64,000 nucleotides of DNA, taken from positions 124,001 to 188,000 of the forward strand of contig JBBEBQ010000005.1 of the NCBI GenBank assembly GCA_040882285.1, read 5' to 3'. The translations under genes and the position numbers were made by a program. Positions 1 to 64,000 of this stretch are shown here, one piece after another (positions within the stretch are counted from its first letter, which is position 1; every line of letters begins with the position of its first letter). This stretch comes from Gemmatimonadaceae bacterium (GTDB taxonomy: Bacteria; Gemmatimonadota; Gemmatimonadetes; Gemmatimonadales; Gemmatimonadaceae). Under the pieces are notes generated by a model. It had not been told where the DNA came from. It was given only the letters and a program-made list of their open reading frames with translations, and ran no database searches.

Positions 1-1141
1 GCTGTGTCAGCTTCGCCTCGTGAATGCAATAGCCGAGCATCGGCAGCGCGATCTCGGGCGCAAACGGCAACGACGCCACCACGGCCCACGGCGCAATGGT
101 CCCGTCGTCCGGTCCGTACGGTACGCCGCGCGCCACGTAATCGAAGAACTCCCGCTCGATGCCATTGACCCTCATGCTGCCTGGACCGGGACCTTCGCTG
201 GCGGTGATACCCCAGCAATCGGCAGCATAGCCCTCGAACTCCAGCGGGTTCTCGATCGCGTACTGTTGCTGCACGTACGTAGCGCGGCGGCTGTTCTCGA
301 AATAGTCAATGCCTTTATCACGCATGAAGGCATCCTGGATGCCGCGAAAGTCGATCCAGACATGCGAGAGCTGGTGGGTGAACAACGACCCGGCGTAGAG
401 ATACTCCTGGCCGTAAATCCGTTTCCACTCGTAGGTGGAACACCACGCCGGGTAGCTCGCCTCCGGCAAGGGATGCGTGGGCGAGCCTAGTCCAAGGACA
501 TAGAGCAGCAACGCCTCGTCGTAGCCTTCCCATCGATATTCGAGAAAGCCGCTCTCGGGCCTCCAGCCGTGAGTTACGGTCGAGCCTCCATCCAGCGCCC
601 ATTGCCAATCCGCGCGGCGATACAGCGCGTCGGCCAGGGAGCGGATCTCCCGCTCGTCGGACGTATCCGCGTCAAAATAAAGTCGCGCCGCCAATGCGCC
701 GGCCAACAGAAACGTGCTGTCCACCGTTGACAGCTCGCATTGCCGGGCGCGCCGGCCGGTATGCATATCGAGAAAGTGGTAATAGAACCCTTTATAGCCG
801 GTGGCATCCAGCTCCGGACCTTGCGAGCTGTTCCAGAAGAAGCGCAGCGTGGTGAGCGTTCGTTCTACTGCCGCGGCACGCGACATGTAACCCCGCTCGA
901 CCCCGACGGGATATGCCGCGAGCGCCAGGCCGGTGGCGGCGATGCTCGCGGGCCAGTCCGGCGCTGTCTTGTCGATCACCAGCCCGTTGCTGGCGTTCGC
1001 CTCATACAGGAAGTAGTTGAACGATTCGTGCTGGAGCTGGTCCAGATCGGCATCGGTGGTTGGCTTTCGGTGGTTCACATGGCCTTCACCGTGGTCTGCA
1101 CGCGCCTTGTCGCCAGCGCGGAAAAAGTCGGCAGCGGTCAC
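1..1141 (-). CDS. Glucoamylase-like (GH144-type, PF10091) glycosidase, C-terminus outside window
   Basis: The reading frame is open from a GTG at 1141 to the window edge, giving about 380 residues; it has no stop in the window. The N-terminal part has an all-alpha barrel pattern with LDQLQHESFNYF, APDWPASIAATG and CELSTVDSTFLLAG, and the later part has WRPESGFLEYRWEGYDEALL and YGQEYLYAGSLFTHQLSHVW. These are hallmarks of the glycoamylase-like family, which includes GH144 beta-1,2-glucanases and the C-terminal domain of cyclic glucan synthases. A role on a glucan is family knowledge; the substrate is not visible. No secretion signal is seen at the chosen start. The GTG lies 7 nt after the zwf stop, so it is probably the last gene of the zwf operon. 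Confidence 0.8.
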   Translation of the reverse strand, partial: MTAADFFRAGDKARADHGEGHVNHRKPTTDADLDQLQHESFNYFLYEANASNGLVIDKTAPDWPASIAATGLALAAYPVGVERGYMSRAAAVERTLTTLRFFWNSSQGPELDATGYKGFYYHFLDMHTGRRARQCELSTVDSTFLLAGALAARLYFDADTSDEREIRSLADALYRRADWQWALDGGSTVTHGWRPESGFLEYRWEGYDEALLLYVLGLGSPTHPLPEASYPAWCSTYEWKRIYGQEYLYAGSLFTHQLSHVWIDFRGIQDAFMRDKGIDYFENSRRATYVQQQYAIENPLEFEGYAADCWGITASEGPGPGSMRVNGIEREFFDYVARGVPYGPDDGTIAPWAVVASLPFAPEIALPMLGYCIHEAKLTQ

Positions 1142-1148
1142 TTGCGGC

Positions 1149-2729
1149 TCATTCTTCGGGCGAATGCCAGCGCCGCCCGTCGAGGGCGAGCAGCTTGTCA
1201 GCCGCCAGGGGACCCGCGGAGCCAGCCGCGTAATTCGGGAAGTTCGTCGCTCTTTCCGCTTCCCACTTGGCGAGCACCGGCTGCACGATCTCCCACGCGG
1301 CTTCGACTTCATCTGCGCGGGCAAAGAACGTTGGATCGCCGCGCAGCGCGTCGAGGAGAAGATGCTCGTAAGCGGACGGCGACTCCGCCGCCTTCGGGTC
1401 GCGCGTATAGCAGTAGTCGAGGTCGATGCGCCGGAGCTGCATGTCCTGTCCCGGCAGTTTCCCCTCCACCTGCAGGACAACCCCCTCGTGCGGAGAGATG
1501 CTGGCGACGAGCTTGTTCGGGCGCACTCCTGAGCCGCCGGCTCCGCCGGGAAGGAACGGAGTGTGGGGCGCAGGCCTGAACTCAACCACGATCTCGGTCG
1601 CGCGCTTCGGCAGGCGTTTACCGGACCGCAGGTAGAAGGGCACTCCCGCCCAGCGCATGTTATCAATGTGGAGCCTGAGCGCAGCGTAGGTCTCCACGTA
1701 GGAGGCCGCTGATACTTTCTCCTCCTCGCGATAGGCTGACACCGGCTCGCCTGCGATGAAGCCCGCGCCGTACTGCCCGCGCACGGCGGAGCTGCCGACA
1801 TCGTCCGGCGGGATTGTCCGGACGGCGCGCAACACTTTCACTTTTTCATCGCGTACGGCGCGCGGGTTCCATTCGGCGGGGGGCTCGATGGCCACGAGGG
1901 CGCAGAGTTGCATTAGGTGGTTCTGCACCATGTCGCGCAGAGCGCCGGCCGTTTCGTAGTAACCTCCCCGCCCCTCAACGCCAAGCGTCTCTCCCGCCGT
2001 GATCTGAACGTGATCTATGTAATTGCGATTCCAGACGGGCTCGAAGATGGCGTTGGCGAAACGGAGCGCGAAGAGGTTTTGCACGATTTCCTTGCCGAGG
2101 TAATGATCGATGCGATAGACATCGTTCTCATCGTAGTTGCGGGCAAGCTCGGCATTGAGCGAACGGGCCGACGCCAGCTCGTGCCCGAATGGTTTTTCGA
2201 CGACGACGCGAGCCCAGCCTCCGGCGGCGGGCTGGTATGCAGTGCCGGCGAGCTTTGCATCGCTCAGGTGGTTCATGATCGGCGCAAACAGCGCGGGCGG
2301 CGTGGCGAGATAGAAGAGCCGCCGCGCCCCCGCCCCCGCTCCCGCTCCGCTGCCATGCTGCTCCAGCCGCCGCGCGAGCTCCATGTAGCCTTGCAAGTCG
2401 CCGCGGTCGTACTCGGCAGCGATATAGGACAGTCGGCCGGCAAAATCACTCCACGCCGCCTCGTCCCCTTCCCGCGGCTCGCGCAGCGCAGCCTTTCGCA
2501 CCAGCGCACGGAACTCGTCGTCCGTCAGCCTGGTGCGCGCATAGCCAATCAGGCGAAACTCGGGGGCTAAGAGACCGCGCCGCGCGAGTCGAAAGATGGC
2601 AGGCATCACCATTCGTCGCGTCAGGTCCCCGGAAGCGCCGAAGACGACGATCGTGCAGGACTCGGTTACGCCATTGCCGCGGCCAGGGTCGCCGGTGTCG
2701 GGAGTCGCCGGTGGCACCGGGGAGCTCAT
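1149..2729 (-). CDS. zwf: Glucose-6-phosphate 1-dehydrogenase
   Basis: This 526-residue protein catalyses the first step of the oxidative pentose phosphate pathway in the cytoplasm (glucose-6-phosphate to 6-phosphogluconolactone, usually with NADP). The dinucleotide motif GASGDLT lies at residues 31-37, EKPFG near 178 and the active-site RIDHYLGKE at 206-214; length is normal for the family (about 490) plus a short N-terminal tail. A glycine-alanine run (about residues 127-136) is an odd low-complexity insertion. The ATG at 2729 overlaps the gnd stop as ATGA, which implies translational coupling; the open frame extends far upstream inside gnd but without family similarity. No 6-phosphogluconolactonase gene is present in the window. 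Confidence 0.95.
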   Translation of the reverse strand: MSSPVPPATPDTGDPGRGNGVTESCTIVVFGASGDLTRRMVMPAIFRLARRGLLAPEFRLIGYARTRLTDDEFRALVRKAALREPREGDEAAWSDFAGRLSYIAAEYDRGDLQGYMELARRLEQHGSGAGAGAGARRLFYLATPPALFAPIMNHLSDAKLAGTAYQPAAGGWARVVVEKPFGHELASARSLNAELARNYDENDVYRIDHYLGKEIVQNLFALRFANAIFEPVWNRNYIDHVQITAGETLGVEGRGGYYETAGALRDMVQNHLMQLCALVAIEPPAEWNPRAVRDEKVKVLRAVRTIPPDDVGSSAVRGQYGAGFIAGEPVSAYREEEKVSAASYVETYAALRLHIDNMRWAGVPFYLRSGKRLPKRATEIVVEFRPAPHTPFLPGGAGGSGVRPNKLVASISPHEGVVLQVEGKLPGQDMQLRRIDLDYCYTRDPKAAESPSAYEHLLLDALRGDPTFFARADEVEAAWEIVQPVLAKWEAERATNFPNYAAGSAGPLAADKLLALDGRRWHSPEE

Positions 2730-4201
2730 TCCGGTCGGCCCCGCGCGGACTGCCCGATCAAGCCGGGCCAGTCGGTGTGGACGAACCCGTCCTCCGGCCG
2801 ATCGACGCGCTGATAAGTGTGCGCGCCGAAGAAGTCGCGCTGAGCCTGGGTCAGGTTTTGCGGCAACCGCGCGGTGCGATAGCCGTCGAAATACGAGAGG
2901 GCCGCCGTCATCGCCGGCAAGGGAATGCCTGCCGCGACTCCAGCCGACACTGTGCGCCGCCACCCTGGCTCGGCTTCCGCCAGCCACGGACGGACGTCGG
3001 CATCGAGCAGCAGGTTTGGTAGATCTGGCGCTCGCTCGAACGCGTGCATGAGCGTATCGAGCAGCCGCGCGCGGATGATGCACCCGCCTTTCCAGATACG
3101 CGCGATCTCCCGCAGGTCCACGCCCCAGCCGTACTCCCCGGATGCCACGCGCAGCAGGCTCATCCCCTGCGCGTACGCGCAGACAGTCGCACCGCGGAGG
3201 GCGTCGCGGACGGCGCGGACCATTTCGCGCGAGTCCTCCGTGATGCGGCCCATTGCCGCGCTCGTGAGCAACGTGCTGGCGATCAGGCGTTCGGCCTTCA
3301 TGCTGGACAGGATGCGCGCATCAATCGCCGCCGCGATTGTGGGAATCGGTACGCCGAGGTCGAGCGCGGACTGCGCGGTCCATTTGCCGGTCCCTTTCTG
3401 TCCGGCCTGGTCCAGGATCATCTCGACAAGCGGATTCCCGGTCTCAGGATCGCGAGCAGCGAGCACCTTCGCCGCGACGTCGATGAGATATGACTCGAGC
3501 GGTCCGTTGTTCCACTCGGCGAAGATGTCAGCCATTTCATTCGCCGGCAGTGCGACGCCGCGGCGGAGCACGTCGTACGCCTCGGCGATCAGCTGCATGA
3601 CGCCGTACTCTATGCCGTTGTGGACCATCTTCACGTAGTGGCCGGCGCCGTCCGGTCCGACGTAGGTCACGCTGGGGCCGGAATCCGTCTTCGCGGAAAT
3701 CGATTCGAGGATCGGCCGCAGGAGGTCATACGCGGCGCGCGCGCCACCCGGCATCAGCGACGGACCGAAGCGCGCCCCCTCCTCGCCGCCGGAAACGCCC
3801 ATCCCGACGAAACTGACGCCCCGGACGCGCATAGCGGCTTCGCGCCGCTGGGTGTCACGGAAAAACGAGTTGCCGCCGTCGATCACGACATCGCCGGGCG
3901 ACAGGTACGGGGTCAGTTTGTCGAGCATCTGGTCCACGGGCTCGCCGGCCGTCACCATCAGCAGGATGCGGTGCGGTGGCGCCAGTGCCGCGACAAACTC
4001 CCCGAGCGTCCGCGTGCCGACCAGTTGCTTGTTCGCACCGCTCCTCTCGATAAAGCCTTGCACCTTCCCGTCGGTGCGGGTCCAGAGCGCGACCTTGTAG
4101 CCGTGATCCTCGATGTTGAGCGCGAGGTTCTCGCCCATGACACCGAGGCCGACGACTCCTATCTCCGCGGACGGCGATGCCACCGCCGTCAACGCTGCCA
4201 C
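2726..4201 (-). CDS. gnd: 6-phosphogluconate dehydrogenase, decarboxylating
   Basis: This 491-residue enzyme converts 6-phosphogluconate to ribulose-5-phosphate and CO2 with NAD(P). The N-terminal Rossmann motif GLGVMGENL is at 18-26, GGNSFFRDT near 109, VSGGEEGARFGPSLMPGG at 136-153, and the catalytic KMVHNGIEYG (Lys191, Asn195, Glu198) at 191-200. The all-alpha C-terminal domain is complete and ends with the expected pattern (FFGAHTYQRVD). It is followed by zwf with an ATGA overlap and preceded, after about 190 nt, by nifJ. With phosphoketolase further upstream on the same strand it supplies pentose phosphate to the acetyl-phosphate branch. Confidence 0.95.
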   Translation of the reverse strand: MAALTAVASPSAEIGVVGLGVMGENLALNIEDHGYKVALWTRTDGKVQGFIERSGANKQLVGTRTLGEFVAALAPPHRILLMVTAGEPVDQMLDKLTPYLSPGDVVIDGGNSFFRDTQRREAAMRVRGVSFVGMGVSGGEEGARFGPSLMPGGARAAYDLLRPILESISAKTDSGPSVTYVGPDGAGHYVKMVHNGIEYGVMQLIAEAYDVLRRGVALPANEMADIFAEWNNGPLESYLIDVAAKVLAARDPETGNPLVEMILDQAGQKGTGKWTAQSALDLGVPIPTIAAAIDARILSSMKAERLIASTLLTSAAMGRITEDSREMVRAVRDALRGATVCAYAQGMSLLRVASGEYGWGVDLREIARIWKGGCIIRARLLDTLMHAFERAPDLPNLLLDADVRPWLAEAEPGWRRTVSAGVAAGIPLPAMTAALSYFDGYRTARLPQNLTQAQRDFFGAHTYQRVDRPEDGFVHTDWPGLIGQSARGRPE

Positions 4202-4296
4202 CCGAAATCCGGTCCGGCCGCGACCTGACGCGTCATTGCCGCACGTCGGATTTCCCTGACTTCGCGGCTCACCTTCGCCGCTTTCATGGCCTGCAT
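4189..4296 (-). CDS. Possible 35-residue small ORF between nifJ and gnd
   Basis: An ATG at 4296 is preceded by GAGG at 8-nt spacing and opens a 35-codon frame (starts MQAMKAAKVSREVREIRR) that runs 13 nt into gnd. The peptide is basic and could form an amphipathic helix. It could be a coupling leader for gnd, a relic of a longer gene, or chance. The rest of the 4202-4393 gap shows nothing recognisable. I do not recognise the peptide. Confidence 0.3.
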   Translation of the reverse strand: MQAMKAAKVSREVREIRRAAMTRQVAAGPDFGWQR

Positions 4297-4393
4297 CACA
4301 ATGTCCTCGCGTTGAGGCTGATAATGCTTCGACAAGCTGAACGGCTGCTGAACGGCAACTGAGAACCAGCGCAACCGACCGGGCGCCAGCCGC

Positions 4394-7300
4394 TCATCTT
4401 GCCAACGAGCCGGTGTCCATGGCGGTCCCTGCGACCGGCGCTGCTCGTCCGGCCAACGGCTCGGCACCGCCATGGTCGCAGTTGGGATGGAAGCACTCGC
4501 CACCGCGGCTCGCTAATTCCTCGTACTGCCGGTATTTCTCCGCCACGACCTGCTGTGCCTTCGCCAACAGTTCTTCGGCCGCCTTCGGATCGCTGGAGGC
4601 GAGCGCGCGATAACGCAGCTCGTTATAGGCGTAGTCCTTGAACGGGATCGTCGGCCGCGGCGAGTCGAGCCGGAACGGTCGCTCGCCGACCGTGCGCATC
4701 GCCGGATTGAAACGGAACAGCGGCCAGTAGCCGCTCGCCGTCGCCAGATCCTGCTGCTTCATACCGTAGCGCAGGTCGAAGCCGTGCGCGATGCATTGGC
4801 TGTACGCGATGATCAGCGAGGGGCCCGCATAAGCCTCCGCCTCGCGGAAGGCGAGCAGCATCTGCTGCGGGTTGGCACCCATCGCCACTTGCGCGACATA
4901 CACGTTGCCGTATGCGATGGCCTGCAACGCCAGATCCTTGCGCGCCACGCGTTTGCCAGCAGCGGCGAATTTGGCGACCGCGCCCAGAGGCGTTGCCTTC
5001 GAGGCCTGACCGCCGGTGTTGGAGTAGACCTCGGTGTCGAGCACCAGCAGGTTGACGTCGCGGCCGGTCGCCAGCACGTGGTCGAGCCCGCCGTAGCCAA
5101 TGTCGTAGGCCCACCCGTCGCCACCAACGATCCAGATGCTGCGCCGAACCAGGTGGTCGACCACGGACAGCAGGTCGCGCGCGGTCTCGTCGTCCATCGT
5201 CGCGAGCTTCTGCTTCAGCGCGTCGACGCGAGCCCGCTGGGCGCGGAGCTCGGACTCGCGCTCCTGCGGTGCGTCGAGGATGGCACGAGCGAGATCCTCG
5301 CCGACACCCGGCGCGAGCCGGCGTACGAGTGCGGTTGCCAGCTCGTGGTGTTTGTCGGCGGCAAGCCGGAAGCCCAGGCCGAACTCCGCATTGTCTTCGA
5401 ACAGGGAATTCGACCACGCCGGCCCGCGCCCGGCGGCGTCCTTGGTCCAGGGCGTGACCGGAAGGTTGCCGCCGTAGATCGATGAGCAGCCCGTCGCGTT
5501 GGCGATTTGCAGCCGATCGCCGAACAACTGCGACAGCAGCTTGAGGTACGGCGTCTCACCACAGCCACCGCAGGCCCCGGAGAACTCGAACAGCGGCTCC
5601 AGGAACTGCACGCCGCGCACCGTGGCAAAATCGACACGCGCCCGATCGTTTACCGGCAGCGTCTCGAAGAATTGGATGTTGGCGCGTGCGGATTCGAGAA
5701 GCGGCGCCTTCGGCCCGAGGTTGATCGCCTTCACGGCCGGGTCGCGCGGACTGTGCACCGGGCAAACCTCGACGCAGACGCCGCAGCCGGTGCAGTCCTC
5801 CACATAGAGCTCGAGCGAGAAGCGCACTCCGGGGTAACCGCGGGCGTTGACCGGCGCCGAGTTGAAGGTCGCCGGCGCGCCACCAAGCGCGTCCGCGTCG
5901 TAGTACCTGGCCCGGATGACGCTGTGCGGGCAAGCGAAGCCGCACTGACCGCATTGCACGCAGAGATCCGGGTCCCAGATGGCCACGATGTCGGAGATGT
6001 TGCGCTTCTCGAACGCCGCGGTGCCCGACGGCCAGGTGCCATCGACCGGGAACTGGCTGACACGAAGCTCGTCGCCGCGGCCCTGCATCATCCTCGCGGT
6101 GACCAGTTGCACGAACTCCGGCGCCTGGACCGGGACGATCGGCGGCCGATCGAACGCACTCGTCGCCACAGCCGGCACTTTCACCTCGAACAGGTTGCCT
6201 AACGCGCGATCGACCGCGTCGAAGTTCTGGCGCACCACGTCCGCGCCTTTCCCGCCGTACGTCTTCTCGATCGACGCCTTGATTCGCCGGATCGCCTCGT
6301 CGCGGGGCAGCACGCCGGAGATCGCGAAGAAGCACGTCTGCAACACCGTGTTGATCCGCCCGCCCAGGCCGGCGGCCTGCGCGACCTTGGATGCGTCGAT
6401 CACGAAAAAACGGAGCTTCTTCTCGATGATCCGCGTTTGAAGGGAATGCGGCAGCCGGTCCCACACGGCCTCGTGTCCGTGCGGCGTGTTAAGCAGGAAC
6501 GTCCCTCCTTCGACCGCGAGACGCAGCACATCGATCCGGTCGAGAAAGCTCGCTTGATGGCAGGCGATGAAATTGGCCGACTCCAGCAGGTAGGGCGCGC
6601 GGATTGGCCGCCGCCCGAAGCGCAGATGCGAGATCGTCTGCGCGCCCGACTTGTGCGAGTCGTAGACGAAGTAGCCCTGCGCGTGCATCGCCGGATCCTC
6701 GGCGATGATCTTGACGCTGTTCTTGTTCGCGCCAACCGTACCGTCGGCGCCGAGACCGAAGAACAACGCGCGGACGATATCATCGGGCTCGATCGAGAAG
6801 TCCGGATCGACCGGCAGACTCGTTTGAGACACGTCGTCATCGATTCCGACGGTGAAACCATGCTTCGGCTGCGCCTTCTGCAGCTCGTCGAACACCGCCT
6901 TCGCCTGCGCGGGGTTGAAGTTCTTCGAGCCAAGTCCATACCGACCACCGACAACGCGCGGCATCGTCTCGCGCTGGCCGCCAGCAACGGCCTGGGCCAG
7001 CGTCGTTACAACATCGATGTAGAGCGGCTCACCCGGCGCGCCAGGCTCCTTGGCCTGCTCCAGCACCGCGATCGCGCGGCAAGACTCCGGAAGCGCCGCG
7101 AGGAAATGCCCGGCCGAAAACGGCCGATAGAGCCGCACCTGCAGCACGCCGACCCGCTCGCCAGCCTGCAGCAGAAACGCCGCGGTCTCGCGGGTAGTCT
7201 CCGCCCCCGAGCCCATCAGGACGACCACACGTTCGGCGTCAGCCGGACCTTCGTAGTCGAACAGCTTATACGCGCGGCCGGTGAGCGCGGCGAACCTGTC

Positions 7301-8050
7301 CATTGCGGCCTGCACGATCGCGGGCACCCGCGCGTAGTACGGGTTCGCCGTCTCACGCGCCTGGAAGAACGTGTCCGCGTTGTGCGCGGTGCCACGTACA
7401 ACTGGATGCTCCGGCGTCAGCGCGCGCGCCCGGTGCGCGCGGACGAGATCGTCGCGGATCATGGCGCGGATCTGGGCATCGGACAGCACCACGATCTTGT
7501 CGAGCTGATGCGACGTGCGAAAACCATCGAAGAAGTGCAGGAACGGGATCCGCGACTCCAGCGTCGCCGCCTGCGCGATCAGCGCCGCATCGTGCGCCTC
7601 CTGCACCGTGCCCGACGATAGCAGCGCGAAGCCGGTCGGACGCGCCGCCATCACGTCGGAATGGTCGCCGAAAATCGACAGCGCCTGGGTCGCAAGCGCT
7701 CGCGCCGCCACGTGGAACACGGTGGAGGTGAGTTCGCCCGCGATCTTGTACATGTTCGGCAGCATCAACATCAGTCCTTGCGATGCCGTGAACGTCGTCG
7801 TCAGCGCGCCCGACTGGAGCGCGCCGTGGACCGTGCCAGCGGCCCCCCCCTCGCTCTGCATCTCCTGGACGACGGGGACATTCCCCCAGATGTTGGTGAG
7901 GCCCTGCGTCGACCATTCGTCGGCGAGCTCCGCCATCGTCGAGGAGGGAGTGATCGGGTAGATCGCGCACACCTCATTGACTCGATACGCAACGTGCGCA
8001 ACCGCGGTGTTGCCGTCGAGAGTGTCGGTCAGCGTCCCATCGATCTGCAT
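4394..8050 (-). CDS. nifJ: Pyruvate:ferredoxin (flavodoxin) oxidoreductase, single-chain
   Basis: This 1218-residue fused enzyme oxidises pyruvate with CoA to acetyl-CoA, CO2 and reduced ferredoxin or flavodoxin. From the N-terminus it shows the pyrimidine-binding domain (YPITPSSTMAELADEWS near residue 30), the gamma-type domain (FFGLGADGTVGANKNSVK), two 4Fe-4S motifs (CVQCGQCGFACP near 700 and CTGCGVCVEVCP near 752), CGGCGETPYLKLL, and the TPP motif GDGWAYDIGYGGLDHVL near 975 with NTGGQASKATPLG. Length matches the family (about 1170-1220). The start at MQIDGTLTDTLDGNTA is chosen for its GGAGAG ribosome site and family N-terminus; the open frame continues upstream without similarity. It sits 13 nt after an NAD(P)H oxidoreductase gene that probably exchanges electrons with the same ferredoxin. 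Confidence 0.95.
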   Translation of the reverse strand: MQIDGTLTDTLDGNTAVAHVAYRVNEVCAIYPITPSSTMAELADEWSTQGLTNIWGNVPVVQEMQSEGGAAGTVHGALQSGALTTTFTASQGLMLMLPNMYKIAGELTSTVFHVAARALATQALSIFGDHSDVMAARPTGFALLSSGTVQEAHDAALIAQAATLESRIPFLHFFDGFRTSHQLDKIVVLSDAQIRAMIRDDLVRAHRARALTPEHPVVRGTAHNADTFFQARETANPYYARVPAIVQAAMDRFAALTGRAYKLFDYEGPADAERVVVLMGSGAETTRETAAFLLQAGERVGVLQVRLYRPFSAGHFLAALPESCRAIAVLEQAKEPGAPGEPLYIDVVTTLAQAVAGGQRETMPRVVGGRYGLGSKNFNPAQAKAVFDELQKAQPKHGFTVGIDDDVSQTSLPVDPDFSIEPDDIVRALFFGLGADGTVGANKNSVKIIAEDPAMHAQGYFVYDSHKSGAQTISHLRFGRRPIRAPYLLESANFIACHQASFLDRIDVLRLAVEGGTFLLNTPHGHEAVWDRLPHSLQTRIIEKKLRFFVIDASKVAQAAGLGGRINTVLQTCFFAISGVLPRDEAIRRIKASIEKTYGGKGADVVRQNFDAVDRALGNLFEVKVPAVATSAFDRPPIVPVQAPEFVQLVTARMMQGRGDELRVSQFPVDGTWPSGTAAFEKRNISDIVAIWDPDLCVQCGQCGFACPHSVIRARYYDADALGGAPATFNSAPVNARGYPGVRFSLELYVEDCTGCGVCVEVCPVHSPRDPAVKAINLGPKAPLLESARANIQFFETLPVNDRARVDFATVRGVQFLEPLFEFSGACGGCGETPYLKLLSQLFGDRLQIANATGCSSIYGGNLPVTPWTKDAAGRGPAWSNSLFEDNAEFGLGFRLAADKHHELATALVRRLAPGVGEDLARAILDAPQERESELRAQRARVDALKQKLATMDDETARDLLSVVDHLVRRSIWIVGGDGWAYDIGYGGLDHVLATGRDVNLLVLDTEVYSNTGGQASKATPLGAVAKFAAAGKRVARKDLALQAIAYGNVYVAQVAMGANPQQMLLAFREAEAYAGPSLIIAYSQCIAHGFDLRYGMKQQDLATASGYWPLFRFNPAMRTVGERPFRLDSPRPTIPFKDYAYNELRYRALASSDPKAAEELLAKAQQVVAEKYRQYEELASRGGECFHPNCDHGGAEPLAGRAAPVAGTAMDTGSLAR

Positions 8051-8063
8051 CGGTTCTCTCCGC

Positions 8064-9695
8064 TCAGCCCTGCTCTCGCACCATGTCGATGGCGTGGCAG
8101 GGACACGTCTCAAAGCAGATCGCGCATCCCGTACAGCGGTCGTAGATGTAGCGGTACCGCCGCCCGGGCCCGAGCTTCTCGATCGCCTGCTCGGGGCACG
8201 CGGCGTAACACTGGTCGCATTCGAAGCAGTTGCCGCACGACAGGCAACGTTGTGCTTCGTACCGCGCTTCATCTTCGTTCAGCCCGGCGAGTACTTCAGC
8301 GAAGCTGGTCGTGCGCGCGGCGACCGGCAGCACGGGTTGCGCGGCCTGGTCGGCGTCGCTGTAGATCGGCAGCTGCAGCATCTCGAACGACACGACCGGA
8401 TGCTTTGGTGGCGACCGGTACGCGCCGCCACGCAGCCAGGCATCGATGTGCCGTGCGGCCTTCTTCCCATGTCCGACCGCGGTCGTTACGGTGCGCTCGC
8501 TCGGCACCATGTCGCCGCCGGCGAAGATCCCTGGATGACCGGTCATCATGTTCGGCGCGACCGTGACCGTACCATCAGCTTGGAATTCGATCCCAGGGAC
8601 AATCCTCAGGAAGGCGCTGTCCGTCTGTTGCCCGAGCGCCAGCACGACGGCGTCCGCCTCCAGCATTTCGAATTGACCCGTCGGTCGCGGCCGGCCGTCG
8701 TGATCGAGCTCCATGACCTCGACCGTCAACGTCGACCCCGCGATCTCCCTGATGCTCGTCAGCCACTTGATCTTGATGCCCTCTTCGAGCGCCTCATCGG
8801 CCTCGAAGGCGTGCGCTGGCATATGAGCACGGTCGCGGTGATAGATGATCAACGCCTCTTCGGCGCCGAGGCGCTTCGCCGTCCGCGCGGCATCCATCGC
8901 CGTGTTGCCGCCACCGTAAATCACGACCCGACGCCCGAGACGCGGTGCTTCGCCCGAGCCGACGCGTCGCAGAAAGCTCACGGCATCGAGCACCCTGGCG
9001 GCGTCGCGCGCCGGGATGTCGATGTGCTTCGAGGCGTGTGCTCCGATCGCGGTGAACACCGCGTCGAAGCGCCCGCCTTCCTTCTCGGCGAGGAGGTCGT
9101 CGACCCGGTGGTTCAGCACGAGCGTGACACCCATCGCCTCAATCCGCCGCACCTCCCTCATGAGTTCCTCGCGCGGCAGTCGATAGGCGGGGATGCCGAA
9201 GTGCATCATCCCGCCTGGCAGCGGGCCGGCATCGCGGATCTCGACGGCGTGGCCCAGCCGCGCGAGGTGGTAGGCGGCCGACAGACCGCTCGGTCCCGCG
9301 CCAACGATGAGCACCCGCTTGCCGCTCGGTGGAGCATCGATCGGCAGCGGCCACCCCTCGTGCGTCGCCAAGTCGCCGAGGAAGCGTTCGACTGCGTGGA
9401 TGGAGACTGCGCTGTCGACCCACTGCCGATTGCAGCTCGTTTCGCACGGATGATAACAGACCCGCCCGTGCACAGCTGGCAGCGGGTTGTCTCTGACCAG
9501 AGTGAGCCAAGCCTCGCGGTAGCGGCCAGCCTGCGCGAGCGCGAGCCAAGCCTGAATGTCCTCGCCGGCCGGACAAGCGTTGTTGCAGGGCGGCAGGAGA
9601 TCGACGTACACCGGACGTCGCGTGCGCACCGGTCCGGTGCCCGGCTGGGCGACCATGTCGATGATGGGAGTGAAGTCCGACTGCCCAGTGGTCAT
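8064..9695 (-). CDS. GltD-like NAD(P)H oxidoreductase with C-terminal 2x[4Fe-4S] domain (PFOR partner)
   Basis: This 543-residue flavoprotein resembles glutamate-synthase small subunits. It has an N-terminal cysteine cluster domain (CNNACPAGEDIQAWL near 38 and CYHPCETSCNRQ), an FAD Rossmann fold (GAGPSGLSAAYHLARLGH), an NAD(P) fold (YGGGNTAMDAARTAKRLGA), the ALGQQTDSAFL and GIFAGGD signatures, and at the C-terminus CLSCGNCFECDQCYAACPEQ near 480 and CTGCAICFETCPCHAID near 518. No glutamate-synthase large subunit is nearby; the neighbour is nifJ, 13 nt downstream. I infer that it links ferredoxin reduced by PFOR to NAD(P)H. A paralogue with the same architecture sits at 46394-48235 next to the second oxidoreductase. 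The ATG at 9695 lacks a clear ribosome site but follows a micro-ORF (9715-9768) that has one. Confidence 0.88.
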   Translation of the reverse strand: MTTGQSDFTPIIDMVAQPGTGPVRTRRPVYVDLLPPCNNACPAGEDIQAWLALAQAGRYREAWLTLVRDNPLPAVHGRVCYHPCETSCNRQWVDSAVSIHAVERFLGDLATHEGWPLPIDAPPSGKRVLIVGAGPSGLSAAYHLARLGHAVEIRDAGPLPGGMMHFGIPAYRLPREELMREVRRIEAMGVTLVLNHRVDDLLAEKEGGRFDAVFTAIGAHASKHIDIPARDAARVLDAVSFLRRVGSGEAPRLGRRVVIYGGGNTAMDAARTAKRLGAEEALIIYHRDRAHMPAHAFEADEALEEGIKIKWLTSIREIAGSTLTVEVMELDHDGRPRPTGQFEMLEADAVVLALGQQTDSAFLRIVPGIEFQADGTVTVAPNMMTGHPGIFAGGDMVPSERTVTTAVGHGKKAARHIDAWLRGGAYRSPPKHPVVSFEMLQLPIYSDADQAAQPVLPVAARTTSFAEVLAGLNEDEARYEAQRCLSCGNCFECDQCYAACPEQAIEKLGPGRRYRYIYDRCTGCAICFETCPCHAIDMVREQG

Positions 9696-9714
9696 GGCGG
9701 CGCAGTTCGGATCG

Positions 9715-9768
9715 CTAGCATGCGAGCGCCAATGCCACGACCGCTGCGCCCCAGAACGTCTCACGCAT
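9715..9768 (-). CDS. 17-residue hydrophobic micro-ORF ahead of the oxidoreductase
   Basis: A strong GGGAGG ribosome site (9775-9780) stands 6 nt before an ATG at 9768 that encodes MRETFWGAAVVALALAC and then TAG. The peptide looks like a signal sequence that stops at the lipobox cysteine. It ends 19 nt before the next gene's ATG, which has no good ribosome site of its own, so it may act as a coupling leader. It could also be what is left of a deleted lipoprotein gene. The coding evidence is the ribosome site and hydrophobic bias only. Confidence 0.4.
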   Translation of the reverse strand: MRETFWGAAVVALALAC

Positions 9769-9994
9769 CTGTTGCCTCCCAAGTCAGCGCCAGGCACGCA
9801 CGCCGACGACGAGTGTCCCTGATGTTGTGCGCGGAAGCTGAGGGACAGGTGAGGGGGCGGTGAGCATCGCGGTTCGCGGAGCCCGGAGCCCCGCCGTGAG
9901 CGACCTTCCGTTCTTTCGGCCGACGCTCGGATACGAGCCGAGGACTGGTGCCGCGCTCGCTCAACTCGTAAGGCGGAAGCCGGGCACGGACATC
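9769..9994. other. Intergenic stretch without recognisable gene
   Basis: This lies between the ROK kinase stop and the micro-ORF. It should hold a leader or promoter for the oxidoreductase-nifJ-gnd-zwf genes, but I see no convincing -35/-10 pair, hairpin or conserved ORF. Confidence 0.4.
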
Positions 9995-10972
9995 CTAGTC
10001 GGAGCCAGGCGTTCGGCGGGCCCACTCGGCCGCGCCGATGCCTCCGGCGTCGCGGTCCAGAGCTGCCTTGACCACGCGGACCGCAGCGCCAGGCCAGGCG
10101 AGCGCGCGCTGGGCGATGCCCGCGCGCATGGCCGCGATGAGTTGCGGGAATCCTTCGATTACCCCTCCTCCGAGGATCAGCGCGCAGGGATTGAACGCGT
10201 TCACGATCGAGGCAGCGCCGATGCCGAGCGCTTCCCCGGCTTCGCCGGCGATCTGCTGGGCCAGCGGGTCGCCTCGGCGGGCGGCCTCTGCCACGGTTTC
10301 CGCGGTGATGCGCTCCAAATCGCCCCCGGCCAGTGCTTGGAGTGTGGCACCCGCCACCCCGTCCGCGGTGGCTGCCTCACGGGCCCGCGCCGCGATAGCC
10401 CAGCCGCCGGCGAACGCCTCGAGGCAGCCGCGGTTACCGCAGCGGCAAAGGGGCCCGTCTCTGTCGATCGTCACGTGGCCCAGTTCGCCGGCAGACCCCG
10501 TGCAGCCCTGGAGCAACTCGCCGCGGGCGACGACGCCCCCGCCAACGCCGGTGCCGATGAAGAGACAGACGAGGTCACCGACGCCGCGCCCGGCGCCGAA
10601 CCGGTGCTCTCCGTACGCGGCGGCTTGCACATCGTTTAGTACTGAGACCGGCAGCGCCAGCCGCACACCGAGGAGGCTGGCAAGCGGGATGTCACGCCAC
10701 CCCAGGTTGGGCGCATAGCGCACCGCGCCGGTTGTCCCGTCGACCTGCCCGGCGACGCCGACGCCCACCGCCACGACGGATCCCTCCAGGTCGGGGAGAC
10801 AGGCGTCGCGGATGCAGGCGACGATGTCGCCGATCACCGCGTCCGCTCCACGCGAGGCGTCCGTGGGACGCCGGTGCCGCCGTACTACGCCACCCGCGCC
10901 ATCGACGACTACAGCCTGGATCTTGGTGCCCCCGAGATCCACGCCGACCGCCAGCGTACCATCTGCTGTCAT
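9995..10972 (-). CDS. ROK-family sugar kinase (glucokinase-like)
   Basis: This 325-residue protein has the ATP-binding DLGGTK near residue 11, a second phosphate-binding FIGTGVGGGVV, and the ROK zinc motif CRCGNRGCLEAFAGG. It would phosphorylate glucose or a related hexose in the cytoplasm; glucokinase is the likeliest role given zwf, gnd and pgm in the same island, but ROK specificity cannot be read from sequence. There is no N-terminal helix-turn-helix, so it is a kinase rather than a ROK repressor. The ATG at 10972 (MTADGTLAVGVDLGGTK) fits the family start; the frame upstream has no similarity. The gene is 40 nt downstream of a small membrane protein in the phosphoketolase operon. Confidence 0.88.
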   Translation of the reverse strand: MTADGTLAVGVDLGGTKIQAVVVDGAGGVVRRHRRPTDASRGADAVIGDIVACIRDACLPDLEGSVVAVGVGVAGQVDGTTGAVRYAPNLGWRDIPLASLLGVRLALPVSVLNDVQAAAYGEHRFGAGRGVGDLVCLFIGTGVGGGVVARGELLQGCTGSAGELGHVTIDRDGPLCRCGNRGCLEAFAGGWAIAARAREAATADGVAGATLQALAGGDLERITAETVAEAARRGDPLAQQIAGEAGEALGIGAASIVNAFNPCALILGGGVIEGFPQLIAAMRAGIAQRALAWPGAAVRVVKAALDRDAGGIGAAEWARRTPGSD

Positions 10973-11012
10973 CACGTCACCGAAAAACGGCGTTCGATGT
11001 GGCGGATCACGG

Positions 11013-11549
11013 TCATGCCTGCCGCTCCGCATCGGGCTGGAAGACGAACTCGACCGGGATGCTCGCCAGCCGTTCGAGCATGGCATGATCCAGATGACTC
11101 TCCCAGTGCTCCCAGAGCAGGATTTCCACCGGACGCCACATTACCACCCAACCGAGAATCAGCAGACCCTCACCGAGCCCTTGAACGAGTGTCGACGCCT
11201 CGACGGCGCTCAGCAGACTGCGCAGCCAGAAGCTGCCGGCGAGTACGCCCAGGGCAACCGCGAGTGCAAGGCCGCCAATCCGCATCCGCCGTCGAAAGTT
11301 GCGCTCGCCCTGCGCGTGGGTCCGGCGAAAGTGTTGGTGAATGGCGTCGGCCGCCTCGGCCGTGTGAGCTCGCAGCGACTGGGGAAGGTGAACGAGCAGG
11401 CTCAGCGGCTCTGTCGCCCGGTGCTTCCCGGCACAGGCGAGGATATAGCCCTCGGCGTTGCGATCCAGCACTCTCTCCCGCAATGGCGCGGGATCCAGCA
11501 CGTCCAGCAATTGCGTGAGACTGCGGATGCGGATCTCGATCGTGGCCAT
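11013..11549 (-). CDS. Two-TM membrane protein of unknown function, phosphoketolase operon
   Basis: This 178-residue protein has a soluble N-terminal half (MATIEIRIRSLTQLLDVLDP, about residues 1-85, with basic RRTHAQGERNFRRRMR before the membrane) and two transmembrane segments (GGLALAVALGVLAGSFWL and LVQGLGEGLLILGWVVMW) followed by an acidic and His-containing tail. I do not recognise a named family. It starts 28 nt after the phosphoketolase stop and ends 40 nt before the ROK kinase, so it is likely co-transcribed with carbon genes. Confidence 0.7.
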   Translation of the reverse strand: MATIEIRIRSLTQLLDVLDPAPLRERVLDRNAEGYILACAGKHRATEPLSLLVHLPQSLRAHTAEAADAIHQHFRRTHAQGERNFRRRMRIGGLALAVALGVLAGSFWLRSLLSAVEASTLVQGLGEGLLILGWVVMWRPVEILLWEHWESHLDHAMLERLASIPVEFVFQPDAERQA

Positions 11550-11577
11550 GGGTATCGCGCTCGTGATGATTGTCAGG

Positions 11578-13965
11578 TCAGAGCGAGCGTGTGTCAGGAC
11601 CGCGCTCACTCCACTGCCAATCACGGATCTCCGGCATGTCCTCACCGTATTGCCGGATGTAGCGGTTGTGCTCGATGAGCGTGTCTCGGATGATCTCCGT
11701 GAGATATGCGGCGCGGGGCGCCAGACCTGGGACCCGACGCACGGCATCATTGACCAGATGAAAGCGATCCAGGTCGTTCCGCACCGCCATGTCGAACGGG
11801 GTCGTGGTGGTCCCTTCCTCCTTGTAGCCGCGGACGTGAAGGTTCGGGTGGTTGGTCCGGCGGTAGGTCAGCCGGTGGATGAGCCAGGGGTAGCCGTGAA
11901 AGGCGAAGATGATGGGCCTGTCGGTCGTGAAGAGCGCGTCGAAGTCGCCATGCGAGAGGCCGTGGGGATGCTCCTCCGCCGGCTGGAGCCGCATGAGATC
12001 GACCACGTTGATCACCCGGACCTTCAGCTCGGGGGCATGCTGGCGCAGGAGGCTGACGGCCGCCAGCGTCTCCAGGGTCGGCACGTCGCCGGCACAGGCC
12101 ATGACGAGATCCGGCTCGGCACCGCCATCGCTACTCGCCCACTCCCAGACCCCTATGCCGGCCTCGGAGTGCTTCGCCGCCGCATCCATATCGAGGTACT
12201 GGAGCGCCGGCTGCTTGCCAGCCACCACGACGTTGACGTAGTTGCGGCTCCGGAGGCAGTGGTCGGCGACGCAGAGCAGCGTGTTGGCGTCGGGCGGCAG
12301 GTACACACGGATCACGTCCGCCTTCTTGTTGACGACCTGATCGATAAAGCCCGGGTCCTGATGCGAGAACCCGTTCTGGTCTTGCCGCCAAACGTGGGAC
12401 GTCAACAGATAGGTCAAGGACGCGATGGGCCGCCGCCAGGGGATCTGCCGCGTCACCTTCAGCCACTTCGCGTGCTGGTTGAACATCGAGTCCACGATGT
12501 GGACGAACGCCTCGTAGCAGGAGAACAAGCCGTGTCGGCCGGTGAGGAGGTACCCTTCCAGCCATCCCTGGCAGGTGTGCTCGCTCAGGATCTCCATCAC
12601 CCGCCCGTCGGGGCTTAGCTGCTCATCGTCCGGGCTCCGGTCGGCCATCCAGGTCCTGTCGGTCACCTCGAACAGTGCGCCCAGCCGGTTGGACGCGGTC
12701 TCGTCCGGGCCGAACACCCGGAAGTTGCGCTGGTCCATATTCCGCTGCATCACGTCCCGCAGGAAACGGCCGAGGACCCGGGTGGCCTCGGCCAGCACGG
12801 TCCCGGGGCTGGGGACAGCGACCGCATGGACCCGGAAGTCGGGCATCTCGAGGTCCTGGAGCAGCAGCCCGCCGTTGGCGTGCGGATTGGCCCCCATCCG
12901 CCGGTCGCCCGTGGGTGCCAGGCCGGCCAACTCGGGAATGAGGGTCCCGGCCTCGTCGAAGAGCTCCTCGGGCCGGTAGCTCTTCATCCACGCCTCCAGC
13001 TGGCGCACGTGTTCCGGCCTGGAGGCCATCTCGGCGAGTGGCACCTGGTGCGAGCGCCAGGATCCCTCGGTCTTCTTCCCGTCTACTGTCGCTGGACCGG
13101 TCCACCCCTTGGGGGTGCGCAGGATGATCATTGGCCAGCGAGGACGCTCGGCCCGACCGTTCGTCCGCGCGCTCGCCTGGATCGCGCGGATCTCAGCGAC
13201 GACGGTGTCGAGCGTCGCGGCCATCGCCTGATGCGCTGCCTCGGGTTCTGAGCCTTCGACCAGGTAAGGACGATACCCGTAGCCGAGGAACAGGCTTTTC
13301 AGCTCGTCATCGCCGATCCGGGCGAGCACCGTGGGGCTGGCGATCTTGTACCCATTGAGGTGCAGGATCGGCAGCACCGCTCCGTCGGTGACGGGATTGA
13401 GGAACTTGTTCGAGTGCCACGCGGCCGCCAGGGGGGCAGTCTCGGCCTCCCCGTCGCCAACGACGCACGCCACGATCAGGCCAGGGTTGTCGAAGGCCGC
13501 CCCGAATGCATGAGCCAGCGAGTAACCGAGCTCGCCACCTTCATTGATTGAGCCCGGCGTCTCCGGGGAAGCATGGCTCGGAATTCCTCCTGGGAAGGAG
13601 AACTGCTTGAACAGCCGCTGCATTCCCGCGGCGTCCCGCGACACTTCGGGATACAGCTCGCTGTAGGTGCCCTCCAGATAGGTGTTCGCCACTACGGCAG
13701 GTCCGCCGTGTCCGGGGCCCGCAATGTAGATCATGTCGAGGTCGTGGCGCTTGATGGCGCGATTGAGGTGCGCGTAGATGAAGTTCAGCCCCGGGGTCGT
13801 CCCCCAGTGGCCGAGCAGGCGCGACTTGATGTGATCCAGCGTCAGCGGCTCGCGGAGCAGCGGGTTGGCCAGCAGGTAAATCTGGCCGACCGACAGGTAG
13901 TTGGCGGCGCGCCAGTACGCGTCGATCGTGCGGAGCAGTTCCGGAGTGAGCGGGTTGGTTTGCAT
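11578..13965 (-). CDS. xfp: Xylulose-5-phosphate/fructose-6-phosphate phosphoketolase
   Basis: This 795-residue TPP enzyme cleaves xylulose-5-phosphate (and often fructose-6-phosphate) with phosphate to acetyl-phosphate and glyceraldehyde-3-phosphate (or erythrose-4-phosphate). It has the family N-terminus ([21 protein letters not shown]), [39 protein letters not shown], the TPP motif [18 protein letters not shown], and the conserved HQDPGFID and [12 protein letters not shown]. Length is typical. Its ATG is 3 nt after the acetate kinase stop, so the two form a tight unit that turns acetyl-phosphate into acetate and ATP. Which sugar phosphate is preferred cannot be told here. Confidence 0.96.
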
Positions 13966-13968
13966 TGT

Positions 13969-15171
13969 CTACACGTCCCTTAATGAGGCGAGATTGAGGA
14001 CTTGGCTTGCCGACCTGGCGATCATGAGCTCCTCGTCGGTGCGGATGACCCGCACGTTGACCCGACCGCCGTCGCGTGAAATCAACGGCGCATTCCTGGC
14101 ATTGCGCTTCGAGTCTAGCACGATGCCGAGAAACTCGAGTCCGTCGCAGATCCGCTTCCGGATCACCGGTGCGTTTTCGCCGATGCCTCCGGCGAAAACG
14201 ACCGTGTCCACTCCTCCGAGCGTAGCAGCGAAGGCGCCGATCCACTTTCTGACCTGATAACAGAACAGCGCCACGGCCTCAGCCGCCCGCGCGTCCGCGG
14301 CCTCCCGGGCCAGCAAGTCTCGCAGGTCGGCACTGATCGCCGATACGCCGAGCAGACCGGATTCCTGGTTTACCATCTGCTGAAAGCGCGCCGCCGTCAT
14401 GCGTTCCGTGCGCGCGAGGTAGTAGATCAGGCCGGGATCCAGATCTCCGGAGCGAGTGCTCATCACCAATCCCGCTGTGGGTGTGAAGCCCATGCTGGTA
14501 TCGATACTCTTGCCGTGCCGCACGGCGGCCAGGCTGGCGCCATTGCCGAGATGCGCGAGGATCACGCGGCCCTTCGTGGCTGCGGAATCGAGGCGACCGA
14601 GTTCCTCCATCAAGTAGGCGTAGGACAGGCCATGGAAGCCGTAGCGCTCGACGCCCTTCGCAGCATAGCGCCGCGGGATCGGCAGGAGCCTGGCAACCCG
14701 CGGCATTGTGCGGTGAAACGCTGTGTCAAAGCACACCACCTGTGGCAGCGTTGGATACCGCTTGCGGAGCGCCTCGATCAGGCCAATCTCGCGCGGCAGG
14801 TGATCGGGGGCGTACGGCGTGATGCGGTGCAGTTCCGCGAGCAGCTTCGGCGTGACCCGCTCCGGGTCCGAATGCTTCATGCCGTGCACTACTCGGTGTC
14901 CCGCAGCTTTGACCGACGCGAACACCGGGTGCGCCTCGAGCCAGTCCAGCAGAAAACCGACCGCCGTGCGGTGATCGGCAGCGGCAAGACGACGGGGAAC
15001 CTGCGGTGTTCCGGCCGGATCGTTGACCATCAAATTCGTGCCGCTCACGCCGATGCGATCGATCTTCCCATCGAGCCGCCGCCCCGGGGTGTCGGCTACC
15101 TCGTACACCGCGAATCGGATGCTCGACGAGCCGGCGTTCAGCGTGAGGACACAGGGCAAGCCGGATTTCAT
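13969..15171 (-). CDS. ackA: Acetate kinase
   Basis: This 400-residue enzyme interconverts acetyl-phosphate plus ADP and acetate plus ATP. It has LNAGSSSIRFAVYE near residue 10, the GHRVVHGMKHS arginine/histidine region, FDTAFHRTMP, RYGFHGLSYAYL, LAHLGNGASLAAV and FAGGIGENAPVIR, all in family order. It immediately precedes phosphoketolase. Its ATG overlaps, as ATGA, the stop of a 49-codon zwf relic, so its translation may now depend on that relic frame. No phosphotransacetylase is seen in the window. Confidence 0.96.
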   Translation of the reverse strand: MKSGLPCVLTLNAGSSSIRFAVYEVADTPGRRLDGKIDRIGVSGTNLMVNDPAGTPQVPRRLAAADHRTAVGFLLDWLEAHPVFASVKAAGHRVVHGMKHSDPERVTPKLLAELHRITPYAPDHLPREIGLIEALRKRYPTLPQVVCFDTAFHRTMPRVARLLPIPRRYAAKGVERYGFHGLSYAYLMEELGRLDSAATKGRVILAHLGNGASLAAVRHGKSIDTSMGFTPTAGLVMSTRSGDLDPGLIYYLARTERMTAARFQQMVNQESGLLGVSAISADLRDLLAREAADARAAEAVALFCYQVRKWIGAFAATLGGVDTVVFAGGIGENAPVIRKRICDGLEFLGIVLDSKRNARNAPLISRDGGRVNVRVIRTDEELMIARSASQVLNLASLRDV

Positions 15172-15317
15172 GCGCCAACTCCCGGGAGAAAACCACCCGT
15201 CCGTGGTTGCTGCTGGGAAAGGGTGTTCACGCTTTCGCGGAACTCCTCCTCGGAGAGCGCGGGGATGAGCTTACGTCGCGTCAGGTCGCCCGTCGCGCCG
15301 AACCACCACGTCCGCAT
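15168..15317 (-). pseudogene. Relic of a second glucose-6-phosphate dehydrogenase gene (zwf'), 49 codons
   Basis: The frame reads MRTWWFGATGDLTRRKLIPAL and then SEEEFRESVNTLSQQ. The first part is the G6PD dinucleotide-binding N-terminus (FGATGDLTRRKLIPAL) and the second matches the DEEFRE helix that normally lies some 25 residues later, so an internal deletion seems to have joined them; the remaining 450 or so residues are missing. It differs from the intact zwf at 1149-2729 and so comes from another paralogue. Its TGA overlaps the ackA ATG. An open frame extends upstream to a TAG but has no standard start codon before 15317. It may persist because it couples translation into ackA. Confidence 0.72.
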
Positions 15318-15396
15318 GAGGCTCCGGTATTCCGTCTCCTGCTCGAGCTGCTGCGTGTCGGCCGCCTTCTCGCCATCCGGTCCTGCTCCTGCACGA

Positions 15397-16737
15397 TCAT
15401 CGTTCAGCTAGACTTCTCGGGACTGGATTCAACGAGCGCATCGGACGCACGTCGCGCTCTCCGCTCGTGGCCGCGCTGGCGGAGCCGGACCCGCAGGATG
15501 CACAATCTGCCGCAGTACTGTGCGACGGGACGTGGGCAGTTACCGGCTCCGGGCGACACGCCAGCGTCACTGGGGTGCGGACCGATCCGGCCGCTTCAGC
15601 GCAAGGGCCGCGGACGCGGCGCAGCTCGCGCCACCAGCTCCTCCAGAGCCGCGGATCATGCTCGTTGCCGCCATACACTATGGCAGCGAGCAGCGCGTGA
15701 AGGATCGCGTGGCGCCGAGCCGCTTCGATCAACCGGACGGGAAGGTCCCAGGCGTAAAGTACGCGCCGCATCCTGCGCGCGATGCGAAACTCCGGCTCAA
15801 GCGCGGCGAAGGCGAGACGTGGATAGTTGGAGAACGAGCCATCCTGCGCGTAAGCCTCCGCCAACATCTGTCCCGAACGCAGCGCGTTACGAATGCCCTC
15901 ACCCGTGACCGGGTCCGCGAAGCCTGCCGCGTCGCCCAGCAGCGCGAAATCCGAACCACCGATTTCCGGATATGATGCTCTCATGGCGTGGAATGCCGTG
16001 CCGATCACTGCACCCGCCCGCACCGCCGGTACGCACTCGCAGCGGCCCCAGGTATTCCAGTAGCTCTCGAGATCCGCATCGAGCCGCGAGCGTGACCACT
16101 CGCCCGGTTCCAGGCCCAGGCCGATCGAGCGGTGATCGGGCCGCGGGAAGTTCCACGCGTAGCCCGGGATGGCCCGGAAAAACCGCATCACGATCGCATC
16201 CGGCGTCATTCCCGGACCGTGCGCGAAAATGACGCGTGTCGGAGAGAGCTCGACGCGCAGGCCCGGGGCGACCGCCTTCCGCACCGTGCTCGCGGCACCA
16301 TCCGCCCCGATCACCCGCCGCACCCGCCGGGCGCTACCGCTCGCGAGTTGCAGCGTCCAGCCGCCGCCGGCGCGCTCCACTCGCTTCACAGCGGTCTGCT
16401 CGAACGAGGCGCCTGCCCGCACTGCGCGCTCCAGCTGCCAGCGCGAAAGTGTGAGCCGCGCGGTGACGTACAGGGGATCGTCGAGCGCCACGTCCAGGAA
16501 GACATCGGCAGATGCTTCGAGGCGGACACGGTCGATGCGCCTGGCAAGCGGCTGGATACTGACCAGCTGGGGGAAGTCGTGGAAAGCGGATGCTGTGAGC
16601 CCGCCGCCGCACGGCTTCTCCCATGGCGCCCTCGGGTCGAGGAGCAGTACATCGGCGCCCTCGCGCGCAAGCAACTCTGCGGCGCGTGCACCTGCAGGCC
16701 CGGCTCCCACCACACCGATCTCCGCGTCGTATTTCAG
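15397..16737 (-). CDS. FAD-dependent geranylgeranyl-reductase-family oxidoreductase
   Basis: This flavoprotein of the geranylgeranyl-reductase/halogenase-like group has the FAD fold GVVGAGPAGARAAELLAREG at the N-terminus, the EKPCGGGLT motif, and LLGDAAGFADPVTGEGIRNA near residue 285. It probably reduces an isoprenoid or oxidises a lipid-like substrate; the substrate is unknown. No ATG, GTG or TTG gives the whole FAD fold: an in-frame TAG lies just upstream and the first GTG would cut into it. A CTG at 16737 stands 5 nt after a perfect GGAGG (complement of about 16742-16748) and gives MKYDAEIGVVGAGPAG, so I chose CTG, for 446 residues. The last 60 or so residues are Ser/Arg/Cys-rich and unlike the family. 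Confidence 0.75.
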   Translation of the reverse strand: MKYDAEIGVVGAGPAGARAAELLAREGADVLLLDPRAPWEKPCGGGLTASAFHDFPQLVSIQPLARRIDRVRLEASADVFLDVALDDPLYVTARLTLSRWQLERAVRAGASFEQTAVKRVERAGGGWTLQLASGSARRVRRVIGADGAASTVRKAVAPGLRVELSPTRVIFAHGPGMTPDAIVMRFFRAIPGYAWNFPRPDHRSIGLGLEPGEWSRSRLDADLESYWNTWGRCECVPAVRAGAVIGTAFHAMRASYPEIGGSDFALLGDAAGFADPVTGEGIRNALRSGQMLAEAYAQDGSFSNYPRLAFAALEPEFRIARRMRRVLYAWDLPVRLIEAARRHAILHALLAAIVYGGNEHDPRLWRSWWRELRRVRGPCAEAAGSVRTPVTLACRPEPVTAHVPSHSTAADCASCGSGSASAATSGERDVRPMRSLNPVPRSLAER

Positions 16738-16819
16738 TCGCTCCTCCCGTTTACTCTACCACACCGGCGCGAATGACCGACCGCGCCGGACCTTGTGTCC
16801 GGAGCGCTGGCTGGGTCGT

Positions 16820-17419
16820 TCAGCGATTGTTCTGCGGACGCATGCCCCCTGACTGCATCCCGCGGCCTTGCTGCATCATCATGCCACCCGATCCTCCGCC
16901 CATCATGCGGCGCATCATTGTCATGGTGCGCGTGAGCCTGGCACGCTGATCCGTCGTCAGAACCGCGCGCGCTTCAACGCCGGCCCGGGCTGCCGCTACG
17001 TGCATGAGGACCATGTGGTTCGCGGCCTCCCTCACTGCCGACTCGTATGCGCTTAGATCTGGCGAATCGCCCTGGAGCGCTTGCAGTGCCCTCTGGTGTG
17101 CGGTCATTGCCTGCTGCATGTGCGGGTGGATTGCTTCGGTGGACTGCGTCCGCATTGCTTCGAGGCGTGCAATCTGCTCGGCCGTGAGCGCCAACTCATT
17201 AGAGGCGCGCAGGATCACCGCAGGCGAGGGCGCTCCGCTCATCATGGTCATGCCCATCTCCATCTCGCCGGCCCCCATCATCCCCATCATCATGCCGTGA
17301 CCCATCATGCCGGTCGAGTCCTGCGCCTGCTGATCGTGCTGGTGGCCTGCCTGCGCCTCGACAGCCTGCGTGGATACCAGAAGCGCAAGTCCCAGCGTTG
17401 TCATCGCTCTGCTGATCAT
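16820..17419 (-). CDS. Spy/CpxP-like periplasmic protein, Met/His-rich
   Basis: This 199-residue protein has a signal peptide (MISRAMTTLGLALLVSTQAVEA) followed by a His/Met-rich stretch (GHQHDQQ and repeated GMM/MMG) and a helical core with LALTAEQIARLEAMR and VLTTDQRARL, the LTxxQ pattern of Spy, CpxP and zinc-resistance-associated proteins. The C-terminus returns to GGGSGGMMMQQ. It likely acts in the periplasm as a chaperone or copper/metal-binding buffer; that is family inference. A GGAGG at 6-nt spacing fixes the ATG at 17419. A SHOCT membrane protein lies 62 nt upstream. Confidence 0.75.
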   Translation of the reverse strand: MISRAMTTLGLALLVSTQAVEAQAGHQHDQQAQDSTGMMGHGMMMGMMGAGEMEMGMTMMSGAPSPAVILRASNELALTAEQIARLEAMRTQSTEAIHPHMQQAMTAHQRALQALQGDSPDLSAYESAVREAANHMVLMHVAAARAGVEARAVLTTDQRARLTRTMTMMRRMMGGGSGGMMMQQGRGMQSGGMRPQNNR

Positions 17420-17481
17420 CGTATCCCTCCTATTGTTGTGAACCATCTCTTCGCCGCCCCTTCAAGAAGCGCGCGACTGCT

Positions 17482-17778
17482 TCATTCCGCTGTTTCGACG
17501 GGTGCGTCTTCCGCGAGCACACGCAGTCTGGCAGCGTATTCTTCCTCGCTGATTTCGCCTTTCGCAAATCGGTGGCGCAGCACCTCCTCGGCGGACAGCC
17601 GGCGCACAGCGTCACGCTGCGCCTCAACACGGTCGGAATGCATGCGCCAGATCGCCCAGAGCAGTACCACAGCCGTTGCGATCCAAATGCCCCACCACAC
17701 CCAGTGCATTCCGAAGAACATCCCCTGACGATGCCATGAGCCCTGTGTCGCAACAACCTGCTGGAGCGTGATCATCAT
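17482..17778 (-). CDS. SHOCT-domain small membrane protein
   Basis: This 98-residue protein has one transmembrane helix (HWVWWGIWIATAVVLLWAIW) and a C-terminal SHOCT motif (VLRHRFAKGEISEEEYAARL), a short oligomerisation module. The first of two tandem ATGs (17778) has GGAGG 5 nt before it. It sits between the P-II-like gene and the Spy-like gene. Its function is unknown; small SHOCT proteins are common in metal and stress loci. Confidence 0.75.
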   Translation of the reverse strand: MMITLQQVVATQGSWHRQGMFFGMHWVWWGIWIATAVVLLWAIWRMHSDRVEAQRDAVRRLSAEEVLRHRFAKGEISEEEYAARLRVLAEDAPVETAE

Positions 17779-17800
17779 CGTGCCCTCCTGATCATCGTCA

Positions 17801-17840
17801 TCGTGCCACCTCGTGCCACCTCGTGCCACCTCGTGCCACC
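17801..17840. repeat. Four perfect tandem copies of a 10-bp unit
   Basis: The unit TCGTGCCACC occurs four times head to tail between the P-II-like stop and the SHOCT ribosome site. Copy-number change here would alter the intergenic spacing without touching either coding sequence except the last base of the P-II-like stop codon. Confidence 0.95.
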
Positions 17841-18175
17841 TATAGCAGAGCTACGAGGTCCTCTTCCCCCGTGCGGATCTTCACGACGCGCTCGACGTCG
17901 GAGATGATGATGACGCCATCACCGCGCTGGCCGGTATTGGCTTTCTCGCGGACGGCCGCGATCTGCCCTGCTATATCCTCCGATCGGCAGACCACCTCGA
18001 TTTTGGCTTTCCTGGTGTAGGGCCCACCATCCGCGAGCTGATAGTTCTCGGCATCGACCCCACTGCCGATCGAGTGCACGTGCGTTACGAAGAGGCGGGG
18101 CGCTCCCAACGCACGTAACGCGGTGACGACCGCATCGACGCGTTCCTCGCGGCAAATGATTCTGAGCAGCTTCAT
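17840..18175 (-). CDS. P-II-like signalling protein
   Basis: This 111-residue protein has the P-II ferredoxin-like fold outline: MKLLRIICREERVDAVVTAL at the start and GDGVIIISDVERVVKIRTGEED near the end, which matches the conserved GDGxIxVxxVxxxxxIRTGE strand. The T-loop region is atypical (HSIGSGVDAENYQLADGG), and the canonical uridylylation tyrosine context is not evident. No amtB or glutamine synthetase is adjacent, so it may sense adenylate or carbon state for this island rather than nitrogen. A GGAGAG ribosome site precedes the ATG. Confidence 0.75.
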   Translation of the reverse strand: MKLLRIICREERVDAVVTALRALGAPRLFVTHVHSIGSGVDAENYQLADGGPYTRKAKIEVVCRSEDIAGQIAAVREKANTGQRGDGVIIISDVERVVKIRTGEEDLVALL

Positions 18176-18329
18176 TCAGCTCTCCTTTCTCCTGTTTGCG
18201 GTGTCCTTCGAGCATGCTGTCTCTGTCGTCGATAGCCGCACACGTTGGTTAGCGAATGATATGGGGCTCAAGTGAAGCGGACCTGAATCTCACGTGAAGG
18301 TTCCTTCTTGCAACGCATGCCGACGCGCT

Positions 18330-19994
18330 TCAGCGTGAAGCTTCCGTCGCGAAGGCTTGCTGGATGATGGCATGGGCTTCTTCCTGAATTCGGTGCAGGT
18401 GCGTGCGGTCTCTGAAGCTTTCCGCATAGAGCTTGAGTACCGGTTCGGTCCCGGACGGCCGCGCGGCAAACCAGCCGTGATCGGTGACGACCTTGACGCC
18501 GCCGATCGGCCGGTGGTCTCCGGGCGCAGTAGTGAGCACCTCCCGGATCGTGTCTCCCGCGAGCGCGGTGCCCCGGATGTCGCCCGGCTGCATCCGCGCC
18601 AGCGCGGCCTTTTGTTCAGTCGTAGCCGGGAAGTCCACACGCGCGTAGAACGGCTCGCCCAGCATGCTCACCAGGGCACCGTACTGCTCGGCCGGATCTC
18701 GCCCAGTCCGAACCATCATCTCCATGGCGAGGAGTCCCATGATGAGGCCGTCCTTGTCGGTGGTCCACACGGCGCCGTCGCGGCGGAGGAACGACGCGCC
18801 GGCACTCTCCTCCCCCGCCACGGCGAGGGAGCCGTCGAGCAAGCCATCGACGAAGTACTTGAACCCCACCGGCACCTCAAGCAGCTGCCGGCCGAGGCGC
18901 GCGGCCACGCGGTCGATGAGGCTGCTCGTCACCACGGTCTTGCCCACCGCCGCGGTGTTCTTCCAGTCCGGCCGGTGTCGGAAGAGGTACCCGACCGACG
19001 CCGCCAGGTAGTGGTTGGGGTCGAGGAGGCCACCCCCGCGAGTCACGATCCCGAAGCGGTCCGCGTCCGGGTCGTTGGCGACCGCGAGGTCGTACCGCTC
19101 GCGGAGCTCGATTAGCCTCGCCATGGCATAAGGCGACGACGGGTCCATGCGGATCGCGCCGTCCCGGTCGACGGTCATGAAACGGAACCTTGAATCCACC
19201 GCGCGGTTCACGATGCTCAGCTGCAGGCCGTATTGCTGGCCGACCGCGTCCCAGTACCGCAGGCTCGCGCCCCCTAGTGGATCGATCCCGACGTTGAGTC
19301 TCGAACCCTGGAGTACATCCATGTCGATCACGCGCGGGAGATCGCCGACGTAGGAATTCAGGTAGTCAACGCGGTGGACGGTCGCCGCCCCTCGCGCCCG
19401 CTCCCAAGGGATCCGGGCCACGTCCCGCACCCCGTCCTCGAGGAGTCCGTTGGCTTTGTCCTGGATCCAGTCGGCGACGGGAGTATCGGCCGGACCGCCG
19501 GTGGGTGGGTTGTACTTGATGCCGCCGTATTCAGGCGGGTTGTGGGACGGGCTGATCACGATGCCGTCGGCTCGTCCCTGAGTGCGGCCACGGTTATGCG
19601 CGAGGATCGCATGCGAGATCACCGGCGTTGGTGTGACGTCGTCCTGGACGTCCACCATCGTCTCGACTCCATTGGCCGCGAGCACTTCGAGCGCGCTCAC
19701 CCGGGCGGGGTCCGACAGGGCGTGCGTGTCCCAGCCCAGGAAAAGCGGGCCCTCGATCCCGTGCGTGCGGCGGTAGAGACAAATCGCTTGGGTGATCGCC
19801 AGTACGTGCGCCTCGTTGAAGCCGACCTGGAGCGACGAGCCTCGGTGCCCGGAGGTGCCGAATGCCACACGCTGCGCTGCCTCGGCGGGATCCGGGCGCT
19901 CCGCGTAATACGCCGTCACGAGCTTCGGGACGTTCACCAGGAGCGAGTCCGGAGCCGGCTTACCCGCGAGCGGATGGATCTCCCCCGCACTCAT
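18330..19994 (-). CDS. pgm: Phosphoglucomutase (alpha-D-glucose-1,6-bisphosphate type)
   Basis: This 554-residue enzyme interconverts glucose-1-phosphate and glucose-6-phosphate, linking glycogen or glucan to zwf. It shows FGTSGHRGSSL near 48, the phosphoserine loop VISPSHNPPEYGGIKYNPP, the metal loop DPDADRFGI, GEESAGASFLRRDG, and the C-terminal phosphate-binding RPSGTEPVLKLYAE. Length agrees with E. coli-type Pgm. The ATG at 19994 overlaps the aldolase stop as ATGA. About 150 nt separate its stop from the P-II-like gene's start. Confidence 0.96.
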   Translation of the reverse strand: MSAGEIHPLAGKPAPDSLLVNVPKLVTAYYAERPDPAEAAQRVAFGTSGHRGSSLQVGFNEAHVLAITQAICLYRRTHGIEGPLFLGWDTHALSDPARVSALEVLAANGVETMVDVQDDVTPTPVISHAILAHNRGRTQGRADGIVISPSHNPPEYGGIKYNPPTGGPADTPVADWIQDKANGLLEDGVRDVARIPWERARGAATVHRVDYLNSYVGDLPRVIDMDVLQGSRLNVGIDPLGGASLRYWDAVGQQYGLQLSIVNRAVDSRFRFMTVDRDGAIRMDPSSPYAMARLIELRERYDLAVANDPDADRFGIVTRGGGLLDPNHYLAASVGYLFRHRPDWKNTAAVGKTVVTSSLIDRVAARLGRQLLEVPVGFKYFVDGLLDGSLAVAGEESAGASFLRRDGAVWTTDKDGLIMGLLAMEMMVRTGRDPAEQYGALVSMLGEPFYARVDFPATTEQKAALARMQPGDIRGTALAGDTIREVLTTAPGDHRPIGGVKVVTDHGWFAARPSGTEPVLKLYAESFRDRTHLHRIQEEAHAIIQQAFATEASR

Positions 19995-21010
19995 GCGCCG
20001 ACCGACTCGTGGTCGGGTGTGTAGAGTCCCATGCGCGCCGCGGCGTTGCAGCGGGCGCGATGGGAGAACGCCCGTTGACCCGCAGGGACGTTGCTGAGTT
20101 CCCCCCGCCAAGCTTCCATCGCCGGCGACTGCAGCGCCCGCGCAAACGAAAAGCTGAGCGGCCATGGATGGGCCACTGGCATCGCGTTCATGGCATTCAG
20201 GTGCGCGGTAGCGGCCAACGGCTCCTGCCCGCCGGAGAGGAAGACCACGCCCGGCACCGCCGCGGGTACTGCCCGGCGCAGGCACCGCACCGTTGCGTCC
20301 GCGACTTCTCGAATACTGGACTGCTGCGTGGAGCTTGCTCCCGGCAGCACCATGTTGGGCTTGAGCAGGATCTGCTCGAGGATGACTCTGTGGGCTCGGA
20401 GCGCGATGAAGACGCGATCGAGCGTCTCCTCCGTTACCTCGAAGCCGCGCTCGAGGGAATGCGCCCCGTCCATGAGAACCTCTGGCTCCACGATCGGGAC
20501 CAGTCCCGCCTCCTGGCACAGCGCCGCGTAACGCGCGAGTGCATGGGCGTTGGCGTCGAGGCAGTAGGTGCTTGGTATTCCATCGCCGATTGCGATCACG
20601 GCGCGCCACTTGGCGAAGCGGGCGCCCAGCATCCGGTACTCCGCCAGCCGCTCACGCAGGCCATCCAGGCCTTCGGTGACCCGCTCGCCCGGCGCTCCCG
20701 CCAACGGCTTGGCGCCCCGGTCGACCTTGATGCCGGGGACGATTCCGCCATCGACCAGGATCTCCACGAACCGCTTTCCATTGTCGGCGACTTGCCGCAG
20801 GGTCTCGTCGAACAGGATCACGCCGCTGATGTACTCCTGCAGGTTTGGCGTCGTGAACAACATCTGCCGGTAGCGGCGCCGGTTCTCCTCGCTGGGGTCG
20901 ATCCCCAGGGCCTCGAATCGCCGGGAGATCGTCCCGTGGCTCTCGTCGGCAGCCAGGATCCCCTTGCCGGGCGCCATGAGCAACGCGATGGTGCTCTCCA
21001 GGTCTCTCAT
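19991..21010 (-). CDS. Class I fructose-bisphosphate aldolase
   Basis: This 339-residue Schiff-base aldolase cleaves fructose-1,6-bisphosphate. It has the eukaryote-type class I motifs GKGILAADESHGTISRRF near residue 15, GIVPGIKVDRGAKPL, the catalytic region LLKPNMVLPG (Lys), and VVFLSGGQEPLAATAHLNAMN. Length is typical of class I enzymes without the long C-terminal tail. It overlaps pgm and the HAD gene by ATGA at both ends, forming a coupled trio. Confidence 0.95.
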   Translation of the reverse strand: MRDLESTIALLMAPGKGILAADESHGTISRRFEALGIDPSEENRRRYRQMLFTTPNLQEYISGVILFDETLRQVADNGKRFVEILVDGGIVPGIKVDRGAKPLAGAPGERVTEGLDGLRERLAEYRMLGARFAKWRAVIAIGDGIPSTYCLDANAHALARYAALCQEAGLVPIVEPEVLMDGAHSLERGFEVTEETLDRVFIALRAHRVILEQILLKPNMVLPGASSTQQSSIREVADATVRCLRRAVPAAVPGVVFLSGGQEPLAATAHLNAMNAMPVAHPWPLSFSFARALQSPAMEAWRGELSNVPAGQRAFSHRARCNAAARMGLYTPDHESVGA

Positions 21011-21675
21011 GGTCGTTCAGCTGACCGGTCGAGCAGCGCCGCCAGATCGTAATCAAGCAGATCACCTATGCCGCTGATGGCGAGGTCGGCCGGCGGATTG
21101 CCGGCCAGAATCTCGGGATCGTGGGCGTAATGGCCCTGTTGGGGGAAGACGGTGGTGACGCGCGAGCCCCAGATCCGCTTCACGGCGGCCAGAATCCGGA
21201 GCTTGTCGTCGATCAGGACGTAGTGGGCTGCCGGGTAGAGGCGCTCGACGCACTCCAACTCCCGCTCCTTGTGGATATGGACCAGCACCCGATTCTCGAC
21301 CGCCCGGCGGATGCCGGAGCGTTCAATCTTGCGGGGCTGGAAGACCACGTCGCCGTCGGAGAAGACCACAGTAGGCCCGAGGCGGCCGAATCGGGCGAGC
21401 ACGTCGAGCGCGCCCGGGTACAGCCGCTCCGCGAAGGGATAGTCGAGGAGGTACGAGGACGCCAGGAGCAGGTGGGGGTCGTGCAGGCGCTCGAGACGGT
21501 ACCGCTGGAGGGCGCCCAGGTAGTCGGCGTAACCGAGCTCGCTGCGGAGCTCCTCGAAGATAGCCCAGTACCGCTCTCCGGCGTCGGGGCCGTACTCTCC
21601 GACGAGGTGGGCCCGGTAGCCCTCCACGACCGCGTCGTTGTCGAGGAGCGTGTTGTCCACGTCGAAGAGGAACAC
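21007..21675 (-). CDS. HAD-superfamily hydrolase
   Basis: This 222-residue protein has motif I FLFDVDNTLLDNDAV at the very start, motif II in VVFSDGD, a lysine in FQPRKIERSG, and motif III YVLIDDKLRIL. It is probably a sugar-phosphate or similar phosphatase, given its coupling to aldolase and pgm; the substrate is unknown. No ATG is usable: GTG at 21675, with GAGAAG upstream, gives VFLFDVDNTLL. The bases just upstream encode, in another frame, a truncated gnd N-terminus, so the gene appears to have been spliced onto a relic that supplies its initiation region. Confidence 0.82.
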   Translation of the reverse strand: MFLFDVDNTLLDNDAVVEGYRAHLVGEYGPDAGERYWAIFEELRSELGYADYLGALQRYRLERLHDPHLLLASSYLLDYPFAERLYPGALDVLARFGRLGPTVVFSDGDVVFQPRKIERSGIRRAVENRVLVHIHKERELECVERLYPAAHYVLIDDKLRILAAVKRIWGSRVTTVFPQQGHYAHDPEILAGNPPADLAISGIGDLLDYDLAALLDRSAERP

Positions 21676-21680
21676 GACGT

Positions 21681-21752
21681 CTTCTCGCCCTTGCCGCCGA
21701 GGCCGATCACCCCGAACTGTGCCGTGTGAGGCGTTGCGTTCGTGGCTTTCAT
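21681..21752 (-). pseudogene. Relic of a second gnd: first 24 codons only
   Basis: From an ATG at 21752 the frame reads MKATNATPHTAQFGVIGLG, the start of a 6-phosphogluconate dehydrogenase through its first Rossmann glycine run, and then GKGEK, after which it enters the HAD gene out of frame. The expected VMGENLALNI is gone. It differs from the N-terminus of the intact gnd at 2726-4201. Together with the zwf relic at 15168-15317 it implies a lost second gnd-zwf pair. Confidence 0.6.
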
Positions 21753-21835
21753 GCTCTGCCCGTTCTTCTGGTGCTGCACGGCGGTCGCCGGCTATCGCAT
21801 CCACTCGACATCTCCGGGCAGCGTGAGCACGGGCT

Positions 21836-24451
21836 TCACCGGATGTACCGCCGCCAGCTGCCGTAGCGCTCGCCCACCGGGCCGCGCGGCAGGCTGAGCA
21901 GGATCACCAGCGTCCCCGCGGCCAGATCGCTCCACCTTGACGCGCTCGTCGCTTCACTCAGGATCCACGGGGCCGCGATCACCCAGGCCCCGAAGACGAC
22001 GTTGACGAAGCGAGTCGCGCGGCCCACGTCGGCCAGCGCGATCACTGCAACGGTCGCGATCAGGGCGCCGAAAAGGTGTTGGCTGTGCGCAGCCGTGCCC
22101 GTGCTTCCAAGTATCGATGGCGTGAACATGAGCCATACGCCCAAGCCCGCGCTCACGAGCAGGTTCCAGGGCAGTGCCACTCCCCAGACCATGGCCCTGG
22201 TGCTCACCACGTCGGGATGAACGGGACCTGTTTCCGGTGTCTCGCGCAGCGTACCGCCCAGCCAGAATACGCGCCAGAACGGCTGGCCCTCACGCCGTGC
22301 CTGCACGAGGAACTGACCCATGGCCACGACCTCGTCGAGGGTCAGCGCGATCATGGTCACCATGGCGACAGCGGCGATGAGACATGGCGTGCACCAGGCC
22401 CCCACCGCCAGCGGCTGCAGAATAATGAGCACGATACTGACAACGCCGAGCGGGACTACCAGAATCCCGAAGAAAGTCACCATCCACGGCATCGTCCTCC
22501 ACCGCCGCTTATCGCCCATGAATCCCATGAGGAACTCGACCATGTACGCGACGGCGCCGAGCCCGGCGTCGGGAATGGGGAAGGCGCGGGAGACGTCCGA
22601 CGTCAGCACGCGCTCTGTACCGAGGCCGAAGAACGGGTCGGTGAGCGTCGCTATGTGCTCGAGTTGGAACGACGCCATCTGCCGCGAGAGGAAGAACCCG
22701 AGGAGGGCAAGCGCGATGATCGGTGCCCGCTGCGGCCAGCTCGACGGGTTGTAGGACCAGCCTGACGGCACGTCCGGGCCCGGCTCCATACTCATCCCCG
22801 GTGCCATCGGCATTCCCGGCGCCAGGATGGCGAACACGACGACCAGCGCGCCGGCGAGCGTGTCGTTGGCGTAGCCGGCGGCCGTGGGCGCCCAGAAGAC
22901 GAGCGGAGCGAAGAGCAGCCACAGGCCGACGAGCGAATTCGCCCACGGCGCCCAGAGCCGCCAGAACGGGCGGTGCGACAGCGACAGCGCGGCGAACAGG
23001 ATGACGAGCGCCCCGCTCGCGACATCGCTCACCTGGAGCGGGCGGCTCAGGCCGAGCGCGAACGCGCTGGTGATGAGCCACAAGCCCAGCGACATGTTCG
23101 CGAAATGCGGCCAGACCGGCGCACTCACGTGCGCCATCGTCATCGCCGCGCCACCAGGAGCTGCCGTCGCTGCCGCGTGCGGTTGCATCGCGGCGCGAGG
23201 CGGCGTCGCAGTCGCATGGTGATGGTGCGACGGCGCGTGGCCAGCGTGATCCGGTGCCGCAGAGTTTGCGACGCTCGCCGCGATGGGTGACGCGAGGCCG
23301 CGCCCGACCGATGATGCCTCCGCCGGCGGTTCTTGCGCTGCCGCCGCCTGTGTCCTGACCTTACCGGCCCGCTTCTCGAGCTTCCCCGGAAGCTTGAGGT
23401 CGTTCTCGCCGTACCAGCCGGGCGGGTCCGCCTTGAGCGCCTCGATCATCTTCGGCAGCGTCTGGCGCAGCGAGCGCTTCGGCTCCCAGCCGAGTGTGGT
23501 TCGCGCGCGCGTGATGTCGAGCGCGTAATGATCGTTCGCGCGGTCGATCATCCACGGCTTGACGAATCCCTCCTGTCCGGGCACATGGCCCAGCACCCAC
23601 GCGCCCGCTTTCGCGAGGGGCGCCATCACGCTGGGGAGGGCGACGGTTTCCTTGCTCGATCCGCGGATGAGGCGCGCGATGCTGTGCTGCAGCTCATCGT
23701 AGCTGAGCGCTTCCGGCTCCCCGAGCAGGAGCGCCAGCTCCGGCGGCAGTGCGGCTCGGCGGTCCACAACCCGCTCGATCGCGTCCACAAGGTCGTCCAT
23801 GTGCATGAACGCCTGCCCGTGCGCGGTCGAACCGGAATAGAACCGGCCGGTGAGGTCGCGTTCGTGGATGCGCTGAATTTGGTGGGCCAGCGGGATCGAG
23901 TTGCAGCGATCGTCGTATACGCCCGAGATCCGCAGGAGAACCGCCGGGATTTCGCCGCGCTCGTCGCGAATGAGTTGTTCGGTGCGGACTTTCGACTCCG
24001 GGTATGCCCAGGTGGGCTCGACCGGCCAGTCTTCGGTGATGAACTCGCCGGGCTCCGCCGGCTTGTGTACGAGCATGGTGCTGGAAAACACGAACTGCTC
24101 GACGTGAAAGTCGAGCTCGCGAAGTCCGCGTACCAGGCGGCCCGTGCCGCGTACCGTGATCTCGTCGTACTTCGTGCTTGGCTCGCCGAAGAAGTCGTAG
24201 TAGGCGGCGAGATGGATGACCGATGCGACGTGTGTCCCGTGATGGTCCCGGATGACGCGGAGTCCATCGCGCACGCTCTCGTCTGAGGTGATGTCGACAG
24301 GGACGGCCACGCACCCCGGCGGTGGAGGCGAGGACGCCTTGCGGTCGAACCCAATGACATCCTGGAAGCGCCCCACGAACCGCCGCATCACGGCGGTGCC
24401 GATCGCTCCGTTGGAGCCGGTGACGATGATGATCCCGCTGTCTGAGCTCAT
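21836..24451 (-). CDS. Fusion: NAD-dependent epimerase/dehydratase + SPW repeats + VKOR-like domain
   Basis: This 871-residue protein joins three modules. Residues 1-340 or so form an extended SDR with GSNGAIGTAVMRRF and the YPESK catalytic pair. A His/Ala/Pro-rich linker (about 365-430) follows. The rest is membrane-embedded: SPW-type helix pairs (LWAPWANSLVGLWLLFAPLV), a vitamin-K-epoxide-reductase-like four-helix block with the redox pair in GAWCTPCLIAAVAMV, and a further SPW pair (VNVVFGAWVIAAPWIL). VKOR-like domains make or relay disulfides; how this links to sugar or quinone reduction is unknown. The ATG at 24451 overlaps the upstream methyltransferase stop as ATGA. I see no stop or frameshift between modules. 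Confidence 0.85.
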   Translation of the reverse strand: MSSDSGIIIVTGSNGAIGTAVMRRFVGRFQDVIGFDRKASSPPPPGCVAVPVDITSDESVRDGLRVIRDHHGTHVASVIHLAAYYDFFGEPSTKYDEITVRGTGRLVRGLRELDFHVEQFVFSSTMLVHKPAEPGEFITEDWPVEPTWAYPESKVRTEQLIRDERGEIPAVLLRISGVYDDRCNSIPLAHQIQRIHERDLTGRFYSGSTAHGQAFMHMDDLVDAIERVVDRRAALPPELALLLGEPEALSYDELQHSIARLIRGSSKETVALPSVMAPLAKAGAWVLGHVPGQEGFVKPWMIDRANDHYALDITRARTTLGWEPKRSLRQTLPKMIEALKADPPGWYGENDLKLPGKLEKRAGKVRTQAAAAQEPPAEASSVGRGLASPIAASVANSAAPDHAGHAPSHHHHATATPPRAAMQPHAAATAAPGGAAMTMAHVSAPVWPHFANMSLGLWLITSAFALGLSRPLQVSDVASGALVILFAALSLSHRPFWRLWAPWANSLVGLWLLFAPLVFWAPTAAGYANDTLAGALVVVFAILAPGMPMAPGMSMEPGPDVPSGWSYNPSSWPQRAPIIALALLGFFLSRQMASFQLEHIATLTDPFFGLGTERVLTSDVSRAFPIPDAGLGAVAYMVEFLMGFMGDKRRWRTMPWMVTFFGILVVPLGVVSIVLIILQPLAVGAWCTPCLIAAVAMVTMIALTLDEVVAMGQFLVQARREGQPFWRVFWLGGTLRETPETGPVHPDVVSTRAMVWGVALPWNLLVSAGLGVWLMFTPSILGSTGTAAHSQHLFGALIATVAVIALADVGRATRFVNVVFGAWVIAAPWILSEATSASRWSDLAAGTLVILLSLPRGPVGERYGSWRRYIR

Positions 24452-25113
24452 GAGACTTCCCGCTGTCGCGGAAAGAACAGGCTGGCCGGGCGTGGAAAGT
24501 ACCGCGGCGTCCGCGCGGCGTAGCGGTCCCAGTGTTCGCCGAAAGTGCGGCGCGCCTCCGCCTCTTCCCGCAGCGCCAGGCGCACGTACATCGCCACGAG
24601 TATGGGGAACATCACAAGCGTCACCAGAGTGGGCCACTGCAGCAGAAACCCGAACATGATCACCACGAAGGCCGCATACTGCGGGTGCCGCACGCGGGCG
24701 TATGGGCCGTCGGTCGCGAGCTGGCCGGCGCGCTGTGCCTTATACAGCACCCGCCATGCGGCAGCGAGCAGGAGGAAGCCCGCCGCGATCAGCAAGTTGC
24801 TGAGCACGTGCAGGGGATTCAAGTGCGCGCCGCCGGGCAGGCCGAAGATCGTGCTCCACAGATGGCCGGCGTCGTGGGACATCAGGTCCAGCCCGGGATA
24901 TCGGCGGCCGAGCCAGCCCGACAGCAGGTAGATGGTCAAGGGAAAGCCGTACATCTCGGCGAATAGCGCTACGATGAACGCCGAGAAGGCACTGAAGGAA
25001 CGCCAGTCACGCTTCGTCTTTGGCTTGGTGAAGCTGAAGGCGAAGATCAGGAAGATCGCCGAGTTGAGCACGACCAGCGTCCAAAGTCCGTAGGCGGGCA
25101 TATCGGCGCTCAT
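24448..25113 (-). CDS. Isoprenylcysteine carboxyl methyltransferase-like membrane protein
   Basis: This 221-residue protein has about five transmembrane helices and the ICMT/PEMT C-terminal signature GPYARVRHPQYAAFVVIMFG followed by EEAEARRTFGEHWDRYAARTPRY (shown here in part only as landmarks RHPQY and EHWDRY). Bacterial members methylate unknown small lipids or act in metal loci. It overlaps its neighbours by ATGA on both sides (DUF2933 upstream, fusion protein downstream). Confidence 0.85.
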   Translation of the reverse strand: MSADMPAYGLWTLVVLNSAIFLIFAFSFTKPKTKRDWRSFSAFSAFIVALFAEMYGFPLTIYLLSGWLGRRYPGLDLMSHDAGHLWSTIFGLPGGAHLNPLHVLSNLLIAAGFLLLAAAWRVLYKAQRAGQLATDGPYARVRHPQYAAFVVIMFGFLLQWPTLVTLVMFPILVAMYVRLALREEAEARRTFGEHWDRYAARTPRYFPRPASLFFPRQREVS

Positions 25114-25394
25114 GGCTCGCTCCTCGAATCATCACGCGTTGCGCGAAACGAATGCTGGTGGTCGCCATTCCTGACGCCGGAAGGCGGACTGCGATTGTCG
25201 TTTTCCTGTTGACTGCCGTGAGCTCCGTGACCGCCGTGCCCGAACATGTGCAGAAAGGGACAAGCGAGCAGAAAGAGAAACGGCAGCCAGCCGAACAAGT
25301 GAGCCCGGTGCTCCGTGAACAGGAAGAACGCGGCGATCAGGCTGAGACCGATGAACGCCAGCCAGCTTCTGGATCCGGTGTCGGTGCCATGCAT
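25110..25394 (-). CDS. DUF2933-type small membrane protein
   Basis: This 94-residue protein has two adjacent hydrophobic segments (LAFIGLSLIAAFFLFTEH and GWLPFLFLLACPFLHMFG) followed by GHGGHGAHG, the arrangement of DUF2933 proteins found near copper and heavy-metal genes. The His-rich tail could bind metal. It precedes the ICMT-like gene with an ATGA overlap, and no ribosome site is strong at 25394. Confidence 0.75.
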   Translation of the reverse strand: MHGTDTGSRSWLAFIGLSLIAAFFLFTEHRAHLFGWLPFLFLLACPFLHMFGHGGHGAHGSQQENDNRSPPSGVRNGDHQHSFRATRDDSRSEP

Positions 25395-25432
25395 TGAAAG
25401 CCTCTTTGGTAAAGGTGGCCTGGCGCCGCTGG

Positions 25433-25663
25433 TTAACGGCCCGGAGACAGCACCGCCCGAAGGCCGAGCGATTCCAGTGCGCGGACGAGGTCGGCTTCCT
25501 TGCACCGCTCGGCGTCATACTCGACGTATGCCGCCTCCGTGGCCGGATTGGCGTACGCCCGAAGCACTCCCGGCACGTTACGAAGGACCTTTTCGACCGT
25601 CTGCGTCGAGCCTGCAACGCGGCCGGCGTCCTCAAGCATGACGGTCGTGGCCTTGCGCGTCAT
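25433..25663 (-). CDS. HMA-fold (heavy-metal-associated) protein lacking the CxxC motif
   Basis: This 76-residue protein follows the HMA ferredoxin-like pattern (VEKVLRNVPGVLRAYANPATEAAYVEYD, cited by landmarks VEKVL and VEYD), but the metal loop reads EDAGRVAGSTQT with no cysteine where GMTCxxC is expected. The only cysteine is near residue 59. It may have lost metal binding or bind differently. A GAGGAG ribosome site sets the ATG at 25663. It lies between the DUF5676 and DUF2933 genes. Confidence 0.75.
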   Translation of the reverse strand: MTRKATTVMLEDAGRVAGSTQTVEKVLRNVPGVLRAYANPATEAAYVEYDAERCKEADLVRALESLGLRAVLSPGR

Positions 25664-25689
25664 GATGCCGCTCCTCGATTCGGCTTCGC

Positions 25690-26004
25690 TCAAGCAAAGC
25701 CGCGCGCTGATCGCTCCGCGCCTTCGGCCCCGGCCCCGGCGAGTCGATTGTAGAGTGCGGCGGCTCCGAAAAACGTTATCCCGGTGATAAGGGCCCAACC
25801 GACCACACTAATGATGAAGCTCCCCCACGTGAGCGTGGGCACGAGACTGCCTAAGTCGGAATGGAACAGATAACCGAACAGCGTCATGGTTCCGCCTGGC
25901 GCGATGGCGATAGCAGCGGCGCAGACGGCGGACAGCACCGCAGCCGCGGTGCCCGCCGCGAGCCCGAAAGCGCGCGCATCGAGCGGGGAGGCATCGGATC
26001 GCAT
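25690..26004 (-). CDS. DUF5676-type small membrane protein
   Basis: This 104-residue protein has two transmembrane helices (AAAVLSAVCAAAIAIAP and IISVVGWALITGITFFG) around the FGYLFHSDLGSL and LTWGSF signature, and ends ALYNRLAG. These features match DUF5676 membrane proteins, often in metal-resistance cassettes. An AGGAG ribosome site precedes 26004. It is the first gene of the block that runs to the fusion protein. Confidence 0.75.
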   Translation of the reverse strand: MRSDASPLDARAFGLAAGTAAAVLSAVCAAAIAIAPGGTMTLFGYLFHSDLGSLVPTLTWGSFIISVVGWALITGITFFGAAALYNRLAGAGAEGAERSARGFA

Positions 26005-26131
26005 GAAGACACTCCTTGTGAAGAAGTAGCGGCGGCGAATCACCGCCTCGCGCTAACCATGCATGCCCCTGCTGATGCCAACCTGAGGGCCGCGTGAAGC
26101 GACCGGGCCGCGCTTTGTTACGCTTTCACCG

Positions 26132-26153
26132 GCTCCCGCGGAGCCGCGGGAGC
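26132..26153. other. Perfect 10-bp-stem hairpin downstream of the histidine kinase
   Basis: GCTCCCGCGG, then AG, then the exact complement lies in the 26005-26265 gap, beyond the kinase stop. There is no U-tract, so it is not a classic terminator; it may stabilise the kinase mRNA 3' end or block read-through into the DUF5676 operon. Nothing else is recognisable in this gap. Confidence 0.4.
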
Positions 26154-26265
26154 GCCGCGGGTGCGTTCGACTGCAACCACCGCGATTCCGAACGCCGGCT
26201 GAATCCCGCGTGAGATCGTGCGCGGCAGGTTCGACGCGGATGGTTGCGGGCGGTACCCGGCAGGG

Positions 26266-27687
26266 CTATGCGAGCTGCAGAAAAGCGGTCGCCGTGGTGC
26301 CCCGACCTACAGTACTCTCGATCTCGACCGAGCCGCCGTGCTGGGCGGCGATCCAACTTGCAATCGGAAGCCCGAGGCCCGTGCCGCCCGGGTCGCCGGA
26401 ACGGGCCGCGTCCGCCCGATAGAAGCGCTCGAAGACGTGGGGTAACGCGTCGGGCGGAATCCCGGCCCCCGTATCCTCCACGACGAACACGGCCACGCCC
26501 TCCTCGCGACGCAGGCTCAGCCGTACGCGGCCACCCGGCGGCGTGTATTTGATGGAATTATCTACAAGAATCAGAAAGAGCTGCTTCAGACGGTCCCGGT
26601 CGCCTTCGATCGTTGACGGTTCGAGCTGGCGAATTTCCAGGAGCTGCCCGTGTGCAAGGAAGCGCGCCTCACCGATGACCTCCATGACCAGCCGGTCGAG
26701 CTCGACCGGCTCGCGCCGGAGCGGCACGCCTGCGTCAGCCCGCGCAAGCGCCAGCAGGTCGGCCACCAGACGCGCCATTCGGCCGGCCTCCAGGGCAGCC
26801 TCACGGGTAGCCCACTCCCGCTCCTCAGCCGGCATGTCCCTTCGGTCGCGCAGCAGCTCCAAATTCGCCTGGATCGCGGTCAGCGGCGCGCGCAGCTCGT
26901 GCGACGCGTCGGATACAAAGCGCTGCTGCATTCTATACGCCTGATCGAGACTTCCCAGCATCTCGTTGAATGTCGCCGCAAGCCGCCCAAGCTCGTCCCC
27001 GGCGGGCTTGACCGCCTCAGCCGGTACCCGCCGCGAAAACTCGCGTGAGCGTGCTATGGCGGCTGCGGTTTCCGTCAGCAAGCCGACAGGGCGCAACGCA
27101 TGCGCCGCGAGAAGCCAGCCGAGGAAAAAGGCCAGCGCGGTCCCGACGCCGGCCATCAGCAACATGATCTGCCCGAACCGTCCGACCGCGCTGTCGATCA
27201 TGCCGAGCCGCGCGACCGCGACGAGGTATTCGGACTCGCCCGGGAGCGCCAGGGCGTACAGTCGCCACCTTACGTTGCCCGGAACCAACCCGAACGCGCC
27301 AGAGGGCCTGCGGTCTCTATGTAATGGAGGCGCCAACCGCGCGATGGCCGCGTACGGCGGGGGCGCGGTGGCGGCGAGCAGGTCTCGAAGATCCACCGCG
27401 GGAGCCAGGGCTCCGCTCTCGGTTTGCAGGCGCACCACGCCGTCCCGGCCGTAGATTCGCATGGCCGAGCCCAGGAGCTGTGACGCATGCAGGACCTCAC
27501 CGCGCGCGGCGGCTGTCGAGGTGAGGGCCAGTTCCTCGGCTACATGCTGCGCGGAACCGGCGAGCGACCCATCCATCTCGTCATAGTGCGCCCGGCTGTG
27601 CACCGCATAGCTGTAGGCACACACCAGGAGGATGAGCAGGCCGGTGAGCCCGCCGTACCAGACCGCCAGCCGGAGCCGCAGCGACAT
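26266..27687 (-). CDS. Two-component sensor histidine kinase
   Basis: This 473-residue kinase has an N-terminal transmembrane helix (near 8-28), a periplasmic domain of about 140 residues, a second helix (IMLLMAGVGTALAFFLGWLL), a HAMP region, the H-box FVSDASHELRAPLTAIQANL, and the N, G1 and G2 boxes (LVDNSIKYTPPGG, VEDTGAGIPPDAL, GGTGLGLPIASWI). The architecture is that of CusS/TctE-like kinases that sense envelope stress or metals. It lies 20 nt after its cognate OmpR-type regulator. Confidence 0.93.
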   Translation of the reverse strand: MSLRLRLAVWYGGLTGLLILLVCAYSYAVHSRAHYDEMDGSLAGSAQHVAEELALTSTAAARGEVLHASQLLGSAMRIYGRDGVVRLQTESGALAPAVDLRDLLAATAPPPYAAIARLAPPLHRDRRPSGAFGLVPGNVRWRLYALALPGESEYLVAVARLGMIDSAVGRFGQIMLLMAGVGTALAFFLGWLLAAHALRPVGLLTETAAAIARSREFSRRVPAEAVKPAGDELGRLAATFNEMLGSLDQAYRMQQRFVSDASHELRAPLTAIQANLELLRDRRDMPAEEREWATREAALEAGRMARLVADLLALARADAGVPLRREPVELDRLVMEVIGEARFLAHGQLLEIRQLEPSTIEGDRDRLKQLFLILVDNSIKYTPPGGRVRLSLRREEGVAVFVVEDTGAGIPPDALPHVFERFYRADAARSGDPGGTGLGLPIASWIAAQHGGSVEIESTVGRGTTATAFLQLA

Positions 27688-27707
27688 CCTCGGCCTTGGC
27701 TCGCGGC

Positions 27708-28382
27708 CTACGGCTCGCGCAAGGCGTAACCGGTGCCGCGGAAGGTGTGGATCAGCCTGTGTTCACCAGCCGTCTCGAGTTTCCTGCGAAGCTGCTTGAC
27801 GTAGACCTCGAGCACGTTGGAGCTGCCCTCGACGTCGTACCCCCACACACGGTCCATGAGAAAATGCTTGGGAAGCACGCGACGCGGATGCAGCAGAAAC
27901 TGCCGCAGGACCTCGTACTCGGTGGACGTGAGATCAATGTCGCGGTTGCCGCGATGCGCCCGACGCGTGCCCGTGTCGAGCGACAAGTCCGCAAAGCGAA
28001 GAACCTCGGGGTGGTCAATCTCGCCGCGCCGGAGAAGCGCTTTTACGTGCGCGGCAAGCACGGCGAAGGTGAACGGCTTTACGATATAGTCGTCCGCGCC
28101 GCTTTCGAGCCCCTTCACCTGATCCGTCGGCGCATCGCGCGCCGTCAGCATGAGCACCGGCAGCTTCTCGTCCGCACTGCGCAGTCTCTTGAGCACCTCA
28201 AATCCATCGATGCCGGGCATCATGACATCGAGGATCACCAGATCGGGCGCGCGGTCGCGCGCGATGGTAAGGCCCTTTGCGCCCGCTTCCGCGGTGTCGA
28301 CCGTGTACCCCTCATATGCGAGCCCGCGCTTCAGCACGCTCGTAACGGTGGGATCGTCGTCTATGACCAGAACGCGTTGCAT
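27708..28382 (-). CDS. OmpR/PhoB-type response regulator
   Basis: This 224-residue DNA-binding regulator has the receiver acidic pair VIDDDPT, the phospho-acceptor Asp in VILDVMMPGIDG, the KPFTF lysine, and a winged-helix domain (LTSTEYEVLRQFLLHP to THTFRGTGYAL-type end, seen as HTFRGTGYALREP). It pairs with the downstream kinase and lies 15 nt downstream of the universal-stress gene. Likely targets are the adjacent membrane and metal-type genes; no binding site could be defined. Confidence 0.93.
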   Translation of the reverse strand: MQRVLVIDDDPTVTSVLKRGLAYEGYTVDTAEAGAKGLTIARDRAPDLVILDVMMPGIDGFEVLKRLRSADEKLPVLMLTARDAPTDQVKGLESGADDYIVKPFTFAVLAAHVKALLRRGEIDHPEVLRFADLSLDTGTRRAHRGNRDIDLTSTEYEVLRQFLLHPRRVLPKHFLMDRVWGYDVEGSSNVLEVYVKQLRRKLETAGEHRLIHTFRGTGYALREP

Positions 28383-28397
28383 GGTGGCTGGCCCCGG

Positions 28398-29693
28398 TCA
28401 GCTCAAGAAGGTGATGAGCATCTGGCCGGCCCTGTCGGTGACGCGCAGTACCTGGTCGAGCCCGTCGGTCCCCCGAAGTGCGTCCACGTTCTCTGGCTCC
28501 CCGATAGTGTGAGTGAGGTGCCGTCCGTCATTGCCGTCCGCTCCGCCAAGAAAAACCTGCAGCCGGCCGTCCCGTGGATCGTAGTCGAGCCCCTGCAGCG
28601 TATAGTCAACCGCCAGGGCCTGCGCTCCTATCTCCGGGTTGTCGATCTCTACAAGAACGCGCCTTCCAGCGTTGCGCGCGCTGAGCTCGCGAACGCGCTC
28701 CGCCATGGCCTCCCGTGAAAAGCCGGCGGAAGATCGAGTGTCCCGGAAATCTGCGCCCGGCGACGGCGGAACTACAAGAACCGGGCACTCGGCTCCACGC
28801 AGCACGCGGGTTGCCATGGTGCCGGCGACCAACCGCTTGAACAGGCCCCGCGGGTGGCTTCCGACCACCAGAAGATCGGCGTGGACGTCGCCCGCGACAG
28901 CGACGAGCTCGGAGGCCGGTTTCCCCGTGCGTTCGACTGGGATGATCCGCCTGTCGGGGCCCCCGGCCAGAATCTTCCCGAGCTGCGCGAACGTATCGCG
29001 CACGGCAGCGAAATACTCTACACGATCCTCGGCGCACTCAAACTCTGCGTCCGGCTCCGTCACGTGCACGAGATACACCGTGGTCACAGTTGGAAAGATC
29101 GCGAGCGCTTCGCGCGCGGCGGAAGCGCTCCACGGTAAGAGGTCCACGCCGATAACCGCGGTTCGTGGCATGCCGTCCATGGCGCGCGGCACTACCAGAA
29201 TCGGAGTGTCGCCGAGACGAACGACGTCAAAAACGGTGTCGCCGCCGAACCATCGGTCCGCCGCAGTATGACGGTGCATTCCCATGACTAGGAGGCGTGC
29301 CTGCCGCTGTCGAGCGAGCCGCGCAATGATCGGGGCGCGGTCGCCCAGCTTGACGTCGATGGTCCAGTCGTCCGTGCCGCCGGCAATCCGGCTCTGGTTC
29401 CGCACCGCGGCAAGCCTTCCTTCAATACGCGCGGCATCCCAGCGAGGACGAATCGGGCGGACGTTGGCCGCCGGAACATACGCGGAGATCGGCTCCATGA
29501 CGGAGATCACCTGGGCAGGCGCGTCCACCGCCCGAGCCACAACGGCTGCGGCGGAAAGCGCGTGAGTCGAGGCAGGAGTGCCGTCGGAAGCGACCAGGAT
29601 CGGTCCCGCGTGGACATCGGGCGCCGTGGACGACCCGCGCCGGGCGCGCTCGGTGAAGGAGTTTGTCGCTTGGGGCGAAATGGTCGCGGGCAT
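28398..29693 (-). CDS. Tandem universal stress protein with C-terminal DUF5335-like domain
   Basis: This 431-residue protein has two UspA folds. The first runs from GPILVASDGTPASTHAL to LGDTPILVVPRA with MGMHRHTAADRWFGGDT; the second runs from TAVIGVDLLPWSASAA to ECPVLVVPPSP with the ATP-type loop VVGSHPRGLFKRLVAGT. After residue 340 or so comes VRELSARNAGRRVLVEIDNP and LQGLDYDPRDGRLQVFLGG, which resembles DUF5335. GGAGG at 5-nt spacing sets the ATG at 29693. It heads the regulator-kinase operon and is divergent from the UPF0182 gene across 178 nt. Confidence 0.85.
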   Translation of the reverse strand: MPATISPQATNSFTERARRGSSTAPDVHAGPILVASDGTPASTHALSAAAVVARAVDAPAQVISVMEPISAYVPAANVRPIRPRWDAARIEGRLAAVRNQSRIAGGTDDWTIDVKLGDRAPIIARLARQRQARLLVMGMHRHTAADRWFGGDTVFDVVRLGDTPILVVPRAMDGMPRTAVIGVDLLPWSASAAREALAIFPTVTTVYLVHVTEPDAEFECAEDRVEYFAAVRDTFAQLGKILAGGPDRRIIPVERTGKPASELVAVAGDVHADLLVVGSHPRGLFKRLVAGTMATRVLRGAECPVLVVPPSPGADFRDTRSSAGFSREAMAERVRELSARNAGRRVLVEIDNPEIGAQALAVDYTLQGLDYDPRDGRLQVFLGGADGNDGRHLTHTIGEPENVDALRGTDGLDQVLRVTDRAGQMLITFLS

Positions 29694-29871
29694 ACCGGCC
29701 TCCAGAGCTCTCGGGTGATCCTCGAGGTCCGAAGAGAAGATATGATTGTCGGGCCACCAGCGATGTCGGCGTATCGCTGCATTTGGTCCCGCCATTCCCT
29801 TACGCGAGCGCGGGGAGAATCCCCTACTCCGCGGTGTCCGCGACCCCGCCTGCGTGATTAGTTTCTTTACC

Positions 29872-32673
29872 ATGACCACCCCCCCGCACGAGCCCCCGAT
29901 CGACCTCGGCTCCTTCCGCCAGCTCCCCGCGCGTCCGAGGCGGAGATTCGCAAAGTGGATCGTTCTGTTCATCGTGCTCTTCTTCGGGCTCATCCCGTGG
30001 CTCGTAGGCGCGATCACTGATTGGCTCTGGTTCAGGGAGATCGGGTACGCGACGGTCTTCTGGACCGACCTCAACGCCCGCGCGGCGCTCTTCGGAATCG
30101 GCGGGCTGCTCACGTTCGCGTTCCTGTACGGCAATCTGCGCCTGGCTCAGCGTGGTCCCGTCACGCAGCCGATCCTCCTCGCCAACCCGACCGGGCCGCC
30201 GGTGGATCTCGTAGCGATCATCGGGAAGCTGGCGCTCCCGCTCGCCGCGGTGCTCGCCTTTCTGTTCGGCATCTCGCTCTCAGCCCTCTGGCTCACCGTG
30301 CTGCAGGGGATGAACGGCGTCGCCGTGGGAGCCGCGGACCCGATCTTCGGCCGCGACGTCGGCTACTACCTGTTCACCCTGCCGCTCGCGGCCGCGGCGC
30401 TCAACGTGCTGGTGTCGCTGACCGTGCTCTCGCTGCTGGTGACGACCGCGATGTACTGGGTCCGCGGCGATCTCATTCTGCCTCCCCGGCGCACTTCAGT
30501 GGAGCGCAACGCCGCGTTTCACCTGGGCGGATTGCTGGCTTTTCTGTTCCTGCTGATCGCGATTCGCCTCTGGGCGGTCCGCGTACCGGGACTGCTGTAC
30601 TCGACGACCGGGCCGCTGTTCGGCGCGAGCTACACGGACACGCACGCGACCCGGCCCGCGCTCAACGTCTCCGCCGCGGTCGCGCTGCTGTCGGCCGCGC
30701 TCGTCCTCTGGGGAGTCGTGCGGGGCAAGCTCGTCTGGTTCGGCACCCTCGCGATCGCGCTGTACCTGGCGGTCGCCATCGTGGGGCGCGGGATCTTCCC
30801 GTTCGCGATGCAGAAGCTGCTGGTGGCGCCGAATGAGCTCAATCGCGAGACCGCGTACCTCGGGCATCACATCAAGGCCACGCGCGAGGCGTGGGGACTC
30901 GACAAGGTGGTAACGCGCGACCTGAGCGGGGAGGATCGGCTGAGCATGGCGGACATCACCGCCAATCCCGGGACGATCGAGAACGTGCGGCTCTGGGAGC
31001 GCGACCTGCTCAGCCAGACGTTCGGGTCGCTGCAGGAGATCCGGACGTACTACGACTTCATAAACGTGGACGACGACCGGTACATGATCGACGGCCGCTA
31101 CCGCCAGGTCCACCTGTCGGCGAGAGAGCTCAACACGCGCTCGCTGCCGACGAAGACCTTCATCAACGAGCGGCTGACGTTCACGCACGGGATGGGCCTC
31201 ACGATGGCTCCGGTGAACCAGGTCACGCAGGAAGGGCTCCCGGTGCTCTTCATCAAGGACCTGCCGCCCGTCTCCGTCATCTCGCTCAAAGTGACCCGTC
31301 CGCAGATCTACTTCGGGGAGCTGACCGACAGCTACGTCTTCGTCAACACGGGCCAGCCGGAGTTCGACTACCCCTCCGGCGAGGACAACATCTTCACCAG
31401 CTACAAGGGGACCGGCGGCGTCCCGATTTCGTCCTTCGCGAAGAAGCTCCTGTTCGCGTGGCACTTCCAGTCGCTCAAGCTGCTGCTGTCGAACGACGTC
31501 ACGCCGCAGAGCCGCGTCATGTACAACCGCGACATTCCGAGCCGGGTGCGCAAGGCGCTGCCGTTTCTCTCGTTCGACGGAGATCCGTATCTGGTCCTGA
31601 ACGACGCCGGCGAGCTGAAGTGGTTCGTGGACGCCTACACGACGAGCAGCAACTACCCGTACTCGCAGCCGCGGGCCGACGGCGTGAACTACATGCGCAA
31701 CAGCGTCAAGGTCGTGATCGACGCGTTCGACGGGAAAGTCACCGCGTACGTGGTCGATCCGGCGGACCCGCTGATCCGGACGTATGGCCGCATCTTCGGC
31801 GGGATCTTCCAGCCGCTGTCGGCGATGCCCGACGACCTGCGGCGGCACATCCGCTACCCGACGGACCTCTTCGACGCGCAGACGGCGATGTACACGACCT
31901 ATCACATGATGGACGCGCACACGTTCTACCACCGCGAGGACCAATGGCAGATGCCGCGCGTCGTGACGGCGGAGCGCGCGAACCCGTTCATGCGGCACGT
32001 GATCATGCGGCTGCCCGAGGAGCAGGCCGCCGAGTACATCTACATGAGCCCGTTCACGCCCCGCGGCAAGGACAACCTCGCGTCGTGGATGGTCGCGCGG
32101 AACGACGGCGAGCGGTACGGCGAGCTGCTGGTGTACCGGTTCCCGAAGCAGTCGCTGGTGTTCGGGCCGCGCCAGATCATGAACCGCATCAATCAGGACA
32201 CCGAGATCTCACGGCAAGTGACGCTGTGGGATCAGAGCGGCTCGGAAGTCATCAAGGGAGAGCTGCTCGTCATCCCGATCGAGGAGTCGCTCATCTACGT
32301 GCAGCCGCTGTACACGCGCGCCCGCGGCGGCACGATCCCGGAGATGAAGCGCGTGATCGTCGCGTACCAGAACCACGTGGTGATGGAGGAGACTCTGGAC
32401 CAGGGGCTCGCGCGCCTGTTCGGCGCGGAGGGTGACGCGCGCGCCGCGAGAGCGGACCGAGAAGTCTCCGGCGCGGACGCGCCCATATCCGGAGCTCCGC
32501 CCGCTCCGACTCCGACGGCCCCCGCTCCCGTTTCAGGCGCGGCTGCTACGCTGACGCAGCGGGCGCAACAGCACTACGATCGGGCGCTCGCCGCGCAGCG
32601 CAATGGGGACTGGGCTACGTACGGGGAGGAGATTCGCCGCCTCGGCGAGGTTCTGCGTCAGATGAGGCAATGA
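29872..32673 (+). CDS. UPF0182 family large membrane protein
   Basis: This 933-residue protein has about seven transmembrane helices in the first 300 residues (starting WIVLFIVLFFGLIPWLVGAI), then a long extracytoplasmic region (ITANPGTIENVRLWE, VYRFPKQSLVFGPRQI, SEVIKGELLVIPIEESLIYV), and a C-terminal AQQHYDRALAAQRNGDWATYG segment, all as in UPF0182/COG1615. The function of the family is unknown. The ATG at 29872 gives the family start; the frame upstream has no similarity. Its stop lies 4 bp before a hairpin element at 32678. Confidence 0.93.
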   Translation: MTTPPHEPPIDLGSFRQLPARPRRRFAKWIVLFIVLFFGLIPWLVGAITDWLWFREIGYATVFWTDLNARAALFGIGGLLTFAFLYGNLRLAQRGPVTQPILLANPTGPPVDLVAIIGKLALPLAAVLAFLFGISLSALWLTVLQGMNGVAVGAADPIFGRDVGYYLFTLPLAAAALNVLVSLTVLSLLVTTAMYWVRGDLILPPRRTSVERNAAFHLGGLLAFLFLLIAIRLWAVRVPGLLYSTTGPLFGASYTDTHATRPALNVSAAVALLSAALVLWGVVRGKLVWFGTLAIALYLAVAIVGRGIFPFAMQKLLVAPNELNRETAYLGHHIKATREAWGLDKVVTRDLSGEDRLSMADITANPGTIENVRLWERDLLSQTFGSLQEIRTYYDFINVDDDRYMIDGRYRQVHLSARELNTRSLPTKTFINERLTFTHGMGLTMAPVNQVTQEGLPVLFIKDLPPVSVISLKVTRPQIYFGELTDSYVFVNTGQPEFDYPSGEDNIFTSYKGTGGVPISSFAKKLLFAWHFQSLKLLLSNDVTPQSRVMYNRDIPSRVRKALPFLSFDGDPYLVLNDAGELKWFVDAYTTSSNYPYSQPRADGVNYMRNSVKVVIDAFDGKVTAYVVDPADPLIRTYGRIFGGIFQPLSAMPDDLRRHIRYPTDLFDAQTAMYTTYHMMDAHTFYHREDQWQMPRVVTAERANPFMRHVIMRLPEEQAAEYIYMSPFTPRGKDNLASWMVARNDGERYGELLVYRFPKQSLVFGPRQIMNRINQDTEISRQVTLWDQSGSEVIKGELLVIPIEESLIYVQPLYTRARGGTIPEMKRVIVAYQNHVVMEETLDQGLARLFGAEGDARAARADREVSGADAPISGAPPAPTPTAPAPVSGAAATLTQRAQQHYDRALAAQRNGDWATYGEEIRRLGEVLRQMRQ

Positions 32674-32677
32674 GAAC

Positions 32678-32817
32678 AACTGCCACTTAGAACTGCCAAG
32701 CTGCGAGCTTTCAGCTGGAAGCTTCCAGCTGCGAGCGAAGACTAGACTGCTCGTAGCTGGCAGCTACCAGCTGGCCGCTCGCCGCTTATCCGTTCTATGT
32801 GGCAGTTTGCTGTCTGC
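32678..32817. repeat. Empty heptad-repeat hairpin element (family B) between convergent genes
   Basis: About 140 bp read in 7-bp steps, mostly of the form NNNAGCT (for example TTCAGCT, GGAAGCT, TCCAGCT, CGTAGCT, GGCAGCT, ACCAGCT). The ends, AACTGCCAC at left and GTGGCAGTT at right, are inverted copies, as are the inner arms, and an 18-bp palindrome AGCTGGAAGCTTCCAGCT sits at 32713-32730. It fills the whole gap between the UPF0182 and Crp/Fnr genes and may act as a two-way terminator. It is the same family as the element around the 49711 gene but has no gene inside. Confidence 0.85.
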
Positions 32818-32822
32818 CGGAT

Positions 32823-33605
32823 CTACGCCACTCGCAGCGGTTGTCCTTCCAGGGCAAGCGCCGGTGGGATCATGAAATCGCCGAGCAGCTCCTCGTAATC
32901 CTCGCGGATTCGTCCGTAGCACTCACACGCGATCTGCTCGAGCCCGGAGCGGTCGGTGATCGTGATGCGGCCCCGCCGGTACTTGATCAGACCCGCGTCC
33001 TGGAGCGACTGAGCCGCCACCGTGACCCCGGGACGCCTCACGCCGAGCATGATTGCGAGAAACTCCTGGGTGAGCGGCAGCTCCTGCGCGTCCATGTGAT
33101 CGTGCGTCGTCAGCAGCCACTTCGCGCAGCGTTGCTCCAGGGAATGCAGCCGGTTGCAGGCTACCTGCTGCCCCGCCTGATTCAGCACCGCGAGCGTATA
33201 GCGGTGAAGGACGTCTCTGAGCGTCGGGGCGTGCCGGATGACCGCCTTGAAGGCGTCCGCCGGGATGCGCTTCGCCTCGCCGGCCACCTGCACCAGGATC
33301 CGCAGGGGCTGAGTCTTACGCCCGTGAAAGAGGGCCAGACCCGCGACTCCCTCGCGCCCGATCACGCCTACCTCGATGCTGGTCTTCCCGTCGTTCATGT
33401 CGTTGACGATGGACAGCATTCCGCTCTGCGGGAACCACGCGTATCGCATCGCCTCGCCCGGCTCGACGAGATCCTGCCGCAGGCGGAGCGGAACGGTTGT
33501 CGCGTGCTCCATTACCTTCGCGTAATCTTCCGGCGACAGCGCGCGCAGCAGCGAGTTTCTCTCGAGCGGGGCCTCGGAATGATCCAACTTCGGACGGGTC
33601 TCCAT
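32823..33605 (-). CDS. Crp/Fnr-family transcriptional regulator
   Basis: This 260-residue protein has an N-terminal cyclic-nucleotide-type beta-roll (LVEPGEAMRYAWFPQSGMLSI, landmarks VEPGE and GMLSIV) and a C-terminal winged helix (LPLTQEFLAIMLGVRRPGVT with GLIKYRRGRITI). There are no Fnr-type N-terminal cysteines, so it is not an iron-sulphur sensor. An AGGAG ribosome site precedes 33605. Similar regulators carrying the GREGVAGLALFHG segment are widespread and poorly characterised. It stands alone, convergent with UPF0182 and divergent from the sugar isomerase. Confidence 0.88.
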   Translation of the reverse strand: METRPKLDHSEAPLERNSLLRALSPEDYAKVMEHATTVPLRLRQDLVEPGEAMRYAWFPQSGMLSIVNDMNDGKTSIEVGVIGREGVAGLALFHGRKTQPLRILVQVAGEAKRIPADAFKAVIRHAPTLRDVLHRYTLAVLNQAGQQVACNRLHSLEQRCAKWLLTTHDHMDAQELPLTQEFLAIMLGVRRPGVTVAAQSLQDAGLIKYRRGRITITDRSGLEQIACECYGRIREDYEELLGDFMIPPALALEGQPLRVA

Positions 33606-33974
33606 CGTCAACTCCTGCGCGCCGGTACAGAGCGCTTGGGGAACCACCCAGGAGGACGGCAAAGGTGACCAGTGGTACCTTGTCCGATGTCGATTCTGAA
33701 TGCTCGGCCGGGGAGCCCGACGTGGGCACGGTCCGATACATGACAGTGTAGCGGTTTTACAGTCGAAATGCGACCGTAATCGGGTGGAACCTTTCCCGCA
33801 TCCGCGCACGGTGACCGTAGAGGCCATCCCGGCGAGGAATCCATCGGTTTCGTACGATGAGATTGTACCAATGTTACCACGCGCCTCGGAAGTGAAAAAC
33901 CGCCTCGTCGCACTCCTCGCGGCTGCGCATGCCGCTCGCCGGGTTCCCGGCTGTCGTGGAAGGGCGGACGTGTG
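33606..33974. other. Divergent intergenic region, 369 bp
   Basis: This is the space between the Crp/Fnr start and the Tat-signal isomerase start, and must hold promoters for both. AT-richer patches occur near 33745-33770 and 33850-33900, but I could not define a consensus promoter or an operator. No ORF with family similarity is visible. Confidence 0.4.
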
Positions 33975-34811
33975 ATGGGCGGGGCGATCGGCCGGCGGGC
34001 ATTCGTCAACGCGCTGCTTTCGGCCGGCGCCGCCATCGCCTTGCGGCCGGCGGCGGTCGAAGCCGCGCCGAAGAGAGCGCGATTCGGCTTCCAGCTTTAC
34101 ACCGCGCGGCGGGAGCTGGCACGGGACTTTTCGGGCACGCTCGCCCGCATCGCCGCGATCGGATACGACGAGGTGGAATTTGCCGGGTACCACGGCAACT
34201 CCCCCGCCGCTGCGCGCTCGGCGCTGCGAGCCGCGGGGCTGGCGGCGCCGTCCTCGCACATCGGGATGCCGGAGCTCGAGGGCGATTGGGCTCGAACGGT
34301 CGCGAATGCGGCCGCGATGGGGCACGATTATTTGATCTTCGCCTGGGTGCCGGACGCGCACCGCACGCCCGACGGCTACAAGCGACTCGCCGACCGCTTC
34401 AACCGCGCGGGTGAGGCGGCGCTGGCCTCTGGCGTCCGCTTCGGCTACCACAATTACACCTACGATTTCACGAGAGCGGGCGACGGCTTTCTCTATGACG
34501 TGCTACTGTCCGAGACCGACCCACGGTATGTGACGATGCAGCTGGATGTGTACTGGCTGGTCGATGCGGGCCAGGATCCGCTGGCGTATCTCGCTCGGCA
34601 TCCCGCGCGATACAGCTCGCTACACCTGAAGGACCGGACCGCCAGCGGGCGCATGGCGGACGTGGGAGGCGGCACGATAGACTGGTCGCGCATCATCCCC
34701 GCCGCGCGGTCCGCCGGCGCCCGCCACTTCTTCGTCGAGCACGACGACCCCGCCGACGCGTTTGTCAGCGCGCGAACGAGCCTGAGCCACCTCCGCTCGC
34801 TCGGGATCTGA
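33975..34811 (+). CDS. Sugar phosphate isomerase/epimerase (xylose-isomerase-like TIM barrel), Tat-exported
   Basis: This 278-residue protein begins with a Tat-type signal (IGRRAFVNALLSAGAAIALR) and continues as a TIM barrel with FGFQLYTARRELARDF, YDEVEFAGYHG, GVRFGYHNYTYDF, MQLDVYWLVDAG and SLHLKDRT, the metal-ligand pattern of AP-endonuclease-2-like isomerases. A GTG immediately upstream (33972) is an alternative start. It probably acts on keto-sugars in the periplasm together with the GMC dehydrogenase 83 nt downstream; the exact substrate is inferred only from context. Confidence 0.87.
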   Translation: MGGAIGRRAFVNALLSAGAAIALRPAAVEAAPKRARFGFQLYTARRELARDFSGTLARIAAIGYDEVEFAGYHGNSPAAARSALRAAGLAAPSSHIGMPELEGDWARTVANAAAMGHDYLIFAWVPDAHRTPDGYKRLADRFNRAGEAALASGVRFGYHNYTYDFTRAGDGFLYDVLLSETDPRYVTMQLDVYWLVDAGQDPLAYLARHPARYSSLHLKDRTASGRMADVGGGTIDWSRIIPAARSAGARHFFVEHDDPADAFVSARTSLSHLRSLGI

Positions 34812-34894
34812 CGGCGCCGCGAGCGGCGGTTCTAGTCATCCCGCGGAGCCGTTCGTAGTTTCTGACGGGGACAACCCGAACCCGAGCCGCAGAG

Positions 34895-36580
34895 ATGACT
34901 CAGAACACGATGTATGACGTGGTGATCGTCGGGTCCGGCGCGGGCGGAGGGATGGCGGCCTACGCGTTGACGAAAGCCGGCGCCAACGTGCTGTTGCTCG
35001 AGGCCGGAGGCCCGTGGTACGCCTCGAAAGACTCGCCGATGCTCGTGCCGAATTACGCTTCGCCCCGCCGCGGCGCGGCCACCCGGCTCCGCCCCTTCGG
35101 CGAGTTCGACGCCTGCGACGGCGGCTGGGAGATCGAGGGTGAGCCGTACACCACCGCGCCCGGCTCGCGCTTCCTCTGGTGGCGCGCGCGCATGCTCGGC
35201 GGCCGCACCAACCACTGGGGCCGCATCTCCCTCCGCTTCGGCCCCGACGATTTCAGGCGCAAGACCCTCGACGGGCTCGGCGACGACTGGCCCATCTCGT
35301 ACGACGACGTCGCCCCGTACTTCGACGAAGTGGACAAAATCGTCGGCATCTACGGCAGCCGCGAAGGAATCCCCAACGAGCCCGACGGGATCTTTCACCC
35401 GCCGCCGGCGCCGCGCTGCTACGAGTTGCTCGTCAAGAAATCGTGCGACAACCTCAACATCACCTGCATCCCCGCGCGCCGCTCCGTCATCACGCAGCCG
35501 CTCAACGGGCGGCCCGCATGTCATTACTGCGGCCAGTGCAGCCGCGGCTGCACGACAAGATCGAACTTCTCCAGCCCCGACGTCTTCATCGCTCCGGCGC
35601 TGGCCACGGGCAAGCTCACGTTGCTCACCAACGCCATGGTGCGCGAGGTGACGACCGCGCCGAACGGCCTCGCGACCGGGGTGTCGTACGTCAACAAGCT
35701 CACCGGCGAGGAGCTGCAGGCGCGCGGCCGCGTCGTCGTGCTCGCCGCGAGCGCGCTCGAGTCGGCGCGGATCCTCCTGAACTCGAAGTCGCCGCTGTTC
35801 CCGCAGGGCCTGGCCAACGGCAGCGGCACCCTCGGCAAGTACATCACGGACACCACCGGCAGCGACGTGGCCGGCTACATACCGGCGATGGAGAATCACG
35901 TCACGCACAACGAGGACGGCGCCGGCGGGATGCACGTGTACATGCCGTGGTGGCTGGACAACAGCAAGCTCGATTTCGCCCGCGGCTACCACATCGAGGT
36001 GTGGGGCGGGGTCCGCGCGCCGGGCGCGGGCTTCATGGGCGGCATCCACCGCTATCCGGGCGGCGGCGGCTACGGCAAGCAGCTCAAGGACGACTACCGC
36101 AAGTATTACGGCGCGACGATCGGCTTCTCCGGCCGCGGCGAGATGATTCCGAACGACGACTCCTACTGCGAGATCGACCCGAACGTCGTGGACCGCTTCG
36201 GGATTCCGGTGCTGCGCTTCCACTGGAAGTGGAGCGAGCACGAGATCAACCAGGTGCGGCACATGCAGGAGACGTTCCGCGCCCTCGTGGCCGACATGGG
36301 CGGGCAAGTCTTCTCCCCGATGCCCACGAAGGAGCAGGACTACAACATCGCGACCGGCGGGCAGATCATCCACGAGCTCGGCGGGACGCGCATGGGACAC
36401 GACCCGAGGACGTCAGTGCTCAACTCGAACTGCCAGGCGCACGACTGCAGGAACCTCTTCGTCGCCGACGGCGGTCCGTTCGTGTCGCAGGCGGACAAGA
36501 ACCCGACGTGGACAATCATGGCGCTGGCATGGCGCACGTCGGACTACATCCGCGACCAGATCAAGGCGAAGGCGCTATGA
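34895..36580 (+). CDS. GMC-family FAD-dependent dehydrogenase (large subunit)
   Basis: This 561-residue flavoprotein has the FAD motif VIVGSGAGGGMAAYAL, the GMC signature around RMLGGRTNHWGRISLR, a CHYCGQCSRGC cysteine cluster, and the C-terminal GGTRMGHDP plus NPTWTIMALAWR. It is the type that pairs with a gluconate-2-dehydrogenase-like small subunit, encoded next with an ATGA overlap. Enzymes of this kind oxidise sugars at C3 or C2. The neighbouring DUF1080 gene favours glucoside 3-dehydrogenase activity. It lacks its own signal peptide and may be co-exported with the Tat-bearing small subunit. Confidence 0.92.
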   Translation: MTQNTMYDVVIVGSGAGGGMAAYALTKAGANVLLLEAGGPWYASKDSPMLVPNYASPRRGAATRLRPFGEFDACDGGWEIEGEPYTTAPGSRFLWWRARMLGGRTNHWGRISLRFGPDDFRRKTLDGLGDDWPISYDDVAPYFDEVDKIVGIYGSREGIPNEPDGIFHPPPAPRCYELLVKKSCDNLNITCIPARRSVITQPLNGRPACHYCGQCSRGCTTRSNFSSPDVFIAPALATGKLTLLTNAMVREVTTAPNGLATGVSYVNKLTGEELQARGRVVVLAASALESARILLNSKSPLFPQGLANGSGTLGKYITDTTGSDVAGYIPAMENHVTHNEDGAGGMHVYMPWWLDNSKLDFARGYHIEVWGGVRAPGAGFMGGIHRYPGGGGYGKQLKDDYRKYYGATIGFSGRGEMIPNDDSYCEIDPNVVDRFGIPVLRFHWKWSEHEINQVRHMQETFRALVADMGGQVFSPMPTKEQDYNIATGGQIIHELGGTRMGHDPRTSVLNSNCQAHDCRNLFVADGGPFVSQADKNPTWTIMALAWRTSDYIRDQIKAKAL

Positions 36581-37200
36581 CCGACGTGACCCGCCGCGAC
36601 GCGGTCAAGGCGATGGCCGCGCTCCCCTTCGCTCTCGCGTGGGACCTCACGCCGCCGCAGCTCGAGCGCGCGGGGCGCGCGTTCGCGACCGATGCACAGA
36701 ATTACGCTCCCACGTTCTTCACCAGCAGTGAATGGGAGACCGTGCGGATGCTGGTGGACTACATCATCCCGCGCGACGAGCGGTCGGGCAGCGCGACCGA
36801 GGCGAAAGTCCCGGAGTACATGGACTTTCTGTTCTCCGACAAGGACGCGTCCGAATCGAGCAAAGTCGCCATGCGCGGCGGGCTCGGCTGGCTCGACTTC
36901 GAGTGCCGCGAGCGGTTCGGCGCGACCTTCGCGCGCTGCACCGACGAGCAGCGGCGCGCCGTGCTCGACGACGTCGCCTGGCCCGCGCGCGCGAAGCCGG
37001 AGCACAGCCACGGCGTCTCGTTCTTCACCCGCTTCCGCGATCTCACCGCCGGCGGATTCTTCTCCAGCGCGATGGGCTGGCAGGACGTGCGCTACGCGGG
37101 CAACGTGTTCAACCCGAACTGGCAGGGGTGCTCCGCCGAGGCGATGGCGAAGCTCGGCGTGTCGCAGGATCTCATGAACACGCGCATCCCGGTTCAGTGA
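36577..37200 (+). CDS. Gluconate 2-dehydrogenase subunit 3-like protein (GMC small subunit), Tat signal
   Basis: This 207-residue protein has a Tat motif near the start (TRRDAVKAMAALPFALAW) and the subunit-3 pattern FFTSSEWETVRMLVDYIIPRD, FSDKDASES, FFTRFRDLTAGGFFSS and GWQDVRYAGN. It would assemble with and export the GMC subunit. It overlaps the upstream gene by ATGA and the downstream dehydrogenase by GTGA. Confidence 0.9.
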   Translation: MTDVTRRDAVKAMAALPFALAWDLTPPQLERAGRAFATDAQNYAPTFFTSSEWETVRMLVDYIIPRDERSGSATEAKVPEYMDFLFSDKDASESSKVAMRGGLGWLDFECRERFGATFARCTDEQRRAVLDDVAWPARAKPEHSHGVSFFTRFRDLTAGGFFSSAMGWQDVRYAGNVFNPNWQGCSAEAMAKLGVSQDLMNTRIPVQ

Positions 37201-38441
37201 GCGGTGGGCGGCTCGGCATAGGGCTGGTCGGGAGCGGCTTCAACGCCCGCTTCCACATCCAGGCGTTCGCGGCCGTGCGCGACGCCGACGTGGTCGGGGT
37301 GTGGAGCCCGAACAGGAAGAACGCGGCCGCCACGGCGGCGTACGCCCGCGCGCTGGAGGTGGGCGACACGAAGCCGTTCCGGTCGATCCGTGAGATGGTC
37401 GCCGACCCGGCGGTGGACGCGATCTGGCTGTGCGGCCCCAACCACGCGCGCATCGCCAACGTCGAGGAGATCGTCTCGACGATCGAGCGCGGAGAGGGCG
37501 AGCTGCGCGGGCTCGCCTGCGAGAAGCCGCTGGCGCGCAACGTCGCCGAGGCGAAGAAGGTCGCCCGGCTCGCCGCGAGCGTCGGCCTGAATACGGGCTA
37601 CCTGGAGAACCAGTTGTTCGCGCCGGACATCACGCGCGGGCGCGATCTGATCTGGGCGCGCGGCGCCGCCCTCACCGGCCGCCCGTACCTCGCGCGTGCC
37701 GCGGAGGAGCACAGCGGTCCGCACATGCCCTGGTTCTGGCAGGGGACGCTGCAGGGCGGCGGAGTGCTGAACGACATGATGTGCCACTCGGTCGAGGTCG
37801 TGCGCCATCTGCTGACCGAGCCCGGCGCGCCTCGCTCGTCCATTCGGCCGGTACGCGTCACGGGTCATGTCGCTTCACTCAAGTGGACGCGGCCGCAGTA
37901 CGCCAGGCGTCTGCGGGCCACGATGGGCAAGGACGTAGACTACCGCCGCCGACCCGCAGAGGATTTCGCGCGGGCGACGATCGAATACGAGGCATCCACC
38001 GGCGAAACTCTCATCGGCGAAGTCACGACGTCCTGGAGCTTCGTCGGCGCGGGGCTGCGCCTGTCGGCGGAGCTGCTCGGTCCCGAGTACTCGATGTCGT
38101 GGAACACGCTCGACAGCTGGCTCAAGCTGTTCTTCAGCCGCGAAGTGCGCGGAAAGGCGGGTGAAGATCTGGTGGAAAAGCAGAACGCCGAGATGGGATT
38201 GATGCCCGTCGTCGCCGACGAAGCTGCGGCGTACGGCTACGCCGCGGAGAACAGGCATTTCGTGCGGACGTTTCTGCGGGGGGAGAAGCCGATGCTGACG
38301 TTCGAGGACGGGGTTGAAGTCATGCAGATTTTGATGACAGCGTACATGAGTGCGGCGAAAGGAAGGACGTTGGAGTTTCCGCCGAAGGGGCTGGATTCTT
38401 TCGTGCCCGAAGTCGCTCGCGGCAAGTGGAGACCGCGGTGA
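37197..38441 (+). CDS. Gfo/Idh/MocA-family NAD(P)-dependent oxidoreductase
   Basis: This 414-residue dehydrogenase has an N-terminal Rossmann fold (GIGLVGSGFNARFHIQAFAAV), the AIWLCGPNHARIANVE strand, the EKPLARN motif, and the larger alpha/beta domain with GGGVLNDMMCHSVEVVRHLL (landmarks GGGVLNDMMCH). It starts at a GTG overlapping the previous stop as GTGA, giving VSGGRLGIGLVG. There is no signal peptide, so it probably works in the cytoplasm on a keto- or cyclitol-type sugar. It is the last gene before element A. Confidence 0.9.
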   Translation: MSGGRLGIGLVGSGFNARFHIQAFAAVRDADVVGVWSPNRKNAAATAAYARALEVGDTKPFRSIREMVADPAVDAIWLCGPNHARIANVEEIVSTIERGEGELRGLACEKPLARNVAEAKKVARLAASVGLNTGYLENQLFAPDITRGRDLIWARGAALTGRPYLARAAEEHSGPHMPWFWQGTLQGGGVLNDMMCHSVEVVRHLLTEPGAPRSSIRPVRVTGHVASLKWTRPQYARRLRATMGKDVDYRRRPAEDFARATIEYEASTGETLIGEVTTSWSFVGAGLRLSAELLGPEYSMSWNTLDSWLKLFFSREVRGKAGEDLVEKQNAEMGLMPVVADEAAAYGYAAENRHFVRTFLRGEKPMLTFEDGVEVMQILMTAYMSAAKGRTLEFPPKGLDSFVPEVARGKWRPR

Positions 38442-38442
38442 A

Positions 38443-38526
38443 CTGCGCTGCGTGCTAACTGCGCTGCGTGCTGCGTGCTACCGGCGCTACATGCTGCGTG
38501 CTGCGTGCTGCGGCCTGCGCCCTCGC
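38443..38526. repeat. Left heptamer array and inverted-repeat arm of element A
   Basis: Units of CTGCGTG and close variants repeat at 7-bp steps from the end of the Gfo/Idh gene. The last 34 bp (38493-38526) are exactly complementary to 39095-39128. A partial echo of the arm continues to about 38550 (TCGCAGGCTCCGT). Confidence 0.88.
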
Positions 38527-38566
38527 TGCGGCGTGGGTCCTCGCAGGCTCCGTGCGCGATCCATGT

Positions 38567-38938
38567 TCACTGTTCCTCACCACCGTTTGGATCCGGGCGA
38601 ATGTCGCGGTCGCGCTCCTTGGGAATGGCCTTGAGAAGGATCTGGCAGATGCGTGTCAGTAGAGAAGTGCGCTTCTCATAGTCAGCTCGCTCGAGGACGT
38701 GCCTGGCAGCGTGGTACCAAAACCGACATTCCCGGGCGGAGCTGAGCGCGTACTCGAAGAACCGCACTCGATCTTTTCCGGAGCTGCGACTGTATCCGTC
38801 GCAGATGTTCGCCCCGATCGAGCTCGCTGACCGGTACAGCTGCGACGCTATGAATGCTGTCGTCGGATGCGTCCTGACCGTCGCGGCATCTGCCCACGCA
38901 AAATCCAGTACTTCAAGCGCCAATCTGTACGCCGCCAT
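38567..38938 (-). CDS. Four-helix-bundle protein (23S rRNA IVP/Avd-like family)
   Basis: This protein of about 123 residues (MAAYRLALEVLDFAWADAAT start) has the family pattern: a first helix, then QLYRSASSIGANICDGYSR, GKDRVRFFEYALSSARECRFW, and a C-terminal helix LLTRICQILLKAIP. Members are encoded in intervening sequences of 23S rRNA genes and, as Avd, beside diversity-generating retroelements; they bind nucleic acid or a reverse transcriptase. An upstream in-frame GTG (MHAGDPIRRMAAY) is an alternative start. It lies wholly between the arms of element A. A second gene of the family is at 49711. Confidence 0.85.
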   Translation of the reverse strand: MAAYRLALEVLDFAWADAATVRTHPTTAFIASQLYRSASSIGANICDGYSRSSGKDRVRFFEYALSSARECRFWYHAARHVLERADYEKRTSLLTRICQILLKAIPKERDRDIRPDPNGGEEQ

Positions 38939-39094
38939 CCGCCTGATCGGATCGCCAGCGTGCACCGGACCCGGCTCCCCTTCCCTGAATTCGGCAGGCT
39001 CGCTCTCCACCCCGAATCCTGTATGGAGAGGCCCGAATTCCCCGAATCGTTTTGCCAGTGGTGCAACACAATCATTTCCGGTGCAACGGACCCT

Positions 39095-39128
39095 GCGAGG
39101 GCGCAGGCCGCAGCACGCAGCACGCAGC
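39095..39128. repeat. Right inverted-repeat arm of element A
   Basis: This 34-bp segment is the exact reverse complement of 38493-38526. It is followed after 4 bp by the MFS stop codon, with ACGCAGCGTAGTTAAGC bridging the two. Confidence 0.92.
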
Positions 39129-39132
39129 GTAG

Positions 39133-40323
39133 TTAAGCCGCTTGCTGGGTCTGAGCCGGACGGAACAGCAGTGCGAAAACGACGAGGATTACCGCGGCAC
39201 CAACAGCGGGTACCATCCAAATCGCATTCCAGTCATGCCCTCCCGGCACCGCGTACCGCTCCACAATCCGCCCCGATGCCCACGCCCCGATGAAGTTTCC
39301 AACCCCCATCGTCACGAATGCGATGAACCCCTGCGCGGCCGCCCGTATCCGCACCCCCGCCTGCTGATCCACGTAGATCTGCCCCGTCACGAAAAAGAAA
39401 TCGTAGCACACGCCGTGCAGCAGGATGCCGAGATACAGCATCCACACGTTCGCGCCCAGCCCGCCGTTGGCGAACAGGAAATACCGCGCCGCCCACGCGG
39501 CCATCCCGATCAGCATGATCTTCTTCACGCCCAGCCGCACCAGGAACCACGGCAGCAGGATCATGAACGCGATCTCCGACATCTGGCCGAGCGTCATCTT
39601 GCTCGCCGGCTCCGGCAGGCCGATCTCGTTCAGGAACAGGTTCGTGAACGCGTAGTAGAACTGCAGCGGGATGCACAGCAGGAACGACCCCACCACGAAC
39701 ACGGCGAACGATCGGTCGCGCATCAGCGACAGCGCATCCAGCCCCAGCACGTCCCGCACCGACAAGGGGCGGCCCGCAGAGCTCGGCGGCGTGTGTGGCA
39801 ATAGAAGAGCGAAAGCCGCGAGTACCAGCGACGCGCCGGCCGCGATCCGCATCGGCACCGCGGTCGCCTCCAGTCCGAGCTGGCCGACGAGAATTCCCGC
39901 GACGATCCACCCGATCGTCCCCAGCACGCGGATCCGCGGAAATTCTTTCGCCGAGCTCGCCACGTTCGCGAACGAGATGGCGTTGGACAGCGCGAGCGTC
40001 GGCATGTAAAACAGCGCGTACAGGATCAATACGGGATAGAACGTTCCGAAGTCGCCGATCGTCGATGCGTACCACAGCAGCACCGCCCCGCCGACGTGCA
40101 GCGCGACCAGCATCTTCTCGGTCGCGAAGAACCGGTCGGCGACCATTCCCACGAAAAACGGCGAGACCATCGCCGCGATCGCCAGACTGCCGTACGCGAG
40201 GCCGATCTGCGTGCCGTCGAAGGCGAGCGTGGTCCCGAGATACGTGCCCAGCGTGACGAACCATGCCCCCCAGATGAAGTACTGCAGGAACATCATGATC
40301 GACAGCCGCGCGCGCACGCTCAC
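39133..40323 (-). CDS. MFS permease, nucleoside:H+ symporter-like
   Basis: This 396-residue protein has twelve predicted transmembrane helices and the NupG/XapB-like N-terminus [38 protein letters not shown] and [20 protein letters not shown] (landmarks WGAWFVTLG and YDFFFVTGQ). Members near DUF1080, GMC and Gfo/Idh genes are thought to import sugars or sugar derivatives. Its ATG overlaps the DUF1080 stop by ATGA. Confidence 0.9.
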
Positions 40324-41051
40324 GGCAGCACCCTTATGCGGATGTTGCGGAACTCGACCCGATCACCGTGGTCCTGCAACCCGATGTGCCCCCGCGGCGC
40401 CCTTCCGTACAGCGGCATCGACGCGAACTTGCTCGCCCGCACCCGCGCCTCCCACTCGGGGGAGCCGAGCTCGTATTCCACCACCTTCACGCCGTTGAGC
40501 CAGTGCTCCACGTGGCTTCCGTTCACGAGCAGCCGCACGGCATTCCATTCGCCGGCCGGGCGCGACACGCCGCGCCTGGCCGGATACAGCGCGAAGTTCG
40601 ATCCGGCCGAGGTCAGCTCCGACTTCCCGTCCGCGTGGCGCTCGTCGTCCAGCACCTGCATCTCGCTCGCGCTCTGCCAGATGTAGTTCCCTTCCTCGGT
40701 CGCCCGGTAGAAGATCCCGCTGTTGCCGCCGGGAGCGACTTTCCACTCGAGCCGCAGGTCGAAGGTGCGGAACTGCTCCCGGGTGATGATGTCGCCGGCG
40801 CCCGCGGTCACGAGCGTGAGCGATCCGTCGACCACCCGCCAGCCGTCGGGCAGCCCCGGCTTGCGGTACCCGCGCCATGCGGCGAGATCGCTCCCGTCGA
40901 AGAGACTCCGCCAGCCCGCGGCGCGCTCGGCGGCAGTCAAGACGGTCCCGGCATCATCGCCGGAAGAAGCGGGGGCCGTCGTGCAGGCTGAGAGGACGGC
41001 ACCGGCAGCTCCCAGAAGGATCACGGCCGACTGCATAATTTTGCGATTCAT
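40320..41051 (-). CDS. DUF1080 lipoprotein (3-keto-disaccharide-hydrolase-type domain)
   Basis: This 243-residue protein has a lipoprotein signal ([15 protein letters not shown]) and a jelly-roll DUF1080 domain: [68 protein letters not shown] and [19 protein letters not shown]. The domain is now described as a hydrolase of 3-keto-glycosides. With GMC dehydrogenase, isomerase, Gfo/Idh and MFS genes it suggests periplasmic oxidation at C3 and then cleavage. Confidence 0.92.
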
Positions 41052-41207
41052 GGTTATCGGGTAGGAGGCGCGGCCAAGTTACGACTCCGAAGGGAGCGAC
41101 GTAAGCAGGCGGCAGTGGGACCAGCCGAAGGCTGCTACGTACTCCTACGTATGTTGGACCCGCCCCGGGCGGGACGAGCTTCACTTCGTCCCACACTGGA
41201 GCGCCCG

Positions 41208-42167
41208 ATGAGAAACGCGCACGTCCTCGCAACGGACGTACTTGTTCGGCCACGCCACCGCCCGGCCGCAGGTATCGGAGACTCGCTGGCCGGCGGAGTG
41301 TTCGCCGCCGCGACGTTTCTCGCGCCAGGGCTGGCGAGTCTCGACGGGATGCTGCGCTCGAAGCGGACGGCCCGTGCACGCGCCGCTCTCTCCCGCGCGC
41401 ACGCCGGCCGGACCACCGGCTCCGCCGAGCTGGAGGCGATCTGGTTCGCGCGAATCGCGCGCGAGGGACTGCGGCTGCTGCTCGTTCTGGGATTTGCCGA
41501 CGCCGTGCTCCGCCGCGTCGAGGTCAGCGGAATATCCCGCGCGTCGGAGCGGAGCTGTGTATACGCCATTTACCACACGCCCTGGGGCCGCGTGCTCGCG
41601 CTCTGGATGGAGCGACAGTCCTCTGGCGTGCTGCTCTCGGCGCCGCGCTGGCTGAAGCGCGCGGGAAGAGCGCACGTGCCCTGCACGTGGCGCGGGCTCC
41701 GCGAGCTGGTGGATCGAATCAGCCACGGCGGCTTGGCGGCTGTCACGACGGACCATTTTGGCCCGGCAGGGGCTCACACTACTCCCGCGATTCTCCTCGG
41801 GCGCGCGGTCCACGTGTGGACGGGAGCCGCGCGGATCGCCGCCGCCGCGGGCGTGCCGATCGTCCCCGTGCTCACCCGATATCGCGCGGGCAGGATCCAG
41901 ATCACCTTCGATGCGGCCATCGCCGTCGATGAGGTCGGCGCCGCGGCCGCCACCAGACGCGTGATCGCCGCATTCGACGCCGAGCTGCGCAGGGATCCTT
42001 CAGGGTGGGAACACGCGCACCGGTTTCTGTCGATGTCGCCGGCGCGAGTACCGACGGATCGCGTCGCGGAACGGCCTGCCGCTCCGGAGCATACCCCGGA
42101 TGAAGCAGCGATTCCAGCAAGGTACGGACCCTTCTCCGCCCGACCCTGCCGCCCTTTCACGTCCTAG
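41208..42167 (+). CDS. LPLAT-like (lipid A acyltransferase-type) protein
   Basis: This protein of about 319 residues resembles the HtrB/MsbB acyltransferase fold: SCVYAIYHTPWGRVLALWM holds the histidine box, DRISHGGLAAVTTDHFGP the second strand, and RIAAAAGVPIVPVLTRYRAGRIQITF the usual acyl-pocket strand. The classical HxxxxD is replaced by HTPWG, so activity is uncertain. A basic N-terminus without a clear anchor and a Pro/Arg-rich tail are unusual. The ATG at 41208 was chosen as the last before similarity; an upstream start at 41115 is possible. The 41052-41207 space holds short GC hairpins (CCCGCCCCGGGCGGG) but nothing recognised. Confidence 0.7.
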   Translation: MRNAHVLATDVLVRPRHRPAAGIGDSLAGGVFAAATFLAPGLASLDGMLRSKRTARARAALSRAHAGRTTGSAELEAIWFARIAREGLRLLLVLGFADAVLRRVEVSGISRASERSCVYAIYHTPWGRVLALWMERQSSGVLLSAPRWLKRAGRAHVPCTWRGLRELVDRISHGGLAAVTTDHFGPAGAHTTPAILLGRAVHVWTGAARIAAAAGVPIVPVLTRYRAGRIQITFDAAIAVDEVGAAAATRRVIAAFDAELRRDPSGWEHAHRFLSMSPARVPTDRVAERPAAPEHTPDEAAIPARYGPFSARPCRPFTS

Positions 42168-42218
42168 TACGGCTGTTGCTGTTAGCGGGTACACCACTTC
42201 GGACTCGACGGAGGCTGC

Positions 42219-43052
42219 GTGCGGCTGGGAAGACGGAGCACCAACATCGAAGACAGGCGGGGAATGCGGATGGGCCCGGCGGTGGGCGGGATCGGGGGGA
42301 TCGCAGTCCTGCTCATCGCGCTCTTCCTCGGCGTGGACCCTGGAGCGCTGCTGAACTCCGCGCCCGAAGCGGGTCCCTTATCGCCGGCCGACTCGGCGGC
42401 GCTGGCGAACGATCCCAATCGGGACCGCGTGGCCGCCGTTCTGGGCGACACCGAGGACACCTGGAACGCGATCTTCCAGGCCAACGGCCGGGATTACGAG
42501 GAGCCCAAGGTCGTGATCTACTCGGGCATGACTCAGTCGGCCTGCGGGATGGGGCAGGCCGCGATGGGCCCGTTTTATTGCCAGCTCGATCGCGACATCT
42601 ACATCGACCTGAGCTTCTTCGAGGATCTGCGTACGCGGTTCGGCGCGGACGGGGATTTCGCGCAGGCGTACGTGATCGCGCACGAGGTCGGCCATCACGT
42701 GCAGAACCAGCTCGGCATCTCGGAGCGCACGGCCGCCCAGCGGCAGCGCAGCGGCGAGGCGGAATCGAACCTGTTGTCCGTGATGCAGGAGCTGCAGGCC
42801 GATTGCTTCGCGGGGATCTGGGCCAATCACGCCAATCGCTCGCGGCAGATACTGGAAGCGGGAGACATCGAGGAAGGGTTGAACGCCGCCGCCGCGATCG
42901 GCGACGACCGCATTCAGCGGCAGACGCAGGGGACGGTCGTGCCGGAGAGCTTCACTCACGGCAGCTCCGTGCAGCGCGTCCGCTGGTTCAGGCGCGGGAT
43001 CGAGAGCGGCGACGTCGAGGCCTGCGACACCTTCAACGCGCGGGCGTTGTGA
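42219..43052 (+). CDS. Neutral zinc metallopeptidase (YpfJ family)
   Basis: This 277-residue membrane-anchored protein starts at GTG, has one transmembrane helix (GGIGGIAVLLIALFLGV), CGMGQAAMGPFYCQLDRDIY, the zinc motif in YVIAHEVGHHVQNQLG near residue 150 and ELQADCFAGIWANH with the third ligand, all diagnostic of the YpfJ family. The physiological substrate is unknown. It overlaps the next gene by GTGA. Confidence 0.92.
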   Translation: MRLGRRSTNIEDRRGMRMGPAVGGIGGIAVLLIALFLGVDPGALLNSAPEAGPLSPADSAALANDPNRDRVAAVLGDTEDTWNAIFQANGRDYEEPKVVIYSGMTQSACGMGQAAMGPFYCQLDRDIYIDLSFFEDLRTRFGADGDFAQAYVIAHEVGHHVQNQLGISERTAAQRQRSGEAESNLLSVMQELQADCFAGIWANHANRSRQILEAGDIEEGLNAAAAIGDDRIQRQTQGTVVPESFTHGSSVQRVRWFRRGIESGDVEACDTFNARAL

Positions 43053-43411
43053 CATACTCGGCGCGGAACCTGGCGCGAACCGGGGTCTGCTTCTCGCTGG
43101 TGGCGGCGGCTGCATGCGCGCCTCGCGTCGCCCGGGAGACAATACCACCGGGAACCGCCGCGACGCTTCGCGTGGAGAATCAGGCCTTCATGGACGTGAA
43201 CGTGTACGTGCTGCGGTCCGGACAGAGAACGCGCCTGGGGACTGTCACCGCTCTCACCACGCGCACGTTCGTGCTGCCGAGAACCATGGTCGGCACCGCG
43301 GTCTCCGTGCGTTTTCTGGCTGATTTCATCGGGAGCAACCGCGCGCCGGTTAGCGAGGAAGTGGTCGTATGGGAGGGTGACGAGATCGAGCTCAGAGTCC
43401 CTCCGGGATGA
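43049..43411 (+). CDS. Small lipoprotein of unknown function
   Basis: This 120-residue protein has a GTG start and a lipobox (CFSLVAAAACAP), followed by a short beta-rich domain (LRVENQAFMDVNVYVLRSG, RTRLGTVTALTTRTFVLP) resembling small bacterial beta-sandwich lipoproteins. It is coupled to the peptidase by GTGA. I do not recognise a named family. Confidence 0.7.
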   Translation: MTYSARNLARTGVCFSLVAAAACAPRVARETIPPGTAATLRVENQAFMDVNVYVLRSGQRTRLGTVTALTTRTFVLPRTMVGTAVSVRFLADFIGSNRAPVSEEVVVWEGDEIELRVPPG

Positions 43412-43420
43412 GCTTCTGCA

Positions 43421-43453
43421 GCTCGCGGCTTGGCTTATCTATGCGGCAGTCAA
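43421..43453. repeat. Single heptad-repeat arm (family B remnant)
   Basis: GCAGCTCGCGGCTTGGCT followed by a TATCTATGCGGCAGTCAA end matches the right arm of the element at 49516-50158 in order and 7-bp step. Only one arm is present. It lies between convergent genes and contains the KorB stop codon. Confidence 0.65.
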
Positions 43454-44532
43454 ACGAAACCCCGCTGAATCTCCTCCAGCGCCTTTGCGCCGGGACACAG
43501 CTCCTCGAACGGTATCTCCGACAGCGGACGCTCGACCGTCTGCATGGTCGCATGCATGTCGGCTGACGCGGGATCGACGTACAGCAGTCCGGTGACCACC
43601 TCGCCCGAATGCTCGCGCTCGCGCAGGTACGAGTACACTGAGTCCCGGTCGGTCGGATCGTAGTTCTCCGGGATCTTGCGGAAGCGCACCGTGCTCCCGT
43701 CGTGCAGCGTCACCGTGTTCACCGAGCCCGGCTCGTACGACGTCGTGATCTCGCGCTGAATCGGGACGAAATCGGTCGCGACCGGCGCCGGCACGAAGTC
43801 CGCTTCCAACAGCGGCAGGGCGTGCTCGCGCGTGTACATGTAGCTCTTCGTCGATCCTTCGTGATCGTTGAACGCGACGCACGGCGAGATGACGTCCACC
43901 AGCGCGAAACCGCGGTGCTGGATCCCCGCCTTCAGGATCGGCACGAGCTGCGCCTTGTCGCCCGAGAAGCTGCGCGCCACGAATGTGGCGCCGAGCGTGA
44001 GCGCGAGAAACACCGGATCGATCGGCGGGCTCACGTTCTCGACCCCGCGCTTCGACTTGGTGCCCACATCGGCTGACGCGGAGAACTGTCCCTTGGTCAG
44101 CCCGTACACGCCGTTGTTCTCGATGACGTACAGCATGTCCACGTTGCGGCGGATCGCGTGGCACAGCTGCCCCAGTCCGATCGACAGCGAGTCGCCGTCT
44201 CCCGACACTCCGATGCAGATGAGCTCGCGATTGCCGGCGTTAGCGCCGGTGGCGATCGCGGGCATGCGGCCGTGCACCGAGTTGAACCCGTGTGCCTGGC
44301 CCATAAAATAAGTCGGCGTCTTGGACGAGCAGCCGATCCCGCTCATCTTCGCCACCCGGTGCGGGTCGATGCTCAGATCGAACGCCGCCTGGATGATCGC
44401 GGCGGTGATCGAGTCGTGACCGCACCCGGCGCAGAGCGTGGACATCGCGCCCTCGTAATCGCGGGTGGTGAGCCCGAGCCGGTTCTTCGGCAGCGACGGG
44501 TGGCGGACCTTGGGCTTGGTGATGTACGTCAT
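43450..44532 (-). CDS. korB: 2-oxoacid:ferredoxin oxidoreductase, beta subunit
   Basis: This 360-residue TPP subunit has STLCAGCGHDSITAAIIQA near residue 32, SGIGCSSKTPTYF, GVSGDGDSLSIGLGQLCHAI and the ENNGVYGLTKGQ motif. With the fused gamma-alpha subunit upstream it oxidises a 2-oxoacid, most likely 2-oxoglutarate, to the acyl-CoA with ferredoxin as acceptor; specificity is inferred from overall KorB resemblance. It overlaps korA by ATGA. Its stop lies in a heptad-repeat remnant. Confidence 0.92.
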   Translation of the reverse strand: MTYITKPKVRHPSLPKNRLGLTTRDYEGAMSTLCAGCGHDSITAAIIQAAFDLSIDPHRVAKMSGIGCSSKTPTYFMGQAHGFNSVHGRMPAIATGANAGNRELICIGVSGDGDSLSIGLGQLCHAIRRNVDMLYVIENNGVYGLTKGQFSASADVGTKSKRGVENVSPPIDPVFLALTLGATFVARSFSGDKAQLVPILKAGIQHRGFALVDVISPCVAFNDHEGSTKSYMYTREHALPLLEADFVPAPVATDFVPIQREITTSYEPGSVNTVTLHDGSTVRFRKIPENYDPTDRDSVYSYLREREHSGEVVTGLLYVDPASADMHATMQTVERPLSEIPFEELCPGAKALEEIQRGFV

Positions 44533-46397
44533 TCCGTCACCGGCGTGTCGCCGGCCGCCTGTGGCAGCCTGGCCTCATGCTCCGGCTCCGCCGCGCCGCG
44601 CAACGCGGCCACGATGTGCTCGACGACGTCGCCCGCGCTCAACGGCAATCCGCCAAAGGTCCCCACGTGCTCCAGCTTGTCGCGGCAGAAGCCGGTCTCG
44701 ATGCTCAGCAGCGAAGCGAGCTGCCCGTCGCGGTTCTGCTCGACCACGAATATCCGGCGGTGCTCACGCAGAAATGCGCCGACCTCCGGCACGAACGGGA
44801 ACCCCCGGAGGCGCATGTAGTCGACGGGGATCCCCCGCTCTCCGAGCAGCGCGACGGCTTCGACGATCGCGCGGTGGCATCCGCCGAGCGACACGATCCC
44901 CGCGATCGCGCCCGGTGTCGTGCTGACCTCCGGTGCGGGAAGGCTGAGAGCCGCGGTCTCCAGCTTCTTCGTGAGCCGGTGCATCACGTCCGAGTACTCG
45001 GCCGCGTCTTCGGTATAGTCACCGTTCCGGTTGTGGCCCGAGCCGCGCGTGAAGAACGCGCCCTTGGGGTGCACGCCCGGTAGCGTGCGGGCCGCGACGC
45101 CGTCGCCGTCGACGTCCACGTACCGGTGAAACTGCGTGATGTGCTCGAGCTCCTCCGCGCGGAGGACCTTCCCTCGATCCGGCCGGTACGCGTCGTCCCA
45201 CTGCAGCCGCGGCACCATCCAGTCGTTCATTCCGATGTCGAGATCCGAGAGCACGAACACGGGGGTCTGGAACCGCTCGGCGATATCGAAGGCGAGCACG
45301 GCGAAGTGGAAGCACTCACCGGGGTCGGCCGGGAAGAGCAGGATGTGCTTGGTGTCGCCGTGCGACGCGTAGGCGCACAGGAGCAGATCGCCCTGCTGCG
45401 TGCGCGTCGGCATTCCGGTGGACGGTCCCGTCCGCTGGATGTCGAAGAACACCGCCGGGACTTCGGCGTAGTACGCGAGCCCGATGAACTCGCTCATCAG
45501 CGAGATGCCCGGGCCGCTGGTGGCGGTGAACGCGCGCGCACCGACCCAGTTGGCTCCGATGACCATTCCCGCGGCGGCGAGCTCGTCTTCCGCCTGGATG
45601 ATCGCGACACGCGCGCGGCCCGTCTCCGGATCGCGCCGCAGCTTCAGCACGAACGCCTGGAACGCGTCGAGCAGCGACGTCGAAGGCGTGATCGGATACC
45701 AGGCGGCTACCGTGGCGCCGGCGTAGATGCAGCCGAGCGCGGCGGCGGTATTCCCGTCGATGAGGATCGAGTCGCGCGTCGCGTCCATCTTCTCGAGGCG
45801 CATCGGCAGCGGACAGTCGAAGCTCTCGCGCGCCCGGTCGTACCCGAGCCGCAGCGCGAGAAAATTGGAGTCGAGCAGCGCTTTCTTTTTCGAGAACGTC
45901 TGGGAGAGCAGCTCCTCGATGACGGCCATGTCGATGCCGAGCAGAGCCGCGAGCGCGCCGGCGTACGCGATGTTCTTCATGAGGATCCGCTCGCGCGCTC
46001 CGGCGAAATTCTCGTTGCACAGCCGCGCCAGCGGCACGCCGAGCATGTTCACGTCGTCGCGCATGAGCGCGTCCGGCCGCGGCCAGGTGGAGTCGTGCAT
46101 CAGCCAGCCGCCCGGGCGCACTTCGGCGATGTCGCGGGCATACGTCGCCGGATTCATCGCGATCATCAGGTCGAACTCCGGCGTGCGCGCGGTGTGGCCC
46201 GCGCCGTTCACCCGGATCTCGTACCACGTGGGCAGCCCCTGAATGTTCGACGGAAAGATGTTCTTCCCCGACGCGGGCACGCCCATGCGGAAGATCGTCT
46301 TCCGGATGAGATCGTTCGCGCTCGACGATCCCGTCCCGTTGACGGTCGCGATCTTGAAAGCGAAGTCGTTCACCTGCTGCCGCGCCAGCGTGGTCAT
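44529..46397 (-). CDS. korA: 2-oxoacid:ferredoxin oxidoreductase, fused gamma-alpha subunit
   Basis: This 622-residue protein starts with the gamma domain (KIATVNGTGSSSANDLIRK, the N-terminal 190 or so residues) and continues with the alpha domain (GNTAAALGCIYAGATVAAWYPITPSTSLLDAF, landmarks YPITPSTS; FTATSGPGISLMSEFIG; PSTGMPTRTQQGDL). This fused form is common in aerobic and facultative lineages using KGOR in the TCA cycle. It is coupled to korB downstream and to the oxidoreductase upstream, each by ATGA. Confidence 0.92.
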   Translation of the reverse strand: MTTLARQQVNDFAFKIATVNGTGSSSANDLIRKTIFRMGVPASGKNIFPSNIQGLPTWYEIRVNGAGHTARTPEFDLMIAMNPATYARDIAEVRPGGWLMHDSTWPRPDALMRDDVNMLGVPLARLCNENFAGARERILMKNIAYAGALAALLGIDMAVIEELLSQTFSKKKALLDSNFLALRLGYDRARESFDCPLPMRLEKMDATRDSILIDGNTAAALGCIYAGATVAAWYPITPSTSLLDAFQAFVLKLRRDPETGRARVAIIQAEDELAAAGMVIGANWVGARAFTATSGPGISLMSEFIGLAYYAEVPAVFFDIQRTGPSTGMPTRTQQGDLLLCAYASHGDTKHILLFPADPGECFHFAVLAFDIAERFQTPVFVLSDLDIGMNDWMVPRLQWDDAYRPDRGKVLRAEELEHITQFHRYVDVDGDGVAARTLPGVHPKGAFFTRGSGHNRNGDYTEDAAEYSDVMHRLTKKLETAALSLPAPEVSTTPGAIAGIVSLGGCHRAIVEAVALLGERGIPVDYMRLRGFPFVPEVGAFLREHRRIFVVEQNRDGQLASLLSIETGFCRDKLEHVGTFGGLPLSAGDVVEHIVAALRGAAEPEHEARLPQAAGDTPVTE

Positions 46398-48235
46398 GCG
46401 CCTCCGACGGCGGCGAGCACCGGCAGCGGCCCGCGCGGCGGATGCGCGCCGCCGGCCGGCAGACCGGCGTACGGGATCAGCAGATCAAACTTCCGCATGT
46501 CCCACGCCGCCGTCGGGCAGCGCTCGGCGCACAGGCCGCAGTGAATGCAGATGTCCTCGTCCTTCAGCATCAGCCGCTTGGTCTGCGGCAGCGGCCCAGA
46601 CGCGAACAACGGCTGCGACGGATTGAGCGCGGGGGCCGTGAGCCGCTGCAGGATCTCGCTCTCGTCGGAGCTGCCGTTCGCCGCGATGGTGAGACAGCTC
46701 ACCGGGCATACATCAACGCACGCGTCGCATTCGATGCACAGGCTGTCGGTGAAGTGCGTCTCGACGTCGCAGTTGAGGCAGCGCTCCGATTCGCGCAGCG
46801 TCTGCTCCAGATCGAACCCGACTTCGACCTCCTCCTCCAGATTCCGCAATCGCTCGGCGAGCGCGACGTGCCGCATCCGCGCGCGCTGCGCCTCGTCGTA
46901 GTCGTTGCTGTAGCTCCACTCGTGCATGCCCATCTTCTGGCTGACGAGGTTCATCCCCCACGGCAGCCGGTCCGTGAGCGACCCGCCCAGGCAGTGCTGG
47001 TGGATGGAGATCGCCGCCTCGTGTCCGTGCGCCACGGCCCAGATGATGTTCTCCGGTCCCCACGCCGCGTCGCCGCCGACGAAGACGCCCGGGCGCGTCG
47101 TCTGGAACGTCTTCTTGTCCACGAGCGGCGCGCCCCACTCATCCACCTCGATCCCGATGTCGTGCTCGAGCCACGGGAAGGCCGCTTCCTGGCCGATCGC
47201 GAGGATCACCGCGTCGCACGGGATCACGACCGTGCTCAGCGTCCTGCTCACCGCGCGGCCTTTCTCGTCCTCGCCCCATTCGACGACGTCGAACTCCATC
47301 CCGGCGAGCACGCCGTTCTCGACGATGAACCGCTTGGGCGCGTGATTCTCCACGATCTCAACGCCTTCTTCCAGCGCGTCGTTCAGCTCCCACGGCGAGG
47401 CCTTGAAGTGCTTGCGCGAGCGGCGCGCCATGACCTTCACGTCGGTTCCGCCGAGCCGCTTGGCGGAGCGGCAGCAGTCCATCGCCGTGTTGCCGACGCC
47501 GATGACGAGCACCCGCGGCTCGATGGACTTGATGTGGCCGAACGCGATCGACTGCAGCCAGTCGATGCCGATGTGGATCCTGTCGGTGTCGCGCCTGCCC
47601 GGCAGCTCCAGCTCCTTGCCCCGCGGCGCGCCGGTGCCGATGAACACCGCGTCCCATCCTTCTTCGAGCACGGCCTTGAGGCTCGTGACCGGGTGATTCG
47701 TGCGGAGGTCCACGCCCATGTCGAGGATGATGCCGATCTCTTCGTCGAGTACGCGCGGCGGCAGGCGGAACCGCGGGATGTTGTTCCACATCAGCCCGCC
47801 GGCACGGTCGTACTTCTCGTACATGGTCACGTGGTAGCCGAGCGGCAGTAGATCGTTGGCGACCGTCAGCGACGCCGGTCCCGCCCCAATGCACAGAACT
47901 CTCTTGCCGTTCTTCTCTGCCGGGATGACCGGCAGGTTCGCGCGCATCTCGTCGTCGTCGCGGTAGTCCGACGCGACGCGCTTGAGGCGGCAGATCGCGA
48001 CCGGCTCGCCGTCTATGCGCGTACGGCGGCACGCGGGCTCGCACGGACGGTCGCAGGTGCGGCCCAGTATTCCCGGAAAGACGTTGGACTGCCGGTTGAG
48101 CAGATAGGCTTCCGTGTAGCGCCCCTGCGCCACCATGCGGATGTACTCCGGCACGTTGGTGTGCGCAGGGCACGCCCATTGGCAATCCACGACCCGGTGA
48201 TAGTACGCCGGATCGGAAACGTCGGTCGGTCGCAT
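46394..48235 (-). CDS. GltD-like NAD(P)H oxidoreductase with ferredoxin-type domains (KOR partner)
   Basis: This 613-residue flavoprotein has N-terminal cysteine clusters (CQWACPAHTNVPEYI at about 18 and CDRPCEPACRR), an FAD fold (CIGAGPASLTVANDLLPLGY), an NAD(P) fold (VIGVGNTAMDCCRSAKRLGG), VGGDAAWGPENIIWA, and C-terminal cysteine motifs CLNCDVETHFTDSLCIECDA (plus DVCPVSCL) and CIHCGLCAERCPTAAWD. It is parallel in design to the protein at 8064-9695 but longer. It starts the kor operon and likely passes electrons between ferredoxin reduced by KorAB and NAD(P)H. Confidence 0.9.
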   Translation of the reverse strand: MRPTDVSDPAYYHRVVDCQWACPAHTNVPEYIRMVAQGRYTEAYLLNRQSNVFPGILGRTCDRPCEPACRRTRIDGEPVAICRLKRVASDYRDDDEMRANLPVIPAEKNGKRVLCIGAGPASLTVANDLLPLGYHVTMYEKYDRAGGLMWNNIPRFRLPPRVLDEEIGIILDMGVDLRTNHPVTSLKAVLEEGWDAVFIGTGAPRGKELELPGRRDTDRIHIGIDWLQSIAFGHIKSIEPRVLVIGVGNTAMDCCRSAKRLGGTDVKVMARRSRKHFKASPWELNDALEEGVEIVENHAPKRFIVENGVLAGMEFDVVEWGEDEKGRAVSRTLSTVVIPCDAVILAIGQEAAFPWLEHDIGIEVDEWGAPLVDKKTFQTTRPGVFVGGDAAWGPENIIWAVAHGHEAAISIHQHCLGGSLTDRLPWGMNLVSQKMGMHEWSYSNDYDEAQRARMRHVALAERLRNLEEEVEVGFDLEQTLRESERCLNCDVETHFTDSLCIECDACVDVCPVSCLTIAANGSSDESEILQRLTAPALNPSQPLFASGPLPQTKRLMLKDEDICIHCGLCAERCPTAAWDMRKFDLLIPYAGLPAGGAHPPRGPLPVLAAVGGA

Positions 48236-48310
48236 CTTTCTCCGAGAAACCCGGGATTCAGCCCCCGACTTGAATAGTACAGGTCGTGCAACCGGTCGTC
48301 ACCAGCGGGT

Positions 48311-48340
48311 TTTACGGGTAGCGATTACCCCTGTTATCCT
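48311..48340 (+). promoter_or_regulatory. Possible promoter for the cyclophilin gene
   Basis: TTTACG and TATCCT are 18 bp apart, 30 nt before the GTG start. The match to the sigma-70 consensus is partial. The same 48236-48369 gap must also hold a promoter for the divergent kor operon. Confidence 0.3.
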
Positions 48341-48369
48341 ACGATTACCACATTCGTCCGGAGATTCCC

Positions 48370-48831
48370 GTGAACCGCACCGCCCAATTCGACACCAATC
48401 TCGGCACCTTCAAGGTCGAGCTCTTCGAGGACCGCGCCCCGAAGACGACCCAGAACTTCATTGATCTCGCCGAAAAGGGGTTCTACAACGGCGTGATCTT
48501 CCACCGCGTCATCAAGGGCTTCATGATCCAGGGGGGCGATCCCAAGGGGACCGGGACCGGCGGGCCGGGCTACACTATTCCCGACGAGTTCCACGCCGAG
48601 CTGAAGCACGACGATCCGGGCGTGCTCTCGATGGCGAACGCGGGGCCGAACTCGGGCGGATCGCAGTTCTTCATCACGCTGGCTGCGACACCCTGGCTAG
48701 ACGGCAAGCACGCGGTGTTCGGCAAGGTCGTGGAGGGGATGGACGTGATCGAGGCGATCGGCACGACACCCACGGCGGCCGGGGATCGGCCGAAGACCAA
48801 CGTCGTTATGGAGAAGGTTACGGTCAGCTAA
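48370..48831 (+). CDS. Peptidyl-prolyl cis-trans isomerase, cyclophilin type
   Basis: This 153-residue protein has [49 protein letters not shown] and [17 protein letters not shown] in order, a complete cyclophilin fold with the catalytic Arg in HRVI. There is no signal peptide, so it is cytoplasmic. It starts at GTG with GGAGA upstream. Its stop codon TAA begins the hairpin element at 48830. Confidence 0.95.
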
Positions 48832-48960
48832 CTGCCAAATAGAACTGCCAAGCGGCGCGCGGCCAGCTAGGAGCCGCCAGCTACGAGCGGCTTTGTCTTC
48901 GCTCGCAGCTGGAAGCTTCCAGCTGGCCGCTCGCAGCTTGGCTGTTCTAGGTGGTAGTTA
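48830..48960. repeat. Empty heptad-repeat hairpin element (family B) whose ends form two stop codons
   Basis: About 131 bp with inverted ends (TAACTGCCA at left, GGTGGTAGTTA at right) and inverted inner arms around GGCCAGCT, in 7-bp steps (CGCAGCT, GGAAGCT, TCCAGCT, GGCCGCT, CGCAGCT). It holds the same 18-bp palindrome (48907-48924) as the element at 32678. Its left TAA ends the cyclophilin gene and its right TTA is the stop of the convergent glycine-zipper gene. Confidence 0.85.
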
Positions 48961-49428
48961 CTCCGACCAGTCCGACTTGGACGTCCGCTCGAACCCGGAA
49001 CGCACGTACGGTCGCATCGAGTCGAAGTCGCGGTCACGATCCTTCCAGCCCTTGCGCAGATCGGTCTCGACCTCGTCGTAGCTGCGGCCGCGGTAGCTCG
49101 GGTTGCGCCCGGCCACGTGCCCCAGGCCGTAGCCCGTGCGCGCGGTGTTCCAGTCGGCGTCGCTCAGGCTATTCTCGTCGAAGTGCGAGCGATAGTACGG
49201 CTCGTGATCGCCGAAGTCCTCGGCCGCGCGTCCCACCTTCTCGCCGGCCCACCAGCCGCCCAGCGCACCGGCGACACCGCCGATGATCGTTCCGATCGGG
49301 CCCGCGACCGAGCCGATTCCGGCCCCTGCAAGCGCTCCGCCGATTCCGCCTACGCCTTCACCGGCCTGCTCCCCGATGCCGGGGTTCTTGTCGCGCGCGT
49401 CATTTGAGATGTCTGTGCGGTCTGCCAC
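48958..49428 (-). CDS. Glycine-zipper protein, unknown function
   Basis: This 156-residue protein has a central glycine-zipper hydrophobic segment (GGALAGAGIGSVAGPIGTIIGG then VAGALGGWWAGEKVG, cited by landmarks GAGIGSVAG and IIGG) flanked by hydrophilic arms; the C-terminal half (YYRSHFDENSLSDADW, YGLGHVAGRNPSYRGRSYD) is shared by many bacterial stress-induced proteins of unknown role. GGAGG at 5-nt spacing supports GTG at 49428. The stop lies in the adjoining repeat. Confidence 0.78.
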   Translation of the reverse strand: MADRTDISNDARDKNPGIGEQAGEGVGGIGGALAGAGIGSVAGPIGTIIGGVAGALGGWWAGEKVGRAAEDFGDHEPYYRSHFDENSLSDADWNTARTGYGLGHVAGRNPSYRGRSYDEVETDLRKGWKDRDRDFDSMRPYVRSGFERTSKSDWSE

Positions 49429-49515
49429 GATAGCCTCCGTGTTTTGTGAATGAGAATTACTGCTGATCTCATTTGCATAGACCGTTCCGGCGTGCGGTGA
49501 TTCGCACGATTGGTT

Positions 49516-49640
49516 GAACTGCCAAATAGAACTGCCAGGCTGCGAGCTGCCAGCGGGTAGCTGCCAGCTTCGAGCTTTAGAACTGCCACATAGAAATGCC
49601 AAGCGGCGAGCTGCCAGCGGGAAGCTGCCAGCTTCGAGCC
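49516..49640. repeat. Duplicated left arm of element B
   Basis: Two 61-bp copies (49516-49576 and 49580-49640) start GAACTGCCA and share the same 7-bp steps; they differ at a handful of positions (for example GCTGCGAG versus GCGGCGAG). Confidence 0.88.
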
Positions 49641-49710
49641 AGGCTGGAAACGATTATGGGGCTCGAGAATTGATCGGGCAGTCGGCGCGTAGCGCGGCGA
49701 AGCTCCGACG

Positions 49711-50100
49711 ATGGCGGATTACCGGAAGCTCAAAGTCTGGCAGAAGGCGCACTCGCTTTCGCTCCACGCGCATCGGGCAGCTACGCGCATTCGCGGCCAA
49801 CACTATGCCGCGTTGCGAAGCCAGATCATCCGCTCGGCGAGCTCAATGCCGACGAACATCGTCGAGGGCCGCGAGCAGAAGACGGATCCCGCTTTCGCCC
49901 GATACCTTCGGTTTTCGATCTCATCGGTTTCGGAGCTGGAATACCATCTCTTGGAGGCGAAAGACATCGAGGTCATCAGCGCCAGCGAGCACCACTCGCT
50001 ATCGAGCGAGGTCGTGGAGGTCCGGATGATGTTGCACGGGCTCATTCGCCGCCTGGAAGGTGGCGAGGAAGATGACGCGCCAAAACCTGAGTCGCCCTAA
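49711..50100 (+). CDS. Four-helix-bundle protein (23S rRNA IVP/Avd-like family)
   Basis: This 129-residue protein begins with the classic family start MADYRKLKVWQKAHSLSLHA and has LRSQIIRSASSMPTNIVEG, FARYLRFSISSVSELEYHL and a C-terminal MMLHGLIRRLEGG helix. It is closer to the common IVP consensus than the protein at 38567. It sits inside element B. No retroelement reverse transcriptase or template repeat is nearby, so an Avd role is unlikely here. Confidence 0.93.
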   Translation: MADYRKLKVWQKAHSLSLHAHRAATRIRGQHYAALRSQIIRSASSMPTNIVEGREQKTDPAFARYLRFSISSVSELEYHLLEAKDIEVISASEHHSLSSEVVEVRMMLHGLIRRLEGGEEDDAPKPESP

Positions 50101-50158
50101 GCTCGCAGCTGGCAGCTACCCGCTGGCCGCTCGCAGCTTGGCAGTTCTCTGTGGCAGT
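50099..50158. repeat. Right arm of element B
   Basis: This segment is the inverted counterpart of 49518-49577, with 7-bp steps CGCAGCT, GGCAGCT, ACCCGCT, GGCCGCT, CGCAGCT. It overlaps the end of the four-helix-bundle gene and ends 4 bp before the L,D-transpeptidase stop. Confidence 0.88.
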
Positions 50159-50161
50159 CAA

Positions 50162-51889
50162 CTACCGATCGGCTATCCGCCTGAGCGCCTGAACCGCGGC
50201 CACCGCCTGCGGCGTCGGCATCGCCGCCGGGCCGACGACGTCCATCAACCGGTCGTCGCGCGCGTACAGGTCATTGCCGAAATACAATTGCCCACCGCGC
50301 ATGTACGTCGTGATGTATGCGATGTAGACCGGGATCTTCCGCGGCAGCTTTACCGTGCGGTCGTCTGGCCCGCGGTTCATCGCTTCATCTATCCTGTCCT
50401 GCTCCCAGCCGAGGACGAAGTTGGCCAGCCGGTTCGGCCGCTCGACCCGGATGCAGCCGTGGCTGAAGGCGCGCACGTCTTCCTTGAACAGCTCGCGGTT
50501 CGGCGTATCGTGCAGATAAATGGCGAAATCGTTCGGGAACATGAACTTGATCTGGCCGAGCGCGTTGTCGTCGCCCGGGCGCTGCCGGACGCGCGTCTCC
50601 CCGCCCGCGGTGTACACCTCCATGTTGTTGGCCGCGAGGTAGCCGGGCCCCTTCGGGAAGATTTCCTTCTCCGCGATGTTGGGCGGCACCAGCCAGTACG
50701 GCCGGAATACCACGTACTCCATCGAGTCGGAGAACACCGGCGTCGCGCGGTCCTCATACTCCTGCCCGACGATGACCTTCATCTCGAGCACGATCTTGCC
50801 GCCGTCGTACGCCTCCAGGCGGAACGCGGGAACGTTGACGAAGATGTAGCGCGAGCCCAATGAGCGCGGCAGCCAGCGATACCGCTCCATGTTCGCCGCG
50901 ATCTGCGCGAGCCGGTACTGCGCCGGCTTGTTGAGCGCTTCGAGCGTCTCGCCGCCGAGCACGCTGTCCACGACGATCGTGCTCCGGGCCTGGAACTGCG
51001 CCACGGCAGCCGCGAGCGCGCGGTCGTACGTCGCGGCGGGCGCAGCTACCGGGCGGCTGCCGGTGTCGCCGGGAGCAGCCGCGGCGATCTCGAATCCCTG
51101 GGCCGTGAGCCGCGCGCGCAGCGCGGTCGCAACGGCGGGGCTGATCCGTTCGCCCGGCTTCACCGATTCGGTGAGCGGCACGCGCGGCCATCCGCCGGCC
51201 AGCACGAGCTTGCGGTACCTGTCGAGCTCGACGCGAAGTCCCTGGTAGTCCGTGTCCTGCGGCCGCATCGTCGCGAGCGACCGGTCGAGCGCGTCGATTC
51301 GCAGGCCGCGCGCGAGCGCGCTGTCCACGTTCTCTTCCCGCGGATCCACGAACCAGCTCTTTGAGACCGTCTTCGGGTTGATCTGGCCGGTGAGCAGGTC
51401 CTCGCCGAGGGCGGCGTACGACGCCGTGAGCATCACGTCGGCTTCGGCGAGCTGCTCGGCCGTCGGATTCCGGTTGCCCTTCACGGCCGCGAGCGCGGCG
51501 GCGAGGCGCGGGATCGGGTAATCGTCGATCCGCATCGCGTCGGAGTGGACGGCCAGAATCGCGTCGGTCAGCGCGCGCGTGCGCGCGTCGTGCAGCCCTT
51601 TCGGCGTCAGCCAGAGCGGCTTGGTGCCGTAGGCCTTGTACAGCGCCTTGGTGTGGGACCACTGCTCGCGGTCGATAGTGCGCGGCGCGGTCTCGGCGAG
51701 CTTCGTCTCCATCGCGGCCACGATCGCCGTGGCGGGGACTTCATTGACGGACTTGAGCTGCTCCGGAGCCCAGGCCCTGGCTGTCTCGGCCTCGGTGTCG
51801 GCTTCGCCGCGAGAGCAGGCCGCAACGGCGAGGAGCGCCGCGAGCGCGAGGAGTCGTATCGTGCGGGCATCTGATTGAGTTGAAGTCAT
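50162..51889 (-). CDS. L,D-transpeptidase (YcbB-like) lipoprotein
   Basis: This 575-residue protein has a lipoprotein signal (LLALAALLAVAACSRG), a long scaffold with a peptidoglycan-binding-like region (YDRALAAAVAQFQARSTIVV), and a catalytic YkuD domain with FSHGCIRVERPNRLANFVLG near 480, holding the nucleophile Cys in HGCIR. It makes 3-3 peptidoglycan cross-links or attaches proteins to the wall in the periplasm. The ATG at 51889 has GGAGA upstream. Its TAG stop abuts element B. Confidence 0.92.
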   Translation of the reverse strand: MTSTQSDARTIRLLALAALLAVAACSRGEADTEAETARAWAPEQLKSVNEVPATAIVAAMETKLAETAPRTIDREQWSHTKALYKAYGTKPLWLTPKGLHDARTRALTDAILAVHSDAMRIDDYPIPRLAAALAAVKGNRNPTAEQLAEADVMLTASYAALGEDLLTGQINPKTVSKSWFVDPREENVDSALARGLRIDALDRSLATMRPQDTDYQGLRVELDRYRKLVLAGGWPRVPLTESVKPGERISPAVATALRARLTAQGFEIAAAAPGDTGSRPVAAPAATYDRALAAAVAQFQARSTIVVDSVLGGETLEALNKPAQYRLAQIAANMERYRWLPRSLGSRYIFVNVPAFRLEAYDGGKIVLEMKVIVGQEYEDRATPVFSDSMEYVVFRPYWLVPPNIAEKEIFPKGPGYLAANNMEVYTAGGETRVRQRPGDDNALGQIKFMFPNDFAIYLHDTPNRELFKEDVRAFSHGCIRVERPNRLANFVLGWEQDRIDEAMNRGPDDRTVKLPRKIPVYIAYITTYMRGGQLYFGNDLYARDDRLMDVVGPAAMPTPQAVAAVQALRRIADR

Positions 51890-51929
51890 GCCGTCTCCAT
51901 AGGCGAAATGCGGGCCAGCGCGGTACTGC

Positions 51930-52166
51930 CTACGAGCGTGATTTTCCGCTGTTGCGGCCGCCCTTGCGCATCGGCTCGTGGTTTTCCGGCTTGCCGTGGC
52001 CGCCACCGCCCGGCTTCTCGCCGCCACCATGGATCTTGTTGACCGTTGCCCAGGCGCGGCGCTCGGCCTCGTCAGGGGGCACGCCACGGTCCTCGTAGCC
52101 CTCCTCAATGTGCTCGGCCTTCCGTTTCTGCTTATCGGTGTACTTGGATTTGTCTCCCTGCGGCAT
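51930..52166 (-). CDS. Small hydrophilic protein (plasmid-stabilisation-like)
   Basis: This 78-residue protein begins MPQGDKSKYTDKQKRKAEHI and has YEDRGVPPDEAERRAWATVN followed by a Gly/Lys-rich tail. It matches small proteins often labelled plasmid stabilisation, with no demonstrated function and no toxin partner here. A GGAGG-type ribosome site precedes it. It lies 40 nt upstream of the L,D-transpeptidase. Confidence 0.8.
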   Translation of the reverse strand: MPQGDKSKYTDKQKRKAEHIEEGYEDRGVPPDEAERRAWATVNKIHGGGEKPGGGGHGKPENHEPMRKGGRNSGKSRS

Positions 52167-52247
52167 CGCTCCTCCAGTAGAGTTCCGTCCGGAAAGGTTG
52201 CAGATGTCATACCGCTTGCGCGGGAAGAGGCCGGAGTCCGCGCCACC

Positions 52248-52277
52248 TTGTTTGAATCCCGGTAGCTCCGCTAATTA
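52248..52277 (+). promoter_or_regulatory. Possible promoter close to the 52282 start (leaderless?)
   Basis: TTGTTT and TAATTA are 18 bp apart, and the latter ends 5 bp before the first ATG of the lipoprotein gene, which has no ribosome site. If real, the transcript would begin at or near the start codon. Confidence 0.3.
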
Positions 52278-52281
52278 GGGC

Positions 52282-52890
52282 ATGATGCTGAATTTGAGGA
52301 GTCGAGCGCGGACTTTGCTTGTGGCCGGACGGACATGTCTCGTGCTCTTGACGGCCGGCGCCTGCGGTGGCGACGGTCCGACTGAGCCGGTGGAGGCTGG
52401 CGGCTCGATGAGCTTCAGCTATTCCGGGGCTGAATCCGGCTCCTTCTCCGTGACCGGACCTACGAAGCCGTACCAGGACGGGGTCGTTGCTCAGAGATTG
52501 CCGGATCCGCTTAATGTCGTGCGCGTCGTCGGGATCCGGATGCGAAGCGCGACGAACGCCGACTTTCTCGAGCTGCTCCTGCCGAACGTTACGACGCCTC
52601 GAACGATTGCGCTGGGCGGGGAGTGCGGCTCCACGATAACCGACTGTCCGATCGCCGCCTTCGGGAGAGACGTGTCAGTCGCCCTTGGTATGCCGGATCC
52701 TGGATCGGCTGAAGGATTTTTCGTATTCAACAGCGGCACCGTAATCGTGACTTTGGTGACCTCCAGTCGAATCGCCGGCACGTTCGAGGGCACTGCCGCG
52801 AGTCTCACGCTCGGGGGTGTACCGCGCGAAGTGACGATCACGGACGGAAAATTCGACATGCAGCTCGTGCCTTTCGGGGAGGTCCCCTGA
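52282..52890 (+). CDS. Hypothetical lipoprotein
   Basis: This 202-residue protein has a lipobox (CLVLLTAGACGGDG) and a beta-rich domain (SMSFSYSGAESGSFSVTG, GTVIVTLVTSSRIAGTFEG) of the kind seen in Gemmatimonadota surface lipoproteins. I do not recognise a family. It lies just upstream of the receiver protein gene. Confidence 0.75.
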   Translation: MMLNLRSRARTLLVAGRTCLVLLTAGACGGDGPTEPVEAGGSMSFSYSGAESGSFSVTGPTKPYQDGVVAQRLPDPLNVVRVVGIRMRSATNADFLELLLPNVTTPRTIALGGECGSTITDCPIAAFGRDVSVALGMPDPGSAEGFFVFNSGTVIVTLVTSSRIAGTFEGTAASLTLGGVPREVTITDGKFDMQLVPFGEVP

Positions 52891-52898
52891 CGGCCGCG

Positions 52899-53297
52899 GT
52901 GGATGATGAGGCGAAATCGCCCAAACCGCTCGAGGGCGCGCGCGTGTTGATAGTGGAAGACAACGCGCCGATGCGCACGGCCATGGTCCGTTTTCTCGAG
53001 AGCGCCGGCTGTGAGGTGCTCGAGGCAGGAACGCCGAGCGAAGCGTTGACCAAGGCACGCGAAGACATGGGTCGCATCGACGTCGCTCTGGTAGACCTCA
53101 TTCTTCCCGAGATGAGCGGCCCGGAGTGCAGCGACCTCCTGAGGGAAGACCGCCCCGACCTCGCAATCGCCTACATGTCGGGATACGCCGAAAGGGTGAG
53201 CGAAGGGTTTCCTGAAGACGATACCCCGGTTCTGCTGACGAAACCTTTCGCGCGCGAGGAGCTCGTCGGGACGATCCGGAGTCTGCTGAGTCGCTGA
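52899..53297 (+). CDS. Stand-alone response-regulator receiver
   Basis: This 132-residue protein consists of one receiver domain: acidic pair in VLIVEDNAPMRTAMV, phospho-acceptor in VALVDLILPEMSG, and KPFAREELV lysine. It has no output domain, and YMSGYAERV is the usual pattern of receivers found in hybrid kinases. It starts at GTG 8 nt after the lipoprotein gene. Its partner is not in the window. Confidence 0.88.
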   Translation: MDDEAKSPKPLEGARVLIVEDNAPMRTAMVRFLESAGCEVLEAGTPSEALTKAREDMGRIDVALVDLILPEMSGPECSDLLREDRPDLAIAYMSGYAERVSEGFPEDDTPVLLTKPFAREELVGTIRSLLSR

Positions 53298-53325
53298 CAG
53301 AAAAGCCGAAGCACGTTACGCGCCA

Positions 53326-53775
53326 ATGAAAAAGAGCGCCTTGGTCGTGCTCTTCCTTGCAATCGCAGCGATCGGAGCGGCCTTCGCCGCGGCGATCGTC
53401 ACGGAACGCGTGCCGTCGTGGAGCGCGTGGGTCATGGCCGTCGCGACGTCCTTCGCCATGGTCGCCACGATGGCGCTCGGCGCAGCCCGGACGGGGCAGC
53501 CGCTCGGCGGACTCCGCCGCCTCCTCATCCCGTTCGGAGCCGTCCTGCTGATCATGCTCGGCGCTTTTGCGGCGGCGCTGCTTCTCCCGGCCGCCGCGGA
53601 GCCGCTACTGCTGGGGCTGCCCCGGCGCGCCGCGATCGTGCTGTACGGCGTGGGCGTACTGCCGGTGCTCATTCTTCCAATCGTGTACGCGCTCACGTTC
53701 GACGAGCTGACGCTCACTGAAGAAGACATCGAGCGCGTGCGCAAAGCGGCGAGCCGAGCGGAGACGGAGAAGTGA
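53326..53775 (+). CDS. Four-TM membrane protein coupled to the symporter
   Basis: This 149-residue protein has four hydrophobic helices (LVVLFLAIAAIGAAFAAAIV, WVMAVATSFAMVATMAL, LLIPFGAVLLIMLGAFAAALL, IVLYGVGVLPVLILPIVYAL) and a charged C-terminal tail. It overlaps the SSS transporter start by GTGA. By analogy with the DUF485/DUF4212 proteins paired with acetate-type symporters it may be a transporter partner, but the sequence is not one of those families. Confidence 0.75.
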   Translation: MKKSALVVLFLAIAAIGAAFAAAIVTERVPSWSAWVMAVATSFAMVATMALGAARTGQPLGGLRRLLIPFGAVLLIMLGAFAAALLLPAAAEPLLLGLPRRAAIVLYGVGVLPVLILPIVYALTFDELTLTEEDIERVRKAASRAETEK

Positions 53776-55292
53776 GAGTGCTCGCATTGCTGCAGACCGC
53801 CGCGCTGCCCGAGGTCAGGCAGCCCGTGATCGTTGCGGTCGCGATCGTGTACTTCAGCGTGGTCGCCGCGATCGGCGTGTGGTCCGCGCGCCGCACGCGT
53901 ACCGCGAAGGACTTCTTCGTCGCGGGGCGCAGGATCGGGCCCGTTCCGCTCGCGCTCGCCGCGATGGCCGCGACCGTGTCCGGGTTCGCGTTCATCGGCG
54001 GACCGGGATTCGTGTACGGCTCGGGTGTCGGCGCGCTGTACCTGGTGCTGTCCGCGTCCATCACGACATCCATGGGCGCTTGGGTGCTGGCGAAGCGGTT
54101 GCGGATGCTTGGCGAGGTTCGCGGACTGATCACCATCCCCGATGCCATCGGCGCGCGCTACCGCTCGCCGTCGGCGCAGGGGCTGGCGGGCATCGCGATC
54201 ATCATCGCGGTCGTCGGGTACATGGCGACCAACATCCTCGCGCTGGGGCTCGTGATAGATGCGGTGTTCAGCGTCGGCCTCACCACGGGGATCTGGCTCG
54301 GCATGGCGATCACGCTGGCGTATTCGGTCGCCGGCGGGATTCTCGCCGGCGTGTACACCGACGTGTTTCAGGGAACGCTGATGGCGCTCGCGTCGGTGCT
54401 CGTGTTTCTCTTCGCGCTCCAGGCCGGCGGCGCGGGCGACGGGCTCGCGGGGATCGCCCGCACCGTGACCGCGGCGGATCCGGAGTTCTTCGGGCCGTGG
54501 GGGAAGCTCACCCCGGTGGCGGCGCTGTCGCTGTTCTTCGTGTTCGGGCTCGGCTCGCTCGCGCAGCCGCACGTGGTGCACAAGTTCTACATGCTGCGTG
54601 ACGCGCGGCAGCTAAAGTGGTATCCGCTGCTGATGTCCGTGGCGCTGATCATGACGCTGCTGCTGTATTTCGCCGTGGGTGTCGCGATGAAGTCGCTGGT
54701 CGTCCAGGGGCAGATTCCGCCGCTCGCGAGAGCGGACGACGCCACTCCTCTGTTTCTGATCCAGTTCACGCCGGTGCTGCTCGCCGCGCTCGTGTTCTCG
54801 GGCGTGGCCGCCGCGATCATGAGCACCGTCAATTCGTTCATGAGCATCGGAGCCGCTGCCGTCACGCACGACATTCCGAAAGCGATCGGGCGGAGCGTCT
54901 CGAACGAGCTGCTGTGGGGGCGCGTGTTCACCGTGGTAATCGCAGTTCTCGCCGCGGCGTTGGCGCAGCTGTCGGGGACCCTCGTCGCGTTTCTCGGAAT
55001 CTTCGGCTGGGGGCTGTTCGCGTCCACACTCGTGCCGTCGCTCGCGATCGGCCTCAACTGGCCGGGCGCGACGCGCGAAGGCGCCATCGCGTCCATCGCG
55101 ACGGGGCTCACGATCACGCTCGTGTTCGAGACGCTCGCATACTTCAAGGCGTACTCGTTCCCCGCCGGAGTCAGCGTGTCGGGGCTCGCGCTGGTGCTCT
55201 CGTTCCTCGTGTTCTTCAGCGTGTCATGGCTCACGCGTGGAGGAGCGGGCGCAGCGATCGATCCGGACGTGCGGATGGTGATGGACCTTTGA
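53772..55292 (+). CDS. Sodium:solute symporter (SSS family)
   Basis: This 506-residue transporter has about thirteen helices and SSS landmarks AKDFFVAGRRIGPVPLALAA, ATVSGFAFIGGPGFVYGSG, GLIWLG-like helix turns, GLGSLAQPHVVHKFYMLRDAR and IMSTVNSFMSIGAAAVTHDI. It imports a small solute with Na+; the substrate is unknown, but acetate- or proline-like solutes are typical. It begins at GTG, overlapping the preceding membrane protein. Confidence 0.9.
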   Translation: MRVLALLQTAALPEVRQPVIVAVAIVYFSVVAAIGVWSARRTRTAKDFFVAGRRIGPVPLALAAMAATVSGFAFIGGPGFVYGSGVGALYLVLSASITTSMGAWVLAKRLRMLGEVRGLITIPDAIGARYRSPSAQGLAGIAIIIAVVGYMATNILALGLVIDAVFSVGLTTGIWLGMAITLAYSVAGGILAGVYTDVFQGTLMALASVLVFLFALQAGGAGDGLAGIARTVTAADPEFFGPWGKLTPVAALSLFFVFGLGSLAQPHVVHKFYMLRDARQLKWYPLLMSVALIMTLLLYFAVGVAMKSLVVQGQIPPLARADDATPLFLIQFTPVLLAALVFSGVAAAIMSTVNSFMSIGAAAVTHDIPKAIGRSVSNELLWGRVFTVVIAVLAAALAQLSGTLVAFLGIFGWGLFASTLVPSLAIGLNWPGATREGAIASIATGLTITLVFETLAYFKAYSFPAGVSVSGLALVLSFLVFFSVSWLTRGGAGAAIDPDVRMVMDL

Positions 55293-55349
55293 TGAAGCGA
55301 GCACGATCCGGATAGCGGGCGATCGGGCTTTGATCTATCCTCCCCCGCC

Positions 55350-56171
55350 ATGACCGTTGAAAAAGACTACGTCCTCGGCACGCACGACGAGGAGATCGAG
55401 CGGCTCGGACTCCAGCACCGGGTGTGGCGGCCGAAGGCGACCGACGCATGGCAGCGCGCCGGCTTCACCGTTGGCCAGACGCTGCTGGACGTCGGGTGCG
55501 GACCCGGGTACGCAACCCTCGATCTCGCGGAGATCGTCGGACCGGCCGGCCGGGTGGTCGGCGTGGATCGCTCGCGCCGTTTTCTGAGCTATCTCGAGAG
55601 CCAGCGAGAGCTGCGCGGCATCGGCCACGTCGAGACCGTGGAGATGGACCTGGACGATGCGCGGCTGGCCGAGCGGCTGCCGGCGGGTATTGACGGCGCC
55701 TGGTGCCGATGGGTGTACGCCTTCGTGCAGGATCCGAAAGCGCTGCTGGCGCGCGTCGCGGGCGCGCTGCGGCCCGGCGGCGTCATGGTCATCCACGAGT
55801 ACTTCGACTACTCGACGTGGCGCCTCATCCCCCCTTCGCCCGCGCAGGAGCTGTTCGTTGGGAAGGTCATGGAGACGTGGCGCGCGACGGGAGGCGAGGT
55901 CGAGATTGGAACGTCCATCCCGGGCTGGCTCGGCGAGCTGGATTTCTCGATCGAGAGCGTGCAGCCGCTGATCGAGATAGTGGGCCCGCGCGATTACTTC
56001 TGGGAATGGCCGAAGGCTTTCATGGACGTGGGAGTCGAGCGGATGCGCGAGCTAGGCTCGCTAACACCGCAGGAAGCCGATGGCGTGCGCCGAGCGTTGG
56101 CCGACGCGGAGCGCGACCCTCGATCGCTGATGGTAACGCCGGGCGTGATCGAGATAATCGCGCGGCGATGA
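55350..56171 (+). CDS. Class I SAM-dependent methyltransferase
   Basis: This 273-residue protein has motif I LLDVGCGPGYATLDLAE, post-I VVGVDRS, and motif II to III (GALRPGGVMVIHEYFDYSTW). It resembles ubiquinone-biosynthesis-like or small-molecule methyltransferases; the substrate is not indicated. It ends at the terminator hairpin 56180-56210. Confidence 0.85.
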   Translation: MTVEKDYVLGTHDEEIERLGLQHRVWRPKATDAWQRAGFTVGQTLLDVGCGPGYATLDLAEIVGPAGRVVGVDRSRRFLSYLESQRELRGIGHVETVEMDLDDARLAERLPAGIDGAWCRWVYAFVQDPKALLARVAGALRPGGVMVIHEYFDYSTWRLIPPSPAQELFVGKVMETWRATGGEVEIGTSIPGWLGELDFSIESVQPLIEIVGPRDYFWEWPKAFMDVGVERMRELGSLTPQEADGVRRALADAERDPRSLMVTPGVIEIIARR

Positions 56172-56217
56172 AAAAAAAGAGCCCGACGGCCGATGCGCGG
56201 CCGCCGGGCTTTCCTTT
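56171..56217. terminator. Bidirectional rho-independent terminator
   Basis: AGCCCG-A-CGGCCG, a 5-nt loop, and CGGCCG-C-CGGGCT make a 13-bp stem with one mismatch (56180-56210). On the minus strand it is followed by eight U (complement of 56171-56178), a strong end for the tRNA transcript. On the plus strand it is followed by TTCCTTTC and ends the methyltransferase mRNA. Confidence 0.88.
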
Positions 56218-56225
56218 CGATCAAA

Positions 56226-56299
56226 TCGGGACGGCGGGATTTGAACCCGCGGCCCCCTGAACCCCATTCAGGTGCGCTACCGGGCTGCGCCACGTCCCG
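56226..56299 (-). tRNA. tRNA-Pro (anticodon GGG)
   Basis: The minus strand folds as a full cloverleaf: acceptor stem CGGGACG with CGTCCCG, a seven-base anticodon loop ATGGGGT between CCTGA and TCAGG giving GGG, and the T arm CGCGGGTTCAAATCCCGC. The discriminator base is A, and CCA is not encoded. Confidence 0.95.
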
Positions 56300-56343
56300 T
56301 CCGCCGCTTACGCGGACAGACCCTAAACATACACCGACACGGT

Positions 56344-56540
56344 CCTCCGCTCAATCATGCGATCGCGGACTGAGGACCCTTGCGGCCTCAGGACTAATTA
56401 CAATCACGGATCGGCGATTAAGTGAGGATTGCGGACCGAGGCATTCGGCAGGTCTCCCGACTGTTCCGCTCATCCTTAGTCCTCGGTCCTCGATTAATCG
56501 TGGATCCGCGATGGCCGTTAGTCCTGAGGCCGCAAAGTCA
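56344..56540. repeat. Heptad-periodic inverted repeat (family D) between tRNA-Pro and a membrane gene
   Basis: TGCGGCCTCAGGACTAA (56381-56397) is exactly inverted at 56518-56534, and the inner sequences are imperfect inverted copies built from units such as GCGGACT, GAGGACC, GGACCGA and GGACTAA in 7-bp steps. No gene lies inside. It is a second sequence family of the same architecture as elements A and B. Confidence 0.75.
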
Positions 56541-57017
56541 TCAGTCCGAAGTCGTGTCGATCGAGTCCACCAGTTGCGTTATGTACGTCTCGAAATCGTC
56601 GTGCATGATTTTCGACGACGGGCTCCGGACCATCTTGCGGAACGACTCCTCCCGGGCGAGCTGCCCCATGCGCCTCCTCCAGGAATTGAAGTACTCGTCG
56701 GAGAGCTGCTCCTGGTGATGCGCGTACCAGGCGATCTCGAACAGCGACAGCTGCATCAGATTGAGAAAATATTCCCGGATCTCGCGCTCCGAATGCAGAT
56801 GCTCGACGTCGTGGGCGTGCACCGCCGCGAGCGACGGATCCTGCACCCTCAGATAGCGAAGGTTGTACTGCAGCTCGACGAGCTTGGAGAAGTTGGCCAC
56901 GAGCTGCGCCTTGCGCGTGCTGCGGAACTGAACGGCGGCGTAAATGAGACCGCCGGCGATCGCCAGGGAAGACAGCGCTTGCAGCGTGATCTGGAGCAGC
57001 AGGATGTTCTGGGGCAT
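56541..57017 (-). CDS. Membrane-anchored protein of unknown function (DUF4760-like)
   Basis: This 158-residue protein has an N-terminal transmembrane helix (ITLQALSSLAIAGGLIYAAV) and a helical soluble domain (FRSTRKAQLVANFSKLVELQ, REYFLNLMQLSLFEIAWYAH, FNSWRRRMGQLAREESFR). The layout resembles DUF4760-type proteins. No function is known. Its 3' end lies beside repeat family D. Confidence 0.7.
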   Translation of the reverse strand: MPQNILLLQITLQALSSLAIAGGLIYAAVQFRSTRKAQLVANFSKLVELQYNLRYLRVQDPSLAAVHAHDVEHLHSEREIREYFLNLMQLSLFEIAWYAHHQEQLSDEYFNSWRRRMGQLAREESFRKMVRSPSSKIMHDDFETYITQLVDSIDTTSD

Positions 57018-57039
57018 CGGGCGGAGAGATCGAGTCAGG

Positions 57040-57828
57040 TCAGACGGAGCCGCTCACTGGACCTACCAAGAGCGTGCGATACAGCACGTACAGCGCGACG
57101 GCGATGAGGAGATACGCGAACAGCTGCTTGAGCTTCGCTTGCGGCACGCGGCGCGACCAGAAGGAGCCCGCGACCGTCCCGACCGCGGCGAGTGCGGTGA
57201 ACGTGCCCACCAGCGGCCAGTCGATCTCCGTGTGCCCCAGATATCCGGCGAAGCCGCTGAGCGCGTTCAGCGCGATGATCACGAGCGACGTGCCCACGGC
57301 GACGCGCATCGGCAGGCCGGCGATCAGCACCAGCGCCGGGACGATTATGAATCCGCCGCCGACCCCGATGATCGCGGTGAGCACGCCCACCCCGAGACCC
57401 TGAAGCACCAGCAGCAGCGCGGCGCGCGCGTCGACATGCGGCACGGCCGCGGTCGCGCTCTCGGCCGGACCGCGCCGGGCGTTGCGGATCATGAGCGTGG
57501 CGGAAATCAGCAGCACGACGGCGAACCCGATGAGCTGCGCCCTGCCCGGGATGTACAGCGCGAGCCGGGCGCCGAAGTAAGCGCCGACCATTGCCGCGGG
57601 ACCGAAGATCGCCGCGACCCGGAACGATACGAACTTCCCGCGGAGGTGCGACAGCACGGCGACGAGCGCGGTCGCGCCGACGACGCCGAGGCTCATCGCA
57701 ATCGCCGGCTTCGCCCCGACGCCCAGCACATACACGAAAATCGGGACCGTCAGCACCGAGCCGCCGGCGCCGAGCAGTCCCAGAGAAATTCCGACTACGA
57801 CCGCGAGTACGCCCGCGAGTATCGTCAC
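57040..57828 (-). CDS. TauE/SafE-family membrane transporter
   Basis: This 262-residue protein has about eight helices with the duplicated TauE/SafE signature: GISLGLLGAGGSVLTVPIFV at the start and GVLTAIIGVGGGFIIVPALV in the middle. The family exports sulfite, sulfonates or other organic anions. It is 37 nt downstream of the ferritin gene. Confidence 0.9.
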   Translation of the reverse strand: MTILAGVLAVVVGISLGLLGAGGSVLTVPIFVYVLGVGAKPAIAMSLGVVGATALVAVLSHLRGKFVSFRVAAIFGPAAMVGAYFGARLALYIPGRAQLIGFAVVLLISATLMIRNARRGPAESATAAVPHVDARAALLLVLQGLGVGVLTAIIGVGGGFIIVPALVLIAGLPMRVAVGTSLVIIALNALSGFAGYLGHTEIDWPLVGTFTALAAVGTVAGSFWSRRVPQAKLKQLFAYLLIAVALYVLYRTLLVGPVSGSV

Positions 57829-57865
57829 GCGGGCAACCGACCGGCGTTCCGGCGCGTTGCCAGGC

Positions 57866-58378
57866 TCAGGCTCCCGCTGGCACCGCTCCGCCGTGAAGCT
57901 TCCGCGCCAGGTGGCTCTCGACGAACATCAGCCCCTGCTCGCCGGCGCGCCGGATCATCCGCAACAGCTCGTCCATGCTGGACACTTCCTCGAGCTGCTC
58001 GTTGACGAACCACTCGAGAAAGTTGCGCGTCAGGTGCTCGTTCTGCTTGATGGCGAGATCCATCAGGTCGTTGATCTGCTTCGTGACCTTCAGCTCCCAG
58101 TCCAGGGCGAGCTGCACCACTTCCTCCGCCGACTTGAAGCCGGCCCTCGGCGCCGGGACCGATGGGATCTTCAGCGGCGCGTCGGCATCCACGATATACT
58201 GGACGATCTTCATCGCGTGCGCGCGCTCTTCGTCGGCCTGGAGCTGGAAATGGTGCGCCAGCTCCGGCAGCCCTTCCTGTTTGAAGTAGGCAGAGATGGC
58301 TACGTACTGCAAGGATGCGCCGAACTCGTGCCCCACCTGTGCATTCAGCGCGTCCGCTGTTTCTTTGCTGATCATCAT
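57866..58378 (-). CDS. Ferritin (non-haem)
   Basis: This 170-residue four-helix ferritin has the di-iron ligands in AQVGHEFGASLQYVAISAYF, QLQADEERAHAMKIVQYI and LEWFVNEQLEEV (Glu/His pattern ExxxY and EExxH). It stores iron in the cytoplasm. It starts at tandem ATGs and its start codon overlaps by 2 bp that of the divergent phosphoesterase. Confidence 0.92.
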   Translation of the reverse strand: MMISKETADALNAQVGHEFGASLQYVAISAYFKQEGLPELAHHFQLQADEERAHAMKIVQYIVDADAPLKIPSVPAPRAGFKSAEEVVQLALDWELKVTKQINDLMDLAIKQNEHLTRNFLEWFVNEQLEEVSSMDELLRMIRRAGEQGLMFVESHLARKLHGGAVPAGA

Positions 58379-59339
58379 GGCTCGATGGGTTGAGGTTAGT
58401 ACGCTGCCAAAGTTAGCTGGTTCGGCCCGCTTTTGGGCGATCCGCGCGGTCGCCTGCGCGGCCGCGCTGTCGCCCGCCGTCGGCTGCACGGACCGCTCCG
58501 GTCTCGCGGTCGCGGAAGGGGCCAATCCGACGCCGCCCCTGACCCCGCTCATCGGCGCGGCCGTGCTTGTCGGAGCCGGCGACATAGCCGGGTGCAGGTC
58601 GAGCGGCGACGAGGCCACCGCCGCGCTGCTGGACAGCATCCCGGGCACGGTATTCACGGCGGGCGACAATGTGTACCCCAACGGCAGAATGGAGGAATAC
58701 CGGCGGTGCTATGAGCCGTCGTGGGGCCGCCACCGCGGCCGGACGTACCCAGCGCCCGGCAACCACGACTGGCGCACCCGGAACGGCGCGCCGTACTTCG
58801 AGTATTTCGGGGCGCGGGCCGGCCCCCCGGGACTGGGCTACTACAGCTTTCGGATCGACGAGTGGTTGATACTGATTCTCAACAGCAACATCGACCTCGG
58901 CCCGCGCTCGCCGCAGCGGGCCTGGCTGGACGCGCAGCTCGCGGCCGACACCAACCGGTGCGAGATCGTGATCACCCACCATCCGCGGTTCAGCTCAGGC
59001 ACCCATGGGACGTCGTGGCGAATGGCAGCCGCGTGGGACGTGCTGTACAAGCACGGGGTCGAGCTGGCCATCGGCGGCCACGATCACAGCTACGAGCGCT
59101 TCGCGCCGATGACTCCCGCGGGCGCGCGCGACGACGCGCGGGGAGTCCGCCAGTTCGTCGTGGGCACGGGTGGCTACAAGCCGTCCACCCGGCGAAGAAC
59201 GCCGACACGCAACAGCCAGATCCGCAGCTCCGCGAGCGGAGTGCTCAAGCTCTCGCTCGGCGAAGGCGTTTACCAATGGGAGTTCGTGCCCGTGGCGGGA
59301 CAGAACTTCAGGGATTGGGGCGAGGGACGGTGCAGATAG
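58377..59339 (+). CDS. Metallophosphoesterase lipoprotein (purple-acid-phosphatase-like)
   Basis: This protein of about 320 residues has a late lipobox (CAAALSPAVGC near residue 36) and the calcineurin-like motifs: VLVGAGDIAGC, FTAGDNVYPNGRMEEY, PAPGNHDWRTRNGAPYF, IVITHHPRFSSG and IGGHDHSYERF. It hydrolyses a phosphoester at the cell surface; substrate unknown. The only in-frame standard start before the signal is the ATG at 58377, which overlaps the ferritin start codon on the other strand. Confidence 0.85.
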   Translation: MARWVEVSTLPKLAGSARFWAIRAVACAAALSPAVGCTDRSGLAVAEGANPTPPLTPLIGAAVLVGAGDIAGCRSSGDEATAALLDSIPGTVFTAGDNVYPNGRMEEYRRCYEPSWGRHRGRTYPAPGNHDWRTRNGAPYFEYFGARAGPPGLGYYSFRIDEWLILILNSNIDLGPRSPQRAWLDAQLAADTNRCEIVITHHPRFSSGTHGTSWRMAAAWDVLYKHGVELAIGGHDHSYERFAPMTPAGARDDARGVRQFVVGTGGYKPSTRRRTPTRNSQIRSSASGVLKLSLGEGVYQWEFVPVAGQNFRDWGEGRCR

Positions 59340-59341
59340 TG

Positions 59342-59415
59342 GCAGCTAGCAGCTAGCAGCTAGCAGCGAGCAGCGAGCAGCGAGCAGCGAGCAGCGAGAA
59401 GCGAGCAGCGAGAAG
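59342..59415. repeat. Tandem heptamer array (GCAGCTA/GCAGCGA)
   Basis: About ten head-to-tail 7-bp units (GCAGCTA x3, then GCAGCGA with GAAGCGA variants) lie between the convergent phosphoesterase and CDF genes. There is no inverted arm. Confidence 0.9.
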
Positions 59416-59429
59416 AAACACCAGGACGA

Positions 59430-60299
59430 TTATTCGTACGGCTCGAGATGCACGAGCACCGAGTCCACGCGCGGCACGGCGGCGCGGATCGCGCTCTTCA
59501 CCATCCCGCCGACGATGTGCGCGTCACGAATCGACAGCGACGGCTCGGTTTGGACGTGCAGCGTTACGCGGTAGGTCATTCCCGTTCTGCTCACCGCGAG
59601 CTTCTCCGTGGCGAGCACGCCGGGAACGCCCTCCGCCGCGCGACGGACCGGCTCGACGATGTCGGCACCGGGCATGCGGTCCATGAGATCGCGCATCGCC
59701 GAGCGCAACATGACCACGCCGTTGTACGCGATGATGCCAGTGGCGAGCAGCGCGGCCCAGTCGTCGGCCGACTCCCAGCCCTCGCCGCCCCAGACGGCAA
59801 CAGTAATTCCGACGAACGCGGCCGCCGAGGTGATCGTATCGCTCAGATGGTGCGACGCGTCGGCCTCCACCGCCCTGCTGCCGATGTCCACTCCCACCGC
59901 GCGCACGCGGCGCGCGAGCACGAGCTTCGTCACGATTACGGCCACGAGAACCGCCAGCGTCCACGGCGCGGGAGTGTTGTGCGGCGCGCGTATCTCGCTC
60001 ACCGCCTGGTACGCGATGCCGATGGCGGCGCCGAGCAGCATGAGCGAGACCACCGCCGCCGCGAGCGCTTCGGCCTTGCCGTAGCCGAACGGATAATCGT
60101 CGTCCGGCTCCCGGCCGGAGACGTGCAGCCCGCCCCACACGACGAGCGACGAGAAGATGTCCGCCGTGGATTCGACCGCGTCGGCGATCAGGGCGTACGT
60201 ATTTCCGACGACACCCGCGACCAGCTTGGTCACCGCCAGCACGGCGTTCACCAGCACGCCGAACTGCGCCGACCTGATGCCCCTGCTCACCTGCGTCAT
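59430..60299 (-). CDS. Cation diffusion facilitator (CDF) efflux protein
   Basis: This 289-residue transporter has six helices and CDF landmarks LIADAVESTADIFSSLVVWGG (landmarks ADAVESTADI; metal-site Asp in the HxxxD-equivalent AVEADASHHLSDTITS) and a C-terminal cytoplasmic domain (RDAHIVGGMVKSAIRAAVP). It exports Zn or another divalent metal using protons. It lies 25 nt before (downstream of) the phosphoesterase at 60325. Confidence 0.92.
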   Translation of the reverse strand: MTQVSRGIRSAQFGVLVNAVLAVTKLVAGVVGNTYALIADAVESTADIFSSLVVWGGLHVSGREPDDDYPFGYGKAEALAAAVVSLMLLGAAIGIAYQAVSEIRAPHNTPAPWTLAVLVAVIVTKLVLARRVRAVGVDIGSRAVEADASHHLSDTITSAAAFVGITVAVWGGEGWESADDWAALLATGIIAYNGVVMLRSAMRDLMDRMPGADIVEPVRRAAEGVPGVLATEKLAVSRTGMTYRVTLHVQTEPSLSIRDAHIVGGMVKSAIRAAVPRVDSVLVHLEPYE

Positions 60300-60324
60300 G
60301 GGCACTGCGCGTTTCGCCCGGGGA

Positions 60325-61053
60325 TCAGCCCGATCGCAGCAGGTCCGCGAACTCCCGCGGGAGGCCGGCGTCCGTGATTGCCCGTGCCGCGCGCTCGATG
60401 TCGTATTCCACGCGTATAAACTCCACCACGGGAGCGGGCCCCGCGAGGTCCACCGTGACGTAGCACGCGCGAGGATCCCCGTCCTTGGGCCGCCCGACAC
60501 TCCCCGCATTCACGAAGTGGATGCCGTCCACCACCCGATGCCACAGCTTGTGCGTGTGGCCGAACGCGAGCACGTCGCCCGCCTTCAATCCCGCGAGCGC
60601 CGCCATCTTGCGGCAGAAATCGTCGGGGCGGTCTTCCATCCAGTACACCGTGTTGAGCACCGGCGTGCCGTGCACGAGCGTCAGCGTGGCGCCGCTCGCG
60701 TGCCCACCGGAAGGTCGAACGTCGAGGCGGAACGGCAGCTCGGCGAGCAGACGCTTCGTCTCCGGCCGAACGTTCGCCTTGGTCCACTCGAACGAGACGT
60801 GCGACAGCCGCTCCTGCTCCGCGTCCTCGTACTTGCAGCCGCAGTGTTTGTAATCGGTCGCGACGGTGGAGTCATAGTTGCCGGCCACGCCCTGAATCCC
60901 GCGCTCGCCCAGCAGCGCGACGACCTCGTTGGGCCACGGCGCGTAGCCGACCAGATCGCCGAGGTGGTAGGTGGCTGTGACAGGCCGTGCCCCGTCGATG
61001 TGACGGAGCACGGCCTCCAACGCCGGAAGGTTGGCGTGGATGTCCGAGATCAG
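60325..61053 (-). CDS. Metallophosphoesterase (YfcE/MJ0936-like) with non-standard start
   Basis: This calcineurin-like phosphodiesterase has DIHANLPALEAVL, YHLGDLVGYAPWPNEV, GVAGNYDST, HGTPVLN and FGHTHKLWH. The metal-binding Asp-His of the first motif must be in the protein, yet between an in-frame TGA and that motif there is no ATG, GTG or TTG; the codon that should be the ATG of RYALISDIHAN is TCT. CTG at 61053 (LISDIHAN) is the nearest plausible start. The alternative ATG-like starts would delete the metal site. It is 28 nt downstream of arsM. Confidence 0.8.
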   Translation of the reverse strand: MISDIHANLPALEAVLRHIDGARPVTATYHLGDLVGYAPWPNEVVALLGERGIQGVAGNYDSTVATDYKHCGCKYEDAEQERLSHVSFEWTKANVRPETKRLLAELPFRLDVRPSGGHASGATLTLVHGTPVLNTVYWMEDRPDDFCRKMAALAGLKAGDVLAFGHTHKLWHRVVDGIHFVNAGSVGRPKDGDPRACYVTVDLAGPAPVVEFIRVEYDIERAARAITDAGLPREFADLLRSG

Positions 61054-61081
61054 CGCGTAGCGAGACGTCTTCCTATTCCCG

Positions 61082-61936
61082 CTACTTGCTCAGCGGCTTC
61101 GTCGCCCGCACGAATGCGCTGAGAAACTTCCCGTCGATCTCGCGCGCGACCGCTTCGGCGTTGCTCACCGAGTTCGCCAGGAACGCGGCGGCGTCCTCCG
61201 CCTTGTAGATCCGCGTCGGCTCGATGTCGATCTGCTCGAAGCCCGCGGCGCTCAGCAGCGCCTGGTACTCGCTCTCCTCGAGCGCGCCCGCCACGCAGCC
61301 GATCCACAGCTCCATGCTCCGCTTCACTTCCGCGGGCACCGGGCCGCGCACTACTACGTCGGACACGGCGAACCGCCCGCCGGGCTTGAGCACCCTGAAC
61401 GCCTCGCGCAGGACGCGCGCCTTGTCGGCCGAGAGGTTGATCACGCAGTTCGAGATGATGACGTCCACGGACGCATCGGGCAGCGGGATGTTCTCGATCT
61501 CGCCCTTGAGGAACTCGACGTTCCCGGCGCCGGCGCGGCGCTTGTTCTCGTTGGCGAGCGCCAGCATCTCGTCGGTCATGTCGAGGCCGTACACCTTGCC
61601 CGTCGGGCCCACGCGCCTGGCCGACAGCAGCACGTCGATCCCGCCGCCGGAGCCGAGGTCGAGCACGGTCTCGCCTTCGTTCAGCTGAGCGAGCGCGGTC
61701 GGGTTGCCGCAGCCGAGCGACGCCAGCAGCGCCTCGGCGGGCACGCCGGCCTGCTCGCCCTCGTCGTACAGGTTGGAGGTGATGGGGTCGTACGACTCCG
61801 TGCTGGAGCCGCAGCACGCGCTCGAGCAGCAGCCGGCGTCGTCGCTGGCGGTGCCCTCGGCGACGGCCTTGGCTACACTGCCGTACTTGTCCTTTACTTC
61901 CTGCTTCAGGTCTGCAGGCATGGTAGCGTTCGTCAT
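61082..61936 (-). CDS. arsM: Arsenite S-adenosylmethionine methyltransferase
   Basis: This 284-residue enzyme has the ArsM pattern: cysteine pairs in DAGCCSSACCGSS near residue 36, VLDLGSGGGIDVLLSARRVG, CVINLSADKARVLREAFRVL and IGCVAGALEESEYQALLSAA (the family cysteines). It methylates As(III), producing volatile or exported methyl arsenicals. GGAGATTCGA precedes the ATG. ArsR lies upstream on the same strand, separated by heptamer repeats. Confidence 0.93.
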   Translation of the reverse strand: MTNATMPADLKQEVKDKYGSVAKAVAEGTASDDAGCCSSACCGSSTESYDPITSNLYDEGEQAGVPAEALLASLGCGNPTALAQLNEGETVLDLGSGGGIDVLLSARRVGPTGKVYGLDMTDEMLALANENKRRAGAGNVEFLKGEIENIPLPDASVDVIISNCVINLSADKARVLREAFRVLKPGGRFAVSDVVVRGPVPAEVKRSMELWIGCVAGALEESEYQALLSAAGFEQIDIEPTRIYKAEDAAAFLANSVSNAEAVAREIDGKFLSAFVRATKPLSK

Positions 61937-61957
61937 TCGAATCTCCGAAAGAAATAT

Positions 61958-62035
61958 GTGACTAGTGACTAGTGACTGGTGACTAGGAACTGCAAACTGC
62001 CCCTCGCTGCTAGCTGCTAGCTGCTAGCCTGCCAG
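61958..62035. repeat. Heptamer arrays between arsR and arsM that encode the arsR C-terminus
   Basis: TGACTAG repeats four times from 61958, then GAACTGCAAACTGCC and three TAGCTGC units follow, in inverse orientation to the array at 59342. On the minus strand the latter encode the last residues of ArsR (AGRLAASS) and its TAG stop. Confidence 0.82.
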
Positions 62036-62354
62036 CTGTCGTACAGCATTCCACCTTTAACCGGCGCCTCGGCTTGAGCGCGGCCAGGAACTGGCCCGCT
62101 TCCTCGATGGCGTCGGGGTTGAGGGAGTAGTGGACCCACCGGCCGTCACGCCGGTCGCTGATCAGCCCCGCGTCCTTCAGCACGCGGAGGTGGAACGAGA
62201 GGCGCGGCTGCGCCGCGTCCAGCGCGTCGGCCAGCTCGCAAACGCACCGATCGCCCCGCGTAAGGCGCATCACGATGCCCAGCCTGGTGGAGTCCGACAG
62301 CGCGTGAAACCACTGCGCTGCCCGATCGGTGTTGCCTGCGGTCGCGGTTGCCAT
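62010..62354 (-). CDS. arsR: ArsR-family metalloregulator
   Basis: This 114-residue winged-helix repressor has WFHALSDSTRLGIVMRLTRG, the metal-site CVCELADALD on the recognition-helix approach, and SFHLRVLKDAGLISDRRDGR (landmarks RLSFHLRVLKDAG), and a C-terminal ECC pair. It releases its operator on As(III). Its own operator and promoter lie immediately upstream (62366-62390). The last residues and stop codon come from the heptamer repeat. Confidence 0.93.
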   Translation of the reverse strand: MATATAGNTDRAAQWFHALSDSTRLGIVMRLTRGDRCVCELADALDAAQPRLSFHLRVLKDAGLISDRRDGRWVHYSLNPDAIEEAGQFLAALKPRRRLKVECCTTAGRLAASS

Positions 62355-62365
62355 GGACCAATGAT

Positions 62366-62390
62366 ATATCAAGTTTTGTTGATATGTCAA
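62366..62390 (-). promoter_or_regulatory. ArsR operator overlapping a sigma-70-type promoter
   Basis: ATATCAA-6 bp-TTGATAT (62366-62385) is a perfect interrupted palindrome of the ArsR-type operator. On the minus strand TTGACA (62385-62390) and TATATC form a 16-bp-spaced promoter that this palindrome covers, 12 nt upstream of the arsR start region. Confidence 0.82.
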
Positions 62391-62527
62391 GAGCGCCGTC
62401 GGACCGTGTCCAGAGACCGGGAAGGCGCAGAAGCGGCAGGGCCCCGGTCGCGCCCGAAGAACTCTCTTGACGGAACGCGAAGCGGGCACTCAATGTTTGC
62501 TTCCCACTTTCGGCTAACGGAGCCCCC

Positions 62528-64000
62528 ATGCCGCACGCCCGATTCGCCGGCGCCATTCCACCACTCGTAGTGGCGTGCGCCATTTTCCTGGCAGCCCTCG
62601 CGCCACAGGCAGTTGCGCAGACCGGAGCCGGCCGGGTAGCCGGGACCGTCAGCGACTCCGGCACCGGCGCGCCCGTGCCGGAAGTGATGGTGACTCTGCC
62701 TGGAACGCGCTTCGGCGCGCGCACGGACAACGCGGGCCGCTACGCGATCAACGGGGTCCCCGCGGGTACCTATAGCGTCGAGGCCCGGCGGCTGGGTTAC
62801 CGGCCGGTCACCATACCGAACGTCGCGGTCGGCGACGCCGGCACGGTAACCGTGGACTTTCGGCTGCCTGCGCTGGCGCTGAGCCTCCAGGCGGTGGTCA
62901 CCACGGGTCTGGTCGATCCCACCGCGGGCACGCGCGTGCCGTTTACCGTCGGACGGCTCGACATCGAGGACGCGCCCGTCCCGGCCACCAACGCGGTAGA
63001 AGCGCTGCAGGGCAAGATCGCCGGCGTCACGGTGGTGCCGCTCGGACAGCCGGGCAGCGGCACCCAGATCGTGCTTCGCTCGCCGACGAGCATCAACAAG
63101 TCGAACTCTCCGCTCATCGTCGTGGACGGCGTGATCCAGAGCCAGTCGTTCGGCGCGGCCACGGCGGACCTCGAGGCGATGGACATCGAGAGCATCGAGG
63201 TCGTCAAGGGCGCCGCGGCCGCCTCGCTGTACGGATCGCGCGCGGCCGCCGGCGTGCTGCAGATCAGGACGCGCCGCGGATCGGGACTGGGGGACGGGAC
63301 GACACGCATCAGCCTGCGCACGGAGTTCGGCGTCAATCAGCTCGGCGGGAAGATCGACTGGGCACGATACCACTATTACATGGTGAACGCGGACGGGAGA
63401 TACATCAATTCCGCGGGCACCGTGGTAGAGCGCAGCCAGCGGGTAGCCGACTCGGCGTTCCGCCGCTTCCAGGACAAGCGCTACGCCGACCCCATATTCG
63501 ACCAGGTCGAGCGCTTCTTCGATCCGGGAACCTTCTCCAAGAACTCGATCAACTTCGCGCAGAATGCCGGTCGCACGAACTGGTTCCTGTCGCTGGTCAA
63601 TTCCAAGGAGGACGGCGTCGTTCTGAACAGCGGAGCGTTCAACCAGAACGACGTCCGGCTGAACCTCGACCATCGGCTGCGGGACAATCTCAGACTGTCC
63701 TTCAGCGGTTATCACAGCCGGACGGCGCGCCAGGAGCTGTACGGCGACACGTTCTTCGACTTGATCAACCAGGCGCCGGACGTAGACCTGCGCACGCCGG
63801 ACCCGGACGGTACTCCGTTCCTGTACCAGGGCGACCCGGACGGCCGTGAAGAGAACCCGCTGTACGTGCTCGCGACGGAAGAGAACCGGCGGAAGCGCGC
63901 CCGGACGCAGGGAAGTATCGATGCGCGGTACGCGCCTTCGCGGTGGCTGAACTTCGACGGAAACGTGAGCTACGACCGCTCGGACCGCCGCGTCAACTTC
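62528..64000 (+). CDS. SusC/RagA-type TonB-dependent outer-membrane receptor, C-terminus outside window
   Basis: The frame is open from ATG 62528 to the window end (491 residues). It has a signal peptide (PPLVVACAIFLAALAPQAVAQ), a carboxypeptidase-regulatory-like domain (VAGTVSDSGTGAPVPEVMV to YSVEARRLGYRPVTI), the plug domain (VEALQGKIAGVTVVPLGQPG, SPLIVVDGVIQSQSFG, LYGSRAAAGVLQIRTRRG), and the start of the beta-barrel. It imports a TonB-dependent substrate, often a glycan or peptide. No SusD is visible, as it would lie beyond the window. The plus-strand gap from arsR holds no clear promoter. Confidence 0.93.
   Translation, partial: MPHARFAGAIPPLVVACAIFLAALAPQAVAQTGAGRVAGTVSDSGTGAPVPEVMVTLPGTRFGARTDNAGRYAINGVPAGTYSVEARRLGYRPVTIPNVAVGDAGTVTVDFRLPALALSLQAVVTTGLVDPTAGTRVPFTVGRLDIEDAPVPATNAVEALQGKIAGVTVVPLGQPGSGTQIVLRSPTSINKSNSPLIVVDGVIQSQSFGAATADLEAMDIESIEVVKGAAAASLYGSRAAAGVLQIRTRRGSGLGDGTTRISLRTEFGVNQLGGKIDWARYHYYMVNADGRYINSAGTVVERSQRVADSAFRRFQDKRYADPIFDQVERFFDPGTFSKNSINFAQNAGRTNWFLSLVNSKEDGVVLNSGAFNQNDVRLNLDHRLRDNLRLSFSGYHSRTARQELYGDTFFDLINQAPDVDLRTPDPDGTPFLYQGDPDGREENPLYVLATEENRRKRARTQGSIDARYAPSRWLNFDGNVSYDRSDRRVNF

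Follow-up and report, generated by a model that had tools for sequence, protein, structure and literature searches.

Four-helix-bundle genes between inverted heptad arms and their gene-less cognate hairpins: a probable dispersed element in Gemmatimonadaceae

The intervening sequences (IVSs) in the 23S rRNA genes of Coxiella and Leptospira carry an S23p open reading frame (ORF), for a four-helix-bundle protein, within an inverted repeat. In the Coxiella IVS, GACAGAT heptamers lie upstream of the S23 ORF, and the S23-family protein of X. campestris is pentameric (PMC4990558). REPIN/RAYT systems combine dispersed short intergenic inverted pairs with a partner gene among the same repeats, in several families per genome (PMC3116915). 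Tandem heptameric repeats are known as GGGAATC in Xanthomonas, STRR in cyanobacteria and TAACTGA in Beggiatoaceae (PMC4692102, PMC4679880). The Xanthomonas word is a dispersed G-quadruplex heptad (PMC4692102) that often occurs as inverted pairs between genes (PMC4692102, PMC4679880), and the Xanthomonas study reports no general association of these heptads with mobile elements (PMC4692102).

The locus described here resembles an IVS in that a four-helix-bundle ORF lies within an inverted repeat, whereas it is intergenic and multi-copy, has element-specific heptad arms and has gene-less relatives. It resembles REPIN/RAYT systems in its dispersed inverted pairs, and meets the REPIN criterion that these consist of the repeat bordering the partner gene; however, the partner encodes a four-helix bundle, there is no Y1 gene and the arms are 7-bp tandem arrays. 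With heptameric and STRR repeats it shares tandem 7-bp words in intergenic DNA, but differs from them in that its word is also found in the arms of a four-helix-bundle element resident in the genome. Avd of diversity-generating retroelements has the same fold (8ub7), yet the present genome has no reverse transcriptase. We file the element as a separate kind because it appears to work like REPIN/RAYT and looks like an IVS, yet lacks a defining feature of each; on a stricter view, the IVS could be the parent kind. To our knowledge, the over-representation of heptameric repeats in many bacteria has not been explained, and S23/four-helix-bundle proteins are common proteins whose structures are solved (2gsc, 2rld) but whose function is unassigned; we know of no catalytic residue for transposition in this fold. 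A literature search that covered heptamers, S23 proteins and REPs, but neither subscription papers nor most preprints, found no link between a four-helix-bundle gene and dispersed heptads.

The element at the convergent junction

The element occupies positions 38442-39135 of the window, the whole 64,000-nt stretch analysed, and fills a convergent junction from the stop codon of a Gfo/Idh-type gene to that of an MFS gene (Table 1). The sequence-only reading had proposed a 34-bp perfect inverted repeat embedded in CTGCGTG heptads, an enclosed gene for a 23S-rRNA-IVP-like four-helix-bundle protein and an intergenic placement, and it held on each point. The 34-bp arms are 100% complementary and 568 bp apart, with further inverted pairs extending to 38441-38456 / 39119-39134. 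A 16-mer of the doubled CTGCGTG heptad (up to 2 mismatches) occurs six times in the window, always inside the element, against 0.27 occurrences expected, and none of 100 shuffles got to six. The gene is off-centre, with about 85 bp between one arm and its start and about 40 bp between its end and the other arm; most relatives show the same arrangement.

Table 1 Coordinates of the element, its neighbours and other heptad features in the window
Feature	Position	Strand	Remarks
Gfo/Idh-type flanking gene	37197..38441	+	Name inferred from ORF and sequence-only reading alone
Left arm, CTGCGTG heptads	38442..38526	.	Innermost 34 bp (38493-38526) perfectly inverted at 39095-39128
Left-arm inner extension	38525..38553	.	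86% complementary to 39086-39114
S23/IVP four-helix-bundle CDS, 147 aa, GTG start	38567..39010	-	Profile matches, congener comparison, predicted fold
Right arm, inverted CTGCGTG heptads	39086..39135	.	Terminates at MFS stop codon
MFS (Nuc_H_symport) flanking gene	39133..40323	-	Stop codon adjoins right arm
Second four-helix-bundle element (L036)	49513..50163	+	CDS ~49711-50100; GCTGCCAGC-type inverted arms ~49513-49577 and ~50099-50163
Gene-less AGCAGCT/AGCAGCG heptad array, convergent junction	59342..59415	.	Congener G003 has a complete four-helix-bundle element with ATCAGGT arms there
Gene-less GTGACTA array, then GCTGCTA array	61956..62028	.	Array search

The encoded protein matches PF05635 with 52 bits (cut-off 33.8) and TIGR02436 with 62 bits. 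Its AlphaFold model is a four-helix bundle (mean pLDDT 88) that aligns with the S23-family structures 2rld and 2gsc at TM 0.80-0.87 by target length and more weakly with Avd of the retroelement ribonucleoprotein 8ub7 (TM 0.73-0.79 by target length). The window copy has a divergent helix 1. The GTG start was placed by comparison with the orthologues in the congeners G001 and G003, and since the full-length frame is common to both, the idea that the gene is decayed was dropped. Across the four-helix-bundle genes, dN/dS is 0.05-0.15 wherever synonymous sites are unsaturated, and the protein is therefore kept by purifying selection. The copies flanked by inverted repeats have low GC3 (0.3-10th percentile of host genes), an atypical composition as for foreign or selfish DNA.

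One explanation is that the element is a 23S rRNA IVS displaced out of its rRNA gene. The same gene family within an inverted repeat and the heptamers of the Coxiella IVS speak for such an origin, but no rRNA sequence was found in window positions 37000-63000, where the neighbours of the element are protein-coding genes, and here the element is commonly intergenic. We regard displacement as very improbable, and the reverse, that rRNA IVSs are one niche of a wider element class, as more likely. A search of Rfam returned no family for the hairpins.

Inverted arms across the genome, the order and other phyla

The window belongs to a 2.89-Mb draft genome of 27 contigs (G000) with ten PF05635 genes, eight of which lie between inverted arms. 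The arm words of its elements are GGCTATT, GCTGCCAGC, CGTTTCC, GGTTCTG, ACTCCAA, GTGAGC, GTGACTA and CTGCGTG. Arms were tested by aligning each upstream flank with the reverse-complemented downstream flank, mismatched flank pairs serving as the control. Locus L031 fails this test because its downstream arm is degenerate, although its word is the commonest. L039, a PF05635 gene scoring 43 bits, was set aside as not being an element, since its flanks give no arm match beyond the 99th percentile and its GC3 is host-like.

Across the order, 66 of 72 PF05635 genes from 11 genomes exceed the 99th percentile of the control; at the same cut, only 5 of the 642 ordinary genes predicted in the sampled DNA of the present genome do so. 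A lack of inverted flanks around the genes of relatives would have spoken against the sequence-only reading; these counts show the opposite, and its expectation that such ORFs are bracketed by inverted heptads was met in the genome and in the order alike. Typical distances from the conserved domain are 80-120 nt for the arm before it and 30-60 nt for the arm after it. Arms vary among paralogues and match within a single element, with a period of 7, and their likeness tracks protein identity: no arm similarity is seen between paralogues at 30-60% identity, and arms are mostly shared between orthologues at 80% or more. In another genome (G033), arms and a solo array, at L125 and L142, have a longer period: plain heptads give way to CGTAGAGAGAA-type units of about 12-15 nt.

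For other phyla, GTDB genomes were scanned with a family alignment and the best 80 loci were taken, of which 72 were usable; because only these best loci were included, the sample leans to relatives of XCC0516. The 99th percentile is exceeded at 39 of these 72 loci (about 1% expected) and the 95th at 59. Next to the four-helix-bundle genes only periods 7 and 14 are raised, and none is raised 1.5 kb away. The Xanthomonas arboricola orthologue of the crystallised XCC0516 (2gsc) sits between GGGAATC-type arrays, in an intergenic position between genes that by inspection alone appear to be accB and accC.

Gene-less hairpins, cognate words and site occupancy

Tandem arrays were counted in 864 kb of the present genome (~30%). 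Exact tandem arrays number 67 at period 7 and eight at period 14, as against 0-3 at each other period from 4 to 15. With mismatches allowed there are 114 arrays, of which 105 (92%) are intergenic according to a home-made gene finder, often directly after stop codons. Two word families, those of L031 (ACTAGTC) and L032 (AATAGCC/AACAGCC), make up 79 of the 114; the window word, as ACGCAGC, comes next with six, and it occurs at about 25 places genome-wide, mostly as single arrays with conserved edges. All 27 adjacent array pairs have the same inverted layout, with a median gap of 39-44 bp and a modal 4-5 units. Four contig ends of the assembly (C3 start, C11 start, C5 end and C8 end) consist of GTGACTA arrays, and because the assembly breaks there, repeat copy number is likely underestimated.

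The arrays could be host repeats, arising by slippage or serving as structural sites, into which four-helix-bundle genes insert as passengers. Arrays without such a gene are indeed far more numerous, yet slippage does not account for a single exact period, for unit numbers with a mode of 4-5 or for pairing that is always inverted. Nor does it account for distinct word families that each fit one four-helix-bundle gene, or for arms whose complementarity is kept within an element though their sequence differs from species to species. We give a host origin little credence.

For eight of nine elements, further copies of the arms stand elsewhere in the 864 kb, at 43, 32, 16, 14, 6, 5, 4 and 1 places, against an average of 0-0.3 places for shuffled arms; the L034 and L035 families have one or no dispersed copy in this sample. 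Words also switch together with arms. At one shared site, the four-helix-bundle element has GTGACTA arms in the present genome and GTGATCA arms in G002, and the genome-wide counts are, for GTGACTA, 166 in G000, 41 in G001, 19 in G003 and 0 in G002 and, for GTGATCA, 2, 0, 0 and 14, respectively; the reversed-pattern control of either heptad equals the other heptad and is no null. In 49 genomes of other phyla, GGGAATC occurs in the five Xanthomonadales with GGGAATC-like arms around their four-helix-bundle genes and in one other genome, AGTTCTC is commonest in the two with AGTTCTC arms (with lower counts in three more), and GGTGAAT is found only in the genome whose arms have it. The words of dispersed arrays thus pair with the arms of the resident element.

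Some further configurations were seen. At C6:96063-96708 of the present genome (L161:16063-16708), CTGCGTG arms are nested around a GCTATCA-type hairpin pair, and the ORF within encodes 122 aa with a hydrophobic C-terminal half and is not a four-helix bundle. A 948-bp gene at C5:370822-371770 has an L037-type hairpin (ATCCAAGTTTGGAGTG...) on either side, the strongest inverted flanks among all predicted genes in the sample. In G008, a gene-less GGCATCA heptad hairpin lies downstream of the MFS gene (L137), and the same genome has a four-helix-bundle element with GGCATCA arms (L129).

Sites are occupied in some genomes and free in others. The sequence-only reading had called for an empty counterpart of the Gfo/Idh-MFS junction and would have failed had all relatives carried the repeats there; in G027, from another family of the same order, the MFS gene stands next to a Gfo/Idh-like gene with no element between. 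A site that is empty in the present genome holds four-helix-bundle elements in G002 and G003, and at window positions 59366-59432 only a different-word array stands where G003 has an element. One hairpin of the present genome is absent from G002 at a clean junction, with TGAG once in the empty allele and twice in the filled one. A DDE-type MITE or IS would combine constant terminal inverted repeats with a target-site duplication; arm sequences here vary per element, and this possible 4-bp duplication is the only such signal. Because presence and absence were compared between species, loss can mimic gain at single sites; no transposition event was caught, and movement is inferred.

Where sites are shared, an element can have diverged far more than its flanks. 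Identity between the window element and its G001 counterpart is mostly 53-73% inside and mostly 85-97% outside, and such excess divergence is seen for 38441-39135 versus L147, L032 versus L070 and L037 versus L073, covering synonymous sites too while dN/dS stays low. L034 has no dip relative to its flanks. The dip could reflect replacement by a divergent copy or a locally raised mutation rate, which we cannot distinguish.

These data also bear on whether the protein acts as a regulator that binds RNA, with the hairpins as its regulon of transcript-end structures, acting in termination, processing or stability, whatever first dispersed them. The intergenic arrays just past stop codons, the purifying selection on the protein and the fold match to Avd in a ribonucleoprotein would all suit such a role. 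Against it, the words turn over within the genus along with the element, the elements have atypical GC3 and, at conserved junctions, are found replaced or missing, and G.U does not outnumber A.C in the stems when the sense strand is read (13 versus 25), so that this test gives no support for RNA-level selection. We consider a regulon unlikely, while taking it more seriously than the other alternatives.

A last alternative is that a RAYT (Y1) transposase moves the hairpins, which would then be ordinary REPINs, or that they are reverse-transcribed copies made with an Avd-like four-helix-bundle helper. Both the REPIN-like layout (PMC3116915) and the Avd-like protein would fit. However, profile searches with working positive controls found the RAYT transposase (PF01797) in none of the four genus genomes, and no reverse transcriptase (PF00078) was found in G000, G001 or G002, which leaves this explanation with hardly any support. 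G003 alone of the four has two reverse transcriptase genes (C257:18073-18690 and C274:2200-2733).

A probable selfish element

The explanation we favour, and hold to be probable though not secure, is a dispersed and probably selfish element. Its gene would occupy the loop between the arms of a long inverted repeat, the arms being built from tandem 7-bp words private to the element. Gene-less hairpins scattered between genes, in which 4-5 heptads are typically followed by about 40 bp and 4-5 inverted heptads of that word, would be its non-autonomous offspring. The four-helix-bundle protein most likely recognises its own heptads as DNA or as a transcribed hairpin and so helps them to spread or persist, with the catalytic steps presumably supplied by host enzymes. 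The anatomy of the element and the pairing of its word with cognate hairpins have good support. The observations behind this proposal are the bracketing, the period of 7, the element-specific words, the cognate hairpins, the co-switching, the presence or absence at sites and the purifying selection on the protein. The suggestion of a dispersed element made from the sequence alone is thereby supported, through bracketing in the order and in other phyla, gene-less cognate hairpins and element-free sites. Its companion suggestion, that the encoded protein recognises the arms, has gained only indirect support, from the co-switch of word and arms and from arm likeness following protein identity, and no binding has been shown.

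That the protein binds heptads, that mobilisation occurs in trans and that a pentameric ring reads tandem heptads are thus inferences; a ratio of one heptad to each subunit is guesswork, permitted but not proven by the modal 4-5 units. More tentatively still, and with the balance of our judgement against it, S23/Avd-type pentameric rings reading about one heptad per subunit might form a transposase-free class of mobile elements in bacteria and archaea, with rRNA IVSs, the G-quadruplex heptads of Xanthomonas and cyanobacterial STRRs among its products.

Four-helix-bundle proteins and heptameric repeats co-occur across phyla, and each protein has a word of its own. This gives the protein family a probable ligand and the repeats a probable source, both of which are directly testable. 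If the protein does spread DNA without a transposase domain, it would represent a new way for selfish DNA to move.
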